Shown here in pieces: positions 1-53,467 of a stretch of 53,467 bases of DNA. This stretch comes from Lentilactobacillus dabitei (lineage in GTDB: Bacteria; Bacillota; Bacilli; Lactobacillales; Lactobacillaceae): contig NZ_JAHPPD010000006.1 of assembly GCF_019061365.1 (NCBI RefSeq), forward strand, positions 1 through 53,467, written 5' to 3'. The notes under the pieces were generated by a model. It had not been told where the DNA came from, searched no databases, and was given only the letters and a program-made list of their open reading frames with translations. Within the stretch, counting starts at the first letter, position 1, and each line of letters opens with the position of its first letter. The position numbers and the translations under genes were made by a program.

Positions 1-26
1 TTTGTTTCTTTTGAAATCTTAGTCAT
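1..26 (-). CDS. 5' end of a leftward gene (partial)
   Basis: Read on the minus strand, an ATG at 26-24 follows a good Shine-Dalgarno (GGAGG, complement of 35-39). Only eight complete codons (MTKISKET) are inside the window, so the product cannot be named. The gene is divergent from the deo operon. Confidence 0.5.
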
Positions 27-37
27 AAAAAATACCT

Positions 38-67
38 CCAAAGCTAAAGTTTTTACTTTAACTTTGG
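38..67. repeat. Inverted repeat upstream of the partial leftward gene
   Basis: CCAAAG-C-TAAAGT, a TTTT centre, then ACTTTA-A-CTTTGG: two 6-bp blocks each side with one mismatch. Its inner edge overlaps the Shine-Dalgarno of the leftward gene. It could be an operator or an RNA hairpin that hides the ribosome site; the sequence does not decide which. Confidence 0.5.
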
Positions 68-123
68 GGGTATAGGTCAAAAAACTGCGAATTTCAACCT
101 CTTTTTCTTATCGGGCGAAAATC

Positions 124-168
124 GGTGAATTATGTACATTTTTTCATAAAAGTGAACATTATTTCACC
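124..168. promoter_or_regulatory. Candidate deo operator (inverted repeat)
   Basis: The half-site GGTGAATTATGTACA (124-138) faces TGAACATTATTTCACC (153-168), whose complement reads GGTGAAATAATGTTCA. The arms agree at most positions. The site lies 70-115 bp upstream of deoC, and a SorC/DeoR-type regulator sits in the same operon, so autoregulation through this site is a reasonable inference. No binding data are visible. Confidence 0.45.
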
Positions 169-240
169 ATATATCTTTACATATGTTCTTGGTTCCTGTA
201 AACTATGCTTGTAATAATAAATGAAAGGGGTTACATTACC

Positions 241-906
241 GTGACAACAGACTTAACTACTGCCCAATTAGCAAAATACTTGGACCATACCAACCTGAAA
301 CCTGACGCTACTGAAGAGAGTATCCGTGAAACCTGTCAGGAGGCGGTGAAATACAACACAGCTTCCGTTTGTGTGAATTCTCACTGGATCCCACTGGTTG
401 CTGAAGAGCTCAAGGATTCAACGGTTAATCCAATCACGGTTGTGGGCTTCCCATTAGGCGCAACCAACACTGAGACTAAAGTATATGAAGCAATTACCGC
501 GATTGACCAAGGTGCTGAAGAAATCGATATGGTTTTAAATGTCGGTGAATTAATTGGCGGTAACGATAAATTTGTGACTGAAGATATTCAAAAAGTTGCC
601 GAAGCCGTTCATACAAAGGGCAAACTGCTTAAAGTAATTCTAGAAACTTCGTATCTTAACAACGACCAAATTGTGATTGGCTGTCAAGATTCCGAAACAG
701 CTAGTGCCGATTATGTTAAAACGTCAACTGGCTTCAGTTCAGCAGGGGCCAAGCTTGATGACGTTGCCTTGATGCGCAAAACCGTTGGTGATCGCCTGGG
801 TGTCAAAGCATCTGGTGGCATTCACTCACGCGAGGAAGCTTTAGCAATGATTGATGCTGGTGCCAGTCGTTTAGGGGTCAGCGCAACCGTTAAAATCTTA
901 TCTTAA
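241..906 (+). CDS. deoC: Deoxyribose-phosphate aldolase
   Basis: Cytosolic class I aldolase that splits 2-deoxyribose-5-phosphate into acetaldehyde and glyceraldehyde-3-phosphate, the last step of deoxynucleoside catabolism. The 221-residue product has the family-typical length. The Schiff-base lysine is in VKTSTGF (K160), with KASGGIH further on. An upstream ATG at 205 is in frame, but the Shine-Dalgarno GAAAGGGG at 223-230 favours the GTG at 241, which gives the usual N-terminus (MTTDLTTAQLAKYLDHT). First gene of deoC-deoB-deoD-regulator-pdp. A weak promoter match (TTGGTT, 17 bp, TAATAA at 189-217) lies just upstream. Confidence 0.93.
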   Translation: MTTDLTTAQLAKYLDHTNLKPDATEESIRETCQEAVKYNTASVCVNSHWIPLVAEELKDSTVNPITVVGFPLGATNTETKVYEAITAIDQGAEEIDMVLNVGELIGGNDKFVTEDIQKVAEAVHTKGKLLKVILETSYLNNDQIVIGCQDSETASADYVKTSTGFSSAGAKLDDVALMRKTVGDRLGVKASGGIHSREEALAMIDAGASRLGVSATVKILS

Positions 907-930
907 GAGACTGCATGGGGAGGCTTATCT

Positions 931-2124
931 ATGAGTACAAAGAATTATAAACGGGTATTTGGAATTGTAATGGATTCAGTTGGAACCGGTGCCGCACCCG
1001 ATGCAGCCAAATTTGATGATGTTGGCTCAGACACCTTGGGGCACGTTGGAGAAGCTTATAAAGGCAAGTTACAGATTCCCAACCTGCAGCAATTAGGGAT
1101 TTCCAACTTGCGGGACCAACCGATTGAAGGGGTTGCCAAAGTTGACCAGCCAATTGGTTATTACGGCAAAATGCAAGAAATCTCAGCAGGCAAAGACAGC
1201 ATGGACGGTCATTGGGAAATGATGGGGCTGCCCGTCAACAAGCTGCTGAACACATTTCCAAATGGGTTTCCAGCTGATATCTTAGAAAAACTGGCCGCCT
1301 TCTCTGGCCGCAAAATTATTGGTAATCGGCCGGAATCAGGAACCAAGATTATCGCGGAGCTTGGCGAACAACAGATGAAGACGGGCGATTTAATTGTCTA
1401 TACTTCTGGTGATTCGGTTCTGCAAATTGCCGCTCACGAAGATGTGATTCCACTAAAGGAATTGTATCGGATTTGTGAGTATGCCAGAGCATTGGTCAAT
1501 GGGCCAAAGTACACTGTTGGTCGGATCATTGCCCGCCCATACGTTGGCCCTGATAAAGATCACTTCACCCGAACAGCCAACCGCCATGATTTTACCTTGG
1601 AACCAACTGGTAAGACGGACTTGGATTATTTACAAGCTGCTGGCGTTCATACCATTGGAATTGGGAAGATCAATGATATTTTCTCAAGTCATGGAATTGA
1701 TGAAGGCTACCATAATGAAAGCAACATGGATGGAATGGATCACGTCGATCATGTGATGGCTGAAGACTTCACTGGATTTGCTTTCACTAATTTAGTTGAT
1801 TTTGACGCAATGTATGGTCACCGCCGTAATCCGATTGGCTTTGGTGAAGCCTTGATGGACTTTGACAAACGACTGGGAACGGTTTTGAAGAACCTAAAGG
1901 ACGATGATTTACTAATGATTACGGCTGATCATGGGAACGACCCAGGCTTTAAAGGAACTGATCATACCCGTGAGGAAGTGCCACTACTCGTTTATTCACC
2001 ATCCCTGAAGAATAGTGGTTCATTGGGCGTTCGAAAGACGTTTGCTGATTTTGGCGCAACCGTTCTTGATATTTTTAACGTGACCGGCAACCCAGCTGGA
2101 ACGAGTTTTCTTAACGAGATTTAA
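931..2124 (+). CDS. deoB: Phosphopentomutase
   Basis: Interconverts (deoxy)ribose-1-phosphate and (deoxy)ribose-5-phosphate, linking nucleoside phosphorylases to DeoC. A 397-residue member of the alkaline-phosphatase superfamily. Metal-binding stretches are visible: [12 protein letters not shown] near the N-terminus, the [13 protein letters not shown] segment containing the phosphorylated residue region, and TADHGND near the C-terminus. The ATG follows a strong GGGGAGG Shine-Dalgarno at 917-923. It starts 24 bp after deoC and 14 bp before deoD, so it is clearly co-transcribed. Confidence 0.95.
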
Positions 2125-2138
2125 ACGGAGGTAATCAT

Positions 2139-2855
2139 ATGAGTACACACATTGGCGCCACACCTGGTGAAATCGCCGATACAGTCTTAATGCCCGGTGA
2201 TCCACTGCGCGCAAAATTTATTGCTGAGACTTATCTGGATAATCCGGTTCAGTATAGTCACGTGCGAAACATGTTTGGCTACACCGGCACCTACAAAGGT
2301 AAAAGGCTCTCTGTCCAAGGTTCTGGCATGGGGATTCCATCGCTGGCAATCTACACGACTGAGTTGATCAAGGAATATGGTGTCAAGACCATCTATCGAG
2401 TAGGTAGCTGTGGCGGGATGAGCCCAGATGTTAAGATTCGCGACGTCATTTTGGGCCAGGCTGGCACGACTGATTCATCGATTATTCAAAATACGTTTGG
2501 CCCTGGCCTATACTATTCACCAATCGCTGACTTTGGGTTGTTGGATTCCGCATACCATACTGCTCAGAAAATGAACATTAAAACGAAGGTTGGCAATATT
2601 TTTGCTGCTGATCGTTTCTATAATGATGAGCTGGATATTCATAAACTCATTGACTATGGGGTTTTAGCAACTGAAATGGAAACGTCTGGGCTCTATTTGT
2701 TGGCAGCTAAGCACCATATTCGCGCCCTCACGATCCTGACGGTTAGTGATCATTTACTCACTGGCGAGGCATTGTCGGCCAAAGAACGGGAAACGTCATT
2801 TGATGAGATGACCAGATTATCATTGGAAACCGCTATTAAGAACATGAACAATTAA
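2139..2855 (+). CDS. deoD: Purine-nucleoside phosphorylase, hexameric (DeoD) type
   Basis: Phosphorolyses purine (deoxy)nucleosides to free base and (deoxy)ribose-1-phosphate. The 238-residue protein carries the phosphate-binding GDPLRAK motif, the VGSCGGM segment, the nucleoside-binding ATEMETSGLY stretch and SDHL with the catalytic Asp. Length and motifs fit the short, trimeric-dimer DeoD class rather than the mammalian-type PNP. Good Shine-Dalgarno (ACGGAGG). Sits between deoB and the regulator gene. Confidence 0.95.
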   Translation: MSTHIGATPGEIADTVLMPGDPLRAKFIAETYLDNPVQYSHVRNMFGYTGTYKGKRLSVQGSGMGIPSLAIYTTELIKEYGVKTIYRVGSCGGMSPDVKIRDVILGQAGTTDSSIIQNTFGPGLYYSPIADFGLLDSAYHTAQKMNIKTKVGNIFAADRFYNDELDIHKLIDYGVLATEMETSGLYLLAAKHHIRALTILTVSDHLLTGEALSAKERETSFDEMTRLSLETAIKNMNN

Positions 2856-2897
2856 ACAAATCGATCGAAGTCCAAAACGATTCGGAGAGAAGCGACC

Positions 2898-3845
2898 ATG
2901 ACAGAGATTAGGGATGTCACCAAATTAAAGCAGAGTTTGCAAGTAGCTGAACTTTACTATCAGGATAATTTAAGTCAGTTACAAATCTCGAAACAATTAG
3001 GGGTTTCTCGGCCAACGGTTTCCCGGTTGATTCAGTATGCCAAGGACAACGGGTTGGTGAAAATCCAGATCATTAATCCATTGGTAGATTCTCAGGTGTT
3101 AGGCCAACAGTTGGCAGAAAAATACGGGGCCCAGTTTCACGTTGTGCCCAACAACTACGCGGGGATGGCTTCACTTTCTGATAGCGTTGGTAAATTTGCC
3201 GCCGATTATTTGACATCAGTGGTTGAACCTGGTGACGTCATTGGAATTGGCTGGGGTCATACCATTCATGCGGTGACCAAACAGGTTGAGGAGCAGAATG
3301 CAGCTGGTGTTCAGGTTGTTCAACTCAAAGGGAGTATCAGTCATTCTCAGGAGAAAACTTGGGCGTACGAAAGTGTCAATGAGTTGGCACGGGCTTACCA
3401 CACCCAGCCTGAATACCTGCCGTTACCCGTCATCTTTGATCATAAAGTGACCAAGGACATGGTCGAAAGCGATCGGCACATCAAAAGCATATTGGACCTC
3501 GGCCGCAAAGCCAACGTTGCTTTGTTCACGGTTGGCACGGTTCGATCTGAAGCGTTAATTTTTCAATTGGGGTATTTTAACAAACAGGAAAAAGCTCAAT
3601 TGCAGAAAGAGGCCATCGGTGACGTATTTTCACGGTTTATTGATCGAGATGGCAAAATTGTCAGCCAGCAAATTGATGATCGCACAATTGGCATTCAGCT
3701 TGATGACTTAAAGACAAAGAAGTATGCAATTCTGGTGGCAACTGGGAACCGAAAAGTTGCTGGGGTGCACGCGGTGTTGAAAGCAAATTACACAAATTGT
3801 GTCATTATTGATCAAAGCTTGGCACAGTTATTGTTGGATTATTGA
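2898..3845 (+). CDS. deoR: SorC/DeoR-type transcriptional regulator of the deo genes
   Basis: A 315-residue regulator. The N-terminal helix-turn-helix (about residues 22-50, containing LSQLQISKQLGVSRPTVSR) is followed by a SorC-family sugar-phosphate-binding domain to the C-terminus. Bacillus DeoR has this architecture and senses deoxyribose-5-phosphate; here that ligand is inferred from the operon. Start ATG after GGAGAGAAG. Not related to E. coli DeoR. The inverted repeat at 124-168 is a candidate target. Confidence 0.85.
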   Translation: MTEIRDVTKLKQSLQVAELYYQDNLSQLQISKQLGVSRPTVSRLIQYAKDNGLVKIQIINPLVDSQVLGQQLAEKYGAQFHVVPNNYAGMASLSDSVGKFAADYLTSVVEPGDVIGIGWGHTIHAVTKQVEEQNAAGVQVVQLKGSISHSQEKTWAYESVNELARAYHTQPEYLPLPVIFDHKVTKDMVESDRHIKSILDLGRKANVALFTVGTVRSEALIFQLGYFNKQEKAQLQKEAIGDVFSRFIDRDGKIVSQQIDDRTIGIQLDDLKTKKYAILVATGNRKVAGVHAVLKANYTNCVIIDQSLAQLLLDY

Positions 3846-3876
3846 CTAAGAGTCGGGGGATTATTAAGTGGGGGAC

Positions 3877-3904
3877 TTGATAATTTCCCGGATTTTGATA
3901 ATAG
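3877..3904 (+). promoter_or_regulatory. Candidate promoter of pdp
   Basis: TTGATA at 3877-3882 and TAATAG at 3899-3904 are separated by 16 bp, in the gap between the regulator gene and pdp. The expected transcription start falls in or next to the cre site at 3909-3923. Confidence 0.5.
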
Positions 3905-3908
3905 CAAT

Positions 3909-3923
3909 ATGTAAACGGTTACT
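3909..3923 (+). promoter_or_regulatory. cre site (CcpA carbon-catabolite control) before pdp
   Basis: ATGTAAACGGTTACT matches every fixed position of the degenerate cre consensus WTGNAANCGNWNNCW. It lies just downstream of the candidate pdp promoter, where CcpA binding normally represses. The known biology of CcpA is from Bacillus and lactobacilli; repression here is inference. Confidence 0.65.
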
Positions 3924-3940
3924 TGGAAGGAGACTTCGTT

Positions 3941-5241
3941 ATGAGAATGGTTGATATTATTCATGCAAAACGTTCAGGAAAAGAACTCACTGAGGAGCAA
4001 ATTCAATATTTTGTTGACGGCGTGGTGTCGGGCGAAATTCCTGATTACCAAACCAGCGCCTTATTAATGGCGATCTTCTTTAAGGGAATGACGAGCGAAG
4101 AGCAGTCGACCTTAACGATGAAAATGATGGAATCCGGCGATCATCTAGATTTGAGCAGCATTCCTGGTGTCAAAGTCGACAAGCATTCCACTGGTGGGGT
4201 GGGAGACAAAACAAGTATTCCTTTGGCAGCGGTGGTGGCCGCTTTAGGGATCCCGGTACCCATGATCTCCGGTCGGGGCCTCGGCCATACCGGTGGGACC
4301 CTGGATAAACTGGAAGCCATTCCAGGCTATCAGGTTGAAATGAGTGAACGGGATTTCATCGAACAAGTAAAAAAAGACCATTTAGCCATTATTGGGGCGA
4401 CGGGAAATATTGCGCCGGCCGATAAGAAGATCTACGCCTTACGTGACGTAACCGATACGGTTGATTCAATTCCACTAATTGCCGGTTCAATTATGAGCAA
4501 AAAGATTGCTTCTGGGACCGATGCCTTGGTGATTGATGTTAAAACTGGTGCGGGCGCCTTCATGAAGACATTGGAAGATTCTAAAGCGCTTGCCAGGGCC
4601 TTGGTTGACATTGGCAAAGGAGTTGGCATGCAATGTATGGCACTGATTACCGACATGAACCAACCATTGGGGAATGCGATTGGCAACTCACTTGAGATTG
4701 AAGAATCAATTGATTTATTGAAAGGTAATGGCCCAGCCGATTTGGAAAAATTAATTGTCACCATTGGCGGTTACATGGCAGTCATGGGTGACAAAGCTAA
4801 AACGACTGCTGAAGGGCAGAAAATGTGTGAGGAAGTCATTCATAATGGCCAGGCCTTAGCCAGCTTCGAAGCGATGGTTAGGGATCAGGGTGGTGATCCC
4901 AATGTTGTCAACGACCCAAATGGGGTCTTGCTCCAGGCTAAATACCAAATTCAATTACCTGCCAAAACATCAGGTGTGGTTGCTAAAATTGTTGCCGATG
5001 AAGTTGGCGTTGCCAGCATGTTACTCGGTGGCGGCCGTCAAAAAGCCGACGATCAGCTCGACTACTCAGTCGGTATTGTACTCAACAAGAAGATTGCGAC
5101 AAGGTCGAATCGGGTGAGCCGCTGTTAACGATTTATAGTAATCGTGAAGAGGTTGATGATATTAAGAAATTGTTGTATGACAATATTGAAGTGGCAGACA
5201 CAGCCAAAGTGCCAGAGTTGATTTACACAACGATTGAGTAA
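3941..5241 (+). pseudogene. pdp: Pyrimidine-nucleoside phosphorylase, frameshifted near the 3' end
   Basis: Phosphorolyses uridine, thymidine and deoxyuridine. The start is the ATG at 3941 after GGAAGGAG; the in-frame TTG at 3923 lies inside the Shine-Dalgarno. The reading frame holds through the KHSTGGVGDKTS phosphate motif to about 5095, then stops after ten unrelated residues (TAA 5126-5128). The +1 frame continues from about 5098 as GDKVESGEPLLTIYSNREEV to TAA at 5239-5241. Restoring one G in the ATTGCGAC stretch (expected ATTGGCGAC) rebuilds one protein of 433 residues, the usual family length. Either a real one-base deletion that removes the C-terminal domain end, or a sequencing error. 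Confidence 0.85.
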
Positions 5242-5305
5242 GCTGATTTTAGCCAGTAAGTGTCATTAACAATGATGTGATTTTGGACAGTTATCCTCCA
5301 TTTCC

Positions 5306-5355
5306 AAAAGCTTCACCTGCTAACGCGAAACAGCGTTTAAAGGGGAAGCTTTTTT
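5306..5355 (+). terminator. Rho-independent terminator of the deo operon
   Basis: The outer stem AAAAGCTTC (5306-5314) pairs with GAAGCTTTT (5345-5353), with an inner AACGC/GCGTT hairpin (5322-5337), followed by a T run. It separates the deo genes from the fab operon. Confidence 0.75.
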
Positions 5356-5406
5356 ACGATTCATTCGAATTGAAGCCACTTTGGCTGTCCGTTCTTCAAA
5401 AAAATC

Positions 5407-5435
5407 TTTACGTGTCCTCGCAACCCGTGTACAAT
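5407..5435 (+). promoter_or_regulatory. Possible upstream fab promoter
   Basis: TTTACG (5407-5412), 17 bp, TACAAT (5430-5435). Weaker -35 than the FabT-controlled promoter downstream; listed as an alternative start. Confidence 0.35.
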
Positions 5436-5464
5436 GACGTTTATCGGCATGCCGTTAACCAGAA

Positions 5465-5497
5465 TAGTTTGATATTCAAACTAATATGGTATATGAT
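5465..5497 (+). promoter_or_regulatory. Main fab operon promoter with overlapping FabT box
   Basis: TTGATA (5469-5474), 17 bp, TATGAT (5492-5497) is a near-consensus promoter. The -35 is embedded in a perfect palindrome, TAGTTTGA-TAT-TCAAACTA (5465-5483), which resembles the FabT operator (TTTGATTATCAAATT type) known from streptococci and lactococci. The fabT gene is the second gene of the operon, so feedback repression by long acyl-ACP/FabT is the likely control. Confidence 0.75.
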
Positions 5498-5499
5498 GT

Positions 5500-5513
5500 G
5501 TTTTGTTCAAAAC
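5500..5513. repeat. Perfect inverted repeat GTTTTG-TT-CAAAAC near the fab transcription start
   Basis: A 6-bp perfect arm pair directly after the -10 box. It could be an additional operator or a short 5' mRNA hairpin. Confidence 0.4.
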
Positions 5514-5554
5514 GAGGGGCTTCATGTTTTTAATTTTAAGGGACGCTTCTCAGT

Positions 5555-5579
5555 AATTAGTTCGGGTTTCGAACTAATT
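5555..5579. promoter_or_regulatory. Second FabT-like palindrome upstream of fabZ
   Basis: AATTAGTTCG (5555-5564), 5-bp centre, CGAACTAATT (5570-5579): a perfect 10-bp inverted repeat 40 bp before fabZ, in the transcribed leader. The half-site AGTTCG differs from the AGTTTGA of the promoter box, so it may be a variant FabT site or a different regulator's site. Confidence 0.5.
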
Positions 5580-5619
5580 TAATTGAATGTAAATGTTTGC
5601 AACTGAAAGGAAGAAATCA

Positions 5620-6066
5620 ATGAGTGTATTAGATGCAGCTGAAATTATGGATTTGATTCCGAACCGTTACCCAATCCTGTTTATGGATAAGGTCGACGAA
5701 TTAAATCCTGGTGAGTCAATTGTTTGTACCAAGAACGTGACAATTAATGAAGAATTTTTCCAAGGCCATTTTCCTGGCAATCCAGTCATGCCTGGTGTGT
5801 TGATCATTGAGTCACTTGCCCAAGCCGCTTCAATTTTGATTTTAAAGACAGAGAAGTATCAAGGCAAAACGGCTTATCTGGGGGCAATTGACAGTGCCAA
5901 ATTCAGAAAAGTCGTTCGTCCGGGCGATGTCCTTAAACTACACGTCACCATGGAAAAACAACGTGACAATATGGGCAAAGTCAAGTGTGAAGCAAAGGTC
6001 GAAGATAAGGTTGCCTGTTCTGCAGAGTTAACGTTTATCGTCCCTGATCCTAAGAAGAAAATCTAA
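5620..6066 (+). CDS. fabZ: 3-hydroxyacyl-ACP dehydratase FabZ
   Basis: Hot-dog-fold enzyme that dehydrates 3-hydroxyacyl-ACP to trans-2-enoyl-ACP. The catalytic His50 is in [11 protein letters not shown] and Glu64 in IIESLAQ, 14 residues apart as in E. coli FabZ. The start at 5620 is chosen from the GAAAGGAAG Shine-Dalgarno; the in-frame ATG at 5593 has none. 148 residues. In some lactic acid bacteria the FabZ at this position also isomerises for unsaturated fatty acids (FabN-like); this cannot be judged from sequence alone. Confidence 0.93.
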
Positions 6067-6095
6067 TTTGGACAAATTTGTAGGAGACTAATCTC

Positions 6096-6563
6096 ATGAA
6101 TGCAATAAGTGATGAAATTAAAGAAGACTACAACTTTATTAGCGATTCTTTGGTGGACATTTATGATCAGATTATGCGAATCGAAGAGAGCGAAATCAAG
6201 AAGAGCCGTTTTAAGGACATCACCGCAAAAGAATTGCATTTGGTCCATACAATTGGCTTACATGACCATAAAACGACGTCCGAGGTTGCTCGGATCTTGC
6301 GATTGAGCAAGGGAACGCTGACAGCTAATTTAAATAATTTGGAACGCAAAGGGTACATTTCCCGGATAAGTAATCAACGGGATCGGCGAATCATCAATTT
6401 GGCGTTAACTAGTAAAGGCCGACTGCTTTACCGAGCCCATTATGCATTCCATCGAAAATTGGTTGAGCAGTGTCTCAAGGGATTCGACGGTTCGGATATC
6501 AAAAAAATGAAGCAAGCGTTAATGAACGTGGAAGATTTTATTGGTGAGGTTTCGGGTAGATGA
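6096..6563 (+). CDS. fabT: MarR-family fatty-acid repressor FabT
   Basis: A 155-residue MarR-type winged-helix regulator. The DNA-binding region (about residues 50-100) includes KTTSEVARILRLSKGTLTA and the wing RISNQRDRRI. Its position between fabZ and fabH is the standard location of FabT, which represses the fab operon with long-chain acyl-ACP as corepressor. Candidate boxes lie at 5465-5483 and 5555-5579. It overlaps fabH by 4 bp (ATGA), so the two are translationally coupled. Confidence 0.88.
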   Translation: MNAISDEIKEDYNFISDSLVDIYDQIMRIEESEIKKSRFKDITAKELHLVHTIGLHDHKTTSEVARILRLSKGTLTANLNNLERKGYISRISNQRDRRIINLALTSKGRLLYRAHYAFHRKLVEQCLKGFDGSDIKKMKQALMNVEDFIGEVSGR

Positions 6564-7543
6564 AATTTGAAGATTTCAAAATCATGGCAACAGCCAGTTC
6601 GGCACCTGACCACGTTGTGACTAACGATGAGTTAGCGACGATGATGGATACGTCAGATAAGTGGATCACGCAACGGACCGGGATTAAGCGCAGACGGATT
6701 GCGACTGAGGAAACGACCAGTTCAATGTGTACTGATGTGGCGACACAATTAATTGCCCAAAGTGACTTAACTGCTAAAGATATTGATTTGATTGCGGTGG
6801 CTACGATGTCGCCGGATTATCTCACCCCATCCGTGAGTACGATGGTTCAAGGTAATATTGGGGCGGATCATGCCATTGCCTTTGATATTGACGTAGCCTG
6901 TTCAGGATTTGTTTACGGGTTACATTTGGTAAAACAGATGTTGATTGCCAATCAGCAAAAAAATGCCATTTTGATTGGTGGCGAAACCCTCAGCAAATTG
7001 TTGGATTGGTCTGATCGATCCACCGCAGTGCTGTTTGGCGATGGTGCTGGCGGCGTTTTGATTCGAAACACAGCTGTGGATAAGGGTTCGTTTATCAGTG
7101 AAGATCTGCGGACATTAGGTAATCTGGGTCAATATTTAACTGCTGGCCAAACAGGCAATCCGTCACCATTTGCAACAGATCAACAGCCATTTTCACCGTT
7201 CTTCAAGATGAATGGCCGGCGAGTTTATAGCTTCGCCGTTAAGAACGTGCCAGAATCAATTAACGACGCCTTGAAGCAGGCCAATTTAACGGCTGATGAG
7301 GTTGACTGTTTTGTTTTACATCAGGCCAACCGACGGATTGTGGAACGGATCGCCGATGAATTGGCGGTCTCGATGGCTAAGTTTCCAATTAATATTGATG
7401 AATATGGAAACACCGCTGCGGCCAGCGAACCAATTTTGTTAGATCAATTAGTTAAACAAAAAATCATTAAAAGGGGGGATGTCATCGCCCTATCCGGATT
7501 TGGCGGCGGATTAACGGTTGGAACCATGATTATGAAATATTAG
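6560..7543 (+). CDS. fabH: 3-oxoacyl-ACP synthase III (initiating KAS III)
   Basis: Condenses an acyl-CoA primer with malonyl-ACP to start each chain. 327 residues. The Cys-His-Asn triad is visible: C114 in DVACSGF, H254 in LHQANRRI and N284 in GNTAAASEP. The glycine-rich C-terminus (SGFGGGLTVG) is typical. Starts inside the fabT stop codon region. Confidence 0.95.
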   Translation: MKFEDFKIMATASSAPDHVVTNDELATMMDTSDKWITQRTGIKRRRIATEETTSSMCTDVATQLIAQSDLTAKDIDLIAVATMSPDYLTPSVSTMVQGNIGADHAIAFDIDVACSGFVYGLHLVKQMLIANQQKNAILIGGETLSKLLDWSDRSTAVLFGDGAGGVLIRNTAVDKGSFISEDLRTLGNLGQYLTAGQTGNPSPFATDQQPFSPFFKMNGRRVYSFAVKNVPESINDALKQANLTADEVDCFVLHQANRRIVERIADELAVSMAKFPINIDEYGNTAAASEPILLDQLVKQKIIKRGDVIALSGFGGGLTVGTMIMKY

Positions 7544-7601
7544 CAAGCAATGAACATTGATGAACAAAAAATGAATAACAAAAATTTGGAGGAAATTTAT
7601 T

Positions 7602-7844
7602 ATGACTAAAGAAGAAGTATTCAACAAGATCAAGGACATTATCGTAGACCAATTGGACGTAGACGCTGACAAGGTTAAAGAAAATACCAATTTCAAGAAC
7701 GACTTGGATTTAGACAGTTTGGACATCTTTGAAGTGATTGACAAGATCGAAGACACTTACGATATCGAAATCGATACTGACGAAGGTATGGAAACTGTCG
7801 GTGAATTAGTTGATTACGTTTTGAAGCAAAAAGCTGACAAGTAG
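7602..7844 (+). CDS. acpP: Acyl carrier protein
   Basis: An 80-residue acidic carrier. Ser39 in the DLDSLD motif takes the 4'-phosphopantetheine arm that carries growing acyl chains. Strong Shine-Dalgarno TTGGAGGAAA. The codon choice is visibly more biased than in the neighbours (GAC, AAG, GTA), which fits high expression. Confidence 0.96.
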   Translation: MTKEEVFNKIKDIIVDQLDVDADKVKENTNFKNDLDLDSLDIFEVIDKIEDTYDIEIDTDEGMETVGELVDYVLKQKADK

Positions 7845-7853
7845 GTCGATAAT

Positions 7854-8771
7854 TTGAAACTAGGTTATTTATTTAGCGGCCAAGGTAAGCAATTTGATGA
7901 AATGGGACAGGACTTGTATCAACAAGAACCTGTTTATCGGCAAACAATTGATCAAGCTTCCGAAGCTTTGAATATGGATATGAGTGATGCCACCGTTTTT
8001 GATAATCCGGTCAATACCCAAGTGGCGATTGTCGCCATGAGTACAGGGATTGAACGGATTCTCAATCAAGATTTTGGTGATCCAGTTGGTGCCACTGGTT
8101 TGAGTCTTGGTGAGTATAGCGCGATTGTCGCTGCTAAGGGATTGGACTTCAGTGATGCCCTTCAATTGGTTCGTGATCGCAGTCACTACATGGATCAAGC
8201 CGGTCAGGATCATCCTGGCAAAATGGCGGCTGTCTTAAAAACAACTGCTGCCATGGTCGGCCAAGCGGTAAAAGTCGGTTCGAAGAAGGGTGAAATCTAT
8301 GCAGCCAATTACAACACAGATTCTCAAATTGTGATTGGTGGTTCCGTTGAGGGGCTTCAGGCAGCTACCGATTATCTGCATGAGCACGGTGTTAAACGGG
8401 TTGTCCCGTTGAAAATGACGGTTGCGTCTCACACCCCATTTATGCAGGAGGCCTCTGATTTGTTGGCAAAACGAATTCAAGATGTCTCGTTTAACCAGTT
8501 GGCTTTCCCAGTGATCAGTAATACAACGTCTCAACCTTTCGAAGTTAACACGATTAAGCAAACGTTAATCGATCAGCTCATTAATCCAACCCATTTTTAT
8601 AACTGCATTCAACAGCTTACTCAATTGGGTGTTGATACAGTTGTTGAACTGGGCCCTGGCGATACGCTGATGAAGTTTGCCAAGAATGTGGTGGCGAACG
8701 ATCATACATTTCATATTGATAGTGTTAAGACGTTAAACGATTTTCGATCAAAAGCAAAGTTGGTGAAATAA
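7854..8771 (+). CDS. fabD: Malonyl-CoA:ACP transacylase
   Basis: Transfers malonyl from CoA to ACP. 305 residues with GYLFSGQGKQ at the start and nucleophile Ser84 in GLSLGEYSA. The usual GHSLG has Leu in place of His here, which is seen in other family members. The active-site His lies in TVASHTPFM. The start is TTG with only a weak Shine-Dalgarno, 9 bp after acpP, so translation probably depends on coupling. Overlaps fabG by one base. Confidence 0.94.
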   Translation: MKLGYLFSGQGKQFDEMGQDLYQQEPVYRQTIDQASEALNMDMSDATVFDNPVNTQVAIVAMSTGIERILNQDFGDPVGATGLSLGEYSAIVAAKGLDFSDALQLVRDRSHYMDQAGQDHPGKMAAVLKTTAAMVGQAVKVGSKKGEIYAANYNTDSQIVIGGSVEGLQAATDYLHEHGVKRVVPLKMTVASHTPFMQEASDLLAKRIQDVSFNQLAFPVISNTTSQPFEVNTIKQTLIDQLINPTHFYNCIQQLTQLGVDTVVELGPGDTLMKFAKNVVANDHTFHIDSVKTLNDFRSKAKLVK

Positions 8772-9502
8772 TGAGTGACACGAAACAAGTTGCATTAGTA
8801 ACCGGAGCTGCCAAGGGAATTGGCCTGGCAATCGCTAAACGGCTTTCAAGTGATGGGATGACAGTTGTGATTAACTCACACCATCCCTTAACTGACGAAG
8901 AGAAACAAAGCTTTTCAGACGCAGGCTTTTCATTTGATAATTTGGTTGGCGATGTGGCTAATGAAGCCGACGCTGAAAAAATGGTCGGCGAAGTTGTTGA
9001 AAAATACGGTCAAATTGACGTTCTGGTGAACAATGCCGGCATTACAAAGGACAAGTTGTTAAGCCGGTTAAAGTTAGCTGATTTTAAAGCCGTGATCGAC
9101 ACGAACCTGGTGGGTGCTTTTAACATGACCAAGTTTGCGATGAAATTCATGCAAAAGAGCCGCTCAGGGGCCATTGTGAACCTGTCCAGCATTTCTGGGT
9201 TACATGGTAATTTGGGTCAGGCAAATTATTCAGCCAGCAAGGCCGGACTAGTCGGTTTAACGAAGACCGCTGCCAGAGAGGGTGCCCTGAGAAATATTCG
9301 GTGTAACGCAGTTGCCCCCGGAATGGTTGCCACTGACATGACTGGTAAAATGAGCGAACGCCGACAAAAAGAATTTACGGATCAGATTCCGTTGAAACGA
9401 TTTGCCGAACCTGATGAGATTGCCGACGCGGTCGCATTTTTGATTCATAATCAGTACATCACTGGCCAAGTGGTCACGGTCGATGGCGGTTTAACAATTT
9501 AG
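8771..9502 (+). CDS. fabG: 3-oxoacyl-ACP reductase
   Basis: NADPH-dependent short-chain dehydrogenase that reduces 3-oxoacyl-ACP. 243 residues: TGAAKGIG nucleotide motif, NNAG (87-90), catalytic Ser140, Tyr153 and Lys157 (YSASK). Its start codon shares a base with the fabD stop. Confidence 0.95.
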   Translation: MSDTKQVALVTGAAKGIGLAIAKRLSSDGMTVVINSHHPLTDEEKQSFSDAGFSFDNLVGDVANEADAEKMVGEVVEKYGQIDVLVNNAGITKDKLLSRLKLADFKAVIDTNLVGAFNMTKFAMKFMQKSRSGAIVNLSSISGLHGNLGQANYSASKAGLVGLTKTAAREGALRNIRCNAVAPGMVATDMTGKMSERRQKEFTDQIPLKRFAEPDEIADAVAFLIHNQYITGQVVTVDGGLTI

Positions 9503-9523
9503 AGTTGTTGAAGGAGTAAATTA

Positions 9524-10753
9524 ATGAGCAGAGTAGTGATTACCGGAATGGGAATTGTTTCCCCAATTGGAAACGATGTTGAAAGTTTTTTGAAGAATTT
9601 ATTTGCTTCTAAAGTGGGCATTAATCCAATCACCAAATTTGACGCAGAGCCGACTGGCATTACCGTTGCTGGTGAGGTGAAAGACTTTGACCCGTTAAAA
9701 CGAGTTGATAAGAAGTTTGCCAAGCGAAATGACTTGTTCTGTACTTATGCACTGTATAGTGCCAAAGAAGCAATGGAGATGGCTGGTCTCACCGAAGACA
9801 ACATTGACCCCGAAGATCTTGGCGTGATTTATGGTTCTGGGATTGGTGGCTTGACCACCATTCAAGAACAGGTCATCAAGATGCATGATAAGAGTCCCAA
9901 GCGAGTATCCCCATTGTTTGTTCCGGATTCAATTATTAATATGGCGGCCGGTAACATTTCGATTGCTTTTAATGCGTTGAACACCAGCCAGGGAATTGTC
10001 ACCGCCTGTTCATCAGGAACTAACGCGATTGGAAATGCGTTTGAGTATATCAAGCAAGGCAAGGCGAAGGCCATTATTGCGGGTGGAACCGAAGCGTCAG
10101 TGAATGAAATTGGAATTTCTGGCTTCGCGGCCTTAACGGCATTGTCCAAAGCAACCGATCCGAAGAAAGCTTCAATTCCATTTGACAAGGATCGGAATGG
10201 ATTTGTGCTTGGTGAAGGTTCTGGAACTGTGATCCTTGAAGATTACGATCACGCCAAAGCCCGCCATGCCAATATTTTAGCTGAAATTGTTGGTTATGGA
10301 ACCACCAGCGACGCCTATCATATGACTGCCCCGGATCCAGAAGGCAAGGGTGCCATTCGAGCCATGCAACAAGCGGTTGATGAAGCCGGCATCGATGAAA
10401 CCGAAGTTGATTACATCAATGCTCACGGAACCAGCACCCATGCTAACGACAGCGCCGAATCTAAAGCTATCAAACAAGTCTTTGCCAAGAACGACCACGT
10501 TAAAGTCAGCAGTACCAAAGGGATGACTGGCCATGCACTGGGAGCTGCCGGCGCAATTGAAGCCGTTGCAACGATTGGCGCAATCCAGCATAACCAGATG
10601 CCCGTAAACGTCGGTGTGGTTAACCAAGACGAAGCCTGTGATATTGAGTTGGTTAACGACGACAATAAAAAAGCCCCCGTAAATTACGCAATTAGTAACT
10701 CATTTGGTTTTGGAGGCCATAACGCGGTAATTGCATTTAAGGGATGTGATTAA
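9524..10753 (+). CDS. fabF: 3-oxoacyl-ACP synthase II (elongating KAS)
   Basis: Elongates acyl-ACP with malonyl-ACP. 409 residues with the Cys-His-His triad: C162 in TACSSGTNAIG, H301 in NAHGTST and H337 in KGMTGHALGAAG. Shine-Dalgarno AAGGAG. Ends 3 bp before accB. Confidence 0.96.
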   Translation: MSRVVITGMGIVSPIGNDVESFLKNLFASKVGINPITKFDAEPTGITVAGEVKDFDPLKRVDKKFAKRNDLFCTYALYSAKEAMEMAGLTEDNIDPEDLGVIYGSGIGGLTTIQEQVIKMHDKSPKRVSPLFVPDSIINMAAGNISIAFNALNTSQGIVTACSSGTNAIGNAFEYIKQGKAKAIIAGGTEASVNEIGISGFAALTALSKATDPKKASIPFDKDRNGFVLGEGSGTVILEDYDHAKARHANILAEIVGYGTTSDAYHMTAPDPEGKGAIRAMQQAVDEAGIDETEVDYINAHGTSTHANDSAESKAIKQVFAKNDHVKVSSTKGMTGHALGAAGAIEAVATIGAIQHNQMPVNVGVVNQDEACDIELVNDDNKKAPVNYAISNSFGFGGHNAVIAFKGCD

Positions 10754-10756
10754 ACA

Positions 10757-11227
10757 ATGAATGAGAAAGAAATTGAACGCTTGCTTGAGAAATTTGATCA
10801 ATCATCACTGAAAGACTTCGAATTGACTCAGGATGACTTCAAATTAAAGTTGAGTAAACGTGAGCAGAATGACCGAGTTGTTGTTCAGCAGCCGACTAGT
10901 TCTAAAACGCCAGTCAGTGAAGTGCCAAAATCTACCAGTGCCAATTCTCAACCTGCTGGCGAGCCGCAACAGTCAGTCAAGGACAATGTTGCCGAAATTA
11001 AGGCACCGTTGGTCGGCGTCGTTTACTTTGCACCAAGTCCGGATAAACCGGTTTATAAAAAACAGGGTGACCACGTTGAAAAAGGTGAGGTCGTTTGTGT
11101 GATTGAAGCCATGAAGATAATCAACGAGGTCAAGAGCGATGTCACTGGAACAATTTCTAATATTTTAGTTGACGATGGGAGCATGGTCGAATATGACCAG
11201 CCGATTTTTCAAGTCACGAAGGGGTAA
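10757..11227 (+). CDS. accB: Biotin carboxyl carrier protein of acetyl-CoA carboxylase
   Basis: Carries carboxybiotin between AccC and AccDA. 156 residues: N-terminal helix, a Pro/Ser/Gln-rich linker (about 41-75) and a biotinyl domain with Lys120 in EAMKI as the attachment site. The ligase BirA and importer BioY lie at the end of the same cluster. Confidence 0.95.
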   Translation: MNEKEIERLLEKFDQSSLKDFELTQDDFKLKLSKREQNDRVVVQQPTSSKTPVSEVPKSTSANSQPAGEPQQSVKDNVAEIKAPLVGVVYFAPSPDKPVYKKQGDHVEKGEVVCVIEAMKIINEVKSDVTGTISNILVDDGSMVEYDQPIFQVTKG

Positions 11228-11231
11228 TTAA

Positions 11232-11648
11232 ATGAAACCAGCAGTAAATGATGTCATTCCACAGCGTTATCCCTTTGAAATGATTGATAAGTTTATTGAT
11301 GTTCAACCAGGAGTTTCAGCCTCAGCCATTAAGCTGATTTCGATTAATGAGTGGTTCTTTGCCAACCAAACGAGTAGTCGATTAGCAGTGCCACGCCCAA
11401 TTATGATCGAGGCAATGGCTCAAACCGGGGTTGCGGCGATTTTGTCGATTCCTGAAAATAAAGGGAAGAATGTCTTTTTCGGTGGAATCAAGAATGCCAC
11501 TTTTCAAGATGACTTTCGACCCGGTGACAAGTTGGAATTTGAAGTTGTCATGAAAAAATTGAAACGGAATATTGGCTTGGGTCACGGGACGATTCATCGT
11601 GATGGCCAATCAATTTGTGAAGCTGATTTAATTTTTGCAGTTGAATGA
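11232..11648 (+). CDS. FabZ-like hot-dog protein lacking the catalytic motif
   Basis: 138 residues, aligning without gaps to the FabZ at 5620 through NE-FF and IE-AQ landmarks. The catalytic His is Gln46 here, and the whole [10 protein letters not shown] loop is replaced by a QTSSRLAVPR stretch. The Glu equivalent (Glu60 in MIEAMAQ) and the overall fold pattern remain. A gene at this place between accB and accC is commonly named fabZ2 in lactobacilli. As read, it should not dehydrate by the normal His/Glu mechanism; it may be a structural partner or bind acyl chains. Intact frame, good spacing and operon position argue against a pseudogene. Confidence 0.85.
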   Translation: MKPAVNDVIPQRYPFEMIDKFIDVQPGVSASAIKLISINEWFFANQTSSRLAVPRPIMIEAMAQTGVAAILSIPENKGKNVFFGGIKNATFQDDFRPGDKLEFEVVMKKLKRNIGLGHGTIHRDGQSICEADLIFAVE

Positions 11649-11661
11649 CGGAGGTGAGCAG

Positions 11662-13041
11662 ATGTTTAAAAAAGTATTAGTGGCTAATCGTGGTGAAATT
11701 GCCGTCCAAATTATTCGGGCACTGCACGATATGGGCATCACGGCGGTAGCAGTCTATTCTAGTGCTGATAAAGACAGTTTGTTCGTTCACTTAGCTGATG
11801 AGGCAATCTGTATTGGTGGGCCACAACCGACCGAGTCGTATCTCAATATGGCTCAAATCATTAGTGCTGCTAACCTGACTGGGTGTGAAGCAATTCATCC
11901 TGGCTACGGATTCTTGTCAGAGAACGCCGAATTTGCGGAACTCTGCGAAACCTGTCATATCAAGTTTGTCGGTCCCAGTCACGAATTGATTTCGCTGATG
12001 GGAGATAAATCAAATGCCAGAGAAGCCATGGAAAAAGCTGGCGTGCCAGTAATTCCTGGTAGCCAGGGAGTTGTCAAAACAACCAGTCAAGCAGAAACAG
12101 TTGCAGAAAAAATTGGCTTCCCAGTCTTATTGAAGTCAGCTGCAGGTGGCGGTGGTAAGGGAATTCGTGAGGTTGATCGACCAGAAGATCTTCGTAGTGC
12201 CTTCGAGCAGACTCAACAAGAAGCCCGGGTATCGTACAACAACGATGATATTTATGTCGAAAAATTGATTCGAAATGCCAAACACGTCGAAATGCAAGTC
12301 ATTGCCGATGAATTTAACCACGTGGTCTATCTGCCAGAGCGGGATTGTTCCCTTCAGCGGAACCACCAAAAGGTGATCGAGGAAAGCCCCTGTGTCCTGA
12401 TTTCACCGACTGAACGGAAAAAATTGGGCGAAATTGTTGCCAATGCAACTTTAAAATTAGGCTATACCAATACAGGGACCTATGAATTCTTGATGGCCGA
12501 AGACCACCACTTTTACTTCATGGAAATGAACACCAGACTTCAAGTTGAGCACACGATTACCGAAGAAGTGACCGGTATCGAATTGGTTAAAGCCCAGCTG
12601 AAGGTTGCTGATGGGCAAGAGTTGCCATTTACGCAAGCAGATGCAGCCGTAAAGGGACATGCCCTTGAGTGTCGCCTCAACGCCGAAGATCCTAGTCATA
12701 ACTTCGCTCCCCGACCAGGTCGGATTAATCGTTTGTTCTTTCCGGCTGGGTCACTCGGAGTTCGAATTGATTCCGGGGTCGCCCAGGGAAGCTTTATTTC
12801 ACCATTCTATGATTCAATGATTGCCAAAGTGATCGTTCATTTGAATGATCGGAATACCGTAATTGCCAAGATGAATCGAATTCTAGGGGAACTCGAGATC
12901 AATGGGGTAGTGACTAATCAAACCTTCTTAAAGTATTTGATTAACACTGCTGAATTTAATTCCGGCCAGTATTCAACCAACTTTATCGAAAATCAGGTTT
13001 TAACGAACAAGGAGGGATTCCATGTTGCAGAGTCGGTTTAA
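11662..13041 (+). CDS. accC: Biotin carboxylase subunit of acetyl-CoA carboxylase
   Basis: ATP-grasp enzyme that carboxylates biotin on AccB. 459 residues from the ATG at 11662, which follows GGAGGTGAG; the in-frame TTG at 11635 lies in the end of the preceding gene. Motifs: KVLVANRGEIA at the N-terminus, the glycine-rich SAAGGGGKGIR ATP loop and MNTRLQVEHTITEE of the active site. Overlaps accD by 20 bp. Confidence 0.96.
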   Translation: MFKKVLVANRGEIAVQIIRALHDMGITAVAVYSSADKDSLFVHLADEAICIGGPQPTESYLNMAQIISAANLTGCEAIHPGYGFLSENAEFAELCETCHIKFVGPSHELISLMGDKSNAREAMEKAGVPVIPGSQGVVKTTSQAETVAEKIGFPVLLKSAAGGGGKGIREVDRPEDLRSAFEQTQQEARVSYNNDDIYVEKLIRNAKHVEMQVIADEFNHVVYLPERDCSLQRNHQKVIEESPCVLISPTERKKLGEIVANATLKLGYTNTGTYEFLMAEDHHFYFMEMNTRLQVEHTITEEVTGIELVKAQLKVADGQELPFTQADAAVKGHALECRLNAEDPSHNFAPRPGRINRLFFPAGSLGVRIDSGVAQGSFISPFYDSMIAKVIVHLNDRNTVIAKMNRILGELEINGVVTNQTFLKYLINTAEFNSGQYSTNFIENQVLTNKEGFHVAESV

Positions 13042-13864
13042 AATGCCCAGTCATGACGAATTAGTCAAACGAATGGATGCAATCCCCGACCATGTACTGC
13101 GGGAATGCCCAATTTGTCATGCCAAGTTTTTATCGATGAGGTTGGGCCGTGACCATACGTGTCCAAAGTGTGGGTATGGTTTTCGGATTTTGGCCAAACG
13201 GCGTGTCAAGATCACATTTGATAAGTTCACTGAAATTGATCAAAATATCACGGTTCCTGATCGATACACTGATGAGAAGTATCGAGCTAAGATTGCCAAA
13301 GCCAAGAAAGTAACTGGTCTTAACGAAAGTGTGCTGACTGGAATTGGGTCGCTGAATAAGCAACAGGTTGCTGTGGGCATTATGGATCCATTTTGGATCA
13401 TGGGTAGTCTGGGCAGTGCAACCGGTGAAAAAATTACCCGGTTGTTTGAACTGGCCACTCGAAAGGATTTACCAGTGGTCATGTTCACCTCTTCAGGTGG
13501 TGCTCGGATGCAGGAAGGCCTACACTCCTTGATGCAAATGGCAAAGGTTTCCAGTGCCGTTGCGGAACATAGTGCGGCTGGGTTATTGTACATCGTGGTT
13601 CTTTGCGATCCAACGACTGGTGGGGTGACTGCCAGTTTTGCAATGGACGGGGACATCATTTTAGCTGAACCACATGCTTTAGTGGGATTTGCCGGTCGTC
13701 GTGTAATCGAACAAACAATCATGCAAACACCCCCAAAAGATTTTCAAAGCGCTGAAACCGTCATGAAACATGGCTTCATTGATCAGATTGTAAAACGGTC
13801 CGACATGAAGAAAACACTGACCCAACTCCTCCGCTTACATACAAAGGAGAATGCATATGGTTAA
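13022..13864 (+). CDS. accD: Carboxyltransferase beta subunit of acetyl-CoA carboxylase
   Basis: Transfers the carboxyl group from biotin to acetyl-CoA together with AccA. 280 residues with an N-terminal zinc ribbon (C29, C32, C47, C50) and a crotonase-type core containing FTSSGGARMQEG. Starts inside accC after AAGGAGGG and overlaps accA by 8 bp, so the subunits are translationally coupled. Confidence 0.95.
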   Translation: MLQSRFKMPSHDELVKRMDAIPDHVLRECPICHAKFLSMRLGRDHTCPKCGYGFRILAKRRVKITFDKFTEIDQNITVPDRYTDEKYRAKIAKAKKVTGLNESVLTGIGSLNKQQVAVGIMDPFWIMGSLGSATGEKITRLFELATRKDLPVVMFTSSGGARMQEGLHSLMQMAKVSSAVAEHSAAGLLYIVVLCDPTTGGVTASFAMDGDIILAEPHALVGFAGRRVIEQTIMQTPPKDFQSAETVMKHGFIDQIVKRSDMKKTLTQLLRLHTKENAYG

Positions 13865-14627
13865 TAAAACAGCCTATCAGCGGGTTCAAGGTGCTCGTAG
13901 AAAAGATAAAATTTCGACTGCAGAGCTGATTCATGGTTTGACAACTGACTTCTTTGAGCTCCATGGCGATCGATTAGAGGCGGATGATCACGCGTTGATT
14001 GGTGGAGTTGGTTTGTTGAACAACCGGCCAATCACGGTTGTGGGTATCCAAAAGGGCGCTGATACTGACGAGAATATTGACCGTCATTTTGGGAGTTCGA
14101 CGCCACAAGGTTATCGCAAAGCACTACGCTTAATGAAGCAAGCTGAAAAATTCCACCGGCCCATTTTGGCGTTGGTTAATACACCAGGCGCCTGGCCAGA
14201 CGTGGAATCCGAATATCATGGTCAGGGCTCAGCAGTTGCTCAATGTATCATTCAGGGGATGCAGCTCAAGGTACCTTATATCAGTATCATTGTTGGCGAA
14301 GGTGGGAGCGGGGGAGCTCTCGCCTTGGCATGTGGTGATCAGGTGTTGATGTTTGAGGACAGTATTTACTCCGTTCTCTCGCCCGAAGGCTATGCAAGTA
14401 TTATGTGGAAAGATTCTTCAAAGGTGCAACAGGCTGCCGAAGAACTTGGGTTAACTCCAGAGAGTTTACTGAAAGATGGTATTATTAATCAAATTATTCA
14501 TGAATATAAACCTGGTGATGATTTAAGTGATTTGCGCGACTTCTTGGACAAACAGTTTACCGAACTCGAGAATTTGCCAATGAGCGAATTAATTGAACAG
14601 AGACAACGACGGTTTAGAAATTATTAA
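13857..14627 (+). CDS. accA: Carboxyltransferase alpha subunit of acetyl-CoA carboxylase
   Basis: Partner of AccD. 256 residues, shorter than the E. coli protein as usual for this group. Visible motifs: ELHGDR, GIQKGAD, TPGAWP and GEGGSGGALALA. The ATG at 13857 is preferred over 13851 because the AAAGGAG Shine-Dalgarno ends only two bases before the latter. Confidence 0.94.
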   Translation: MVNKTAYQRVQGARRKDKISTAELIHGLTTDFFELHGDRLEADDHALIGGVGLLNNRPITVVGIQKGADTDENIDRHFGSSTPQGYRKALRLMKQAEKFHRPILALVNTPGAWPDVESEYHGQGSAVAQCIIQGMQLKVPYISIIVGEGGSGGALALACGDQVLMFEDSIYSVLSPEGYASIMWKDSSKVQQAAEELGLTPESLLKDGIINQIIHEYKPGDDLSDLRDFLDKQFTELENLPMSELIEQRQRRFRNY

Positions 14628-14652
14628 TTAAAAATAAAATGGAGGCCCAATC

Positions 14653-15411
14653 ATGAGTGGCTTTTTAGATGGTAAAACAATCGTAATCATGGGGGTTGCG
14701 AATAAGCGAAGCATTGCTTGGGGATGTACTCAGGCAATTATGAACCAGGGCGCAAAAGTTGTCCTGACGTATCAAAATGATCGGATCAAGAAGAGTCTGA
14801 AGCGCTTTGTTCCCGAAGACCTGGACTTACTTGAATGTGACGTTTCAGAAGATGAAAACATTGAAAAGGCGTTCGCTGAAATTGGCGACCGCTATGGTAA
14901 GATTGACGGTGTCATTCATGCCATTGCTTATGCTGACAAGGATACATTGACTTCTGGATTGGTTAATACCACTAAAGATGGGTATGATTTAGCCCAAAAT
15001 ATCAGTGCTTATTCATTAATCGCAGTTGCCAGATATGCTCAACCAGTGCTGAACAATCCAGCCAGCATCTTGACGTTGACTTACTTTGGTTCCACTCGGA
15101 CAATCCCTAATTACAATATGATGGGCGTTGCCAAAGCCGCTTTGGAAGCCAACGTCCGTTATTTGGCATCAGATTTAGGTGCGACTGGTATTCGAGTGAA
15201 CGCAATTTCTGCTGGGGCCGTTAAGACATTGGCAGTTACTGGGATTAAACATCATGGCGAGTTATTAAAAGAATCCGAATCACGGACAGTTGATCAAAAG
15301 AGTGTTACAACTGATGAAATTGGTAACGTTGCTGCCTTTTTGATGAGTGATTTGTCAACTGGAATGACCGGCGATGTGGTATATGTTGATAAGGGCGTTC
15401 ATCTGATTTAA
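14653..15411 (+). CDS. fabI: Enoyl-ACP reductase (FabI type)
   Basis: Completes each elongation cycle by reducing the enoyl-ACP with NAD(P)H. 252 residues of SDR fold with the FabI signature Tyr154-x6-Lys161 (YNMMGVAK) and the N-terminal GVANKRSIAWG nucleotide loop. FabI is the likely triclosan-sensitive reductase; no fabK is seen in the window. Confidence 0.94.
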   Translation: MSGFLDGKTIVIMGVANKRSIAWGCTQAIMNQGAKVVLTYQNDRIKKSLKRFVPEDLDLLECDVSEDENIEKAFAEIGDRYGKIDGVIHAIAYADKDTLTSGLVNTTKDGYDLAQNISAYSLIAVARYAQPVLNNPASILTLTYFGSTRTIPNYNMMGVAKAALEANVRYLASDLGATGIRVNAISAGAVKTLAVTGIKHHGELLKESESRTVDQKSVTTDEIGNVAAFLMSDLSTGMTGDVVYVDKGVHLI

Positions 15412-15458
15412 TCAGGACGGTCAATTGTCAAAGCCGGCGAGGAAAATGAGGTAATAAA

Positions 15459-16448
15459 ATGGCGGATCATCAATCACAGATTTTACGAGCATTATTGGAA
15501 CTGGATAACCGTTATATTTCCGGAAATGAACTTGCTCGGCACTTCAACATCAGTCGGCCGGCCGTTTATAATAACATTCAAAAGCTTAAGCAAAAGGGGC
15601 ATCTGATTGAGACGAAGAAGGGCTTGGGATACAGCTATCAGAAGTCAAAATGTTTTGATGCTCAAGTGATCGATCATTATCGAGTGACAACTTACCCGGT
15701 CAGAACGCACGTGTTTGATCGGCTAACTTCAACCAATGATTACGCTAAGCAGTACGGCACCGAAAAAACGGTGTACAAGCCCCAGATCTTCGTGACGGAT
15801 ACCCAGACGAAAGGGCGTGGGCGCTTGGGTCGGCGATTTTATTCACCAGCCAAGACCGGTATCTATATGAGCCTGCTGATTCCGATTCAAACTCGCCAAA
15901 CGTTGCATTCCGGGTTAATCACAACTGGCACAGCCGTCTGTGTAGTTCGTTCACTTCAACCCTTTTTTCCACAGGTCGATTTTCGCGTGAAATGGGTCAA
16001 TGATATTCTTGCTCATGACAAAAAATGTGGTGGGATTTTGACTGAGACAACTGCCAGTCTTGAAGATGGCTCTCATGAAAATGTGATCGTGGGGATTGGT
16101 CTCAACGTTGATTCAGATGACTTTCCGGATCCGATTAAACACAAAGCCGGCGCAATTGTTGCTCATAGCCAAATTGACCGCAATAAGATTGTGGCCAAGA
16201 TTATCGACAATTTCTTTTACATGTATCAAACTTACCAAACTGGCAATTTTTTGTCGGAATATGCGCAATTATCAGATATCCTGGGTCGAAAGATTCGGGT
16301 CGAAATGGGCAGCCGGGTCTATCTGGGCATTGCTGATCATTTCGATAATGAAGGGGCATTGGTGATGAACACTGATTCAGGGCAGCTGACAGTTTCTAGT
16401 GGTGAAGTGACGAAAGTTTATTTACCAGAGAATGGTTATACTGGCTGA
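15459..16448 (+). CDS. birA: Bifunctional biotin-protein ligase and biotin repressor
   Basis: Activates biotin to biotinyl-AMP, loads it onto AccB, and as holo-form represses biotin genes. 329 residues: N-terminal winged helix (SGNELARHFNISRPAVYNNIQKL, in two pieces about residues 21-45), ligase core with GRGRLGR and KWVNDI, and an SH3-like C-terminal domain. Placed 47 bp after fabI and before bioY, whose upstream region holds a candidate BirA operator. Confidence 0.93.
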   Translation: MADHQSQILRALLELDNRYISGNELARHFNISRPAVYNNIQKLKQKGHLIETKKGLGYSYQKSKCFDAQVIDHYRVTTYPVRTHVFDRLTSTNDYAKQYGTEKTVYKPQIFVTDTQTKGRGRLGRRFYSPAKTGIYMSLLIPIQTRQTLHSGLITTGTAVCVVRSLQPFFPQVDFRVKWVNDILAHDKKCGGILTETTASLEDGSHENVIVGIGLNVDSDDFPDPIKHKAGAIVAHSQIDRNKIVAKIIDNFFYMYQTYQTGNFLSEYAQLSDILGRKIRVEMGSRVYLGIADHFDNEGALVMNTDSGQLTVSSGEVTKVYLPENGYTG

Positions 16449-16467
16449 GCTAATCCATTACATTTAT

Positions 16468-16502
16468 GGTTAACTTGGATTGGGGTTCACTTAACCGTTA
16501 AC
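16468..16502. promoter_or_regulatory. Candidate BirA operator before bioY
   Basis: GGTTAA (16468-16473), a 17-bp spacer and TTAACC (16491-16496), followed by a further GTTAAC (16497-16502). Widely spaced GTTAAC-type half-sites are the known form of BirA operators in Firmicutes. Location between birA and bioY supports it. Confidence 0.5.
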
Positions 16503-16521
16503 AACTCATAGGAGCGTTTAG

Positions 16522-17064
16522 ATGAAAATCAGAGAAATTGTTCAAACGGCACTGATTACTGCAACCATTATTATTTTGGGAATGATCCCACCGTTACCAC
16601 TTGGTTTCATTCCGGTTCCAATTGTGATGCAGAATTTGGGAATCATGTTAGCAGCCGTGATTTTAGGACCCAAAAAAGGAACCCTGGCGATTTTCGGGTT
16701 CCTCTTGCTGGCGTTGATTGGTTTTCCAGTGCTCAGTGGTGGTCAGGCAGGGCCTGCAGTTTTTGCCGGACCAACTGGCGGCTATTTGCTCGGGTGGTTA
16801 TTAACGCCACTCATGATCGGCTATGGTCTTTCCCGGCCATTTATTAACCGTCGTTGGAGTCGATTAAGTATTATCTGGTTCGCCGGCGTCTTATTGGTCG
16901 ATGTTATCGGCTCAGTCTGGTTATGGCTGGTCAGCCCGATTTCATTGATTGGGTCACTCGTGTCAAATTTGGCATTTATTCCGGCGGATACATTGAAAGC
17001 AGTGGCTGTTTATTTGGTGGCCGGGAGAATGCGGATTTGGAATAAAGAAACCACTCGTTTATAA
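16522..17064 (+). CDS. bioY: Biotin transporter substrate-binding subunit BioY
   Basis: Hydrophobic 180-residue S-component of an ECF-type biotin transporter, with about five to six membrane helices. The family features GFIPVPIVMQNLGIMLA near the N-terminus and GPTGGYLLGW in the middle are present. No ECF ATPase genes are near, so it would use the shared ECF module. Biotin supply fits the neighbouring birA and acc genes. Confidence 0.92.
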   Translation: MKIREIVQTALITATIIILGMIPPLPLGFIPVPIVMQNLGIMLAAVILGPKKGTLAIFGFLLLALIGFPVLSGGQAGPAVFAGPTGGYLLGWLLTPLMIGYGLSRPFINRRWSRLSIIWFAGVLLVDVIGSVWLWLVSPISLIGSLVSNLAFIPADTLKAVAVYLVAGRMRIWNKETTRL

Positions 17065-17083
17065 GAATACAAAAATTGATAGT

Positions 17084-17158
17084 GTCCGACAGATAAGGCT
17101 CATCATTCGAAATTCGAGAATTTGAATTTCGGATGATGGGCCTTATCTAGTAACGGAC
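17084..17158. terminator. Long hairpin between convergent genes, possible two-way terminator
   Basis: Nested pairing: GTCCG with CGGAC, GATAAGGC (17092-17099) with GCCTTATC (17140-17147), CATCAT with ATGATG, CGAAATTC (17108-17115) with GAATTTCG (17124-17131). It lies between bioY (rightward) and the next leftward gene. Neither side has a clear T run, so termination is inferred from position and stem length. Confidence 0.5.
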
Positions 17159-17228
17159 GATTTTAAAGTGGCTTTATTCAGAATTTCAAGGGAACTGAGA
17201 AGTCGCTTGATTGTTGACGAGGTTGAAT

Positions 17229-18044
17229 TTAACGGGTGCGTTTTTGACTCCAAAATTGAATCGCTTTTTCGAGATGATCCAGATCAATAGAAGTCACGCT
17301 GCCATCACCATTTGTTATCGTCAGACTGGGCAAGGCGGTAATGCCAATCCGGTTAAAAAGGGATTGGTAGTCATCTGGGTCAGCATCAGTAAAATCGAAA
17401 TAATAAGCCTGTATCGAATTTAATTTCAGCGCGTATTTCAATTTAGGAACAATGAGGCGACTCAGTCGATCGCGAGGGCTGCCAATAAAAATCAATTTGA
17501 ACTGAGATTCTTGAATCAGGGCGGTTAGTTTCTGCAGATCGACTGGGGAAATAAGCTTGGAAGGTTTCATCTCTTTGCGGTAGCGATGGCTTTCGAATGC
17601 TAAAATGATGGTTTCAAATAAGTGCCAGTTAAATATTTTTGAAAGGATCATCAAAATTAATAACGGCAGAGAAAAGATGTACAATGTCAAATCAATACAG
17701 AAAAGTAATAGGATTTTAAATATAATCGAATCATAGCCACCCGGGATAAGCACTGTCGCATTACTGGTCTGAACCGCTAAAAAATAGGCAGAACTATCCA
17801 CCCCACGATTCAAAGCGCTCTCGCTTGTGGCCCCGGGGTTGTCTCGAGTATTCCGAATAAGGGCTCGAAACCAAATTAATGAAACCGGAAAAAAGAGCAA
17901 CCCGGTTAAACTATTAATGAGATCAAAGGGTGTGATCGTGGTTCTTAAAGCATATGTATTTGTCAAATGGCTCAAAAATAAAATCATGACAAAATAGATG
18001 AAACTCAGCAGGTAAATGCCGATGATTGAGAGGATTTTCCGCAT
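17229..18044 (-). CDS. Membrane protein with thioredoxin-like C-terminal domain, no CXXC
   Basis: 271 residues. Membrane helices at about 5-27, 39-62 and 105-137, then a soluble tail from about 165. The tail reads like a thioredoxin fold (a FKLIFIGSP beta strand, then a helix, then ITALPSLTIT resembling the cis-proline strand), but the place where CXXC would sit has PRDR and no cysteines. Start ATG after TTGGAGGCC. Function unknown. The thioredoxin resemblance is from pattern only. It is the last of a leftward group and is convergent with bioY. Confidence 0.6.
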   Translation of the reverse strand: MRKILSIIGIYLLSFIYFVMILFLSHLTNTYALRTTITPFDLINSLTGLLFFPVSLIWFRALIRNTRDNPGATSESALNRGVDSSAYFLAVQTSNATVLIPGGYDSIIFKILLLFCIDLTLYIFSLPLLILMILSKIFNWHLFETIILAFESHRYRKEMKPSKLISPVDLQKLTALIQESQFKLIFIGSPRDRLSRLIVPKLKYALKLNSIQAYYFDFTDADPDDYQSLFNRIGITALPSLTITNGDGSVTSIDLDHLEKAIQFWSQKRTR

Positions 18045-18157
18045 GTTGAGGCCTCCAATTGGTGAATGATTGAGAACCGGATAGCAGATAGCACTTTGTC
18101 AAGAATGGATGAGTTGAAAAATCTATCGGCAGGGCCCATAAATTTCACCGCGTCAAT

Positions 18158-18763
18158 TTAATGGTGAATTCTCGGAACTCTATTGATCAAACGTGCAATC
18201 TGGGTAACCGTTGTTCGTAATAAAAGCCCCATGATGATAACAATCAGTAAATACTTTGGCAAAAAGTAAGCGAAGCCGAGGTAAATAATGCTAACGCCAA
18301 GCATGACTTGAGCTGAACGGATTTCCTCACGATCGTGGGTCGTTACTTCAGTACCGTTTTTCTCGGCCAAGTTGGCAACTTCTCTGAACATTAATGATTG
18401 AGTAAAATTTACTAAAATGATCACGACAGAATAAGCGATGGCACTGTCACGACTAAGAAAGCTGTCGTTAAGCCATGATGTTGCAAACGGGGTTAAGCTG
18501 ATGAAGCATAAGTAGTAGATGTTAGTGATCGTTAACATGGGGGTTGCCTGCTTAACTCCACTGAGTAATTCTTGATGATAAACCCAGTACTGGGAGACAA
18601 TTGCGAAACTAATAAAGTAAATGACCAAATGTTTAAACAGTTCAGTCAGCGGCCCGACTGATTCGCTGATGGGTGATTTGATATCCAAGACCATGATTGT
18701 CAGGACCACAACAAAGATTCCGTCAGAAATGCCGACTAAGCGCGATTTTGAGTAGTGAAACAT
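18158..18763 (-). CDS. TMEM175-family membrane protein (putative K+ channel)
   Basis: 201 residues, about six membrane helices. The N-terminal SKSRLVGISDGIFVVVLTIMVLDIK region (in two parts) matches the RxxxFSDGxFAI-type signature of bacterial TMEM175 (DUF1211) proteins, which form potassium channels in those studied. Start preceded by GGGGGAATTCTT. The ion role is inferred from the family. Confidence 0.75.
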   Translation of the reverse strand: MFHYSKSRLVGISDGIFVVVLTIMVLDIKSPISESVGPLTELFKHLVIYFISFAIVSQYWVYHQELLSGVKQATPMLTITNIYYLCFISLTPFATSWLNDSFLSRDSAIAYSVVIILVNFTQSLMFREVANLAEKNGTEVTTHDREEIRSAQVMLGVSIIYLGFAYFLPKYLLIVIIMGLLLRTTVTQIARLINRVPRIHH

Positions 18764-18867
18764 AAGAATTCCCCCTCAGATGATTCCATTATGGTCATCA
18801 TTTTACACCAGAATCAATCAGGTGGTTGATAGTGATGGCCTAATTTGGAAGTTGGTATTGGAAATGC

Positions 18868-18908
18868 AAAAGGGCCGAGGCAAAACGGTTCGTTTTGTCC
18901 CGGCCCTT
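18868..18908 (-). terminator. Terminator of the leftward gene ending at 18965
   Basis: AAGGGCCG (18870-18877) pairs with CGGCCCTT (18901-18908), with inner CAAAACG/CGTTTTG. On the minus strand the stem is followed by TTTT. A 62-codon rightward frame over this hairpin is not credible as a gene. Confidence 0.75.
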
Positions 18909-18964
18909 GAAAAGTTTCCACTAAGTCAAGTCGTTAAAATGTATGGAAACAATATCGTCATTAC

Positions 18965-19522
18965 CTAAACTTCTTCAATTTTGCCCGTTGCAATTGGTAA
19001 GGTGGTGTGTTGATCATACTGACCGACAGCCCCTTGAATTGTGTCTGGCAAAACCATTGAATCGGGAACACCATGGATGTAAATGACCCGTTTTTCTAAC
19101 TGTAGGTTATGATCATGAAAGACTTCATTAAATTTATCACTAATTTCCTTTAGCGGCACTTCCTTTTTGTAGTGGAAATGGCCGTTTGCGTCAGAGACTG
19201 GGTAAGTATCCGTTGGAATTGCCATCTTTTCAGGTTGGTCGTTAAACGGCACCATGGTTGTTCCCGAAACTGGTTCGGTTTCTGGTAGGTCAACATAGCC
19301 ATCATGATTGGTATCCTGGGCAATTGTTGCTGGTTGAGCATCTTTACCGTCGGGGAACCCATGAAAATGCATCCAATGCTGGGTATTAGGTGAAGTATGA
19401 TCCATTGTGATTTCAACTGTTAATGTATCCTTGTCAACCGTAAAAGTGGCTTCACCAGTTGGATTAATCCCAATTTTGTCGCCATTCAGTGCAGTGATCT
19501 TTGCTTGATACTGTTTTGCCAC
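18965..19522 (-). CDS. Uncharacterised His-rich protein with Ca2+-loop-like motif
   Basis: 185 residues, start GTG at 19522 after AAGGAG (19533-19538); the longer frame upstream lacks a ribosome site. No signal peptide or membrane helix. HWMHFHGFP resembles metal-binding His clusters seen in CHRD- or cupredoxin-like domains, and DTNHDGYVDL matches an EF-hand/dockerin-type calcium loop. A second HFHYKKE and a DHNLQ segment follow. I do not recognise the family with certainty. It has its own promoter and terminator. Confidence 0.7.
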   Translation of the reverse strand: MAKQYQAKITALNGDKIGINPTGEATFTVDKDTLTVEITMDHTSPNTQHWMHFHGFPDGKDAQPATIAQDTNHDGYVDLPETEPVSGTTMVPFNDQPEKMAIPTDTYPVSDANGHFHYKKEVPLKEISDKFNEVFHDHNLQLEKRVIYIHGVPDSMVLPDTIQGAVGQYDQHTTLPIATGKIEEV

Positions 19523-19561
19523 TATAACCACGCTCCTTAAATAATTTAATGATCTAAGTTC

Positions 19562-19590
19562 AATATAGCACCTAATTAGGTTGTGGACAA
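19562..19590 (-). promoter_or_regulatory. Promoter of the leftward His-rich protein gene
   Basis: On the minus strand TTGTCC, 17 bp, TATATT, about 40 bp before the GTG start. Confidence 0.55.
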
Positions 19591-19612
19591 TTGATATTTC
19601 CAATTTATGGTG

Positions 19613-19665
19613 AAAAAAGGCTTCTCATTTACAATCTATAATCAAGATTGTAAATGAGAAGCCTT
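19613..19665 (-). terminator. Terminator of the gntK-gntP operon
   Basis: A perfect 21-bp stem (19617-19637 with 19645-19665) and a 7-base loop. Read leftward it is followed by a run of six T. Located directly downstream of gntP. Confidence 0.85.
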
Positions 19666-19702
19666 GTAGATACGGTAACCGGTTGGTTTTCGCACGCTCA
19701 TT

Positions 19703-21064
19703 TTAGTGGAACAACAAATTCAATCCCATGACCATGACGATACCAACAACAGAAATCACGGATTCAAGCACCGTCCATGTCTGTAATGTTTGCTTGATTG
19801 TCAAATCGAAATATTCTCTGAACATCCAGAAGCCGGCATCGTTAACATGTGATGCGGCAAGGGAACCGGCACCAATTGCCAAAACCATCAGTGCTGGATC
19901 AACGCCTGCTTGAGCCATCAATGGGGCAACAATTCCTGCGGCGGTTAATGAAGCAACTGTGGCGGATCCTAAAGCAACCCGGAGCACAACGGCGACTAAC
20001 CAGCCTAAGATTAATGGCGAGATAGATGAGCCTAAGAACAATTGAGCAACGGCTTTACCAACACCACCGTCAATCAGAACTTGTTTGAAAGCACCACCAC
20101 CACCAATAACCAAGAGCAGCATGGCAATTGATTTGACGGCATTTTCCAAGGATTCCATGATTTGAGCTGTCGTTCGTTTCCGAGCCCAACCCATGGTATA
20201 CATTGCGAAGAATAATGAAATTAACATTGCGATACTTGGTGAGCCGATGAAGGCAATGATCGAATCCAATAAGCTCGGATTCTTTGGATCGACCCCACCG
20301 TTGACCGTCATTTTATAAATTGTAGAAATAGCTAGCAAAATAACTGGGAATAAGGCGGTTAAAACGGAAAGGCCAAACGAAGGTGATTCTTCAGGGGTGA
20401 ACTCTTTTACTTCACCGATTGAAGAAAGGTTACCTTTACGTTCAAAGGCAGCTGGCGCATATTTTCTGGCGATCTTTGAGAACAGAGGACCAGCAATATA
20501 TGCGGCAACAATGGCAATGAAGAATCCAAACAACAGAACTTTACCATCATTGGCACCCAAAACTTGCGCAATGGCAACTGGTGCTGGATGAGGTGGCAAG
20601 AAGCCGTGGGTAACTGACAAAGCAGCTGCCATTGGAATTCCTAAATAAAGGATTGGCACACCGGCTTCAACGGCAATTGCGAAGACGATTGGAACCAGTA
20701 AAACCATCCCGACTTCAAAGAACAAGGCAATCCCTAGGATGAATGACGCAATCATCACGGCAACTTGCAGCCAGGCTTTACCAAATCGTTTAATCAAGGT
20801 TTCGGCGATCATATAGGCACCACCGGAATCCGATACCAGTCGACCAAGCATGGCACCAAACCCAAAGACCATTGACAATTCACCAAGTTGGCTACCGATA
20901 CCATTTGATACCGAATCGGCAACTGTCCCGAGTGGCATTCCCAACATGACAGCTGTAATAACGGCTGTTAGAATCAACGAAACGAATGTATTAATTTTGA
21001 ACTTGATAATCAAGACCAGCAAAATAATGATCCCGATTAACAGAGCAAGTAATTTAAGTAACAT
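19703..21064 (-). CDS. gntP: Gluconate:H+ symporter, GntP family
   Basis: 453-residue integral membrane permease with about 12 hydrophobic segments spread over the whole length. The pattern TAVITAVMLGMPLG, the conserved HGFLPPHPAPVAIA segment and the C-terminal HVNDAGFWMFREYF are typical GntP features. It lies 54 bp downstream of the kinase in the same operon, so gluconate is the likely substrate; other aldonates are possible. Confidence 0.92.
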   Translation of the reverse strand: MLLKLLALLIGIIILLVLIIKFKINTFVSLILTAVITAVMLGMPLGTVADSVSNGIGSQLGELSMVFGFGAMLGRLVSDSGGAYMIAETLIKRFGKAWLQVAVMIASFILGIALFFEVGMVLLVPIVFAIAVEAGVPILYLGIPMAAALSVTHGFLPPHPAPVAIAQVLGANDGKVLLFGFFIAIVAAYIAGPLFSKIARKYAPAAFERKGNLSSIGEVKEFTPEESPSFGLSVLTALFPVILLAISTIYKMTVNGGVDPKNPSLLDSIIAFIGSPSIAMLISLFFAMYTMGWARKRTTAQIMESLENAVKSIAMLLLVIGGGGAFKQVLIDGGVGKAVAQLFLGSSISPLILGWLVAVVLRVALGSATVASLTAAGIVAPLMAQAGVDPALMVLAIGAGSLAASHVNDAGFWMFREYFDLTIKQTLQTWTVLESVISVVGIVMVMGLNLLFH

Positions 21065-21118
21065 GATTTTTCCCCTTTTCTATCATTACTTGGAGCGACT
21101 GGGCTCATTGTTTACCAA

Positions 21119-22681
21119 CTATCCCTCTTTGTTGGCATCAGTGTCTTCGTGCTCATGGCGGCGCTGATAATCTGCAATATGCTTGTATTCAGTTTCCAAG
21201 GAGCGGCTTAATCGGATATAAATTGGAATCAATTCTCGATAAGCGTTGAAGTTCTTCGGTTCTGGGTGATGGACAACCGTTGTACCGACAAAGTTTGAAA
21301 CGTCGCTCAAACTGTCAATTAAGCCTAAGCTATACATCCCAAGGGTTGCGGCTCCTAAGGCTGTGCTTTCAAAGCTTTCTGGAATGGCAACATCTTGTTC
21401 AAAAATGTCAGTTAACATTTGGCGCCAAAGGGCAGAACGGGCGAAACCGCCACTTGCTTGAATACTCTTCGGCCGGCCAACGACTTCTTCCAAGGCCAAC
21501 ATGACGGTGTACAAGTTATAAACAATACCTTCCAAGACCGCTCGAATCATGTGAGCCCGAGTATGGGTGCGATTCAGGCCAAAGAATGAACCGCGGGCAT
21601 TGGCATCCCAAATAGGGGCCCGTTCACCGCCCAAGAATGGGAAGAACAAGAGTCCATCGGAGCCTGCAGGGATCTTAGCGGCAATTTCTGTCAATAAATC
21701 ATATGGATCGATGTGCATTTGTTCGGCAGTGACTTTTTCTGGTGCACAGAGTTGATCACGGACCCAACGGAAGACGACACCACCGTTATTAACCGGTCCG
21801 CCGACAACCCACATATTCTTAGCTAGGTAATAACAGAATACCCGGGCTTTTGGATCCGTTTTTGGCTTGTCAGTGACAACTCGAACCGCTCCTGAAGTCC
21901 CAATTGTAACGGCAACAACTCCTGGCTGAATGGCGTTCACACCAAGGTTAGCCAATGGGCCATCGGAAGCCCCAATGATAAATGGTGTGTCTATGTCAAT
22001 CCCCAACACCTTTGCATATTCTTCGTGCATGCCAGTTAGCTGGTAAGTTGTATCGACAAGCTCAGGCAGTTGATCCCGGGTGACGCCGGCAATCTTGAGT
22101 GCTTGGTTGTCCCAATCCAAGTTATAAATATTGAACATCCCAGTGGCGTTAGCGATGGAATAATCTTCCTTTAACACCCCAAATAATTTGTAGAGAATGT
22201 ACTCTTTAATTCCAACGAACCAACGAGCTTTTTTGAAAAGATCCAGATGATCATTCCGAAGCCAAATCAACTTGGTTAGTGGCGTCATTGGATGAATTGG
22301 CGTTCCAGTATGCTGGTAAATTTCCATTCCTTCAGGACTGTGCTTCAACTCATCAGCGTACTTAACTGCTCGGTTGTCTCCCCAAGTAATTGCTCGGGTG
22401 AGGGGGTTGTGGTCTTCGTCCAATAGAATCAGGCTATGCATTGCACAAGAAAAAGCAACCCCTTTCAATTCTCCTTTCTTTAAATTCGCTTTCCGCAGGA
22501 TTTCGGTGATCCCATCCGACATTGCGGAAAAAATTTCTTCAGGGTCTTCTTCGGCCATGTCAGGCGTATCCTGATAAAGGGGATAGCCATCGTTTGAGTA
22601 GCCGTGAACTTTGCCGTGGATATCGTACAAAACAGTTTTGACACTGGTTGTTCCAATATCGACACCTAGTGTATAATCCAT
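21119..22681 (-). CDS. gntK: Gluconokinase, FGGY family
   Basis: 520-residue carbohydrate kinase that phosphorylates gluconate to 6-phosphogluconate, feeding the phosphoketolase pathway. N-terminal phosphate loop LGVDIGTTSVK; C-terminal FGGY-type region ASGGFARSALWRQM. First gene of the leftward gntK-gntP operon, divergent from an RpiR regulator. Confidence 0.92.
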   Translation of the reverse strand: MDYTLGVDIGTTSVKTVLYDIHGKVHGYSNDGYPLYQDTPDMAEEDPEEIFSAMSDGITEILRKANLKKGELKGVAFSCAMHSLILLDEDHNPLTRAITWGDNRAVKYADELKHSPEGMEIYQHTGTPIHPMTPLTKLIWLRNDHLDLFKKARWFVGIKEYILYKLFGVLKEDYSIANATGMFNIYNLDWDNQALKIAGVTRDQLPELVDTTYQLTGMHEEYAKVLGIDIDTPFIIGASDGPLANLGVNAIQPGVVAVTIGTSGAVRVVTDKPKTDPKARVFCYYLAKNMWVVGGPVNNGGVVFRWVRDQLCAPEKVTAEQMHIDPYDLLTEIAAKIPAGSDGLLFFPFLGGERAPIWDANARGSFFGLNRTHTRAHMIRAVLEGIVYNLYTVMLALEEVVGRPKSIQASGGFARSALWRQMLTDIFEQDVAIPESFESTALGAATLGMYSLGLIDSLSDVSNFVGTTVVHHPEPKNFNAYRELIPIYIRLSRSLETEYKHIADYQRRHEHEDTDANKEG

Positions 22682-22989
22682 ATGAATAACTTCCTTTCGA
22701 TTATGAAGTAAAGCAGTTGGTTATTGTGCTGAATTAATATAAAATAATAGCGGAGTCATCATTGTCCTTATAAATGATGGGTTCTAAAACCAGCACCACC
22801 TCGCAATAAACTTAGCATTTTCACTGCTATACTTCAAATAAAGTGTCTGTTAATTTTCAGATGGGTGTAAACGCCACCAAGTTATTATATGGAAATCAAT
22901 TTCACAATGCAACTATTTTGATGTAAAATATTTACAATAGAAAACTATGGATTTATCAGCTGAACAGCTAGAAACGAAAGGTGATCAAA
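22682..22989. promoter_or_regulatory. Divergent gntK / rpiR control region
   Basis: A 308-bp gap between divergent genes. It contains a perfect inverted repeat TGTAAA-ATA-TTTACA at 22922-22936, close to the regulator gene, and a half-matching cre-like TGTAAACG at about 22866-22873. Promoters for both directions must lie here, but I see no strong -35/-10 pair. Confidence 0.5.
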
Positions 22990-23835
22990 ATGAGCTCGCC
23001 AGTTCAATTATTAAAACAATCATTTGAGGATTTAAGTCGGACAAACAAGAAAATTGCCCGCTATGTGATCGACAATCCACAGGCAGCCTCTGAAGCAAAT
23101 ATTGAAGACTTAGCAGCGAAGACCGAAACGTCGACGGCTTCGGTTTCTCGTCTGGTTAAAACGTTAGGCTATGGGAACTTCCGTGAATTTACGTTATCGT
23201 TGGCCTATACACAGCTGCGTCCCCAGAACCTACCAATTTTTAAGGATATTGATGCGAACGACTCGCTTTCAACCATCGCTGACAAGATTTTTACCAGTTC
23301 GCAACGGGCCATCCGGGATACCCGCAATCGGATTGATGAAAATGATTTTGCCCGCGCCGTATTGAGGATCATCCACTGTCGGCGCCTTGGCTTATTTGGC
23401 CTTGGTGGTTCGTCTGTGATCGCCCTTGATGGTTATCATAAGTTCCTGCGTACCTCAATTGACTGCTTTTACTATCCAGACTTTGACGTTCAACTTATGC
23501 AAGCAGTAAAATTAGGTGAAGATGACTGTGGCATTGTTGTGTCACATTCCGGCAAGAACCGGCAAACATTGAAGATTGCTGAAACCCTCAAGCAGCGCAA
23601 AGTCCCTGTAATCGGCATTACCGGTTATCAGGATTCACCGCTTGCCAACCATAGTGACATTACTTTCGTTTCATCCAGTGATGAGTCTAATTACCGCTCC
23701 GAAGGGATGTACTCGCTGATCGCCCAAATGACGATTATCGATACGTTGTTTATGATGGCAACTGTTCGAATGGGGCCGGCAACTGAAGATACCATTCAAA
23801 ATGTTCAAAATATTATTGAAAGTACTCGCAGCTAA
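22990..23835 (+). CDS. RpiR/MurR-family regulator, likely of the gnt operon
   Basis: 281 residues from the ATG at 22990 (Shine-Dalgarno GAAAGGTG). N-terminal HTH_6 domain (about residues 1-77, with IEDLAAKTETSTASVSRLVK) and a C-terminal SIS sugar-phosphate domain (GLFGLGGSSVIALDG; VVSHSGKN). Divergence from gntK suggests it senses a phosphorylated sugar acid and controls gntKP. Named GntR regulators usually do this, so the use of an RpiR type is notable but not unique. Confidence 0.88.
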   Translation: MSSPVQLLKQSFEDLSRTNKKIARYVIDNPQAASEANIEDLAAKTETSTASVSRLVKTLGYGNFREFTLSLAYTQLRPQNLPIFKDIDANDSLSTIADKIFTSSQRAIRDTRNRIDENDFARAVLRIIHCRRLGLFGLGGSSVIALDGYHKFLRTSIDCFYYPDFDVQLMQAVKLGEDDCGIVVSHSGKNRQTLKIAETLKQRKVPVIGITGYQDSPLANHSDITFVSSSDESNYRSEGMYSLIAQMTIIDTLFMMATVRMGPATEDTIQNVQNIIESTRS

Positions 23836-23866
23836 ATTTTGCTGTGTTAACTGAGATGACTATTTT

Positions 23867-24625
23867 ATGAAGCGTAGAGATATTCAACAAATATATGCAG
23901 AAACATACCGAAGACGCAAGGCGACAAAAAAGGTTCTATTCGGCATTTTTCTATTAGTGGTTGTGATTGCTCTGGGCTTTTTTGTTGTCCGTTCACATGA
24001 AAAGCATGAACTTGAGAAGTACCCAATTCGTGGGGTGACCATCAACCAAACCAATGGCTATATTGATTTTGAGAGTTTGAAAAGTGATGGGATCAGCTTT
24101 GTTTATTTGAAGGCTACACAGGGCGCAACGTTTACCGATGACAGTTTTCAGAGTAACTTCGAACGCAGTCAGGGCTCCCAGTTACCAGTAGGGGTCTACC
24201 ACTATTTCAGCTTTAGTAGCTCACCAACTGCGCAATTCAAAAACTTTGTCCGTGCTGTTCAGGATAATACCGGGAGTTTGCCGATCTGTATTGCGATTCA
24301 ATATTACGGCACCTATGGGGAAAACAGTCTGCAATGGAAAACAGTTCGAAAAGATGTGGCCAGTTTGAGCGATCGCCTGAGAGCCTACTATAAGCGCCCA
24401 ATCGTGATTTCAGCGACCCGAAGTATCATTGACCATCTTCACGTTCAAGCGACTGGGAAGCGTCAATTTTGGCCCACAGATGCCCAAATAGGGAAACCAA
24501 ATGGGGATGCCACCTTTATTCAAGTCAATCAGAAGGAAGATTTTAAAATGGATAAGCAAATTGTCTTTCTCCCAATGTCTGTGTTTAACGGTGGAAAAGG
24601 GAAGTGGCATCGGTATCTGAATTAG
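23867..24625 (+). CDS. Membrane-anchored GH25-like protein with lost catalytic residues
   Basis: 252 residues: a short basic cytosolic N-terminus, one membrane helix (about 21-41), then a GH25 muramidase-like domain from residue 55 (IRGVTIN, FVYLKATQG, VGVYHYFSF). The residues that do the work in active GH25 enzymes are changed: the Asp of GVD is Thr58, the Glu of KATEG is Gln85, and the DxE pair is Ala143-Ile-Gln145. Hydrolysis is therefore unlikely; peptidoglycan binding may remain. Intact frame. Start ATG with a weak ribosome site. Confidence 0.75.
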   Translation: MKRRDIQQIYAETYRRRKATKKVLFGIFLLVVVIALGFFVVRSHEKHELEKYPIRGVTINQTNGYIDFESLKSDGISFVYLKATQGATFTDDSFQSNFERSQGSQLPVGVYHYFSFSSSPTAQFKNFVRAVQDNTGSLPICIAIQYYGTYGENSLQWKTVRKDVASLSDRLRAYYKRPIVISATRSIIDHLHVQATGKRQFWPTDAQIGKPNGDATFIQVNQKEDFKMDKQIVFLPMSVFNGGKGKWHRYLN

Positions 24626-24639
24626 CGTGCGCAGAGAGC

Positions 24640-24672
24640 AAAAAAGGCAACCCAGGTCATCCTGAGGTTGCC
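24640..24672 (-). terminator. Terminator of the leftward gene ending at 24696
   Basis: GGCAACC (24646-24652) pairs with GGTTGCC (24666-24672) around an AGG/CCT inner stem. On the minus strand it runs into six T. Confidence 0.75.
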
Positions 24673-24695
24673 AATTGCGATATCTTTAATTTTGT

Positions 24696-25043
24696 TTAAC
24701 CGTTTGTTAAATCGTACGTAAAGTTTTCTGATTCATCATAGAATTTGACTGGCCTGGCTTCATTCCCCCGAATTTCTAGTTTATAGCCAAACTTGTCAAT
24801 GTATGACAGTTCATACTTCGTCATTGATGAAACCTTTGCGGACATGTCCTGACCATCAATTGTCAATTTTAAATCTGGCTCAATGACAATTTCATGCTCT
24901 CGATTTCTGCGATCTTTAAAGAACCAGCTGCCCACAAAGAAACGTGGATCGACGGCTGGCAATTCTTTCTTTGATGCTTTTGGTGTGTGAAACAGACCAA
25001 ACCCCAGTGAAATTAAAAATAAAAAAATGCTTCTTTTCCGCAT
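24696..25043 (-). CDS. Small secreted or anchored protein (DUF4828-like)
   Basis: 115 residues. N-terminal MRKRS then a hydrophobic stretch (about 5-20) that looks like a signal peptide or anchor, followed by a small beta-rich domain with VGSWFFKDRRNREHEIVIE and LTIDGQDM. I associate this pattern with the lactobacillar DUF4828 family, not certain. No enzymatic motif. Single-gene unit with its own terminator. Confidence 0.65.
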   Translation of the reverse strand: MRKRSIFLFLISLGFGLFHTPKASKKELPAVDPRFFVGSWFFKDRRNREHEIVIEPDLKLTIDGQDMSAKVSSMTKYELSYIDKFGYKLEIRGNEARPVKFYDESENFTYDLTNG

Positions 25044-25166
25044 GGTAAACCATCCCCTAGCTTGTATTCATCTCAGATTATAACTGATTAATATAACAGA
25101 CCTGCTGAAATTCGTTTTCATTGTATTAAAACCTTGTTACAATCTAATTAAGAAAGGGTGGATAAG

Positions 25167-26168
25167 ATGATTAAATTAGGAACGATTGGAACTAATTGGA
25201 TTACACAGCAGTTTGTTGAGGCTGTGAAGCTGTCCAAATCATATGATCTAACCAGCGTTTATTCACGTCATGAGGATACTGCAAAAAAATTTGCAGAAAA
25301 AAATGGCGCGGCAGAAATCTTTACGGATTTAGATGCCTTCTTTGATGATGGTGTTTTTGATACAGTCTATATTGCTTCACCAAACAGCCTCCATTTTGAA
25401 CAGGCTAAGCTTGCAATTTTGCATGGCAAAAATGTGATCGTTGAAAAGCCGGCATTTATGAATCAGAAACAAATGGCTCAAATTCAAGAGATGTTGGCCG
25501 ACCATCCAGATGTGTTGTATTTTGAAGCAGCTCGAAATATTCATACCCCGAACTTTCATGCCATTGAAGCGCAACTCGCCAACCTGGACACCGTTCAGGG
25601 AGCGGAGTTTACGTATTCAAAATACTCATCCCGTTATGATCAAGTTCTGGCCGGAAAAGAACCAAATGTCTTTTCATTGAAATATGCCGGTGGTGCCTTG
25701 CAGGACCTTGGCGTTTACACAGTCTATGATGCGGTTGCCCTGTTTGGGATGCCGCAGGAAGTGGCCTATTTTCCCCAACTGATTCGAACCGGGGTTGACG
25801 GTAAGGGAACGGCAATTCTGTCTTATCCTGAATACAGCGTTACCCTCAATTTCTCTAAGGTTTCAAATTCTCATATGACGTCTGAAATATATGGTCTTAA
25901 GGATTTGATTTCAATTGACGATGCCGGTGAACTAAGATCAGTCACCTATGTCGATGAAGACAATAATAAGCAGGTGATCGCCAATACAATCGATGAGAAT
26001 CCAATGCTGCCAGAGGCTGAGGACTTTGCCCGAGTGATCAATGATCCAACGGCCAAACAGAATCACGAAGATTATGAGAATTGGCGCCAATTGAGCATGT
26101 ATGTGAATAAACTAATGTTTAATCTGCGACAAGATGCGCACCTGTATTTTGTTGGTGAAGAAGCATAA
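25167..26168 (+). CDS. Gfo/Idh/MocA-family oxidoreductase
   Basis: 333 residues from the ATG at 25167 (AAAGGG Shine-Dalgarno 8 bp upstream; the in-frame GTG at 25158 overlaps it). N-terminal Rossmann fold (LGTIGTNWIT) and the family motif IVEKPAFMN with the catalytic-site Lys. The C-terminal half is the substrate-recognition beta domain. NAD(P)-dependent; substrate unknown. The next gene starts 16 bp downstream. Confidence 0.88.
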   Translation: MIKLGTIGTNWITQQFVEAVKLSKSYDLTSVYSRHEDTAKKFAEKNGAAEIFTDLDAFFDDGVFDTVYIASPNSLHFEQAKLAILHGKNVIVEKPAFMNQKQMAQIQEMLADHPDVLYFEAARNIHTPNFHAIEAQLANLDTVQGAEFTYSKYSSRYDQVLAGKEPNVFSLKYAGGALQDLGVYTVYDAVALFGMPQEVAYFPQLIRTGVDGKGTAILSYPEYSVTLNFSKVSNSHMTSEIYGLKDLISIDDAGELRSVTYVDEDNNKQVIANTIDENPMLPEAEDFARVINDPTAKQNHEDYENWRQLSMYVNKLMFNLRQDAHLYFVGEEA

Positions 26169-26184
26169 TGAACGGAGAAAAGCT

Positions 26185-27480
26185 TTGATAAGAGAGTTTG
26201 AAGAACACGCACGACAATTAGGCTACAAGGAGCAGACAGCTATCCAGAAAGCTGTTTATCAACCATTAAAAGATGGTAAAAGTGTCCTCGGGCTGGCACC
26301 TACTGGATCGGGAAAGACGGTTGCTTTTGCCGTTCCATTGTTGGAGAATATTCACCCAGAAGATGGTTTGTCATTGTTGGTGGTGGAACCGTCTGCTGAA
26401 CTGGCGATGCAAACCCAGCAAGTCTTAAGTGACTGGGGGAAATTGATCGGCTTAAATGTCGAAGGAATTGTCGGTGGTGCCAATATTAAACGACAGATGG
26501 ATAAGCTGAAAACTCATCCAAACGTCATCGTCGGGACCACCGGGCGAATCATGAACCTAATTGACCTCGGTAAGCTGAAGCTGGATTCATTAAAAGCGAT
26601 TGTGATCGATGAAGCTGACAATTTATTGAGTGAGGATACGTTAGATTCCATTCGGTCGCTGGTAGACTTGTCACCACAGACGGTGTCACTTGGCTTTTTC
26701 TCGGCTACCAGGAGTGACTTGCTGGATCATCTCAATCGTTGGTTTGTCCAAGAGATTGAGACGTTTGATGTGTCTGATATTGACGATACCAGAGGTGAAG
26801 TGAGTCATACACTGTTAGAAGTATCCAACCACAAGAAGGAACAGATGCTCCTGCGCTTTTTGCATATGAAGGACTTCAAGGCGTTGGTTTTCTTTGATAA
26901 AATGGATACTTTAAAAAAAGTCGGTGGCTTTTTATCTCATCGTCATATCAAAGAGGCAGCGGAGTTGACGTCTGAGCAGCGACAAACCAGCAGACAAAAG
27001 GCGCTCAAGGATTTTCGCCTCGGACGGGTCCGATTACTTCTGACGACGGATGTTGCTGCGCGAGGAATTGATATTCCTAAATTGCCAGCGGTTATTAATT
27101 TTGATCTCCCCAAAGACCCGAAGACTTACATTCACCGGGTGGGGCGAACTGGTCGGATGCATGAAACCGGTTTGGTTATTAACATGGGTGATGATCATGA
27201 CCTGCGTAATTTGAAGAAGCTGGTTCGAACTGACGGTTATGAATTGACTAACATCTACTTTGACGGGAATCAATTATCGGCGACTAGACCAAAAGACCCA
27301 GTCAAATTGTCCAACGAAAAAAATGGATCTTCAGAAAAGACTGATGCGCAAGCTTCGAAATCGAAGTCGAGAAAGAACAATCAAAACAAAGTCAATCAGT
27401 CGATTAAATCACATTCGGGCAAGAAGAAGCATAAGCATTCCAAACGAAAAGGGATGCACCATAAGCGCACTGAAAAATAA
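26185..27480 (+). CDS. DEAD-box RNA helicase
   Basis: 431 residues from a TTG at 26185, chosen because CGGAG lies 8-12 bp upstream and the longer frame runs back into the preceding gene. Motifs: I APTGSGKT, II DEAD (VIDEADNLL), III FSAT, V ARGIDIP, VI HRVGRTGR. Motif Ia is PSAELA rather than PTRELA and Ib is TTGR rather than TPGR, so it is a divergent subfamily. The Lys/Ser-rich basic tail (about 375-431) should bind RNA. Possible role in ribosome assembly or mRNA decay. Confidence 0.9.
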   Translation: MIREFEEHARQLGYKEQTAIQKAVYQPLKDGKSVLGLAPTGSGKTVAFAVPLLENIHPEDGLSLLVVEPSAELAMQTQQVLSDWGKLIGLNVEGIVGGANIKRQMDKLKTHPNVIVGTTGRIMNLIDLGKLKLDSLKAIVIDEADNLLSEDTLDSIRSLVDLSPQTVSLGFFSATRSDLLDHLNRWFVQEIETFDVSDIDDTRGEVSHTLLEVSNHKKEQMLLRFLHMKDFKALVFFDKMDTLKKVGGFLSHRHIKEAAELTSEQRQTSRQKALKDFRLGRVRLLLTTDVAARGIDIPKLPAVINFDLPKDPKTYIHRVGRTGRMHETGLVINMGDDHDLRNLKKLVRTDGYELTNIYFDGNQLSATRPKDPVKLSNEKNGSSEKTDAQASKSKSRKNNQNKVNQSIKSHSGKKKHKHSKRKGMHHKRTEK

Positions 27481-27529
27481 TGTCTTTACACAACACGCTT
27501 AAAATGAGAAAATTAAGTCGTGTTGTTTT

Positions 27530-27602
27530 GGCCCCATAGCACAACTGGATAGGGCACCCGCCTCCTAAGCGGTTGATCCCGGTTCGAGTCCGGGTGGGGT
27601 CA
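27530..27602 (+). tRNA. tRNA-Arg (anticodon CCU)
   Basis: A 73-nt cloverleaf: acceptor GGCCCCA with TGGGGTC, anticodon loop CTCCTAA, T-arm CCCGGTTCGAGTCCGGG, discriminator A, no encoded CCA. The anticodon stem has one mismatch at its base (C27 with U43). Reads AGG codons. tRNA-Arg 3' ends are common integration sites, and the sequence after it looks decayed. Confidence 0.93.
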
Positions 27603-28168
27603 TCAATAGGTAACAAAAACGTAGCAAACTGGAATTAGGCAAGTTAATTCCAGAATTTAACGACAAAGGACAAGCATTCTTGAGGTTGGAATGGTTGTCC
27701 TTTGTCGTTAAATGGTTGAAGGCAGCAGTTGGCGTAGCTCTCAGTTTAGGCGCATCAGTAAATAAAACGGTGGTCATCATTAGAGGATTGGTTGATGATT
27801 AACCCCTTACTTTTAGTTACCATAAATCCTTGGAGGACGGCGTTCTTCGAAATCTTGCCGCATTTAAACACACTGTTGACAGTGGATTTGAGCCGATTAT
27901 TCGACTTGCTAATTTAACGGTTATGTCTATAATTATTATTAATTGAGTATTATCATATCATTTTAGTTATCTAAATCGTTCATCATAAAAGTTGAGTAGG
28001 TAGAAACTTTTGATTTCTGGTATAAAAAGATTAACAAAGTTCATTTCACCAGCGTTGCTTGCCACAATTTTGTGTGCAGTCATCGTTGGTTATTTGGGCT
28101 CTTCGTCAACTGTTGTTGGTGAAGAGCCGGAAAATCCCCTTGAGCCTCTATTTGTTTATCCATAAAAT
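27603..28168. other. Decayed or non-coding stretch downstream of tRNA-Arg
   Basis: 566 bp without a convincing gene. It holds a hairpin 27631-27651 (GGAATTA/TAATTCC), a long hairpin with 18-bp perfect arms (27656-27673 with 27695-27712), a 37-codon open stretch at 27833-27946 with a protein-like composition but no start, and the short frame at 28010-28165. No second copy of the tRNA end that would mark an att site was seen in the window. Confidence 0.5.
28010..28165 (+). pseudogene. Possible remnant or microprotein with one membrane helix
   Basis: A 51-codon frame from a TTG with a poor ribosome site. It encodes a hydrophobic helix (KFISPALLATILCAVIVGYL) and a Pro/Glu-rich tail. The composition resembles the last helix of a larger transporter, so a gene remnant is as likely as a real small protein. 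A 14-bp hairpin (28097-28110 with 28115-28128) lies inside it, which may instead act as a transcription barrier for the leftward operon. Confidence 0.3.
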
Positions 28169-28318
28169 TCACATCAACGTTCGGGCACATACCACCAGAA
28201 TAACAATCATGATTGCTGCCATGGCCAGTAATTTGAAGCCATCATTTCTGGTATAATATCCATCTGGAAATTCTTCCCGTTTTTTGCGTAATATTTGTCG
28301 GTTAATATGTTGATTCAT
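28169..28318 (-). CDS. 49-residue single-helix membrane protein
   Basis: ATG at 28318 after AAGGTGG. The basic N-terminal half (NRQILRKKREEFPDGYYTR) is followed by one membrane helix (about 29-46). It is the third gene of the leftward GT2-GtrA operon, 13 bp after the gtrA stop. The short length, ribosome site and operon position support a real microprotein. Function unknown; a partner of the glycosyltransferase or flippase is a guess. Confidence 0.6.
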   Translation of the reverse strand: MNQHINRQILRKKREEFPDGYYTRNDGFKLLAMAAIMIVILVVCARTLM

Positions 28319-28331
28319 TTAGTTGACCACC

Positions 28332-28772
28332 TTATTGACTTGATGACTTATGATTTTCGCTATTCCGAAAGACCAGCCATTTGGACCAGAAATAATTGAT
28401 TGCGATCACGATAATGTTTTCCATAATCTTAACCAAAATTTGATTTTGATGCATCAGCGTAATCCCAATCCAGAGCATCAAGAACTCTAAGAACAACGTT
28501 GCCAGACGACCGCTGAAAAACGAGACCATTTCCACTAAGTCACCCATTAATGATTTGGAGGGCGAGTGGAAGACGAATGCTTTATTGGTTAAGTAAGAAA
28601 AGAGAACACTTAAGATCCAAGCAATTGTCGCGTTAATGATATAGTTCCAACTGGTAAATTGGTGAAGGAACCAAAAGACCGCAACGTTGATAACAGTGGT
28701 TGCCACGCCCCAAAAAGCATAGGCAATCAGTTCCTCGTACTTATAATACAGTAATTTGAATTTCTCGATCAT
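28332..28772 (-). CDS. GtrA-family membrane protein (putative lipid-linked sugar flippase)
   Basis: 146 residues with four membrane helices. AYAFWGVATTVINVAVFWFL near the N-terminus and YLTNKAFVFHS are typical of GtrA proteins, which are thought to move undecaprenyl-phosphate-sugar across the membrane. It starts one base after the GT2 gene, a pairing that is standard for surface-polymer glycosylation. Confidence 0.87.
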   Translation of the reverse strand: MIEKFKLLYYKYEELIAYAFWGVATTVINVAVFWFLHQFTSWNYIINATIAWILSVLFSYLTNKAFVFHSPSKSLMGDLVEMVSFFSGRLATLFLEFLMLWIGITLMHQNQILVKIMENIIVIAINYFWSKWLVFRNSENHKSSSQ

Positions 28773-28773
28773 G

Positions 28774-29721
28774 TTAACGTTTCTCCGCGATCACAAATTT
28801 TGGTCGGTGCTTGGTTTCTAAGTAAATTTTGCCGATGTAGGTTCCAAGAATTCCCAGACTGAACAGTTGAACTCCACTGAGTAGCAGGATAATTGAGACC
28901 ATTGATGCCCAACCATTGACTGAGCCACCAAAGAACATTGCCCGAATCACAACAAAAATCAGGCCCAAGATTGAGAGAAAACTGATAAAGCCACCAACAA
29001 CTGTTGCAAGTTTTAAGGGAACATCTGAAAAGTCCACGATTGCTTCCATCGAATATTCAAAGAGTTGGAATAGTGACCAGGATGTTTTGCCAGCTGCTCT
29101 TGGGACGCCTTCGTATTCTAAGTATTTGGTTTTAAATCCGACCCAGGAAAAGATCCCCTTGCTGAAACGATTGTACTCAGGCAATTCCAGAACGGCATCG
29201 ACATATTTGCGACTCATGAGTCGATAGTCACGGACATTTTGCTTCATTTCAACCTTTGACATTTTGTTGATGATTTTGTAGAAGCTAGCGGAAAGAAATG
29301 CCCTGATGAAATTCTGCTTTCGACTGGTCTGCACGCAACCAACCACATCATAATCTTGCTTGGGATCTTCTAAGATGTCGACCATCTGTAGCAACAATTC
29401 AGGTGGATCTTGAAGGTCAACGTCCATGACAGCCACATAGTCACCGTGGGCATTTTTGAGTCCGGCTGCAAATGCCGATTCCTTACCGAAGTTACGGGAG
29501 AATGAAATGTAATGAACTTCGTCTGGATGGGCGGCATTTAATTTGCGCATAACATCAAGGGTGCCATCGGCTGACCCATCGTTGATGAACAGATAGTCGG
29601 GCTTGTACTGTTCGTCGCGGGTTGCGTTTAGCTTGGCAAACACCTTTTCGGTCGTATCGTAAAAGAGTTCAACGGTTGGTTCTTCATTAAAACAAGGGAC
29701 AATTAGACTGATCGTCTTCAA
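28774..29721 (-). CDS. GT2 glycosyltransferase, polyprenyl-phosphate-sugar synthase type
   Basis: 315 residues. N-terminal GT-A domain with LIVPCFNEE, the nucleotide-binding INDGSADGT, and DVDLQDPPE with the metal-binding Asp residues; two C-terminal membrane helices (about 235-255 and 270-292). This layout is that of GtrB/CsbB-like enzymes that load a sugar from a nucleotide sugar onto undecaprenyl phosphate. Start after GGAGGTT. First gene of the operon with gtrA. Confidence 0.9.
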   Translation of the reverse strand: MKTISLIVPCFNEEPTVELFYDTTEKVFAKLNATRDEQYKPDYLFINDGSADGTLDVMRKLNAAHPDEVHYISFSRNFGKESAFAAGLKNAHGDYVAVMDVDLQDPPELLLQMVDILEDPKQDYDVVGCVQTSRKQNFIRAFLSASFYKIINKMSKVEMKQNVRDYRLMSRKYVDAVLELPEYNRFSKGIFSWVGFKTKYLEYEGVPRAAGKTSWSLFQLFEYSMEAIVDFSDVPLKLATVVGGFISFLSILGLIFVVIRAMFFGGSVNGWASMVSIILLLSGVQLFSLGILGTYIGKIYLETKHRPKFVIAEKR

Positions 29722-30021
29722 AATAAACCTCCAAAAATATGTCTAGTTTCATGCTAAAAGTGCTGGACTTATTTACAGCCAGCTTTGATTTCGTGTAAGA
29801 TTGTTGGTAAGCTTAAATTTGCTTGGAATCAATCCGGCTCCGAAAATGATGAGCAGTGAACGACTTATGTAAAGATAATTTTAAACGTGATCCACTTTTT
29901 TTCATCAATACTCAATATTACATCAACAGATTATAACATATGCAAAACTGATAAAAAATAAGCGAATGTTAAGATTTAAACGGATTTGTTATAATAAAAG
30001 TCGAATAAGGGGAGTTTAAAA
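29722..30021. promoter_or_regulatory. Divergent promoter region GT2 / wecB
   Basis: 300 bp without genes. For wecB, TATAAT at 29990-29995 with a weak -35 (TGTTAA 29967-29972) is the best candidate. For the leftward operon I see no clear pair. AT-rich, no strong repeat. Confidence 0.4.
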
Positions 30022-31155
30022 ATGAAGCCAATCAAGGTTATGACCATCTTTGGGACACGTCCTGAAGCAATCAAAATGGCACCAATTATTTTATTAATGC
30101 AACAGCACCAAAATGAATTTCAGCCAATTACCGTTGTTTCAGCCCAACACAGAGAGATGCTGGATCAAGTCATGGCCGTTTTCCACATCAAGCCCGATTA
30201 CGATCTGAATATCATGAAGCAAAATCAAACATTGAGTGACATTACGACTCGGGTCATTACCGCGCTGGACGCAATCATCACCAAAGTTCAACCGGATATC
30301 ATTTTAGTCCATGGCGACACCACAACGACTTTTGCCGCCAGCATTAGTGCCTTTTACCATAAGATCAAGATTGGTCACGTTGAAGCGGGATTGCGGACAT
30401 GGAATAAATTGTCGCCATACCCAGAAGAGATGAATCGACAGCTGACCGATGTTCTGGCAGACTTATATTTTGCACCCACTGAACTTAGTCGGCATAATTT
30501 GCTTAAGGAAAATCATCCCGATAATGAGATCTTTGTGACCGGGAATACCGCAATCGATGCTTTGAAACAAACAGTGACCCCAGATTACAAGCATTCAGTT
30601 CTCGATGAACTTCAGTCAAACTCGAAAATGATCCTGTTGACGATGCATCGGCGAGAAAATCAGGGTGAACCCATGCTGCGGACGTTTAAAGCCATCAGAG
30701 AAGTCGTCCAGACGCATCCAGGCGTTGAAGTTGTCTACCCGGTCCATTTAAGCCCAACCGTTCAAAAAGCCGCTCACGAAGCATTTGATGGGGTTGACGC
30801 CGTTCATTTGATTGCGCCACTTGATGTTTTGGACTTCCATAACATGGCTGCCCGTAGTTACTTCATTATGAGTGATTCAGGGGGTGTGCAGGAAGAGGCA
30901 CCATCACTTGGCAAGCCAGTGTTAGTGTTGCGGGATACGACGGAACGCCCAGAAGGAATCAAGGCCGGTACTTTGCGGCTTGTTGGAACAGATCCGAACG
31001 AAGTCAAAAAGCAAATGATCATGTTGTTGGATGACCCGAAGGAATATAAACGAATGGCAGAGGCCAAGAACCCCTATGGGGACGGTGAAGCGTCTGTAAG
31101 AATTTTAGCCGCTATCAAACAGGAATTAAAAGCCAAACAGGAATTACAATCGTAA
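30022..31155 (+). CDS. wecB: UDP-N-acetylglucosamine 2-epimerase (non-hydrolysing)
   Basis: Interconverts UDP-GlcNAc and UDP-ManNAc, the latter used for the teichoic acid linkage unit (TagA substrate). 377 residues: GTRPEAIKM near the N-terminus, HGDTTT, GHVEAGLRT, HRREN and the UDP-site DSGGVQEEAPSLGKPVL. Also called mnaA. Start ATG after AAGGGGAG. Surface-polymer genes lie on both sides. Confidence 0.93.
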   Translation: MKPIKVMTIFGTRPEAIKMAPIILLMQQHQNEFQPITVVSAQHREMLDQVMAVFHIKPDYDLNIMKQNQTLSDITTRVITALDAIITKVQPDIILVHGDTTTTFAASISAFYHKIKIGHVEAGLRTWNKLSPYPEEMNRQLTDVLADLYFAPTELSRHNLLKENHPDNEIFVTGNTAIDALKQTVTPDYKHSVLDELQSNSKMILLTMHRRENQGEPMLRTFKAIREVVQTHPGVEVVYPVHLSPTVQKAAHEAFDGVDAVHLIAPLDVLDFHNMAARSYFIMSDSGGVQEEAPSLGKPVLVLRDTTERPEGIKAGTLRLVGTDPNEVKKQMIMLLDDPKEYKRMAEAKNPYGDGEASVRILAAIKQELKAKQELQS

Positions 31156-31168
31156 AAGTGGGTTTGAT

Positions 31169-32113
31169 ATGAAATCAATGTATGAAAAAATTAAAAATTT
31201 CATCACAGTCCTCATCGGCAGATATTCATCCGGAAACGTATCGGATTCAGCTGCCGTTTTGGCGTTTTATTCACTTTTATCGATTTTCCCAATCTTCTTT
31301 GTGGCCGGCAGTTTGTTAAACCTCTTTCATATTCACATCCAAGAGGTTTCGGTGTATTTAGAGCCGATCTTTCCAGAGCGGGTGTACGCCTTGTTGGAGC
31401 CAGTGATTGACTCCACCTTACAAAGCGGGGGTGCCAGTCAATTATCTGTTGGTTTGATTGTGACAATTTGGTCTGCGAGTCGAGCGGTTGCGGCATTTCA
31501 ACGAAGCATTAATAAAACTTACGACGTTGCTGAAAATCAGACGGCAATTGCCAACCGGATCATTTCGTTTATCTGGATGTTGGTGTTGATCTTGGCTGTT
31601 ATGGTGATGATGCTGCTCTTTGCGTTTAGCCAAATGATCTTTAACTGGCTGAACCCAATCATCCACACGCCTGGTTGGATCATGCAATTAATTGCAACGG
31701 TTAAGTGGCCGATTACCATCGCAGTTGCCTGGTTTCTCTTGAGTCTGCTATTTTATTTCGTACCGACTGCCAAAGTGAAGTTTCGTTATGTTTGGGTAGG
31801 AGCCTTAGTGGCAACAATTGGCTTAATGTTATTGGCCCAAGGGTTTACTTATTATTTGAGATTCTTTGCCCGACGGATTGATACCTATAAAACGATTGGA
31901 ACCTTCATTGTTTTAATGTTCTGGCTGGACTTTTCAGGGGTCATCATGTTATTTGGCGGGGTTTTAAACGCCACAATTCAGCAAATTTTTCTTGGGGATA
32001 TTCAGGAGCAGCCGGATGCATTTGAACAGGTAATGAAACAAGCTCGGCGGATTGGTCGTCGCGGTGGTAAACGTCATCGACGGCACAAAAAAAGTGGCCG
32101 CACAAAAGGTTAG
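31169..32113 (+). CDS. YihY/BrkB-family membrane protein
   Basis: 314 residues with about six membrane helices. LIGRYSSGNVSDSAAVLAFYSLLSIFP is reduced here to the typical DSAAVLAFYSLLSIFP block, and the family stretch TIGTFIVLMFWLDFSG is present. Once misannotated as ribonuclease BN; the true role is unknown. Basic C-terminal tail (RRGGKRHRRHKK). Its 3' end overlaps the terminator of the convergent flavodoxin gene. Confidence 0.88.
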   Translation: MKSMYEKIKNFITVLIGRYSSGNVSDSAAVLAFYSLLSIFPIFFVAGSLLNLFHIHIQEVSVYLEPIFPERVYALLEPVIDSTLQSGGASQLSVGLIVTIWSASRAVAAFQRSINKTYDVAENQTAIANRIISFIWMLVLILAVMVMMLLFAFSQMIFNWLNPIIHTPGWIMQLIATVKWPITIAVAWFLLSLLFYFVPTAKVKFRYVWVGALVATIGLMLLAQGFTYYLRFFARRIDTYKTIGTFIVLMFWLDFSGVIMLFGGVLNATIQQIFLGDIQEQPDAFEQVMKQARRIGRRGGKRHRRHKKSGRTKG

Positions 32114-32128
32114 TTTTGTGCAGTCACT
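32086..32128 (-). terminator. Terminator of the leftward flavodoxin gene, inside brkB 3' end
   Basis: AGTGGCCGCACAAAA (32093-32107) pairs with TTTTGTGCAGTCACT (32114-32128). Read leftward it is followed by seven T. The stem's left arm is part of the last codons of the rightward membrane-protein gene. Confidence 0.7.
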
Positions 32129-32152
32129 TACTGTCAAGTCGAATAATCGTCG

Positions 32153-32602
32153 TTAGGCTTGAACCTTGGCAATCAATTCTTTGGCAAAGGTATCCAGCTT
32201 GTTGATGTCGTCTTCGTCAGGTTCCAAGTTGATTTTGACATTCTCAGATCCCTTGGTGGCACCGGCTTGCTTGAAAGCTTCATCAAATTTGTCAACTGAG
32301 GTGTTGTAGTATTCTTCGTAGAAGGTATCACCCGAACCGGCCACCCCATAGATTTTACCTTTTAAGTCTAAGTCGGATAGGTCGTCGTAAAAGTCCGCGC
32401 CTTCTTCGGGTAGGGCACCTTCATCGTAGGTATAGGGACAGACAACACAAATATCAACATTTTCAAATGCGGATGGATCTGTTTGTGAAATTTCAGTTTC
32501 TTTAACGTCAACGCCATTATTTTCGAAATATTCAGTCACAATGTCAGCGATGTCTTCGTTGTTTCCGGTAATTGTTGCATAAACTACGTGAGCAGTAATC
32601 AT
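32153..32602 (-). CDS. Flavodoxin
   Basis: 149 residues of the small FMN-binding electron carrier. The FMN phosphate loop region is VVYATITGNNEDIADIV (T-x-T-G-N pattern); CPYTYDEGALPEE and VAGSGDTFYEEY match the flanking FMN loops. Acidic. Start ATG at 32602 after AAAGGATGAC. Partner enzyme not evident nearby. Confidence 0.93.
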   Translation of the reverse strand: MITAHVVYATITGNNEDIADIVTEYFENNGVDVKETEISQTDPSAFENVDICVVCPYTYDEGALPEEGADFYDDLSDLDLKGKIYGVAGSGDTFYEEYYNTSVDKFDEAFKQAGATKGSENVKINLEPDEDDINKLDTFAKELIAKVQA

Positions 32603-32688
32603 AGCACGTCATCCTTTGTTTTAATTTAACCTTAGTATATCAAATTGAAATGGCAAAGTGAATTTAACATCGAAAGGCAGGGATTCCG

Positions 32689-33489
32689 ATGGTTGAAAAA
32701 ATTACCAAAATTGAAGCTCAAAAACGTGAGGGCCGCTTTAATATTTATGTTGATGGTCAATACGCGCTGCCAATGAGTGAGGAAGTTTTAATCAAATTTC
32801 GTGTGTTCAAAGGCATGGAAGTCGATAAAGATCTCATTGAGAAATTCAAGCACGCAGATGATCTGTCAAAATTACATAGCAAGGCGCTGAATTATCTGGC
32901 CCATAATCTGCGGACGGAATACGAAGTCCGAACGAAGCTGGCCGAGATTTCCGAGGATCCGGATGCCATTGACCGCGTGATTGATCAGCTAATTGACCAA
33001 CGGTTGGTGAACGATGCCAAGTATGCGGAAAGCTACGTGCGGACCGTTGTGAGAGAAGAAAAGAACGGTCCGGATTGGATTCGTCGCCATCTAAAGGAAA
33101 AACGGGTCGCGAGTGACGCGATTGAAACGGCAATTGACCATGAATTCCCGGAAGATGAGGTTCTTCGAATCGGCGTTGAAGTGGCTAAAAAGCAACTGAA
33201 AATTCACCACCAAGACGCTGCCAAGATGGCGATTAACAAAACGAAAAATTTATTGATCCGGCGGGGATTCCCGTATGGCGATCTGGATCAGATTATGGAT
33301 CAACTAGATACTGATACATTAGTTGGTGATGATTCTGAATTAATCGATCGATTTGCGGAAAAGTATTGGCAGAAATACGCAAAATTTGATGATTATGAAC
33401 AAAGCCAAAAAACCAAACAAGCCCTGTTTCGAAAGGGATTTACCATGGATGATATTACGATTGCTTTGGAGAAGTTGGCTCGAAGTTAA
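32689..33489 (+). CDS. recX: RecA-modulating protein RecX
   Basis: 266 residues, the longer lactobacillar form. Three-helix repeat modules are visible: ALNYLAHNLRTEYEVRTKL, VIDQLIDQRLVNDAKYAESYV and KNGPDWIRRHLKEKRV. It limits RecA filament growth. Shine-Dalgarno GAAAGGCAG. No recA nearby. Confidence 0.9.
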   Translation: MVEKITKIEAQKREGRFNIYVDGQYALPMSEEVLIKFRVFKGMEVDKDLIEKFKHADDLSKLHSKALNYLAHNLRTEYEVRTKLAEISEDPDAIDRVIDQLIDQRLVNDAKYAESYVRTVVREEKNGPDWIRRHLKEKRVASDAIETAIDHEFPEDEVLRIGVEVAKKQLKIHHQDAAKMAINKTKNLLIRRGFPYGDLDQIMDQLDTDTLVGDDSELIDRFAEKYWQKYAKFDDYEQSQKTKQALFRKGFTMDDITIALEKLARS

Positions 33490-33516
33490 TTTCATTCGGA
33501 AAATACCCCCTATTCT

Positions 33517-33524
33517 GATATAAT
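33517..33524 (+). promoter_or_regulatory. Extended -10 promoter of the DUF402 gene
   Basis: TGATATAAT at 33516-33524: a consensus TATAAT preceded by the TGN extension. The -35 region is poor, as is usual for extended -10 promoters. About 55 bp upstream of the start codon. Confidence 0.5.
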
Positions 33525-33583
33525 CATAATTGGATTGGTAACAATCGATGCTAATAGCTTAAATCAGAAAGTGGGTAGCACAA

Positions 33584-34135
33584 ATGCCACGGATGCAAAG
33601 ACTACCAAAAGAAGGGGACTTCATTGCGATTCAAAGCTATAAGCATGATGGAAGCTTGCATCGTATTTGGCGAGATACGATGGTATTAAAAACTGGTGAA
33701 GATTCACTAATCGGTTGTAATAATCATACTCTGGTTACTGAAGACGATGGACGTCATTGGGTGACGAGGGAACCGGCATTGGTATATTTTCACAAACATT
33801 ATTGGTTCAATGTTGTGGCGATGATTCGCGATGATGGCATCGCGTATTATTGTAACTTGGCCTCTCCTTATGTCTTGGATAAGGAAGCACTCAAATATAT
33901 TGACTACGACTTGGACGTGAAAGTTTTCCCAGACGGTCGACGCAAGTTATTGGATGCGGATGAATATTTGGAATTCAGTAAGCGCTGGAATTATGGTCCA
34001 GAAATTGATCATATTCTAAAGCGCAATGTCCGGATTTTAGTTGACTGGATCAATAATGAAAAGGGACCTTTTTCAAAGGAGTTTGTTGCCATTTGGTACG
34101 AGCGCTATTTGGAACTGTCTCGTCAATATAAATGA
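33584..34135 (+). CDS. DUF402 nucleoside tri-/diphosphate phosphatase
   Basis: 183 residues. [22 protein letters not shown] and YYCNLASPY with a following [14 protein letters not shown] are signatures of the DUF402 family (YgaC / SA1684 type), which in studied members dephosphorylates nucleoside di- and triphosphates with divalent metal. Acidic metal ligands lie in DYDLDVKV and LLDADEY. Followed by its own terminator. Confidence 0.88.
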
Positions 34136-34154
34136 AGATGACCTCAGAATGTAG

Positions 34155-34194
34155 ATGATCACTGGTTGGCAATGGCTGACTGGTGATCATTTTT
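34155..34194 (+). terminator. Terminator after the DUF402 gene
   Basis: ATGATCACTGGT (34155-34166) pairs with ACTGGTGATCAT (34179-34190), including two G-U pairs, followed by TTTT. Confidence 0.75.
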
Positions 34195-34400
34195 GATTGG
34201 GGATGTCAGGATGAATTACGTTCGTGCGGATTCTGGTAACCAAGGTGGAACGGTATTTGACTAAGTGGAAAACAGCCTATGGATCACTTGCCAGGCTAAT
34301 GGGTCTATCGGTAACACCTGATATCCTGATTTCTACCGCTTGTCCGAGCACTCTATGGTACAATGGTTTCACACACAAAAATGAGTGAGGAGTCGATAAT

Positions 34401-35510
34401 TTGCTTGAACGACTTAAAAATTCTTCCTTGATGTTTTGGTCAGCCGAAATTTTGGTCGTCGTGGCCATCATTTGGGTTTGCACCAAAATCAGCTTTTTCT
34501 TTTCCCCAATTGGGGTTTTCTTCTCGACAATTTTTATTCCACTGTTATTGGCAGGCATTCTTTTTTATATGCTGAATCCAATTGTTAATTTGATTACTAA
34601 AATGAGGCTGGGGAAACATCGAATTTCTCGGACCTGGGCAACGACTTTAGTCTTTTTACTGCTGCTTGGTGTTATTGCTTTGATTGCGACAGTCTTTATT
34701 CCCAAAATTGTAGATCAGTTAGTTACATTGGCAAATCAGGTTCCTGGGGCGGTGAATGACGGTCAGCACTTGCTTGAAAAAATTTTTAAGCAAATGAATT
34801 CTCAAACTTATCTTAAACAGATTGATTTCACCCAAATTACTGATAAATTTTCCAAGAATATCAGCGGTTATGTGAACACCATTTTTAATGGGTTGACGAC
34901 GGGGATCGGTGGCATTATTTCCGCTGCGGCTAATGTGGTGATCATTGCCGTTACTGTGCCGGTTGTGCTGTTTTACATGTTAAAAGACGGCTATCGACTG
35001 GCCCCGACGCTTAAAAAGCTGTTCCCAGAAAAGCATCAGGATCAAACAATGGCGCTTTTGTATGAGATGAGCCACACGATTTCCAAGTACATTTCAGGCC
35101 AAATGATTGAGTGTTTGTTTGTTGGAACCTTCACGGCAATCGGGTATCTGATCATTGGCACCCCATATGCTTTGTTATTAGGGGTAGTCGCCGGGATTTG
35201 CAATATTATTCCTTATTTGGGACCCTACATTGGAATTGCGCCAGCATTGATCGTTTCTTTCTCACATGGCGGTTTCTGGGGCGTTATCTACAACATTATC
35301 GTGGTTTTGATTGTCCAACAAATTGATGGTAACTTGGTTTATCCAAACGTTATTGGTAAGTCGTTGGAGATTCATCCACTCACAATTATTATTATTTTGT
35401 TGGCTGCTGGAAATATTGCCGGCTTAATGGGAATGATTTTGGCAATTCCCCTTTACGCCGTCGTTAAAGTGGTTGTCGTCCATCTGTGGAACATTTATCA
35501 GTTGGATTGA
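34401..35510 (+). CDS. AI-2E-type permease (PerM/YdiK-like membrane protein)
   Basis: 369 residues, about seven to eight membrane helices with a large extracytoplasmic segment (about 100-170). The family features VPVVLFYMLKDG and the YLGPYIGIAPALIVSF block are present. Despite the family name, most members' substrates are unknown; some act as sodium or solute exporters. Start is TTG at 34401, with TGAGGAG ten bases upstream. Confidence 0.85.
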   Translation: MLERLKNSSLMFWSAEILVVVAIIWVCTKISFFFSPIGVFFSTIFIPLLLAGILFYMLNPIVNLITKMRLGKHRISRTWATTLVFLLLLGVIALIATVFIPKIVDQLVTLANQVPGAVNDGQHLLEKIFKQMNSQTYLKQIDFTQITDKFSKNISGYVNTIFNGLTTGIGGIISAAANVVIIAVTVPVVLFYMLKDGYRLAPTLKKLFPEKHQDQTMALLYEMSHTISKYISGQMIECLFVGTFTAIGYLIIGTPYALLLGVVAGICNIIPYLGPYIGIAPALIVSFSHGGFWGVIYNIIVVLIVQQIDGNLVYPNVIGKSLEIHPLTIIIILLAAGNIAGLMGMILAIPLYAVVKVVVVHLWNIYQLD

Positions 35511-35543
35511 CCCGTCAAAAGGATTAATAATATTTAATAAATA

Positions 35544-35571
35544 TTGACGTTGACGTGGTTTATGCTACTAT
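35544..35571 (+). promoter_or_regulatory. Promoter of tagD
   Basis: TTGACG (35544-35549), 16 bp, TACTAT (35566-35571). The implied leader is about 55 nt. Confidence 0.55.
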
Positions 35572-35631
35572 TTAAGATGTGTTTATTTTCAGTTTGACTA
35601 ATATTAGAGTAATGATTAAGTAGGAGATTTT

Positions 35632-36042
35632 ATGAAAAAAGTAATTACGTATGGAACGTTTGATTTGCTTCACAAGGGTCACGTTCGTTTATTAAAACGT
35701 GCTAAGGCACTTGGTGACCACCTCACCGTTTGCTTGTCATCAGATGAATTCAACGCTGAAAAAGGTAAGAAAGCATACACGTCATACGAAGATCGAAAAT
35801 ACATCCTGGAAGCAATCAAGTATGTTGATGAAGTGATTCCTGAAACCAACTGGGATCAAAAAATTCACGATGTCCAAGATCGTGATATTGACATTTTTGT
35901 TATGGGTGACGATTGGAAGGGAAAGTTTGACTTCCTAAAGGATTACTGTGAAGTTGTTTATTTGCCAAGAACAGAAGGCATCTCAACCACAAAGATCAAA
36001 GAAGACTTAGGCCTTACGGATACCAAAGACTGGCAAGCTTAA
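35632..36042 (+). CDS. tagD: Glycerol-3-phosphate cytidylyltransferase
   Basis: Makes CDP-glycerol, the donor for poly(glycerol phosphate) wall teichoic acid. 136 residues: YGTFDLLHKGHVRLL with the HxGH nucleotide-binding motif and RTEGISTTKIK near the C-terminus. The TagF-like polymerase that would use the product is at 37358. Shine-Dalgarno GTAGGAG. Confidence 0.95.
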   Translation: MKKVITYGTFDLLHKGHVRLLKRAKALGDHLTVCLSSDEFNAEKGKKAYTSYEDRKYILEAIKYVDEVIPETNWDQKIHDVQDRDIDIFVMGDDWKGKFDFLKDYCEVVYLPRTEGISTTKIKEDLGLTDTKDWQA

Positions 36043-36061
36043 TTTAAATGACTTATGACGA

Positions 36062-36104
36062 GGCTGTTAACAAAACGATGTGTTTTGTACCAGCCCCATT
36101 TTAT
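36062..36104 (+). terminator. Terminator after tagD
   Basis: GGCTG (36062-36066) with CAGCC (36091-36095) and CAAAAC (36071-36076) with GTTTTG (36082-36087), then CCATTTTATT. It leaves only a few bases before the tandem element array, so the array is either read through from tagD or uses a promoter I cannot see. Confidence 0.65.
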
Positions 36105-36117
36105 TATGAGGGTAATT

Positions 36118-36241
36118 AGGACAGCTGCTCCAGGCAGAAGTCTGCAGGTAAGCACCTCAAACAAAAATTCCCCAAACCGGAATTTCCGTTCGAGGAGACT
36201 TACGCTCCGACTTCTAACCGCCTGGATCCGCTCACTTTATT
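36118..36241 (+). repeat. Tandem element, copy 1
   Basis: P1 36130-36135 with 36220-36225; P2 36136-36142 with 36209-36215; P3 36148-36152 with 36199-36203; P4 36155-36162 with 36188-36195 (one mismatch); P5 36165-36171 with 36179-36185. Unpaired AACC at 36216-36219. Confidence 0.8.
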
Positions 36242-36358
36242 AGGATAGCTCCGTAAAGCAAAAACTTCCACCTAAGCACCTTTTACAAAAGTCCCAGGAC
36301 CGGGGCCTTCTGAAAAAGGAGACTTAGGTTCCAGTTTCTAACCTGCGCTCACTTTATT
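36242..36358 (+). repeat. Tandem element, copy 2
   Basis: P2 36262-36266 with 36333-36337; P3 36271-36276 with 36323-36328; P4 36279-36284 with 36314-36319; P5 about 36287-36295 with 36302-36309 (one mismatch and one G-U). P1 is reduced to a GC pair set. Unpaired AACC at 36340-36343. The most diverged copy. Confidence 0.75.
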
Positions 36359-36480
36359 AGGACAGCTGCACAAAGCAGGGATCTGCAGGTAAGCACCTCA
36401 GAGAAAAATTCCAAGACCCGGAATTTCTCTCTGAGGAGACTTACCTTCCAATCCCTAACCGCTTTGTTCCGCTCACTTAT
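36359..36480 (+). repeat. Tandem element, copy 3
   Basis: P1 36371-36376 with 36461-36466; P2 36377-36382 with 36451-36456; P3 36388-36393 with 36440-36445; P4 36396-36404 with 36428-36436; P5 36405-36412 with 36420-36426. Unpaired AACC at 36457-36460. The most perfectly paired copy, and the one next to the ribosome site at 36486-36491. Confidence 0.8.
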
Positions 36481-36496
36481 TTTTTAGGAGGATAAA

Positions 36497-37345
36497 ATGC
36501 AACGAGCAATTTTTTTGGTCAGGTCAATTCAAGGTATCAGAAAGACAACGTTCCGAAGCCGTTTGATGGCCTTGGCCAACAGTAATTACCAAGTTGTTGT
36601 GTTACTTGCAATGACGAATTTTGATGAAATCTGGCAAGCCAAGCGCGAATTTGAATTGATCAAATTGCCGGCTGAGACGCAGAACATCAGGTTGATTAAT
36701 TTGGCTGATATTTATGCAGATCATGACGGGATTGCGTTGACTAATGACGATTATTTAACACCAGACCTCACCCAATTGAAGAGTTATGAGTCGCACGCCG
36801 GTAAGTTGCCGGTGACCCGCTTTGTGGGGGCCGATGGTAATATTGTAGCTGAAACCTTATTTGGTGAGGATTCAACCAGACTACATACAATTTTGTTTGA
36901 TAAAAACAGCCGCATTGTTCAGATTAATAATTATGATAGCGCTGATAAACTCTTTGGGATTGAAAAGTATACCAATAATTCATTGGATGAAAGTTTATTG
37001 TTGAATGCCAAGGGACAATTAGTCTTTAGATTTACCAACTATTTGCAACCACAAAAAACGACGTATGATCTCACGGATTCATCAGTGATTCCGCTGCCAG
37101 CTGAGTTAACGGCGCTTCCAGGCCAAAAAGACGATGACATGTTGAAAAGCTACGAAGCCCAGGGAGTGTCAACAATTACCAAAGCTGTTTCGTACACGAA
37201 TTATCGCCGTTACGATGATATCAATGCATTCTACCATCAAGTGCTGCTTAACATGGACCTTGAAAATGCACAAACATACGTCGACATTGATCACCTGGTT
37301 GAAGCTGCCAAATATTTGCCGGGTAAACGAATCTTTAACTATTAA
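36497..37345 (+). CDS. TagE-type glycosyltransferase N-terminal module without catalytic domain
   Basis: 282 residues, ATG after AGGAGG. The first 25 residues (FLVRSIQGIRKTTFRSRLMA) and the beta-hairpin-like middle (RFVGADGNIVAETLFG, LLLNAKGQLVFRFTNY) resemble the N-terminal half of TagE/GtfA-type poly(glycerol phosphate) glucosyltransferases, which are about 500 residues and carry a GT4 domain afterwards. No GT4 motif (E-x7-E, GxGP) is present here, and the following sequence encodes a different protein. It may be a stand-alone accessory subunit or a truncated enzyme. Downstream of the tandem RNA-like array. Confidence 0.55.
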   Translation: MQRAIFLVRSIQGIRKTTFRSRLMALANSNYQVVVLLAMTNFDEIWQAKREFELIKLPAETQNIRLINLADIYADHDGIALTNDDYLTPDLTQLKSYESHAGKLPVTRFVGADGNIVAETLFGEDSTRLHTILFDKNSRIVQINNYDSADKLFGIEKYTNNSLDESLLLNAKGQLVFRFTNYLQPQKTTYDLTDSSVIPLPAELTALPGQKDDDMLKSYEAQGVSTITKAVSYTNYRRYDDINAFYHQVLLNMDLENAQTYVDIDHLVEAAKYLPGKRIFNY

Positions 37346-37357
37346 GGGGACATAAAA

Positions 37358-39379
37358 TTGCGAGCGATACTTTCCGGAGTTCATCAAAAAAAGGGACTTC
37401 AAGTTTTAGAATTTGAATTACTGGATGTGACCGGCTCTTTGGAGCAGGCCTATATGTTATTTGTTGAAAAGAACAGTTTGGCCTCCATCATGAAGCCGAT
37501 CACTAAGGTTCTCAATCATAATATTGTCCGGGTTAATATTGATGCCCAGGACTTTCATTTTGACATGGCCGACCAAACTGAATTTGAATGGCAAATTTTT
37601 ATGGTCAACAATGGCATCGATCATACCAATGTGATTCAAGTTGAAAGTGAATATTTGAGTGATCGTCACCAGTTGGAACTGACCAGTTACTATCAATTCA
37701 ACAGCGATGCGCAAGGGATGGCACTGTTTAACATTCGGACTCACCAGTCTGATGAAGATTTCATGATTAACTCGGTTAACTTGACGGATACTGACCTGGA
37801 GTTGACGGGTTACAACAAGATTAATGGAATCAAGATTAAGAACCAACGGATTATTTTGAGAAACCAAACCAATAACGGCAAATTGGAATATCCGGTTTCT
37901 AAAAAGATGTTCCAAGGGATGTTCACCGTCTCGATTCCGCTCACAGATATTCCTCAGAATTCAGTGGGCGAATTGTATATCAAATACAATCTTGAGGGCA
38001 ACGAGATTACTCAAAGATTGATCATTTCGAAATCACTGAGTGGCCAGTCCACCATTGCCCAATTACCTGGTAACCGGATGATCACCTTAGAGAAACGGTT
38101 TGATAACGGTATTTTGGTTAAAGAATTTCTTGGTGCATCCTTGCTGCAAAAGATTAGCGCTGCCGGTGGCAAGGCCCATGGTATCATCGATGTCATCCGA
38201 ATGGTTCAAGATAAATTAAATCTTGCCCGAATGCGGTTCTTATTTAGATCAGGCCATTCGCCATACGAAAATACGACAATTATTTTTGAAAGTTTTGGCG
38301 GCCGGCAAGTGAGTGACAGTCCGTATGCAATCTATAAAGTGTTTAAGACACTTTATCCCGGGATAAATATGATCTGGTCGATTGACCGCTCACAGAAATC
38401 ATTCTGTAAACAAAACGGAATTGCTTACGTGGTTCGCCGGACTAACAAGTGGGTACGAATACTTGAAAAGTCTCAATTCTGGATCAGTAATGCCCGGTTC
38501 CCAACTTGGGTCAAGAAGCCAAACTATGTCACTTATATTCAAACTTGGCACGGGACACCATTGAAGAAGTTGGGGCTGGATATCGAAAATGTTTCGATGC
38601 CAGGAACAACAACCGCGAAATATCATAAGAATTTTGTCAGGGAAGCTAATCGTTGGGATGCTTTAGTATCACCTAACGATTACTCGACTCAAATTTTCCG
38701 GTCGGCCTTTGGTTTTAACAACCAAATTTTGAAGATTGGGTATCCTCGAAACGATGAATTAATTAATACAAATCCCGATGAGATTGTCGCAATCAAAGAA
38801 CAACTTGGAATCCCGCTGGACAAAAAGGTTGTGATGTATGCGCCAACTTATCGAGACAATCAATTTGCTGAGAAGGGCAAGTATACATTTGAACTCCCAT
38901 TTGATTTGGACGATTTCCGTAAATCATTTGGGGATGATACGGTCTTGATTTTGAGAATGCACTATTTGATTTCGAACGCTTTAGACATTTCGAATTATTC
39001 TGATTTTGTGTATGACTTCTCAAATTATCCAAACATCAGTGACTTGTATTTGGTATCAGACCTATTAATTACTGATTACTCTTCGGTGTTCTTCGATTAT
39101 GCCTATTTGAAGCGGCCAATCCTATTCTATCCATACGATTACCACTTGTATAAGGAGGAACTTCGCGGATTTTACCTCAACTACGAAAAGGATTTACCCG
39201 GTAAGATTGCTGGAAATTCAAAAGAATTGTTAGCAGAAATTAATCATGCTTTGGCGCATCCAGATATGAGTGCCAACCAAAAATTCATGAACTTCTATAA
39301 TCGTTTCTGTGCAATTAACGATGGTTTAAGTTCACTGAAAGTGGTTAATTATGTGATGCACCAAATCGAAAGTGTCTAG
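37358..39379 (+). CDS. CDP-glycerol glycerophosphotransferase (TagF-like)
   Basis: 673 residues, start TTG after AAGGGG. The N-terminal about 290 residues are beta-rich and not recognised. The C-terminal part is a CDP-glycerol glycerophosphotransferase domain: TWHGTPLKKLG (about 396), APTYRD (about 494) and ITDYSSVFFDYA (about 570). It would add glycerol phosphate units from the CDP-glycerol made by TagD to a lipid-linked primer at the inner membrane face. Polymerase (TagF) versus primase (TagB) is not certain. The start is 12 bp after the preceding gene, so the two are co-translated. Confidence 0.88.
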   Translation: MRAILSGVHQKKGLQVLEFELLDVTGSLEQAYMLFVEKNSLASIMKPITKVLNHNIVRVNIDAQDFHFDMADQTEFEWQIFMVNNGIDHTNVIQVESEYLSDRHQLELTSYYQFNSDAQGMALFNIRTHQSDEDFMINSVNLTDTDLELTGYNKINGIKIKNQRIILRNQTNNGKLEYPVSKKMFQGMFTVSIPLTDIPQNSVGELYIKYNLEGNEITQRLIISKSLSGQSTIAQLPGNRMITLEKRFDNGILVKEFLGASLLQKISAAGGKAHGIIDVIRMVQDKLNLARMRFLFRSGHSPYENTTIIFESFGGRQVSDSPYAIYKVFKTLYPGINMIWSIDRSQKSFCKQNGIAYVVRRTNKWVRILEKSQFWISNARFPTWVKKPNYVTYIQTWHGTPLKKLGLDIENVSMPGTTTAKYHKNFVREANRWDALVSPNDYSTQIFRSAFGFNNQILKIGYPRNDELINTNPDEIVAIKEQLGIPLDKKVVMYAPTYRDNQFAEKGKYTFELPFDLDDFRKSFGDDTVLILRMHYLISNALDISNYSDFVYDFSNYPNISDLYLVSDLLITDYSSVFFDYAYLKRPILFYPYDYHLYKEELRGFYLNYEKDLPGKIAGNSKELLAEINHALAHPDMSANQKFMNFYNRFCAINDGLSSLKVVNYVMHQIESV

Positions 39380-39891
39380 ACGGGTGTGTTGAGTAGACAA
39401 GACGGGCTTGAACGAGCTATTAAGCAGCAATTGAGCGTTATTTAATTAGAAGGGTACGCCAGTGTGATTGCCGCCAAGGGAACTCTTTATGTCGGCGACG
39501 CGCAATAAACGGTTGATCCTTGCTATTTAATCGAAAACAGACTGGGATAATCGTTGCTTTGATCCCAGAATTGAACGAAATGGATCAATTATTCCTGGTG
39601 GGATAGTTGGTCCTTTTTGTTAAATGACCAGAATCAATCATTTTGGCCGCTTTTCTACTAATAACAGAGACGATCCACGCGAATGATTACTGATCGGAAA
39701 TTGACATATGGTCTAGCCTCTTTCGCATGGATTCTAAGAACAAGTTGCTTTTTGTGACAATTTCAGTCTCAAAAGTATCCAACTATTCACTGTTCAACAC
39801 TTATGCTGGCAAAATCATAACCACAACTAGGAGCGTGGTCGAAAACGTGTTAAAATTAATGAGTTATTGACTCGTCTGAAAGGAAGTTAAC
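39380..39891. other. Intergenic region between the teichoic acid operon and prfC
   Basis: 512 bp without a credible gene. It contains a small hairpin CTGGGAT/ATCCCAG (39542-39568), the terminator at 39582-39618, and an AT-rich stretch before prfC in which TTAAAAT (39850-39856) is a possible -10. Nothing else seen. Confidence 0.6.
39582..39618 (+). terminator. Terminator of the tagF-like operon
   Basis: A 14-bp stem, GGATCAATTATTCC (39582-39595) with GGGATAGTTGGTCC (39600-39613), including four G-U pairs, then TTTTT. It lies about 200 bp after the last gene. Confidence 0.7.
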
Positions 39892-41472
39892 ATGAATACC
39901 CAACAATTAAAAAAGGAAGACAGCACCCGGCGCACATTTGCGATCATTTCTCACCCCGATGCCGGAAAAACGACTATCACTGAACAATTGCTTTTGTTTG
40001 GTGGAGTTGTTCGTACTGCAGGTACCGTTAAGGGCCGAAAGACCGGCAACTTTGCTAAATCCGACTGGATGGAAATTGAGCAGAAGCGTGGAATTTCCGT
40101 TACCAGTTCTGTGATGCGGTTTGATTATGCCGGCAAACGGATTAATATTTTGGATACCCCTGGGCATGAGGATTTCTCCGAGGATACTTATCGGACTTTG
40201 ATGGCCGTTGATTCAGCCGTAATGGTGATTGATTCGGCTAAAGGAATTGAGCCGCAAACTAAAAAATTGTTCCAAATTTGTAAGATGCGGGGAATCCCCA
40301 TTTTCACATTTATGAACAAGCTTGACCGGGATGGCCGTGAACCCATGGATTTGATTGATGAATTGGAAAATGTTTTAGGCATTGACGCTTACCCGATGAA
40401 TTGGCCGATCGGAATGGGAAAGACCCTCGATGGGATTTATGATCGTTATAATCATCAAGTTGAGCTATATAATCATGATCATGATAAGGACAGCACAATT
40501 GTCAAATTGGATGATCACAACAATCCGATCAATGATCCAGAACTGGCTGAAAATGATCAATTTCAAGAAACTAAAGATAATATTGACTTACTGGATATGG
40601 CCGGTAATAAATTTGACGAAGCTAAAATTGCCACGGGAGATTTAACACCGGTATTCTTCGGTTCAGCCTTGGTAAACTTTGGGGTTAAGACGTTCTTTGA
40701 CGCTTATTTGAAATATGCGCCAGCTCCAAGTGCCCATAAGACCGAGGAAGGCGATGTGGTTTCCCCAGATGCTGATCGTTTCTCTGGATTTGTTTTCAAG
40801 ATTCAGGCTAATATGAACCCTAATCACCGGGATCGAATCGCTTTTGTCAGAGTTTGTTCCGGTGAATTCGAAAAGGGGATGGATGTGAACCTCTATCGGA
40901 CCAAGAAGAAGTTGCGGCTGTCAAACGTGACTGAGTTTATGGCAAATACGCGTGAAAATGTTAAGACGGCTGTTGCCGGTGATATTATCGGTCTTTATGA
41001 TACCGGAAACTTTCAAATTGGTGACACGATTTATACGGGTAAATCGCCGATCGAATTCGAAAAGCTCCCACAATTTACACCGGAGCTGTTCGTGCGGGTT
41101 TCTGCAAAAAATGTCATGAAGCAAAAATCATTTCATAAAGGAATTGATCAACTCGTCCAAGAAGGGGCTGTTCAGATCTATACTTCTTATACGACCAATG
41201 ATTACATTCTGGGAGCCGTTGGTCAGCTGCAATTTGAAGTGTTCCAGTTCAGAATGAAAAATGAATATAACTCTGAAGTTAATATGGAATCCCTTGGTCA
41301 TAAGATTGCCAGGTGGATTGATCCAGACCAACTTGATGAAAGAATGTCATCCTCGCGAAATCTATTGGTGAAAGATCGGGCTGGCAATCCATTATTCTTG
41401 TTTGAGAATGAATTTGCCTTGCGATGGTTCAAAGATAAGTATCCAGATGTAAAATTAACTTCTAAACTATAA
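39892..41472 (+). CDS. prfC: Peptide chain release factor 3
   Basis: GTPase that removes RF1/RF2 from the ribosome after termination. 526 residues. G1 [10 protein letters not shown]3 [16 protein letters not shown] (in which the DTPG and EDFSEDTYR portions are RF3-specific), G4 [10 protein letters not shown]. Shine-Dalgarno AAAGGAAG. Ends 24 bp before pepD. Confidence 0.96.
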
Positions 41473-41496
41473 TTTTTGGAAAGAAGAGATTCACAC

Positions 41497-42924
41497 ATGG
41501 CTACAAAACATTTATCAGCTTGTACCACAATTTTGGTAGGTAAGAAGGCCTCGATCGACGGGTCGACAATGGTTGCTAGAAATGATGACACATTTTTGCC
41601 ACTGACACCCCAACGTTTCTACGTTGAACCGGCCGTTTCTAATCGTGACGAAGTTTGGGTATCTAACCAAAATGGGTTTAAAGCCCCACTACCCAAAAAT
41701 GGCTACCGGTATTCATTGACCCCCAATGCAGACGTTGCTAAAGAAGGCGTTTACGCTGAAAGTGGATTTAACGAAAAAAATGTTGCAATGAGTGCGACCG
41801 AAAGTGTTTATGGTAACGAACGGGCCCTCGCCTATGATCCGTTGGTCAAAAATGGCTTGGCAGAAGACTCTCTTCAGTCAATGGTTTTGCCATACATTGA
41901 CTCAGCTCGAGATGGCGTCAAATATCTTGGCAATTTGATTAAAAAGTATGGGTCACCAGAAGGCAACGGTGTGATTTTTAGTGATCATAACGAAGTTTGG
42001 TATATGGAAATTGTAACGGGACATCATTGGGTTGCTCAACGAATTCCAGATGATGCTTATGCAGTAGCAGCTAACCAAGTTGCGATTCAACAAGTTGATT
42101 TTAATGATTCTGATAATTTTATGTCTTCTGACGGGATTCAAGAGTTTGTTGAAAAATATCATTTAAATAATCACAAAACAGGTTTTGATTTCCGGCGGAT
42201 TTTTGGAACGGATAACGAAAAAGATCGTCACTATAACACGCCTCGGGTTTGGTATGGTCAGCACTATTTCAACCCTGAAATTGAGCAAGATCCAACTTCA
42301 TCTGACTTACCTTTTATTTGTCATACAGATAAGAAGATCACGGTTGAGGATATTGAATTTGTCTTGGGGTCTCATTTCAATGAAACTAAGTATGATCCTT
42401 TAGCACCAGGCAACGAAGACACGAAGACGCTGTTCCGACCAATTGCGATGAATCGGACGCAAAACTCCCATGTTTTGCAGATTCGTAATGACGTGACGGG
42501 CGGCTGTTCTGCAATTATGTGGCTCTGCTTTGGGGTACCCGCATTTTCACCATACGTGCCATTCTTTGCTAATGCTAATGATACGGACGAAAGCTATGCC
42601 AACACACCATTGCACTGTGATGATGAAAGTGCGTACTGGATGTATCGAAAGTTGTCAATGTTAGTTGAAACCCACTATTCAGAGTTTGCTCAAGATGATG
42701 TTGATTTCTTGACGGATTCCAAGGAAAAGCTTCGTCGCCATGTTCAAGATACGATTGATGAAGCAAAGGGCTTGAAGGGATCTGAATTGACGAATTATTT
42801 GACAGAGCAGAATCATCAAGTTGTTAAAATGATGAGAATTGCCACGGAGCATTTTAATCATCAGCTGATTGAAAAGGGATTAAACCTTTCGAAGTTAACC
42901 TTTGAGTATGATAAGAACCTGTAG
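41497..42924 (+). CDS. pepD: C69-family dipeptidase
   Basis: 475 residues from the ATG at 41497, after GGAAAGAAGAG; the in-frame TTG at 41476 precedes the ribosome site. Cytosolic Ntn-hydrolase: Cys9 in SACTTILVGKKASIDGST is the expected nucleophile after removal of the short leader peptide, and RNDD follows as in known PepD enzymes. It hydrolyses a range of dipeptides in lactobacilli. Confidence 0.93.
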   Translation: MATKHLSACTTILVGKKASIDGSTMVARNDDTFLPLTPQRFYVEPAVSNRDEVWVSNQNGFKAPLPKNGYRYSLTPNADVAKEGVYAESGFNEKNVAMSATESVYGNERALAYDPLVKNGLAEDSLQSMVLPYIDSARDGVKYLGNLIKKYGSPEGNGVIFSDHNEVWYMEIVTGHHWVAQRIPDDAYAVAANQVAIQQVDFNDSDNFMSSDGIQEFVEKYHLNNHKTGFDFRRIFGTDNEKDRHYNTPRVWYGQHYFNPEIEQDPTSSDLPFICHTDKKITVEDIEFVLGSHFNETKYDPLAPGNEDTKTLFRPIAMNRTQNSHVLQIRNDVTGGCSAIMWLCFGVPAFSPYVPFFANANDTDESYANTPLHCDDESAYWMYRKLSMLVETHYSEFAQDDVDFLTDSKEKLRRHVQDTIDEAKGLKGSELTNYLTEQNHQVVKMMRIATEHFNHQLIEKGLNLSKLTFEYDKNL

Positions 42925-42950
42925 TCTGAAAAAATAGCAGCCTACGTTCA

Positions 42951-42989
42951 CCTTCAAAGAGTGGCTGCTTGCAGTTTGGCCTTTGAAGG
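42951..42989. repeat. Inverted repeat CCTTCAAAG / CTTTGAAGG
   Basis: Perfect 9-bp arms (42951-42959, 42981-42989) flanked by a 10-bp direct repeat TAGCAGCCTA (42935-42944 and 43001-43010). Downstream of pepD; possible first barrier to read-through or a small inserted repeat. Confidence 0.45.
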
Positions 42990-43030
42990 CATCATCGTGC
43001 TAGCAGCCTAGCAATTTAATGCAATGAAAT

Positions 43031-43079
43031 AAGGGCCCCCGACCAAAATCCAGTGTGGATTGATGGTCAGGGGCCCTTT
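43031..43079. terminator. Two-way terminator between pepD and the convergent gene
   Basis: AAGGGCCCC (43031-43039) pairs with GGGGCCCTT (43070-43078), with inner GACCA/TGGTC and AATCCA/TGGATT. Short T or A runs on both sides. Confidence 0.7.
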
Positions 43080-43160
43080 GTGGTGGACAATTTTTTGAGA
43101 CATTTGCTAAAGTATTTTCAATTACTTGGATCAAAACGGCTATTTGTTACGCTCACAATT

Positions 43161-44303
43161 TCATTCATCAACAGCCACATAATTTCTAGGGATCACCGAA
43201 TGATCGGCTAATTCATACCAAATTAAATCCTGATCGTCCACAATTGTTGCGACAATCGAGACTCTGCTGCCATCAAGTAATTCATTAGTTTGAGTTCCAT
43301 AAGGTTGGTCAAACACCGCAACCGAACGCCCTGGGACAAAACTAATGGTTCCAAACAACCGAACTGGATTGCGGGATGTTTCAGTAATTGGTCCAGCAAC
43401 TTCTTGAACTGGTGGGTCACTTGGTTCAAGCAGATGATTTTTAATCCATTCAAAGCCGCCAATATTTAACCAGCTGGTACCGTTCGAAGTAATGACGCTA
43501 CCAAAGACTTTTAAAACCAGGTTCTTTGGCAACCCAGTTCGCAGGATGTGACCATTGGGCTCATCAAACACATCATGGTGGCGCGTTAACTTGACGTAAT
43601 ACTCAACTTGTTGAACCGTTTTCCAGTCGGCCCGCCGATAGGCAAAAATGACTTTTTGAATGTCAGTGTTGAAATGGCCCAAAGTATTGCCTGTACTGGT
43701 GATCAATCGATAATTAGCTACATTTGGGCAATCAATTCGATACTTCTTCCCCAATTTGTCACTCAAAATATTGACAGATTGAAGAATGTTGCTAGTATCC
43801 GTATCCACAGAATAGATGAGGACCGGCTGACCTTGGCGCAACTCGTAATGAACGGTGATTTCTTGGTCATCATCTTCAAAATAACTTGTGAAGTTATCAA
43901 TGGCAGTGATGAAATAGTCCGCAAACGTTGGAAATCGAAAATGCAGACGATCACCGCTAAAGCCATTTAAAATGTCTGCCGGGCGAATTTCGTGTTGATT
44001 TTCATCCAAATAAAAAATGGAAATTTGTGATTGTTGCCGGCTTTCGTAACTGAAGTCGGTTTTGGCTGGCGCTTGATCAACTGGTTGCGGTTCTTTAACC
44101 TGATGATCAGCAGGGGCTGGTTGCACTTCTTTATTTTGGCGGCTATCGGCGGACTGAATTGAGTCAGATCCAGGATCTACGTTAACCGTTTCCCGTTTGT
44201 GTCGCCGGTAATGATTGCGACGATTAATGCGATTTTGCCGCGCTTGGGGACGAATGGGGGGAGAACTATTCAATTTTCGTCTAAGCCAATCAATCAGCGT
44301 CAT
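43161..44303 (-). CDS. MucBP- and SH3-like repeat protein without an export signal
   Basis: 380 residues. The N-terminus (1-40) is strongly basic with many Arg and Asn, followed by a Pro/Gln/Ser-rich linker (about 41-85). Two MucBP-like modules follow (ISIFYLDENQHEIRP at about 93; EITVHYELRQGQPVLIYSV at about 147), then two SH3-like stretches (around VFDEPNGHILRTGL and VAVFDQPYGTQTNELL). Such modules normally sit on exported cell-surface proteins, yet there is no signal peptide, membrane helix or LPXTG. Function unknown. Confidence 0.65.
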   Translation of the reverse strand: MTLIDWLRRKLNSSPPIRPQARQNRINRRNHYRRHKRETVNVDPGSDSIQSADSRQNKEVQPAPADHQVKEPQPVDQAPAKTDFSYESRQQSQISIFYLDENQHEIRPADILNGFSGDRLHFRFPTFADYFITAIDNFTSYFEDDDQEITVHYELRQGQPVLIYSVDTDTSNILQSVNILSDKLGKKYRIDCPNVANYRLITSTGNTLGHFNTDIQKVIFAYRRADWKTVQQVEYYVKLTRHHDVFDEPNGHILRTGLPKNLVLKVFGSVITSNGTSWLNIGGFEWIKNHLLEPSDPPVQEVAGPITETSRNPVRLFGTISFVPGRSVAVFDQPYGTQTNELLDGSRVSIVATIVDDQDLIWYELADHSVIPRNYVAVDE

Positions 44304-44412
44304 TTCGTATCTCCTAAAAGGTTCTATATAAAATTATATCATAATCTAAGGGACTGCGAAATCAAGCGCTTCATAATTGGTGAACAATTCTTTATGGCAA
44401 ATTCTATGTACT

Positions 44413-44451
44413 AAAAAAGTGGTCCGAACAATTTGCTCGAATCACTTTTTT
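44413..44451 (-). terminator. Terminator of clpE
   Basis: AAAAAAGTG (44413-44421) pairs with CACTTTTTT (44443-44451), with inner CGA/TCG. On the minus strand, which is the clpE direction, it ends in a T run. Confidence 0.65.
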
Positions 44452-44457
44452 GATCAA

Positions 44458-46704
44458 TTATTGATCACTTTTAGTTGAACCATTTGATTTAGTGGCAGGC
44501 TTTGCTTCACTGTCAGTCTTAATGACGATGTTTCCTTTACGATCAACATCGGCAGTTAAGCGAGCGGCACCTTCATGGTCAAGATAGTAATCAGCGACTT
44601 TATCTTCAACCTGCTCTTGGATCACTCGACGAAGTGGTCGGGCACCCATTGCCGGATTGAATCCTAATTCAACCAACTTAGCCTTGGCTTTATCAGTCAC
44701 ATTAATGAACAATCCTTGTTGGGCAAGCATGTTGTTAACATCATCGATCATCAGCGAAACAATCTTCTGGAGATTTTCCTTTGAGAGTGGGCTGAATTCA
44801 ACAACATCATCGAAACGGTTTAATAGTTCTGGTTTGAAGTAGTTGGTCAACTTGTCAATGATTGAGTGGGTCTTGCCGGTAGCGGCAGCACCAAAACCAA
44901 CGTTGGCTTCTGAATCACCTTGGCCGGCGTTACTCGTCATGATAATGATGGTATCCTTAAATGAAACCGTCCGTCCTTGGCTATCCGTCAAACGACCATC
45001 GTCAAGGATCTGAAGGAACATGTGAAGAACATCAGGATGGGCTTTTTCAACTTCATCCAACAAAATCAGACTGTATGGGTGACGACGAACTTGTTCAGTT
45101 AACTGACCAGCTTCTTCGTACCCAACGTAGCCAGGAGGTGAACCAATCAACTTAGCCACTGAGTGCGGCTCCATGTACTCAGACATGTCAAACCGGATCA
45201 TGGAATCCTTTGAACCAAATAGTTCATAGGCGAGTTGTTTAGCTAATTCAGTTTTCCCAACGCCGGTAGGGCCGACAAATAGGAATGAACCGATTGGCCG
45301 GCCGGTTCCATTGAAACCAACCCGGTTACGACGAATAGCCCGAGCAACCTTTTCAACAGCTTCGTTTTGACCAACGACGTGCTTTTCAAGGTTAGGAGCT
45401 AAGTTGCGAAGTTGTTGCTGTTCCTTGGCTTGTAATTCACCAACTGGAATTTCAGTCTTCTCTTCGACAATCTTTTCCATGTCTTCTGCAGTTACTTGCG
45501 GGGTATCTGCGGAATTAACGCTGCCGTTTTCCTTGGTCTTTTCAAGCTTACTTACTTGATCACGATAGTAAGCGGCTTTTTCATAATCTTCACTCTTCAA
45601 AGCAGCTTGTTTCTGCTTCTCGGCATTTTGAATCTTTTCGTCAACCGTGTGAGGATCAACCGCATTAATGGTCAAATTCTTTCGAGAGCCGGCTTCATCG
45701 AGTAAATCGATGGCCTTATCAGGTAAGAATCGATCTTGAATGTAACGGTCGGACAACTTAACTGCTGCCTTAATCGCATCATCCGTGTACTTAACGTGGT
45801 GGTAATCTTCATAACGTTTCTGGATACCCTTCAAAATCTTGATCGATTCCTCTGGTGAAGGTTCTTCAACTGTCACTGGTTGAAGTCGACGAGCCAAAGC
45901 TGAATCTTTTTCGATATCACGATATTCTTTTAACGTTGTGGCACCGATTAACTGGAATTCGCCACGGGCAAGTGCGGGCTTTAAGACGTTACCAGCGTCC
46001 ATGCCACCCTCGGCATTTCCGGCACCAACAATTTCATGGATTTCATCGATGAATAGGATGATGTCTGGATTGTCTTGAACTTCCTTGATTAATTGCTGCA
46101 TTCTCTGTTCAAATTGGCCCCGGATCCCGGTTCCTTGAACAAGTGAAACGACGTCAAGGCGAATAATTTGTTTGTTTTGCAGCTTTGAAGGCACGTTGCC
46201 AGAAACAATTTCCTGGGCTAATCCTTCAACAACAGCTGTTTTACCAACTCCAGCTTCTCCAATGAGAACTGGATTATTCTTGGTTCGACGGTTTAAGATT
46301 TCGACGACTCGACGGATTTCATTATCACGACCGATAACTGGATCAACTTTCCCATCTCTGGCAAGTTGGGTTAAATTGATACCATATTGGCCGAGAAGTG
46401 AGTTGCCATTTTGTTGAGGACCTCTTGGACCGCCACCGTTATTTGGTCCCATTGGTTGGGTAGGCGGAATTTCTTGTTGGGAGTTTGGATTAACATTTCC
46501 GTTTTGCATTGCGCGGAAAATGTCGTCTAAGCCACCAAATCCAAATGGATCTTGAGCCATATTTTGAGCACCTCCTGTGTTACGTTGTTTGTTCGATAGG
46601 AGTTGATAGCAATTTTGGCAAAGGTTAATTGTTTGCTTTTGACCATTCACACTCGCATAAAGATGAATGGTTGCTGGATTCTTATGGCAATTTTGGCATA
46701 GCAT
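44458..46704 (-). CDS. clpE: ATP-dependent Clp protease ATPase ClpE
   Basis: 748 residues from the ATG at 46704 after AAAGGAGGAAA; the longer frame upstream crosses the CtsR box and is excluded. N-terminal zinc finger (C3, C6, C29, C32), Asn/Pro/Gly-rich linker, AAA+ domain 1 (GEAGVGKT), a UVR-type coiled segment (around residues 385-425), AAA+ domain 2 (GPTGVGKT). It unfolds aggregated proteins for ClpP after heat stress. Confidence 0.95.
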
Positions 46705-46758
46705 TAATTGCTTTCCTCCTTTAATATAGAAAATAAAAGGACAACGAAGGATGAAGTT

Positions 46759-46775
46759 ACTGACCAACTTTGACC
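46759..46775 (-). promoter_or_regulatory. CtsR operator before clpE
   Basis: On the minus strand GGTCAAAGTTGGTCAGT, matching the CtsR tandem heptad GGTCAAA-NAN-GGTCAAA except for the spacer centre and the last two or three bases. It lies 10 bp downstream of the -10 box. Confidence 0.8.
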
Positions 46776-46784
46776 TTTGAAATT

Positions 46785-46812
46785 ATTATACAACAACATA
46801 TGATGTAATCAA
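46785..46812 (-). promoter_or_regulatory. Promoter of clpE
   Basis: On the minus strand TTGATT, 16 bp, TATAAT. The CtsR box follows at the start of the transcript. Confidence 0.75.
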
Positions 46813-46853
46813 GTAATTGGACTGAACAGATCATTTAAGGAGATGATTAACCA

Positions 46854-47063
46854 TTGGCAGAAGACGTAAATTATGAGGAACAACTGAAGAAGCTAGAATC
46901 CGGAGAGCTTGATAGGATTGAAGTGCACCCAGACCACTTCATGGATTTCCAGGTGGCCTACATGAATTTTGACAAGCGCAAGCGGGTGATTGGGACCGCA
47001 AATCAAGGTGGTGTGGTGACATATGTTTTTGAACGCGACGAAGATGACAAAAAAACGCAATAA
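46854..47063 (+). CDS. Small acidic conserved protein
   Basis: 69 residues, start TTG after AAGGAGATGA. Highly charged N- and C-termini, with VHPDHFMDFQVAYMNFDKRK and TANQGGVVTYVFER in the middle, suggesting a small beta-sheet domain. I have no firm family for it. Divergent from clpE and 130 bp before ptsH. Confidence 0.75.
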   Translation: MAEDVNYEEQLKKLESGELDRIEVHPDHFMDFQVAYMNFDKRKRVIGTANQGGVVTYVFERDEDDKKTQ

Positions 47064-47195
47064 ATGCTGTAAGCGGTTGAGGTTAAGCTTGTATTTTGGT
47101 TGATATATTGCTATTCTAAGATGAGTAAGGAATAATTTTAACTTTAAAATTATTTTTCGGAGTTTATAAAACTGATCAGAGGAGAATGATTTATA

Positions 47196-47462
47196 ATGGA
47201 AAAACGTGAATATAACATTGTGGCAGAAACAGGAATTCATGCTCGCCCAGCTACTTTATTAGTCCAGACGGCAAGCAAGTTTAACTCAGATATTACCCTT
47301 GAATATCAAGAAAAGTCCGTTAACTTGAAATCAATCATGGGTGTGATGTCATTGGGTGTTGGCCAAAGTGCATCAGTAACAATTACTGCTGACGGCGACG
47401 ACGAAAAGCAGGCAATTGCTGCAATCAGTGAAGCAATGAAGTCTGAAGGACTCACTGACTAA
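47196..47462 (+). CDS. ptsH: Phosphocarrier protein HPr
   Basis: 88 residues. His15 (GIHARPA) accepts phosphate from enzyme I; Ser46 (LKSIMGVM) is the HPr kinase site that makes P-Ser-HPr, the CcpA cofactor. Strong ribosome site (AGAGGAG). ptsI, which usually follows, is absent: a terminator comes 45 bp later. A regulatory role with CcpA remains possible even if sugar PTS transport is limited. Confidence 0.95.
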
Positions 47463-47507
47463 TTCATGTTCATTGTGATGAATACTAGACTTATAAATAA
47501 CTTAAAA

Positions 47508-47556
47508 AACAAGTTGCTAACGGCTATAAACGGTTGATTAGCAGCTTGTTTTTTTA
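47508..47556 (+). terminator. Terminator after ptsH
   Basis: AACAAGTTGCTAA (47508-47520) pairs with TTAGCAGCTTGTT (47538-47550, one G-U), ending in seven T. Confidence 0.85.
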
Positions 47557-47567
47557 GTTTGACTCGT

Positions 47568-47596
47568 TTGCAATACTAGAACTAAACCAATATAAT
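47568..47596 (+). promoter_or_regulatory. Promoter of the lipoteichoic acid gene cluster
   Basis: TTGCAA (47568-47573), 17 bp, TATAAT (47591-47596). It implies a leader of about 160 nt before the GTG start at 47766. The leader has short complementary stretches (CACT/AGTG at 47612-47621, GGCACAGTGTGC) but no riboswitch that I recognise. Confidence 0.65.
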
Positions 47597-47765
47597 TATA
47601 ACGATTGTTACACTACAGTGCCGTCTGCAATGGGTGAAGCGGTCACTTTGGCACAGTGTGCAGATCTGGGCGCACATTTTAACGACACGGTCCAGATACT
47701 ACCGTTAGTGGTGTTGCTGCTGCCTTCGAAATACTAAATTGTACCACCAGAAAGGGGAATTAGTC

Positions 47766-48950
47766 GTGAACATTGGAATTTTTACTGATACCTATTTCCC
47801 ACAAGTCAGTGGGGTCGCCACCTCGATTCGAACGCTTAAGAACGAGTTGGAACGGCAAGGAAACCAGGTTTACATTTTTACGACGACTGATCCTCACGTT
47901 GATAAAGATACATATGAACGAAACATATTCAGATTTTCCAGTATTCCATTCATTTCCTTTACAGATCGGCGGATCGCAGTTCGGGGGCTTTTTCAAGCTT
48001 ATGAAATTGCTAAAGAGCTGAATTTAGATATCGTCCATACCCAAACGGAATTTTCAATGGGTGTGATTGGAAAATTTGTAGCCAAGAATTTGAATATTCC
48101 CTGTGTTCATACTTATCACACAATGTATGAAGATTATTTGCATTACGTTGCCAATGGTAAGCTGCTCAAACCTGTCCATGTTAAGGAAGGTACTTTGGCA
48201 TTCTGCTATCACTTATCTGGCGTAATTGCCCCAAGTGATCGCGTGCTCGACAAATTAACGGACTATGGGGTTAAAAGTCAGATGCGGATCATCCCAACCG
48301 GAATCGATATTGGCATGTATGCCAAAGAACTTCATACCGATATTCGAACCAAGTATCACATTTCAAGGGATACGCCGTTGATGTTATCTATCAGCCGGTT
48401 AGCTTATGAAAAGAATTTAGCCCAAGTCATTGACTGGGTGCCGGATATTCTTACTAAGGTTCCCGATGCAAAATTAATGATTGTCGGCGATGGTCCGGCC
48501 AAACAAGATTTGATGGATCAGGCTGATAAGCTCGGGTTAGCTGATCACGTGATCTTTACTGGCGAAATCAGTAATGACCACGTGAACGCATTTTATCGGG
48601 CTGCGGATGTGTTTGTTTCTGCCTCTGAATCTGAATCTCAAGGACTGACCTATATTGAAGCGATGGCTGCTGGGTTGCCCGTTGTCGTGACAACAAGCGA
48701 CTACACGGATGCGCTGTTAAACAACCGGACGTTGGGGCAAACCTATCACGATGCTTCAGGATATGTGGATGCGGTTGTTAACTATCTCACGGAACCTGTC
48801 CAAAATAACACAGGGAAAGCCAAAGGAATTTTACAGAAAAAGCTCAAGACGATTTCTGCTGAAACATTTGCCGATCGGGTTGTCGATTTTTATCATAACG
48901 TGACGGTTGAACAGGAGTTGCCAAAAGATCCAACGATTAATATCGAATAA
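47766..48950 (+). CDS. GT4 diacylglycerol glucosyltransferase (LafA-like)
   Basis: 394 residues from a GTG at 47766 (AAAGGGGAA upstream). GT-B fold: N-terminal FTDTYFPQVSGVATSI, and the C-terminal donor domain with GDGP and the E-x7-E motif (ESQGLTYIE). Resembles alpha-glucosyl-diacylglycerol synthases that make the first glycolipid for lipoteichoic acid anchors (Listeria LafA). Followed at once by a second GT4 and, two genes later, ltaS. Confidence 0.85.
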   Translation: MNIGIFTDTYFPQVSGVATSIRTLKNELERQGNQVYIFTTTDPHVDKDTYERNIFRFSSIPFISFTDRRIAVRGLFQAYEIAKELNLDIVHTQTEFSMGVIGKFVAKNLNIPCVHTYHTMYEDYLHYVANGKLLKPVHVKEGTLAFCYHLSGVIAPSDRVLDKLTDYGVKSQMRIIPTGIDIGMYAKELHTDIRTKYHISRDTPLMLSISRLAYEKNLAQVIDWVPDILTKVPDAKLMIVGDGPAKQDLMDQADKLGLADHVIFTGEISNDHVNAFYRAADVFVSASESESQGLTYIEAMAAGLPVVVTTSDYTDALLNNRTLGQTYHDASGYVDAVVNYLTEPVQNNTGKAKGILQKKLKTISAETFADRVVDFYHNVTVEQELPKDPTINIE

Positions 48951-48973
48951 TTACTGTTTCTGAAGGAGTTTCT

Positions 48974-49996
48974 ATGCTTAAGATCAACATGTTCTCGACT
49001 GCCGACAAGGTTAAGGGCCAAGGTGTGGGTAGTGCTTATGATGAATTAATTGCGATGTTAAAGCAGCGCTTTCCAAAGGACTTTCAGATTACAATTAATA
49101 GTTATGCCAAAGCGGATATCAGTCACTATCACACGATTAATCCCAGTTTTTACCTTTCTACCTTCTCCAAGAAGCGGGGCCGAAAAATTGGCTACGTTCA
49201 TTTCATTCCAGAGACTTTGGAAGGTAGTTTAAAAATTCCTCAACCGTTTAAGGGAGTCTTTTACAAATACGTGATTGCGTTTTACAAACGGATGGATCAT
49301 ATTGTTGTCGTGAATCCATCGTTTATTCCCAAGTTGGAGAAGTATGGCATTCCAAGTGACAACATTACGTATATTCCAAATTTTGTGAGTCCAACTGAGT
49401 TCTATCCTGCTGACAATCAGCGTAAACGCGAATTGAGAGCGACTCATGGGTACAAGCAAGATCGGTTTACGGTGTTAGGCAGTGGTCAAATTCAAACTCG
49501 AAAAGGCGTTTTGGACTTTGTTGAACTTGCCAAACGCAATCCAAGTGTCCAATTTATCTGGACGGGTGGCTTTTCGTTTGGCAAGATCACTGAAGGGTAC
49601 GCGGAACTCGAGAAAATTGTGAAGGACCCGCCCAGCAATTTAGCTTTCCCGGGGATCATCGATCGTCAAAAGATGGTTGATTATTATAACCTGGCCGATT
49701 TATTTATCTTACCATCATACAATGAGCTATTTCCAATGTCTGTCTTAGAGGCATTTGCGACCAATACACCAGTCATGTTGCGTGACCTGGACTTGTATAA
49801 GTCGATCATTGACGGCTATTATTTGCCCGCAAAAGATGTCAATGAGATGAATGACCAACTAGTAGGGCTTATCACCGATGACGCCAAGCTGAATGAATTG
49901 AAGCAAGTAACGAAAACGGCTAGTGAGCGATACTCAGAATCTCACTTGGCAAAAGTTTGGTATGATTTTTACAGGAAACAAGCTGAGGAAGGGTAA
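48974..49996 (+). CDS. GT4 glycosyltransferase (LafB-like)
   Basis: 340 residues with an E-x7-E motif (ELFPMSVLE) and VLGSGQIQTRKGVLDF in the donor domain. In Listeria and related bacteria the second gene of this pair adds a galactosyl or glucosyl residue to glucosyl-diacylglycerol. The sugar cannot be told from sequence. It starts 23 bp after lafA and ends 2 bp before the UPF0104 gene. Confidence 0.83.
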   Translation: MLKINMFSTADKVKGQGVGSAYDELIAMLKQRFPKDFQITINSYAKADISHYHTINPSFYLSTFSKKRGRKIGYVHFIPETLEGSLKIPQPFKGVFYKYVIAFYKRMDHIVVVNPSFIPKLEKYGIPSDNITYIPNFVSPTEFYPADNQRKRELRATHGYKQDRFTVLGSGQIQTRKGVLDFVELAKRNPSVQFIWTGGFSFGKITEGYAELEKIVKDPPSNLAFPGIIDRQKMVDYYNLADLFILPSYNELFPMSVLEAFATNTPVMLRDLDLYKSIIDGYYLPAKDVNEMNDQLVGLITDDAKLNELKQVTKTASERYSESHLAKVWYDFYRKQAEEG

Positions 49997-49998
49997 CA

Positions 49999-51027
49999 AT
50001 GTCACGAAATAATAAAATCACCCTATTTGTAATGGTGATCATTGGTGCTGCCATTCTTGCGTACTCGATGAAGGACATCAAGTTAAGTGTATTGATTCAT
50101 GATTTTTTCACCCTTGATCCGTGGTGGTTGCTGGTGGCATTTCTATGTATTTGTGCCTATCTAGTGATTGAAGGTTTCGTCACCAAGGTGTTGGTTTCAA
50201 ACCGCGTTGAGAATTTTACCCTCAAAGATGCGTTACGAGTGCCATTAGTCGAACAATTATTTAATGGAATTACGCCGTTTTCGTCTGGTGGCCAACCTGG
50301 GCAACTCATTGTGATGCTCCAAACCGGGATTGACGGCGGTCGTGCGAGTTCGGTTCTACTAATGAAATTCGTTGTTTATCAGGCGATGATTGTTATCAAT
50401 TTTTTTATTAGTTTAATTATTGGGTTTCATTTTGTTGCCAGTAAGCTGCATTTTTTGGCATTGTTCGTGCTATTTGGTTTTTTGATCCATTTTTTTGTGA
50501 TCGTTGGCCTCTTAATGATTATGTATTGGCCAAGATTCACTAAAAAAGTAACCAAAATCCTTTTTCATCCGGTAAAATGGTTTACAAAAGACGAAAAATA
50601 TTATGCCATGCGGGTTACTCTCTATGAAAAAATCGACAACTTATATGAGGAAAGCATTCGGATTGGTCGTCAGCCAAAGCTGTTATTAAAGGTTGTCGTG
50701 CTCACTTTCTTCCAATTATTGTTCTATTACCTGATTCCATATTTCATTATGCTCTCACTTGGCTATTACAGTGCCAATATTTTCATGGTAACCAGTCTCC
50801 ACATTATGATTGTCATGATTATTTCACTCTTTCCGATTCCTGGTGGGTCAGGTGGTGCTGAGTTTAGTTTCGAATCATTGTTTCATAGTTTTATTTCAAG
50901 CAATAGTAAGTTGGTACTTGCCATGATTCTCTGGCGTTTATTGACATACTACTTCGGAATGGCTGCTGGGGCCTTTGCTTTATTAACCAAACCAGATAAA
51001 GTTGATGATTCTGATAAACCAGCTTGA
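49999..51027 (+). CDS. UPF0104 (MprF flippase-like) membrane protein
   Basis: 342 residues with about eight membrane helices. PLVEQLFNGITPFSSGGQPGQ and LFPIPGGSGGAEF are hallmark stretches of the lysylphosphatidylglycerol-synthase transmembrane (YbhN/AglD) family, here without a synthase domain. Its place between the glycolipid glycosyltransferases and ltaS suggests it helps move the glycolipid anchor to the outer leaflet; this is inference. Confidence 0.85.
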   Translation: MSRNNKITLFVMVIIGAAILAYSMKDIKLSVLIHDFFTLDPWWLLVAFLCICAYLVIEGFVTKVLVSNRVENFTLKDALRVPLVEQLFNGITPFSSGGQPGQLIVMLQTGIDGGRASSVLLMKFVVYQAMIVINFFISLIIGFHFVASKLHFLALFVLFGFLIHFFVIVGLLMIMYWPRFTKKVTKILFHPVKWFTKDEKYYAMRVTLYEKIDNLYEESIRIGRQPKLLLKVVVLTFFQLLFYYLIPYFIMLSLGYYSANIFMVTSLHIMIVMIISLFPIPGGSGGAEFSFESLFHSFISSNSKLVLAMILWRLLTYYFGMAAGAFALLTKPDKVDDSDKPA

Positions 51028-51062
51028 ATGGCTGCTTATCGGATATTTTTGGAGGAACAAAG

Positions 51063-53126
51063 ATGATATCTGATAAAAAATATCGTTTTTCGAATATTTT
51101 GAATACTCGGTTGGGATTTTTCTTCCTGATCGTCATACTTTTTTGTATTAAAACGTATATTGTTTACCTAACCAAGTTCTCGCTTGGTGTTAAGGGTGGG
51201 ATGCAGGAGTTCCTGCTGGCAGTGAATCCAATCCCAGCTGCCTTACTGACGTTTGGAATTGCTTTATACTTTAGTGGTCGACTTTCATACTGGCTGATGA
51301 TGATTATCGATTTCTTGGAGACTATCTGGATCTTTGCTAACATTGTCTACTATCGGGAATTCTCCGACTTTTTGTCAATGGGAATCATTAAGGGAAGTGG
51401 GAACGTTCAGAACAATCTCGGAAAGAGCCTCGTCGAAATTGTTCGATTTAGTGACTTCTTTATTTTCCTGGATATTTTAATTCTGATTGGATTACTTGTT
51501 TTCCATGGGATTAAGACAGATGCCCAACCGTTCAAAAAGCGTTATGCCCTTTTGATTTCGTTCATTTCCCTATTGTTAATGGGGGGTGAGTACGGACTGG
51601 CCAATTCTGATCGGACCGGTCTATTAACTCGGACTTTTGATAATAACTATATTGTTAAATACTTAGGACTAAATGAATACGCAGCATTTAATGCGTACCA
51701 AACTCAAAAGGAATCGGCTACCCGGTCGCATGCAAAGGCGAGTGACATGGATAGTATTTTGAAATACTTAAAGCACACCAGAGCCAAACCCAATCCAGCG
51801 TATTTTGGTAAGGAAAAGGGGAAGAATGTCTTTATCATTCATTTGGAAAGTTTCCAACAATTTTTGATTAATTACAAAGTGGATGGTAAGGAAGTCACAC
51901 CACACATTAACAAGTTTTTCCGTAACAAGAATACTGTCAGTTTTGATAATTTTTATCATCAAGTTGCCCAAGGGAAAACTTCAGATGCTGAAATGATGTT
52001 GGAGAACTCACTTTATGGCTTGCCGCAAGGTTCAGCAATGGTGACCTATGGCGCACAAAATACGTATCAGGCAGCTCCTGCGATCCTCGATCAGCGGGGT
52101 TATACGACTGCTGCCTTTCATGGTGATGTTCCCAGTTTTTGGAACCGGGATAGTACATACAAGTCCTGGGGCTATCAGTATTTCTTTAGTTCACAGTATT
52201 ACAAGATCAAGCCTTCATACAGTGTTGGTTATGGCTTGAAAGATAAGATCTTCTTTAGAGATGCCGCTAACTATATTCAACAATTACCCCAACCGTTCTA
52301 TGCAAAGCTGATTACGCTTACCAATCATTATCCGTATGAATTGGATAAGAAGAATACCGATTTTCCTGCAACGACAACGGGTGATAAGACGGTCGATCCA
52401 TACGTTCAGACCGCCCATTACCTTGACCAGGCATTTGCAGAATTTTTGAATTATCTTCGTAAGACTGGCTTGATGAAAAATAGTGTCATTGTGGTTTATG
52501 GTGACCATTATGGGATTTCCAATAATCATCGGCCGGCGATTGCCCAGCTCCTACACAAGAAATCGATTAATAATTATGATCTTGCTCAGTTCCAGAAGGT
52601 ACCCTTTATGATCCATGCAGATGGCCTAAAAGGGAAAGTTGATCATAGTTATGGTGGTGAAATCGATGTGCTGCCTACTTTGCTACATCTACTGGGTGAT
52701 AAGAATAACAATACGATTCAATTCGGTACTGACTTGTTATCCAAGCAGCATGATCAGCGGGTTGCCTTTAGAAACGGAGATTTTGTTACTCCTGAGTATA
52801 CAAAGGTTGGTAGCACGGTGTACCTGACTAAAACGGGTCAGGCAATCACCCCCAATGCCAAGCAAAAGAAGGAAATTGCCAGCATCCAAAACCACGTAAC
52901 AACCGAATTATCGCTTTCAGATCGAGTGATTTATGGTGATTTGCTACGCTTCTATACACCAAAGGGATTCAAGAAAGTGAACCGTAAGGACTTTACCTAT
53001 CAATACACTAAAGGGATTGATAATTTAAAGAAGGCCCAAGAAAAACATCTAACAAGTATTGAAGCCAAGAATGGCGGTAAGTCGACCATGAGTTTATATA
53101 AGACGGATGCGCCAGAATTAAAATAA
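51063..53126 (+). CDS. ltaS: Lipoteichoic acid synthase
   Basis: 687 residues from the ATG at 51063 (TTGGAGGAAC); the frame from 51024 lacks a ribosome site. Five N-terminal membrane helices (to about 178), a linker with an AKA motif at 224-226, where signal peptidase cleaves the S. aureus enzyme after a similar AXA, then an extracellular sulfatase-like domain with Glu261 (LESFQ) and catalytic Thr306 (QGKTSDAE). It polymerises glycerol phosphate from phosphatidylglycerol onto the glycolipid anchor. Confidence 0.95.
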   Translation: MISDKKYRFSNILNTRLGFFFLIVILFCIKTYIVYLTKFSLGVKGGMQEFLLAVNPIPAALLTFGIALYFSGRLSYWLMMIIDFLETIWIFANIVYYREFSDFLSMGIIKGSGNVQNNLGKSLVEIVRFSDFFIFLDILILIGLLVFHGIKTDAQPFKKRYALLISFISLLLMGGEYGLANSDRTGLLTRTFDNNYIVKYLGLNEYAAFNAYQTQKESATRSHAKASDMDSILKYLKHTRAKPNPAYFGKEKGKNVFIIHLESFQQFLINYKVDGKEVTPHINKFFRNKNTVSFDNFYHQVAQGKTSDAEMMLENSLYGLPQGSAMVTYGAQNTYQAAPAILDQRGYTTAAFHGDVPSFWNRDSTYKSWGYQYFFSSQYYKIKPSYSVGYGLKDKIFFRDAANYIQQLPQPFYAKLITLTNHYPYELDKKNTDFPATTTGDKTVDPYVQTAHYLDQAFAEFLNYLRKTGLMKNSVIVVYGDHYGISNNHRPAIAQLLHKKSINNYDLAQFQKVPFMIHADGLKGKVDHSYGGEIDVLPTLLHLLGDKNNNTIQFGTDLLSKQHDQRVAFRNGDFVTPEYTKVGSTVYLTKTGQAITPNAKQKKEIASIQNHVTTELSLSDRVIYGDLLRFYTPKGFKKVNRKDFTYQYTKGIDNLKKAQEKHLTSIEAKNGGKSTMSLYKTDAPELK

Positions 53127-53132
53127 GGTGAT

Positions 53133-53178
53133 GGCTCTGAAAGACCAATTTATATTGATCTTTTGGGGCTTTTCTTGT
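53133..53178 (+). terminator. Terminator after ltaS
   Basis: GCTCTGAAAGACCAAT (53134-53149) pairs with ATTGATCTTTTGGGGC (53154-53169) with several G-U pairs, then a T-rich tail. Confidence 0.7.
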
Positions 53179-53313
53179 TTTTAAAACCCACTAGAAGCAT
53201 TTTATAAAATTGTTTTGAATTTATGCTTGACGGGAGCCCGAATTTTCGGTATATTTATAGATGCTGTTTCGAAGGTATGTCATTTCAACTTAAAAGTGAT
53301 TTAAAAAAGTTTG

Positions 53314-53342
53314 TTGACATATTGATAGCAGCGTGGTATATT
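53314..53342 (+). promoter_or_regulatory. Strong rRNA operon promoter
   Basis: Perfect -35 TTGACA (53314-53319), 17 bp, TATATT (53337-53342), preceded by an A/T-rich stretch that can act as an UP-type element. Confidence 0.8.
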
Positions 53343-53348
53343 TAAATA

Positions 53349-53467
53349 GTTGTCGCGGAGGACATATGAGCCTTTTAAAACAACGTTGTAGACCTTTGAA
53401 AACTGAACAAAATTTTCGACAAACAAATGTGCAGGGCGTTCCGATTCATTTCGGAACCAAACATTTG
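53349..53467 (+). other. Leader of a 16S rRNA gene that begins beyond the window
   Basis: The sequence ACCTTTGAAAACTGAACAAA and the following region are of the type found just upstream of 16S rRNA genes in lactobacilli. A hairpin covers the end of the window: CAAATGT (53424-53430) with ACATTTG (53461-53467) and GTTCCGA (53438-53444) with TCGGAAC (53451-53457). No 16S sequence itself is present. Confidence 0.75.

Follow-up and report, generated by a model that had tools for sequence, protein, structure and literature searches.

Three tandem hairpin units beside a wall-gene locus of Lentilactobacillus dabitei are probably copies of an interspersed repeat of Lactobacillaceae

Introduction

Three consecutive hairpin-like sequences between wall-related genes of Lentilactobacillus dabitei raise the question of whether they form the regulatory leader of the downstream gene or an element of another kind. 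The window considered here is a stretch of 53,467 nucleotides (NCBI RefSeq assembly GCF_019061365.1, contig NZ_JAHPPD010000006.1, positions 1 to 53,467), for which an earlier note had described three tandem units that share one plan, vary by paired changes in their stems and were not recognised as a named family, with a ligand sensor for a wall precursor, a protein-binding leader or translation control as candidate roles. On balance, the units are likely to be copies of a mobile-looking REP/BOX-like interspersed repeat of Lactobacillaceae that is kept in untranslated regions.

The array and its locus

The window array comprises three units of one plan whose starts lie 124 and 117 nt apart (Table 1), each of which is predicted to fold into a single extended, bulged hairpin about 122 nt in length. 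The tandem arrangement is thus as the earlier note had it, and the last unit indeed ends beside the ribosome site that precedes the gene at 36497, with an offset of 18 nt between array and start codon. Wall-gene neighbours are found in the TagD-like gene and the glycerophosphotransferase gene; this description does not extend to the abutted gene, which has no Pfam match. Unit 2 lacks seven bases after CTAACC, which constitute the 3' strand of P1. The inverted repeat and T-rich stretch that precede the array are also present in array-free relatives (e.g. G018 and G003), and a terminator scan listed nothing between the tagD stop and the array. A promoter scan gave one minus-strand match, which is no more than in shuffles. 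Elsewhere in the window, positions 17059-17180 carry a weak match to the repeat model R1 (E=0.013), a hairpin between convergent genes that is perhaps a terminator and was excluded from the counts.

Table 1. Features of the array and its surroundings, in window positions
Feature	Position	Strand	Remarks
TagD-like cytidylyltransferase gene, upstream of array	35632..36042	+	PF01467
tagD stop to array	36043..36115	.	inverted repeat, then T-rich DNA (read by eye)
Unit 1	36116..36237	- (likelier folding strand; R1 match on +)	R1 139.1 bits
Unit 2	36240..36354	-	R1 94.8 bits; 7-base gap in alignment
Unit 3	36357..36478	-	R1 142 bits; + strand 3' end (GCTCACT) towards downstream gene
18-nt spacer, array to start codon	36479..36496	+	T-rich, then ribosome site AGGAGG
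Downstream gene, abutted by array	36497..37345	+	ORF; no Pfam match
CDP-glycerol glycerophosphotransferase	37358-39379		PF04464

Fold and covariation

Folded as RNA, unit 1 reaches -61.2 kcal/mol on the minus strand (z -6.9) and -46 kcal/mol on the plus strand (z -5.7), unit 2 has z-scores of -2.8 (minus) and -1.5 (plus), and unit 3 attains -8.2 on both strands. The plus-strand z-scores were obtained against 200 dinucleotide shuffles, none of which folded as well as units 1 and 3, while 14 of the 200 did as well as unit 2. For the 105 full units of the window's own genome, RNAalifold returns a fold with many double changes, and in a set of 78 units double changes occur in 23 of 28 pairs. The pair count was extended to 47 hand-chosen units from several genera (16 from the own genome and 31 of 70 from farther away), which contain 408 double-changed cells against a shuffled mean of 128 and have a covariation score of 0.516 against 0.159, neither value being reached in 500 shuffles; the structure is at an advantage in this count, having been derived by aligning units of this kind, and kinship among sequences can beat shuffles even without structure. 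Two cruder measures are weaker, namely the number of pairs with a double change (30 against 26.6 shuffled; 2/500) and the number of further pair types (78 against 73.3; 22/500). When the pairing partner is shifted by 1-3 columns, most of the covariation in these 47 units is lost.

The data support the window units as a structured element with real covariation, and the paired change that had been read from the three stems recurs strongly in the family. For P1, this change is seen between units 1 and 3, since unit 2 lacks the seven P1 bases. The units reach the gathering threshold of no Rfam family, in keeping with the earlier impression that no named family was at hand: a search of the whole window with Rfam 15 found one tRNA, outside the array, and the array region gave five sub-threshold matches at E up to 10, all to miRNA or lncRNA families. 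Six further array loci yielded two T-boxes, both outside the units; these T-box leaders (L177 1081-1327 and L189 1292-1538) are above the Rfam threshold and close to arrays.

Distribution across genomes

A DNA search with the window array found 61 matches in the window's own genome, where units stand beside unrelated genes at dozens of loci; 35 of these loci together with the window gave 134 matches, 127 of which score above 40 bits and make up 53 arrays. Model R1, generated from 78 hand-chosen units (68 from the own genome and 10 from relatives), detects units in 17 of the 24 genus genomes (one of them with a single match) and in 57 of 201 genomes and 17 of 40 genera of the family. A sample of 246 genomes from across the order contains 13 with matches at E up to 1e-4, five of which belong to other families; all these counts include the own genome. 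There are at least 149 R1 units in the own genome and at least 149 matches in each of G000, G004, G013 and G016. Unit length is about 122 nt in the own-genome set (105 of 134 matches used as full units) and in the sets g12 (42 of 60 matches) and g37 (69 of 83 matches). Arrays contain one to seven units (n=150 arrays), and neighbouring units in the scanned arrays mostly run head to tail at a spacing of about 115-135 nt; close neighbours on opposite strands were seen once (L178).

An exact 16-base junction pattern retrieved 54 stretches, 20 of which come from array-carrying L. kisonensis and L. fungorum; the remaining 34 are scattered over unrelated organisms and were taken as chance. Nine plasmid records of Lactiplantibacillus, Lentilactobacillus and Secundilactobacillus also match, seven of them from Lactiplantibacillus plantarum. 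Prophage carriage was considered and discarded, since a search of the phage collection with the window array gave no match with E up to 0.01. One unit (near 1501-1619 of loci L154-L159) is located between genes that, named by eye, encode a CopY-like repressor and a copper ATPase, and the copper operon that carries it is shared by six genomes from five genera, with an identity of about 96-99% along some 2.5 kb; in G317, which belongs to another family, a match has the same score as this copper-operon unit. Among the titles and beginnings of abstracts listed from the openly licensed literature, a description of the repeat was not found, and lactobacilli of many genera apparently carry an undescribed repeat. 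If this is right, the repeat would bear on the annotation of untranslated regions, on mRNA ends and on genome assembly in food and gut bacteria.

Filled and empty sites

The earlier note had named a lack of such units before wall genes elsewhere as a refutation of its reading; units are present at the tagD locus in three of the 23 other genomes of the genus. Altogether, an array adjoins the tagD-like gene in four of 24 genomes, with three, three (one partial), one and one units, and is missing there in 20, in three of which the neighbour gene was also not found. Filled and empty sites differ between species. Three pairs are clear (L104/L041, L099/L046 and L031/L077) and place the array a few bases before a ribosome site, while the alignment of the other pairs of the same comparison is less clear. 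In two cases with an array at a stop codon, the last codons and the position of the stop are unchanged between filled and empty sites, and the array begins at once or about 2 nt later. Copies at different loci differ in as few as 2 of 120 positions. At L041 near 1915, several species have an array where a purA-like gene ends (3' end), apparently an old site; sites shared in this way also fit a retained function.

MITEs are marked by terminal inverted repeats and target-site duplications; in the repeat, the foot of the hairpin pairs, and reading the few empty sites by eye brought no target duplication to notice. No transposase or recombinase could be tied to the repeat. Matches to Y1_Tnp (PF01797) occur in seven of 24 genus genomes and are absent from G004 and G013 (at least 149 units each) and G006 (67 units), and the Y1 transposase of REP systems is therefore unlikely to be a general partner. 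An autonomous partner gene at the 3' ends of arrays was also sought by clustering the proteins that face these ends in 110 of 150 arrays; the 15 multi-member groups included, by eye, no transposase-like candidate, and this idea was abandoned. Fragments of Y1 transposases were observed at the very start of contigs (L142 and L146, i.e. G000 C216 and C166, and G000 C213), which suggests an IS copy that collapsed in the assembly of G000.

Placement at gene edges

Among 150 arrays, the plus-strand 3' end lies 14-26 nt before a start codon in 66 and at the stop codon of an opposite-strand gene, from -6 to +8 nt, in 43, with 41 in neither position. For the 129 arrays with a left-hand ORF, 101 fall into these windows, against 16.9 expected from uniform positions in the gap and a maximum of 31 in 100,000 simulations; gene calls came from a simple ORF script, the pattern was first noticed in the own genome, and the exact windows were fixed after all arrays had been seen. 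In a second fetch, made after the pattern had been noticed, 29 of 47 arrays lie inside the windows (counted by hand). Loci from outside the own genome are best-scoring matches and were not drawn at random, and arrays at orthologous sites do not count as independent.

Own-genome arrays often keep within narrow limits of the next gene at their 3' end, and the distance at the 5' end is free. With slightly wider windows, the own genome has 22 start, 20 stop and 11 neither arrays (n=53), g37 has 29 stop, 1 start and 17 neither, and g12 has 15 start, 1 stop and 13 neither. The independent annotation of plasmid NZ_CP035116.1 agrees with this picture, as the match there starts directly behind one gene and stops 22 bases short of the start of the next. 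Many stop-class arrays (e.g. L181 2428 and L049 117) have a shared 5' flank that resembles TTATATNGCC or TATATGGA and directly precedes the first unit, which was not seen at start-class arrays, both by eye; this flank could be a promoter, a target or a part of the element. Array neighbours in the own and other genomes include genes that, judged by eye, resemble those for ribosomal protein L9, ArgG, PurA, PurB, ATP synthase beta and copper ATPases. If the placement rule is right, the repeat tends to mark the borders of reading frames, which raises the question of what brings a hairpin to within a few bases of ribosome sites and stop codons, and via which strand.

The folded strand

Covariation by itself does not name the strand that folds; counts of A.C against G.T cells can help, as A.C cells of the plus strand are G.U when read on the minus strand. 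In columns that are paired in the folds of both strands, plus-strand A.C exceeds G.T in all three unit sets (own 110:41, g12 51:22, g37 127:18), and standard pairs are more frequent on the minus than on the plus strand (97.6 vs 95.8% in own, 96.6 vs 94.9% in g12 and 96.7 vs 92.5% in g37). In well-paired plus-strand columns, G.T is not commoner than A.C, with the sole exception of g12 (12 vs 9). Stems of tRNAs from the window's genome served as control and contain 24 GU and 3 AC cells (30 of 38 tRNA matches fetched, 31 of 32 distinct tRNAs used), after a filter for at least 80% standard pairs at stem positions that lowers the A.C count. Among varying columns, the plus:minus lean is 6:16 in own (p=0.052), 6:6 in g12 and 5:21 in g37 (p=0.0025), or 17:43 of 60 when pooled (p=0.001). 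The repeat's folded strand is probably the minus strand, with varying columns clear in g37 only, borderline in own and tied in g12; the plus strand, on which the earlier note had drawn its fold, is the less supported one. Pure Watson-Crick pairing of DNA, suggested by the low G.T count, was dropped as an explanation once the A.C cells were read as G.U on the minus strand.

The raw gain in folding energy of the minus over the plus strand is about 12 kcal/mol, and DNA parameters favour the minus strand too, by 5-6 kcal/mol. Shuffles of the three window units show 58-80% of the minus-strand gain, which is mostly composition, and the gain was therefore dropped as proof of strand. The energy advantage, mostly a matter of composition, appears under DNA parameters as well and thus does not separate RNA from single-stranded DNA as the folded molecule.

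Interpretation

It is proposed that the repeat spreads through genomes. Its copies occur in untranslated DNA and in many cases adjoin an open reading frame, with the plus-strand 3' end immediately ahead of a Shine-Dalgarno site or immediately behind the stop codon of a gene on the opposite strand. The pairing is probably maintained by selection on a single folded strand, for which the minus strand is the better candidate, in the form of either RNA or single-stranded DNA. At the stop position, the folded strand would be part of the 3' untranslated region of an mRNA, and the hairpins could influence either the lifetime of the mRNA or the ribosomes. At the start position, as in the window, the mRNA of the abutted gene would carry the complement of the folded strand, and the window array is for this reason more likely a tolerated insertion than a sensor.

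A possible but distinctly less probable reading is that the hairpin matters as DNA only, as a strand-specific single-stranded substrate or a protein-bound cruciform, with copies decaying neutrally after insertion. Single-stranded DNA hairpins are substrates in other systems, among them the REP hairpins for TnpA_REP and folded attC sites. The large number of copies, their dispersal, the tandem arrays and the species-specific sites favour this reading, as do the preference of DNA energy parameters for the minus strand and the differences among near-identical copies (19 pairs with 1-4 differences each), which are one-sided in 26 cases and two-sided in 2. It is, however, weakened by the lack of Y1_Tnp in several element-rich genomes and by recent mismatches in g37, most of which are minus-strand G.U, as fits ongoing selection at least in the g37 genus. 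Relative to nearest neighbours, new mismatches there are minus:plus G.U in a ratio of 23:2 (stop class) and 14:1 (neither class), while the ratios are 5:12 (start), 4:2 (neither) and 1:0 (stop) in g12 and 9:6 (start) and 2:1 (stop) in the own genome.

The same mismatches bear on the rather unlikely alternative of a selected mRNA element, in which copies in 3' untranslated regions protect mRNA or stall terminating ribosomes, copies at start codons belong to leaders of the other strand, and mobility is secondary. Placement at stop codons or ribosome sites speaks for it, together with the ratio of plus-strand to minus-strand G.U, which is 7:32 in g37 stop-class units and 13:7 in g12 start-class units (Fisher p=0.0005); the comparison of all stop with all start units gives p=0.009. 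However, the own genome has no clear class difference (7:19 vs 25:44, p=0.47), presence is species-specific and neighbour genes are of all sorts. The g37 stop units have 7 G.T and 32 A.C cells among about 1408 pair cells, and their unpaired sites show C>T at 13 of about 308 and A>G at 9 of about 396, with denominators counted by hand and gaps ignored; G>A has no baseline, as no conserved unpaired site is G. Because C>T and A>G do occur at unpaired sites, the shortage of plus-strand G.U in g37 is not simply a matter of mutation. The g37 pattern agrees with selection that acts on 3' untranslated regions in their sense strand, and is not clear in the own genome.

Less probable again is a family-wide mobile structured RNA of Lactobacillaceae that would copy itself via its own folded minus strand and, on insertion, place its 5' end at the borders of translated regions, as a bacterial equivalent of a SINE that targets translation boundaries.

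Finally, a cis-regulatory leader RNA of wall genes, whether ligand sensor, protein-binding leader or translation control, is very improbable: the last unit ending at a ribosome site, the wall-related neighbours and the conserved unpaired positions suit it, but the same unit stands beside unrelated genes in the window's and other genomes, it is missing at the tagD locus in most of the genus, it also lies in the opposite orientation at stop codons, in nearly as many own-genome arrays as at start codons, and pairing is less good on the plus strand. A wall-gene riboswitch was rejected because of dispersal and placement, the features of that type (one pathway, sense orientation upstream) being replaced by unrelated genes and two orientations. 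A ligand sensor at this locus is also unlikely because the better-supported fold is antisense to the gene at 36497, the promoter scan is at shuffle level and the neighbours of the repeat are unrelated.

Comparison with known repeat systems

As far as the accounts outlined here describe them, the BOX element of Streptococcus pneumoniae is nearest in kind to the repeat, followed by REP/BIME and then by other stem-loop families. BOX is a small interspersed repeat with predicted stem-loops and tandem modules in varying number; it differs in part from strain to strain and has an orientation-dependent effect on neighbours (PMC3049150). The stem-loop character, small size, interspersed occurrence and variable number of tandem modules are shared, whereas BOX consists of boxA and boxC that enclose a varying number of boxB modules (PMC3049150) and the lactobacillar repeat of a single 122-nt unit type. 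Modular ends of the boxA/boxC kind were not found, as 105 full own-genome units align over their whole length as one type; shorter or weaker matches were left out of this alignment, and stop-class arrays do share a short 5' flank. The host family also differs, and the placement rule was not found in the portions of the BOX account at hand (PMC3049150).

REP sequences are described as 20-40 bp long, most with a GTAG or CGTC tag, and as alternating in orientation within BIMEs (PMC2817692, PMC3733652, PMC8266576). Both systems exceed 100 copies per genome and have palindromes that lie outside genes and composite arrays; in contrast to the 20-40 bp, alternating REP/BIME, the lactobacillar repeat is 122 nt long and runs head to tail, and where REP/BIME are described with RAYT (TnpA_REP) transposases, several repeat-rich genomes have no Y1 transposase. 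Identity with REP/RAYT systems was discarded because of unit size, orientation and the absence of Y1_Tnp from several repeat-rich genomes.

Bcr1 and other stem-loop repeat families of Firmicutes (PMC2267715) share the stem-loop fold and the phylum. In that survey, as outlined, L. johnsonii is the sole lactobacillar genome, and its Lac-1 is a family located inside coding genes (PMC2267715).
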